A stretch of DNA of 8,322 nt from Thermococci archaeon (GTDB taxonomy: Archaea > Hadarchaeota > B88-G9): contig QMUK01000055.1 of the NCBI GenBank assembly GCA_003660555.1, positions 1-8,322 of the forward strand, written 5' to 3'. Shown in pieces: positions 1 to 8,322 of this stretch. Numbering within the stretch: the stretch's first letter is position 1; every line of letters starts with the position of its first letter. Position numbers and translations under genes: made by a program. The notes below the pieces were generated by a model. It made no database searches. It saw nothing but the letters and a program-made list of their open reading frames with translations, and was not told where the DNA came from.

Positions 1-2138
1 AAGGGACATCCAGCAGCTGCGGAACATATCTTAGCTATGAGGAGCTTAGCATCTGGGGCTACGCCACCGGAGAATCCTCCCCATGGGTTAGCTGCTATGA
101 CACCACTTGAACAGGTTCCGTGACCCTCGTCGTCCCAAGGGTTGTGTAGGTGATTATATCTCGGAATTATTGCGTTTCCGGTTGCGACGGCCCAACCTAG
201 GTCCATGTTGAATATGTATACAGGTTCACCCCAATTTCCACTTGCATTTTCCCATCCGAACTTTATGTTCTCTCCACTTATTTCCAAGACCCACTCTCCT
301 AAGAATGCTTGGTATTCCGGTCTTTCGTACTCTCCACAGTATGGGATAGGGAGACCTATTATTGCTCCATGTCTGTCGTAGGTTTCCATCCAGAACGTTG
401 ACCAAGCACCTCTCATTATGAGGAGAGTACCTCTACCTTCCCAGAGCCATCTGTCACACGTTACAGGGTTTTCTTGGGTGTATCTTATGTATTCATAGAC
501 GTCATCTGGATCGTTTAAGTTGAAAGTCCTGCCATTAATTGTTACAGTTGCTGGAGAAGTCTTATATAGCTTGAATTCTAACTGATTGGGCTCATTAATC
601 CAAGGTATCTCGTGTTCGAATGGGTCCCAGAGTCCCACATCCCAGAAGACAATAATCTCGGGATATATTGGATCGTATATTCCAGCTTCATCTGGAGTGA
701 CGAATTCTTCCGATAGAGCCTCCTTGGTTATCTCGAAAGTGTATTTGTATGGCTCTCCTGGAGCTACCATACCCCAATCTGCGAAGTCTGAGGAATACGT
801 GAAGTCTCTTGCGTCTATTACTTTGTTGATCAGCGCTGGATTGGTTATATCAGCACCTGTGTCTAAAACTGCGACAATCACGCCTTTACCAGTGTAACCT
901 TGACCCCAAGCTATACTAGCTCCAATTTCTGCGGCTACGTCTTTATCAGAGAGAACTTTGTCCTTAGCTTCTTCCATTAGTTCTTTCATTGCCTGATATT
1001 TCTTCTCCTTTGGGATGAATATGTTGTTCATGACCGCATTGTAGTACCATGGGGCATAGGTGGAGAAGTATTTCTCTTGCTCTGTGAGCAGCATTCTCTC
1101 TAGGACATCTTCACTGTATTCACTCTCGGTCATCTTCTCAGGGTTTATCTCAACTCCCTCTTCTGTCGCTGAATCTATAGATAGAGAGGCTATTTCTGCT
1201 AGGGGACTCCCCCTCTCGCTTAGCATGGTTATGTAGTTTGAGTTCCATAGTCTTGCTAAGTCCTGTGGAGAAGGCCCTGGAATTTCCTCTGGAACCTCCT
1301 GCTGCTCAGGTGGTTGCTGCTCCTGCTCTGGCTCTGGCGTCTCCGAGACAGGGAACACGTCTGGGACTGGGATTTCTCCCCTGTCTAGCCTCTCCATGAA
1401 CTCCTCTAATCCCATCTCCTCTACCATCTGCTTGACCATTTCGCATAGATCTTTCTCTGGACCAGTGAAACTATCACAGCTCTCTGTAGTAGCGAATCTC
1501 TTCAGCATAGCTATGAATTCTGCCTCCGCATCGGAAGCCTCATCGTGTAGTTTGTATATTCTGCCCATGGTAATTTGCCATACCTTGGGGTCCATCGCTA
1601 GTTCCATTATTTTGTTGGCAGGGACCTTAGCTGCTACAGCGTTGAGGTAGTGAGCTTGGTAGTACACGTATCCTCCTAGCTCTCTTATCTTCTTCACCAA
1701 GTAATCTTGATCCTCCTTGACGAACTGCTTAAGCCACTCTACTAATGCCGCTCTGTACTGATCAGCGTCTTTTCCTGCCCAAGTCTTCCTGAATTCCTTT
1801 ATGTCTGGCTGTCTCTGTAGTACTATTATGACAGGTACCATTGAGTTCATGTTAGACTCATGAGCAGCTACCAGTATCTCTGCCAAGGAAGGATCGTGTA
1901 ATTTATTCAGTACTTCTTGCGGGAAGCCCATTTCCATTAGTTTCTCGTATGGTTCTTTGTTTTTCACCTTATCTAGGTATGGTACTGGACTAAATTCTAC
2001 TGCTGGCCCCTCTACTTTCTTGTCGAAGTCCTCTAATTCCTGGTTTGGCAGAGGGGCTGCTAAGGTGCCTGGTATGCTGGCCCCTAACATCACTACCATT
2101 ACTAATAGACTTATCACCCGGCCAGAACCACTATCCAT
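1..2138 (-). CDS. Subtilisin-like (S8) serine protease, exported, 3' end outside window
   Basis: Only the first 712 residues are present; the frame is open to the left edge. The N-terminus is a likely signal peptide (residues 1-28, hydrophobic VISLLVMVVMLGAS). Residues about 100-196, starting MVPVIIVLQRQPD, resemble an inhibitor-I9-type propeptide. A Pro/Glu/Gln-rich linker follows at about 268-291. The peptidase domain begins near residue 405: VAVLDTGAD carries the catalytic Asp426 and GHGTCSSGV the catalytic His673, followed by GVAPDAKLLIAKI. The catalytic Ser would lie beyond the window. Asp and His are separated by about 247 residues, far more than in ordinary subtilisins but reminiscent of the inserts in tripeptidyl peptidase II and pyrolysin. 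The ATG is preceded by an in-frame TGA two codons upstream and by GGAGGG 8 bases upstream, which fixes the start. It probably acts at the cell surface. Family assignment is firm; substrate is unknown. Confidence 0.93.
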   Translation of the reverse strand, partial: MDSGSGRVISLLVMVVMLGASIPGTLAAPLPNQELEDFDKKVEGPAVEFSPVPYLDKVKNKEPYEKLMEMGFPQEVLNKLHDPSLAEILVAAHESNMNSMVPVIIVLQRQPDIKEFRKTWAGKDADQYRAALVEWLKQFVKEDQDYLVKKIRELGGYVYYQAHYLNAVAAKVPANKIMELAMDPKVWQITMGRIYKLHDEASDAEAEFIAMLKRFATTESCDSFTGPEKDLCEMVKQMVEEMGLEEFMERLDRGEIPVPDVFPVSETPEPEQEQQPPEQQEVPEEIPGPSPQDLARLWNSNYITMLSERGSPLAEIASLSIDSATEEGVEINPEKMTESEYSEDVLERMLLTEQEKYFSTYAPWYYNAVMNNIFIPKEKKYQAMKELMEEAKDKVLSDKDVAAEIGASIAWGQGYTGKGVIVAVLDTGADITNPALINKVIDARDFTYSSDFADWGMVAPGEPYKYTFEITKEALSEEFVTPDEAGIYDPIYPEIIVFWDVGLWDPFEHEIPWINEPNQLEFKLYKTSPATVTINGRTFNLNDPDDVYEYIRYTQENPVTCDRWLWEGRGTLLIMRGAWSTFWMETYDRHGAIIGLPIPYCGEYERPEYQAFLGEWVLEISGENIKFGWENASGNWGEPVYIFNMDLGWAVATGNAIIPRYNHLHNPWDDEGHGTCSSGVIAANPWGGFSGGVAPDAKLLIAKICSAAAGCP

Positions 2139-2146
2139 GCCTCATT

Positions 2147-2152
2147 CCCTCC
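2147..2152 (-). promoter_or_regulatory. Shine-Dalgarno site of the subtilase gene
   Basis: GGAGGG on the minus strand lies 8 bases before the ATG at 2138. Together with the in-frame stop just upstream, it decides the protease start. Confidence 0.75.
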
Positions 2153-2193
2153 GAAGCCCTTGTAGGCTGAAGGGGGTTATGCCAAGAACTTCA

Positions 2194-2206
2194 GTTAAAT
2201 AGTTTT
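2194..2206 (-). promoter_or_regulatory. Putative TATA box for the subtilase gene
   Basis: Minus-strand AAAACTATTTAAC is an archaeal-type TATA element. A transcript start about 26 bases downstream, near 2172, would leave a leader of about 34 bases that includes the GGAGGG site. Placement is by inspection only. Confidence 0.5.
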
Positions 2207-2241
2207 CGTTGGAAGGGAATTAGTCGATTAGCGAAAAATCT

Positions 2242-2254
2242 CTCCATTCTGGAG
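2242..2254. repeat. Short inverted repeat in divergent intergenic region
   Basis: CTCCA-TTC-TGGAG forms a 5-bp inverted repeat between the divergent protease and DUF434 genes. CGAAAAAT also occurs twice nearby, at about 2232 and 2287. These could be regulator contacts but are short enough to arise by chance. Otherwise 2139-2303 holds only the two promoters. Confidence 0.25.
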
Positions 2255-2288
2255 GGAATTTCATGTTGAAAACACTTCATCCTCTCCG

Positions 2289-2306
2289 AAAAATTATGTT
2301 TATATG
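2289..2306 (+). promoter_or_regulatory. Putative TATA box for the DUF434 gene
   Basis: The AT-rich run AAAATTATGTTTATATG resembles an archaeal TATA element. If TTTATATG is the core, transcription would start near 2329. That is downstream of the first possible ATG (2304) and favours a start at 2343, 2370 or 2391. Confidence 0.4.
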
Positions 2307-3071
2307 ATGACACACCAAGATTGCATAATAGACTCATATGCCATGGAGTGGCATTCGTCAAAAGTCTTAATGCCTGTCGAGGCGTCACAGATGTTGACTT
2401 ACAGATGCATAACGAATAGAAGAACAGTTAAAGCCATTAGAGAGTTCAGATGTCTCATAAACTCAGGATATAGGAGGAGTTCTGCTCTCAATTTAGTGTC
2501 CAACAAGCATAACTTGAGCGAACGTGAGAGACATCTCTTGCAAAGGGCAGTCTTCTCTCGGAGAGAAGTCGCTGAGCGAGTGAAGAGAAAGATAACCTCC
2601 TGGAGGAAGAAACTAGAAGAGTTAAGTTTGTTTGTTGACTTCTACAACGTGTTGATCACTTTGGAGACAGCTCTCCGTGGAGGAGAGATAGTATTGTGTG
2701 ACGACACATTTTACCGAGATCTCTCTCTCATAGGAGGGAAGAGATATGCTCCGAGCTCTGAAACTGAAGCGATACTCAGGGAAATGAGAGAAATTCTAGA
2801 CGAGCGTTTCAGGAAAGTCACGTATTTCTTGGACAGTAAAGTAAGCAAAAGTGGAGAGATGAGAGCACTCCTCTCAAGATTGGGAATGAGAGGTAAATTG
2901 ATCAATAACGTAGACCACGAGCTGATGAGACTCGGCACGAAAAAAACGGTAATAGGGAGTAGCGACAGATCAATAATAGAGAGGGTGCAAATGACTGTGG
3001 ACATTCCAGCCCTTGTGATCTCCTCTGGAGTGATCCCTCACAAAGTCGAAGTGCTGGTACTCCCCTACTAG
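2304..3071 (+). CDS. DUF434/DUF5616-type protein, putative PIN/NYN-like
   Basis: The longest reading frame gives 255 residues. Residues about 39-90 (KAIREFRCLINSGYRRSSAL, SNKHNLSERERHLLQRAVFS) match the DUF434 pattern: a short helical domain with a basic, DNA- or RNA-binding look. Residues 110-235 match the DUF5616-like part: VDFYNVLITLETAL, CDDTFYRD, FLDSKVSKSGE and SSDRSIIERV. The spaced acidic residues D112, D133/D134, D167 and D211 recall the metal site of PIN/NYN-like nucleases, but nuclease activity is an inference. The conserved part begins near residue 34, and the TATA-like element overlaps the first ATG, so the true start may be Met14 (2343), Met23 (2370) or Met30 (2391); no clear Shine-Dalgarno site resolves this. 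It is transcribed alone, away from the protease gene and towards the winged-helix gene, with a 12-base gap at the convergent 3' ends. Biological role unknown. Confidence 0.85.
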   Translation: MMTHQDCIIDSYAMEWHSSKVLMPVEASQMLTYRCITNRRTVKAIREFRCLINSGYRRSSALNLVSNKHNLSERERHLLQRAVFSRREVAERVKRKITSWRKKLEELSLFVDFYNVLITLETALRGGEIVLCDDTFYRDLSLIGGKRYAPSSETEAILREMREILDERFRKVTYFLDSKVSKSGEMRALLSRLGMRGKLINNVDHELMRLGTKKTVIGSSDRSIIERVQMTVDIPALVISSGVIPHKVEVLVLPY

Positions 3072-3083
3072 CCACTGCTACTA

Positions 3084-3563
3084 CTAGTTGGCTTGCACAC
3101 CCTCTTCTCCCTCTTCTTCTGCTTTCCCTTCCTCCTCTTCGAGGACACTCTTTCTCTTCTTCCTGTAAAATACTTTGTTCTTGAGGTGTTTTCTCTCTAC
3201 TAGTCCTAGACTATCCAAGAGCTGCAGTATCAATATGACGTAGGTCCTACTCAATCCAGAGGACTCAGTTATCTCCTTGGCATCCATCCACTCCTCTTCG
3301 CTTATGCTCTCGTAAACTTCTGCGAGTGGTCCCTTGAGAAGAGAGGACAAATCAGTGGTCTCTGAATCTCTCGAGATTCCAGACAGGATTTCCTCTATTT
3401 GCATTGAAAGTTCGACTATGACCTCCTGTTTTGCTATTTCCAATTTCTTCTCTAGCTCAGCCACTCTTAGCTTCAATTCATTTATTTCCGACAGAACAGA
3501 GGAAAATCCATTATCTAGGTCTTCCTTCCTCGCGATGCCTCGCATTAAGAAGGACAACACCAA
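3084..3563 (-). CDS. Coiled-coil winged-helix protein, putative transcription regulator
   Basis: From the chosen start this encodes about 159 residues. Residues about 22-62 form a heptad-rich helix likely to be a coiled coil (LSEINELKLRVAELEKKLEI), suggesting a dimer. Residues about 77-135 look like a winged helix: DAKEITESSGLSRTYV as helix-turn-helix, LLDSLGLVER as the end of the recognition region, and KNKVFYRKK as a wing. The tail is highly acidic (LEEEEGKAEEEGEEG). A longer frame starts at TTG 3581, but GGAGG at 3571-3575 lies 7 bases before TTG 3563 and 10 before GTG 3560, so translation probably starts at one of those. It follows the thioredoxin-like gene on the same strand with a gap of 44 bases, so the two may be co-transcribed. 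The gap holds phased GTTNAAC boxes that the protein might bind. No specific family recognised; the DNA-binding role is inferred from fold. Confidence 0.78.
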   Translation of the reverse strand: MVLSFLMRGIARKEDLDNGFSSVLSEINELKLRVAELEKKLEIAKQEVIVELSMQIEEILSGISRDSETTDLSSLLKGPLAEVYESISEEEWMDAKEITESSGLSRTYVILILQLLDSLGLVERKHLKNKVFYRKKRKSVLEEEEGKAEEEGEEGVQAN

Positions 3564-3570
3564 TGTGATG

Positions 3571-3575
3571 CCTCC
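3571..3575 (-). promoter_or_regulatory. Shine-Dalgarno site deciding the winged-helix gene start
   Basis: GGAGG on the minus strand lies inside the longer frame that begins at TTG 3581, which it therefore argues against. Spacing is 7 bases to TTG 3563 and 10 to GTG 3560. Confidence 0.65.
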
Positions 3576-3633
3576 TTTCAACGTGGTTGAACTGGTTTAA
3601 CTGTGGTTCAATAGTAGTTGAACCGAGTTAAAC
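3576..3633. promoter_or_regulatory. Six phased GTTNAAC-type boxes, candidate operator array
   Basis: On the plus strand, boxes begin at 3576 (TTTCAAC), 3586 (GTTGAAC), 3595 (GTTTAAC), 3606 (GTTCAAT), 3617 (GTTGAAC) and 3627 (GTTAAAC). Four are perfect GTTNAAC palindromes and two have one mismatch. Start-to-start steps are 10, 9, 11, 11 and 10 bases, about one helical turn each, so the boxes lie on one face of the DNA. The array abuts the winged-helix gene's Shine-Dalgarno site and covers the last codons of the upstream gene. Binding by the winged-helix protein is inferred. Confidence 0.6.
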
Positions 3634-3634
3634 C
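3594..3634. repeat. Nested inverted repeat at the gene junction
   Basis: The outer arms GGTTTAACT (3594-3602) and AGTTAAACC (3626-3634) are perfect 9-base complements. The inner arms GGTTCAA (3605-3611) and TTGAACC (3618-3624) are perfect 7-base complements around TAGTAG. The RNA would fold as a 9+7 bp hairpin with a small 2x1 internal loop. It spans the stop codon of the thioredoxin-like gene. With no following T-run on either strand it is a weak terminator candidate; it could instead be a processing or attenuation element, or a by-product of the palindromic boxes. Confidence 0.7.
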
Positions 3635-5368
3635 TTTCCACCTCTCGAGTACATCTCTCTTAGTGGGCAAGCCTCCAGGTCTATTGGCAGATATTTCCAC
3701 GATGGATTCAGTTCTCAGTAGCTCTCTCCTAGTTCTCCTTTCTCTCTTAGAAGCAATCAGTATTAACCCTAGGAGAGAAATGGCCAAGATAGAGAGAATC
3801 AAATCGTAAATAGACAAATAGTTATTTTTCGGGGAGATTCTTCTCTCCTTCACGGGAACTTCTTTCCCCTTCCACAAACACTTGAACTCTTGGCTAACTT
3901 TTATCCTCTCTCCTGGAAGTAGTACGGTCTTCTTTCCATTGGACAACAACTCACAACTCTCAGATCCACTGTTCACCAAGAAGCGCTCCTCCTTCTTCAT
4001 CCACGGCAAGGGACCTCCGAGATGCACACTTTCCAGTACTAACTCTGGCTTACCCTCTATTTCTCTACTTATGGGATTGGAGAACTCCTTGAATCTCCTT
4101 CCAGAAAAGGAGTAGTCTACTTCAACTCCCTCTATGAATTTCTCATTCGGAGGATCGTACTCCCATTCTACAGACTCTCCTGGGGGCAAGTCTCCGAGAT
4201 GAATTTCGTCTCCAGTTGAGAGTATTAGAACTAGGTCCCTAGCAGTACTGCCACCCTTGTTGAACACCCTAACCAATACTTTTTCGTCAAGGAGTTCTTG
4301 TTTGACATCTAAAATGGGTGGATTCTCTATTGCTTCAACCCAAACACCGTCAGATACGAATTCCTCTCCCAGATGATAAACTATCCAAGAAATTCTATAT
4401 TTTCCTGGAGTATTAAAAGATATAGGGAACTTATGCTCCATAGACTCTCCCGGGAAAAGAGTGAAATCGCCTATTTCTAATTCCCTGGAACTTTCCCCGT
4501 TTATTCTGAGTTTCAGTTTGTATTCCAAGTTCACTGGCAATAGGTTCAACAAAGTTAAACTGACCTCTACACTCTCCCCGACAGGAACTACGCTTTTGTC
4601 AACTCTCTCCCAATACTCCCACTTCTCTATTTCAACTCTTTCAACCTTTGAGTTTTGAGGAGCTAGGATTTCCAAATTTACTTTATTTTCAAAGACATTT
4701 AGAACTCTGATCACCAGAGAATCGAGAACCTCTACCCATTCTCCCGTTCTGACATCCATGACCTTATATCCACCCTCGAATTTCAGTAGAAATTCCGTAG
4801 TGTCCTCAGAGACTTTCAAAGGAGAAATGGACACACCATCTACTCTTATGCCACTCCATTCCTCTAGCTCACCGGAATACACCTTGACCAAACCATCGAA
4901 GGGTACTTCACTCACTTCCTTCTCAATTCTTGGGCCAGGGAGAATGTATTTCGAGTGATTCCAATCTTTGACTTCTTCTTTCGAGTGACGCTCAGACTCT
5001 TTAGAGATCCCACCACACTCGACTATGGCACTCCTTAGGTCATCTATCCTCCAATCCGTATTGGGCAATCCGGAGAATCTCCTTCCACACACATCTATGG
5101 TTGGTATCATGGTTATTCCGTATTTTAGTAGCTCATCTAGACTTTTACCACTGAGATTAATTTTCCTTAGTATTATTTTCCCATTAGATTCACTCACTAG
5201 TCCCAGTAAAATTGCCTCTACTTCTGAACACCTCTTACAGCACCCAGTAGTATAAAATTTGACCTCTACGTGATCCTTCAGGTTTGAGAGTTCCGAATCT
5301 GCTGTGGCCATGTTGGGAAGCGTCACGCATGCACATACCAGTAGAAACAGCAATAACGAAGTCCTCAA
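3608..5368 (-). CDS. Membrane-tethered extracytoplasmic thioredoxin-like protein with Ig-like domains
   Basis: The chosen start gives 586 residues. A signal peptide covers about 1-24 (RTSLLLFLLVCACVTLPNMATA). Residues about 34-118 look like a thioredoxin/glutaredoxin fold: VEVKFYTTGCCKRC supplies Cys43, Cys44 and Cys47, and IPTIDVCG supplies the expected cis-Pro (Pro89) plus Cys94. About 240-510 reads as several beta-sandwich, CARDB/NEW3-like segments with repeated phrases such as FPGES and PPGES. One membrane helix (521-540, LILSILAISLLGLILIA) is followed by a basic tail, KRERRTRR, of 46 residues. The sensor or catalytic domain would therefore face outside and the tail inside. The frame also has an ATG at 5407, but a TATA element at 5416-5429 and GGAGGGGG 4 bases before TTG 5368 (7 counting from GGAGG) favour the TTG. 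It could be a disulfide oxidoreductase, a redox-sensing membrane protein or a receptor; function is unproven. Confidence 0.83.
   Translation of the reverse strand: MRTSLLLFLLVCACVTLPNMATADSELSNLKDHVEVKFYTTGCCKRCSEVEAILLGLVSESNGKIILRKINLSGKSLDELLKYGITMIPTIDVCGRRFSGLPNTDWRIDDLRSAIVECGGISKESERHSKEEVKDWNHSKYILPGPRIEKEVSEVPFDGLVKVYSGELEEWSGIRVDGVSISPLKVSEDTTEFLLKFEGGYKVMDVRTGEWVEVLDSLVIRVLNVFENKVNLEILAPQNSKVERVEIEKWEYWERVDKSVVPVGESVEVSLTLLNLLPVNLEYKLKLRINGESSRELEIGDFTLFPGESMEHKFPISFNTPGKYRISWIVYHLGEEFVSDGVWVEAIENPPILDVKQELLDEKVLVRVFNKGGSTARDLVLILSTGDEIHLGDLPPGESVEWEYDPPNEKFIEGVEVDYSFSGRRFKEFSNPISREIEGKPELVLESVHLGGPLPWMKKEERFLVNSGSESCELLSNGKKTVLLPGERIKVSQEFKCLWKGKEVPVKERRISPKNNYLSIYDLILSILAISLLGLILIASKRERRTRRELLRTESIVEISANRPGGLPTKRDVLERWKGLTRFNYY
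4544..4560. repeat. Second GTTNAAC pair within the thioredoxin-like gene
   Basis: GTTCAAC at 4544 and GTTAAAC at 4554 repeat the box of the 3576-3633 array with the same 10-base step. A lone GTTGAAC also occurs at 4259. A motif with six fixed bases is expected about twice in a window this size, so the pair may be chance. Confidence 0.3.
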
Positions 5369-5372
5369 GTGA

Positions 5373-5380
5373 CCCCCTCC
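5373..5380 (-). promoter_or_regulatory. Shine-Dalgarno site deciding the thioredoxin-like gene start
   Basis: GGAGGGGG on the minus strand ends 4 bases before TTG 5368; counted from GGAGG the spacing is 7. It lies within the longer frame from ATG 5407, which would add 13 residues including WPGGG before an otherwise typical signal peptide. Confidence 0.7.
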
Positions 5381-5415
5381 CGGCCAGAGCCTTAATATCA
5401 TCTTCATCTCCAGGG

Positions 5416-5429
5416 ATTTAAAATTTCTT
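5416..5429 (-). promoter_or_regulatory. Putative TATA box of the thioredoxin-like / winged-helix operon
   Basis: Minus-strand AAGAAATTTTAAAT is centred near 5421. A start of transcription about 26 bases on, near 5395, lies downstream of ATG 5407 and upstream of the GGAGGGGG site, consistent with TTG 5368 as the start codon. Confidence 0.5.
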
Positions 5430-5484
5430 AATAGCGCAATAACATGTTAATGAGATATGCGTATGGTGAAAACATACCTAGAGA

Positions 5485-5498
5485 GAAAGTTTTTTAGA
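5485..5498 (+). promoter_or_regulatory. Putative TATA box of the tRNA-Arg gene
   Basis: GAAAGTTTTTTAGA is centred about 29 bases before the tRNA 5' end, a usual spacing for archaeal tRNA promoters. It is the only AT-rich candidate close enough. Confidence 0.4.
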
Positions 5499-5521
5499 CT
5501 TCCTATCAGGAAAGAAGGAGA

Positions 5522-5665
<144 letters not shown>

Positions 5666-5667
5666 TC

Positions 5668-5676
5668 TTTAAATAA
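5668..5676 (+). promoter_or_regulatory. Putative TATA box of the radical SAM gene
   Basis: TTTAAATAA begins five bases after the tRNA CCA. Its centre predicts a transcript start near 5698, just before ATG 5704, implying a leaderless or nearly leaderless mRNA separate from the tRNA transcript. Confidence 0.55.
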
Positions 5677-5703
5677 CAATCCGTTGGGCATCTAGTGATA
5701 TCC

Positions 5704-7386
5704 ATGATGAGATGCGTAATACTCGATTGTTACACTGACGAACCAGCAGGTTTAGGAGTTCCCCCTTACTTGGGAACGTATCCGAGATACGTCGCAGGAG
5801 CAATCCTAGACGGAAATCAAGAAGCGAAAGTAACTTACGTTACGATAGATCAGGTGAGAGATAACACGAAACGACAACTAGAGTACATGAATAAGGAAGC
5901 AGACCTGGTAGTTTTCATAGGAGGATCTCACACACCCGGAAGGTATCTCAGAACCAGGCCAGCGACTCCGAGGGAGATATCCAAAATAGCTAGCAGGATA
6001 GAGACACCGAAGATTCTAGGCGGACCAATCGTTGCTGGACACTCTCAAGTCGGAGGAGTCGAGAATAGTATTACTGAGGATCTATTCGACGTCTTCGAGG
6101 TAGTTTCATTTGGAGATGTGGAAAGAGCAGTATATGACTACGTAAACGGGAAGGAAAGTAAAAGGAACTACTCCAGAAGAACTTATGAGGAAGTAGATAG
6201 ATGGGCCGTCTTAGGATCATTCGTAGTAAAGGAGCATCCTTGCTATCCATTCATAGTCTGTGAGATAGAGACATCTAGAGGATGCCCCAGAGCTCTAAGT
6301 GGAGGTTGTTCCTTTTGTATAGAACCTAGGAGATATGGTCTTCCTGAGTTTAGATCAGAGATAGGAATAGCGAAAGAGATAGCATCCCTTTATCAGAGAG
6401 GGTGTAAGTACTTCCGATTGGGAAGACAATCGGATATAATCATATATGGTTCAGAGGACGCTAGGAAGAAGGAAGTTCCAACGCCAAACCCGGAGATGAT
6501 AGAGAGACTGTTTCTTAGAATATGGAGAGAAGCTCCTGGAATAGAGGTACTACACGTAGATAACGCCAATCCAGCTGTCATAGCTAGGAGACCCGAGTCT
6601 AGGAAGGTAATAGAAGCTCTAGTTAGATATTGTACACCCGGAAATGTTCTAGCTTTTGGGCTGGAGACTTCCGATCCAGAAGTAGCCGAGAGAAACAATC
6701 TATTAACGACAGGAGAGGACATCCTAAAGGCATTGAGGATTGTGAACGAGATTGGGCAAAGAAAGGGATGGAATGGAATGCCAATGCTTCTGCCAGGGAT
6801 AAACTTCGTACTGGGACTGAAGGGAGAGACTCCAGAGAGATACTTCAGGGACTTGGAGTTCCTAAAGAAAATAATCAAGGAAGGATATTTGGTCAGGAGA
6901 ATCAATGTAAGAGAAGTAGCTGTACTGAAGGGAACTGCTATGCAAGAGGTAGGAAATCTTTTCGTCAAAAAGCATTCAAATCTAATAAACTACTTTAAGA
7001 AGAAAGTCAGAGAGGAAATAGACCCAGTTCTCCTTAGGAGAATAACTCCCAAGGGAACTATTCTCAGAGAAGTATTCACAGAGGTCGTCAGGAACAATTG
7101 GACGTTTGGGAGACAATTCGGATCCTATCCACTCACTGTGAAGGTGCCTGGCAGACTAGAAGTAGGGAAATTCATCGATGTTCTTGTAATGGGAAACGGG
7201 AGCAGGTCTGTGATTGGAATACCCTATCCAATAAGGCTAAGTGAGGCAGATCCAAGACAGATAGAGATGCTTCCTGGAATGAATCGAAGAAAAGCGGTAA
7301 AGTTGTTGAGCAAGAGACCAAGAAATGAAGAAGAACTCATGAGACTCGTTGATAGGAAGCTCCTTCCCTTCTTAGAGCTCTCCTAA
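5704..7386 (+). CDS. Radical SAM enzyme with TRAM-like and helix-hairpin-helix C-terminus (COG1031-like)
   Basis: From ATG 5704 the protein has 560 residues. Its N-terminus, DCYTDEPAGLGVPPYLGTYPRYVAG, and the GGSHTPGRYLRTRPAT segment near residue 75 resemble the archaeal COG1031 group; this part may be a Rossmann-like domain. The radical SAM core holds the cluster ligands in RGCPRALSGGCSFCIEP: Cys194, Cys202 and Cys205, spaced CX7CX2C rather than CX3CX2C. Later core phrases include VLHVDNANP, LAFGLETSDPEVAERN and GINFVLGLKGET. About 472-506 reads as a TRAM-like small beta barrel (LTVKVPGRLEVGKFIDVLVMG), and MLPGMNRRKAVKLLSKRP near 522-540 as a helix-hairpin-helix. Those ends suggest a nucleic-acid substrate, perhaps tRNA or rRNA modification, but the reaction is unknown. 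The reading frame can be extended to GTG 5695, and ATG 5707 is equally usable; the TATA position favours 5704 or 5707. Confidence 0.9.
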   Translation: MMRCVILDCYTDEPAGLGVPPYLGTYPRYVAGAILDGNQEAKVTYVTIDQVRDNTKRQLEYMNKEADLVVFIGGSHTPGRYLRTRPATPREISKIASRIETPKILGGPIVAGHSQVGGVENSITEDLFDVFEVVSFGDVERAVYDYVNGKESKRNYSRRTYEEVDRWAVLGSFVVKEHPCYPFIVCEIETSRGCPRALSGGCSFCIEPRRYGLPEFRSEIGIAKEIASLYQRGCKYFRLGRQSDIIIYGSEDARKKEVPTPNPEMIERLFLRIWREAPGIEVLHVDNANPAVIARRPESRKVIEALVRYCTPGNVLAFGLETSDPEVAERNNLLTTGEDILKALRIVNEIGQRKGWNGMPMLLPGINFVLGLKGETPERYFRDLEFLKKIIKEGYLVRRINVREVAVLKGTAMQEVGNLFVKKHSNLINYFKKKVREEIDPVLLRRITPKGTILREVFTEVVRNNWTFGRQFGSYPLTVKVPGRLEVGKFIDVLVMGNGSRSVIGIPYPIRLSEADPRQIEMLPGMNRRKAVKLLSKRPRNEEELMRLVDRKLLPFLELS

Positions 7387-8146
7387 ATGAGTCTTGAACG
7401 AATATTCCAAGATTGTAGAGCTCCCAGTAAGCCTCTTCGAAGGTAGGTGCCTCCACTATCACCAGACCTCTCCTAGGAACTCTTATTGCTCTCTCGTCTC
7501 CACCCACGTTTGGTGTTAGTACCACCACGAGCACCCTCTTGGGAGTTCCTAGCCTTCCAATTCCTATGGAGAAGTAATCCCAAGATGACAGCTTAGTATC
7601 GTTTAATTCGAACATTCTCATTATCTCTTCCTCTACCCCCTTGGCGAACATCATCTCTCTAACACTCTCATTCAGACCATATTCGGTTTCTACTCTCTTC
7701 TCCTCCCCCTCTTTCTTTTCGAGGGAAATCACCAGACTCCACGTCATACTCATCCTGGCGACGAACTCTGTCATACCCATGGCTAGGTACGAGTTCTCCT
7801 TAGATTCACCCTCTACCGGGAAATAAACCACTCTTATTTTCTCGGTATTCTCGAAATCCATTAGGGATAGGGCTAGTTCCCTAAGTGGTTTTTCCTTGGA
7901 GTAGACTGGTATTTCAAAAGTGCTATTCGTCCTAGGGATTAAGCCAACTAGTGTACCTCTTTCACCTAGGTCTGAAGCCTCAATAACTCTCCTCCCTTCT
8001 TCTGTCTTCAAGTCGAAGATCACATAGGAAGAGAAGATCAAGAGTACTATGAGCAATAGTGAGATGATACCTTTCCTAAAGTGGGTCAAGTTATCCCCCA
8101 TTGGATTTTCCAGCGAGCTTAGAAAAGGCTTTCCACCTGAAGGCAT
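7337..8146 (-). CDS. Membrane-anchored protein of unknown function
   Basis: The 269-residue product has one hydrophobic segment at 26-44 (GIISLLLIVLLIFSSYVIF) preceded by basic residues RK, so it is probably anchored by its N-terminus with the rest outside. The outer part is mixed alpha/beta: RVVYFPVEGE, then KRVLVVVLTPNVGGDE and RRGLVIVEAPTFEEAYWELYNLGIFV. The last two phrases recall sequences seen in archaeal S-layer-like and other envelope proteins, but this is too weak to name a family. There are no cysteines. A TATA-like element at 8165-8176 predicts transcription from about 8145-8148, so ATG 8146 fits a leaderless start; ATG 8101 (Met16) is an alternative nearer the membrane helix. The 3' end overlaps the radical SAM gene on the other strand by 50 bases. 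Confidence 0.78.
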   Translation of the reverse strand: MPSGGKPFLSSLENPMGDNLTHFRKGIISLLLIVLLIFSSYVIFDLKTEEGRRVIEASDLGERGTLVGLIPRTNSTFEIPVYSKEKPLRELALSLMDFENTEKIRVVYFPVEGESKENSYLAMGMTEFVARMSMTWSLVISLEKKEGEEKRVETEYGLNESVREMMFAKGVEEEIMRMFELNDTKLSSWDYFSIGIGRLGTPKRVLVVVLTPNVGGDERAIRVPRRGLVIVEAPTFEEAYWELYNLGIFVQDSFRRALRREGASYQRVS

Positions 8147-8164
8147 TCATGTTAGGGTCAAGCT

Positions 8165-8176
8165 ATGTAAAAATAG
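8165..8176 (-). promoter_or_regulatory. Putative TATA box of the membrane-anchored protein gene
   Basis: Minus-strand CTATTTTTACAT lies about 25 bases before ATG 8146, the spacing of a leaderless archaeal gene. Confidence 0.45.
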
Positions 8177-8198
8177 TAGAGAGAAAAAGAAAGAGAGG
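8170..8198 (-). terminator. T-rich tract, possible terminator of the rightmost gene
   Basis: On the minus strand the stretch just after the stop at 8204 is pyrimidine-rich with runs of T (TTTCTTTTTC, then TATTTTTAC). Archaeal RNA polymerase commonly terminates at such oligo-T tracts without a hairpin. It overlaps the next gene's TATA element. Confidence 0.4.
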
Positions 8199-8203
8199 AG
8201 GAA

Positions 8204-8322
8204 TCACTCCATCATTGCATCTAGTTCCTCTAGGAGCTTCTTGACTGCCTTGGCAGTCCCTTCCCTTCCTCCTCCAGCGACCACTAGAGCATCCTTCTCA
8301 GTGCCCCATGGGTCCTCTACCC
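8204..8322 (-). CDS. C-terminal fragment of an envelope or S-layer-like protein, 5' end outside window
   Basis: Only the last 39 codons are present, ending LLEELDAMME then TGA. The fragment reads VEDPWGTEKDALVVAGGG and then REGTAKAVKKLLEEL. A PWxxxKxxLVVAG phrase followed by REGT and an amphipathic helix occurs near the C-terminus of various archaeal surface proteins of the S-layer-like type, and a similar phrase is found in BcsB-like proteins, so an envelope role is possible. The frame is open to the right edge with codon use like its neighbours. Being so short, the family call is tentative, but that it is coding is well supported by the frame, stop and following T-rich tract. Confidence 0.65.
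   Translation of the reverse strand, partial: VEDPWGTEKDALVVAGGGREGTAKAVKKLLEELDAMME

Follow-up and report, generated by a model that had tools for sequence, protein, structure and literature searches.

What is the function of a row of short palindromes, spaced by about one turn of the DNA helix, that ends directly at the ribosome-binding site of a small archaeal gene? The window analyzed here, that is, the whole stretch of 8,322 nt, is an entire contig of a genome of 1.295 Mb in 150 contigs. The sequence-only reading of this window had described six GTTNAAC-type boxes at steps of 9–11 bases, four of them perfect and two with one mismatch, that terminate at the Shine-Dalgarno motif of a gene for a coiled-coil winged helix-turn-helix (wHTH) protein. 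All six boxes were re-found (Table 1), with 34 of the 36 core bases fitting GTTNAAC, and the GGAGG motif of the wHTH gene immediately adjoins box 1. The steps between successive boxes are 10, 9, 11, 11 and 10 bp, with a best-fit period of about 10.2–10.3 bp. On the minus strand, the array spans the region from the last codons of the 599 aa gene to AAAGGAGG (3571–3578). The boxes had also been placed within the last codons of the preceding gene, which applies to boxes 4–6 (the stop codon is at 3608–3610), whereas boxes 1–3 are intergenic. The array, its phasing and its position are thus established.

Table 1. Features of the window around the box array (positions are those of the window).
Feature	Position	Strand	Remarks
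Coiled-coil winged-helix gene, 159 aa from TTG 3563	3084–3563	−	wHTH at about 3162–3323; Pfam TrmB barely above cut-off
Shine-Dalgarno GGAGG of the wHTH gene	3571–3575	−	seen in the sequence
Box 1, TTTCAAC	3576–3582		one mismatch; shares bases with the A-run of the Shine-Dalgarno region
Box 2, GTTGAAC	3586–3592		perfect
Box 3, GTTTAAC	3595–3601		perfect
Box 4, GTTCAAT	3606–3612		one mismatch; runs over the stop codon of the preceding gene
Box 5, GTTGAAC	3617–3623		perfect
Box 6, GTTAAAC	3627–3633		perfect
Nested inverted repeat/potential hairpin	3594–3634	−	GGTTTAACT pairs with AGTTAAACC, GGTTCAA with TTGAACC
Preceding gene, 599 aa, thioredoxin-like N-terminal domain	3608–5407	−	last codons (KGLTRFNYY) carry boxes 4–6
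Exact pair GTTCAACAAAGTTAAAC, 10 bp step	4544–4560		within the preceding gene

At the centers of the boxes, each of the four bases occurs (C, G, T, C, G and A), and the spacers vary, while the cores are kept. This pattern bears on the simplest explanation, namely, that the array is a degenerate tandem repeat that arose by slippage and has no function. The period near 10 and the TG-rich spacers are compatible with such an origin, and Tandem Repeats Finder reported two weak arrays of 9 and 10 bp. However, slippage creates no palindromes with variable centers, the changes hit the center bases and the spacers rather than the palindromic cores, and arrays recur before related genes, as described below. 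A decaying tandem repeat is therefore disfavored, and we consider a functionless origin highly improbable.

The rarity of the array is established as well. We scanned 381 kb of the genome together with the window (389 kb) for chains of all 64 palindromes of the type NNN-N-N'N'N' at steps of 9–11. The array reached a score of 30, compared to 12 for the next unrelated chain, an AAA-type run of four boxes with four mismatches. GTTNAAC occurs in this genome at a density of 0.17 per kb, so that, by simple arithmetic, about 5e-4 occurrences per genome are expected for the four perfect boxes alone. A search of the genome for equal GTTNAAC clusters had been suggested as a check; pattern searches of the whole genome found none larger than pairs, and the array is unique in the 389 kb. 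Stretches with a period of 11 elsewhere in this genome appear to be of low complexity.

The pairs themselves raise the question of whether the boxes belong to another regulator of this genome rather than to the adjacent wHTH protein. Three further exact GTTSAACNNAGTTAAAC pairs are present, one of them in the preceding gene (Table 1), where the same arithmetic predicts about 0.04 per exact spacing; the remaining two are located at L003:1501–1517 and L004:275–291. However, all three pairs lie inside coding sequences or at the end of a gene (the one on C112 in an arsR gene, the one on C93 at a gene end), and the arrays found in relatives precede the same kind of gene, so that recognition by a different regulator appears quite unlikely. 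A genome-wide regulon of paired boxes was rejected because there are just these three other pairs at that spacing, all of them coding or at a gene end. Paired boxes were not enriched across the phylum either.

An alternative of another kind is that the functional object is not DNA but an mRNA stem-loop joining the two genes, which would act on processing, termination or translation. Indeed, the transcript could form a nested hairpin of 16 pairs (Table 1) plus a 6 bp hairpin that touches the Shine-Dalgarno motif. In the pairs 3/6, 4/5 and 1/2, each box complements the other down to the center base and partly into the flanks. The minus-strand fold has a z-score of −3.2, and in a GC-corrected ranking the minus-strand hairpin is among the top 10 of 97,164 windows. 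However, in the same ranking the plus strand, which is non-coding here, folds better still and is the strongest of all windows, and any two boxes can pair because each box is itself a palindrome. Two complementary shuffles separate the boxes from the hairpin. When the boxes were fixed and the rest was shuffled, equally good folds arose in 4.5–5.3% of the trials (p about 0.05). A hairpin has no need of arms that are palindromes of a common core: when the hairpins were fixed and the pair identities were shuffled, 0 of 20,000 trials reached 34 of 36 matching core bases. In addition, the boxes of the Micrarchaeota described below are evenly phased across the whole leader, with no requirement for a nested-hairpin layout. 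The shuffle comparison led us to reject an RNA hairpin as the primary feature: the boxes are primary, and the hairpin is largely a by-product of the palindromes, with a weak residual signal. We regard a stem-loop as the functional object as an improbable alternative.

The gene at which the boxes finish is a regulator-like gene with candidate sites at its own leader. It probably starts at TTG 3561–3563, 7 nt past GGAGG, rather than at TTG 3581, because the latter would place the Shine-Dalgarno motif inside the gene. The protein contains a TrmB-type wHTH domain (PF01978, 26.8 bits compared to a cut-off of 25.6), which occupies residues 87–140 of the longer reading (165 aa) and is followed by a charged tail alone. 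Neither a C-terminal effector-binding domain nor any cysteine, and hence no CxxC redox switch, is present in these 165 aa. A single-sequence structure model yielded a confident long N-terminal helix and a poor wHTH, with a mean pLDDT of 62.9. The gene is surrounded by genes for a thioredoxin-like protein, a subtilase-like protein, DUF434/DUF5616 and a radical SAM protein. The thioredoxin-like part of the preceding gene's product contains a CCKRC motif; beyond it, this protein has an extended middle region and, close to its C-terminus, a hydrophobic stretch. A convincing TATA box was not seen beside the array, CTACTATTGAA around 3612 being a weak candidate at most, and the wHTH gene and the preceding gene may share a transcript.

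The genus and the order of the window are each represented by one genome. Neither the 28 genomes of the phylum nor the genome contigs, viral contigs or phages yielded a relative of the wHTH gene; for the preceding gene, no full-length relative was detected in the phylum, and matches elsewhere were confined to the thioredoxin part. A search of 394 archaeal genomes yielded nine weak foreign matches to the wHTH protein, and all nine loci were scanned for palindrome arrays. Only one of them, L043, has an outstanding array adjoining its gene. This locus, from another archaeal phylum (one genome in that phylum), encodes a 168 aa coiled-coil wHTH protein of the same build, whose predicted recognition helix begins with R-S/T-Y-V, as does that of the window protein. 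Its array consists of five perfect AACNGTT boxes at 1982, 1993, 2004, 2022 and 2033 (steps of 11, 11, 18 and 11) that end directly before the Shine-Dalgarno motif, downstream of the TATA-like CTTAAATATT, and no equal array was found in 133 kb of that genome. Outside the span of these five boxes (1982–2039), a sixth box is present at 2118–2124, over the TATA-like element of a divergent gene. The matches at L040 and L041 are wHTH proteins of another build. No array was visible at L051, which has a similar build, or, by eye, at the members L064, L069 and L166 of a further coiled-coil wHTH family, the last of which belongs to the phylum of the window. The coiled-coil wHTH architecture alone, therefore, does not predict an array. 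Two other repeat arrangements were observed in this survey: a cluster of TGTCAA/TTGACA half-sites, not evenly phased, before another coiled-coil wHTH gene (L079:2030–2100), and a closely spaced pair of TTTAGGCACTACA direct repeats, which precedes the start of the MGLFTS gene by about 100 nt (L054).

A two-sequence profile was used to collect further proteins with a coiled coil and a C-terminal wHTH. In a profile comparison, the wHTH of one group from Micrarchaeota matched that of the window group with a probability of 97.9%; the bridge between the two groups is a domain-level wHTH match plus a shared build, not orthology, and wHTH domains occur everywhere. Of the 164 genomes of one order, 145 carry the gene, nearly always as a single copy, and so do all 51 of the 51 good ones; no named protein family was found to fit it. 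The group includes Ca. Micrarchaeum harzensis, with a chromosome of 989,838 bp (PMC8975820), and Ca. Mancarchaeum acidiphilum Mia14, with a chromosome of 952,257 bp (PMC5498576). Here, the boxes read TCRYGA (a palindrome with a variable center) and are located at 11 bp steps between TATA and the start codon. At least four boxes in one 11 bp register, and up to about eight, were observed in 38 of 50 upstream regions (L116–L165), compared to 0 of 50 for steps of 7–10 or 12–15, and nearly all spacings of exact boxes were 11, 22, 33, 44 or 55. The mean autocorrelations at lags 11/22/33 were 0.44/0.43/0.41 for family f10 and 0.42/0.39/0.37 for f29, whereas 126 other genes from these loci showed no such period upstream (about 0.27–0.28). 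In the 180 kb sampled from M. harzensis, no stretch has a stronger lag-11 signal than the region upstream of the wHTH gene. Box spacing that is kept while the flanks drift, a pattern to be sought in relatives according to the sequence-only reading, was therefore seen in this remote group rather than in the lineage of the window itself. Altogether, it is established that phased arrays also precede genes of the same build that are only distantly related, with box words that differ by group: GTTNAAC in the window, AACNGTT at L043 and TCRYGA in Micrarchaeota. No description of the order-wide 11 bp arrays was found in the literature searched.

Several known systems resemble the locus in part. The MraZ boxes of the bacterial dcw operon are an autoregulated array of short boxes at steps of about 10 bp; however, they are direct repeats, not palindromes, and the protein fold is unrelated. 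ParR, a ribbon-helix-helix protein, binds the 10–11 bp repeats of parC on plasmid R1 and autoregulates the operon that encodes it. Yet, the parC repeats are direct repeats (PMC9426499) and are accompanied by the gene for the ParM filament, whereas the window has neither a filament nor a Walker ATPase neighbor. The SurR operator of Thermococcales (GTTn3AAC and GTTn3AACn5GTT; the protein carries CxxC; PMC12162507) shares the GTT/AAC half-sites with the window, SurR is an archaeal wHTH regulator of its own gene, as proposed for the window protein, and a thioredoxin-like protein is encoded next door in the window. However, the window boxes have a center of one base instead of three, six phased boxes replace a single one, and the protein is cysteine-free; membership in the SurR system was rejected because the boxes are GTTnAAC, not GTTn3AAC, and CxxC is missing. 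TrmB sites are other inverted repeats, for example TACTN3AGTA or TATCACN5GTGATA (PMC4158304), and the window protein has no effector domain, in contrast to TrmB; shared features are the wHTH just above the Pfam cut-off and, putatively, coiled-coil dimerization and autoregulation, the latter having been proposed for Tgr. The locus was filed under neither SurR nor TrmB because the defining features of each fail.

The reading that we favor, and hold to be rather likely, is that the array is a cooperative operator, most likely a repressing one, by which the wHTH protein would control the gene that encodes it. The wHTH would read the short palindromic boxes, and dimers or higher oligomers joined by the N-terminal coiled coil could be loaded next to each other along a single DNA face, with a box at roughly every turn. 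Once enough protein has accumulated, the region before the start codon would be covered and the gene would be shut down. At L043 and in Micrarchaeota, the boxes would lie over the expected start site and the leader, where regulators of the TrmB type repress (for the principle, see PMC4158304). Since the window shows no convincing TATA box and the wHTH gene may be co-transcribed, the sign of regulation there is an inference; binding by the window protein and cooperativity are predicted. An autoregulatory operator had already been suggested for the window, and it is the best-supported explanation, given the recurrence of phased arrays before other coiled-coil wHTH genes and the lack of equal clusters in the genome; the architecture of the protein by itself is not predictive.

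Alternatively, the boxes might resemble parC, the site of ParR, and serve mainly for the centromere-like loading or nucleation of a segregation or architectural protein, autoregulation being a secondary effect; a filament or nucleation site had also been named in the sequence-only reading. Such a site would fit the length of the phased arrays (up to about eight boxes), the step of 11.0 bp in Micrarchaeota rather than 10.5 bp, and the short hydrophobic N-terminus with which some members begin, and the presence of the gene in all good genomes of the Micrarchaeota order suggests a core role. However, no partner gene of the ParA, ParM or TubZ kind was noticed next to the wHTH gene of the window, at L043 or at the two loci read in Micrarchaeota, and a location between TATA and the start codon is typical of an operator, so that we consider a primary role in loading unlikely.

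To our knowledge, most operators of archaea consist of one inverted repeat or a pair of them. Rows of six to eight short palindromes, one helical turn apart, upstream of coiled-coil wHTH genes from different archaeal phyla would point to cooperative DNA loading, a mode for which no description was found in the literature searched. A far-reaching and doubtful extension is that coiled-coil wHTH proteins of this kind form a wide, unnamed group in archaea, which belongs to the core genes of at least one order of Micrarchaeota and polymerizes side by side on one-turn rows of short palindromes whose centers are free. Each lineage would have a box word of its own, and the array at each protein's own gene would serve both as an operator and as the place of nucleation for an architectural or segregation complex. 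Among the leads, the order-wide array of Micrarchaeota lends itself best to a direct test, since the gene is conserved, the array keeps 11 bp steps and the genomes of co-cultured strains are complete.
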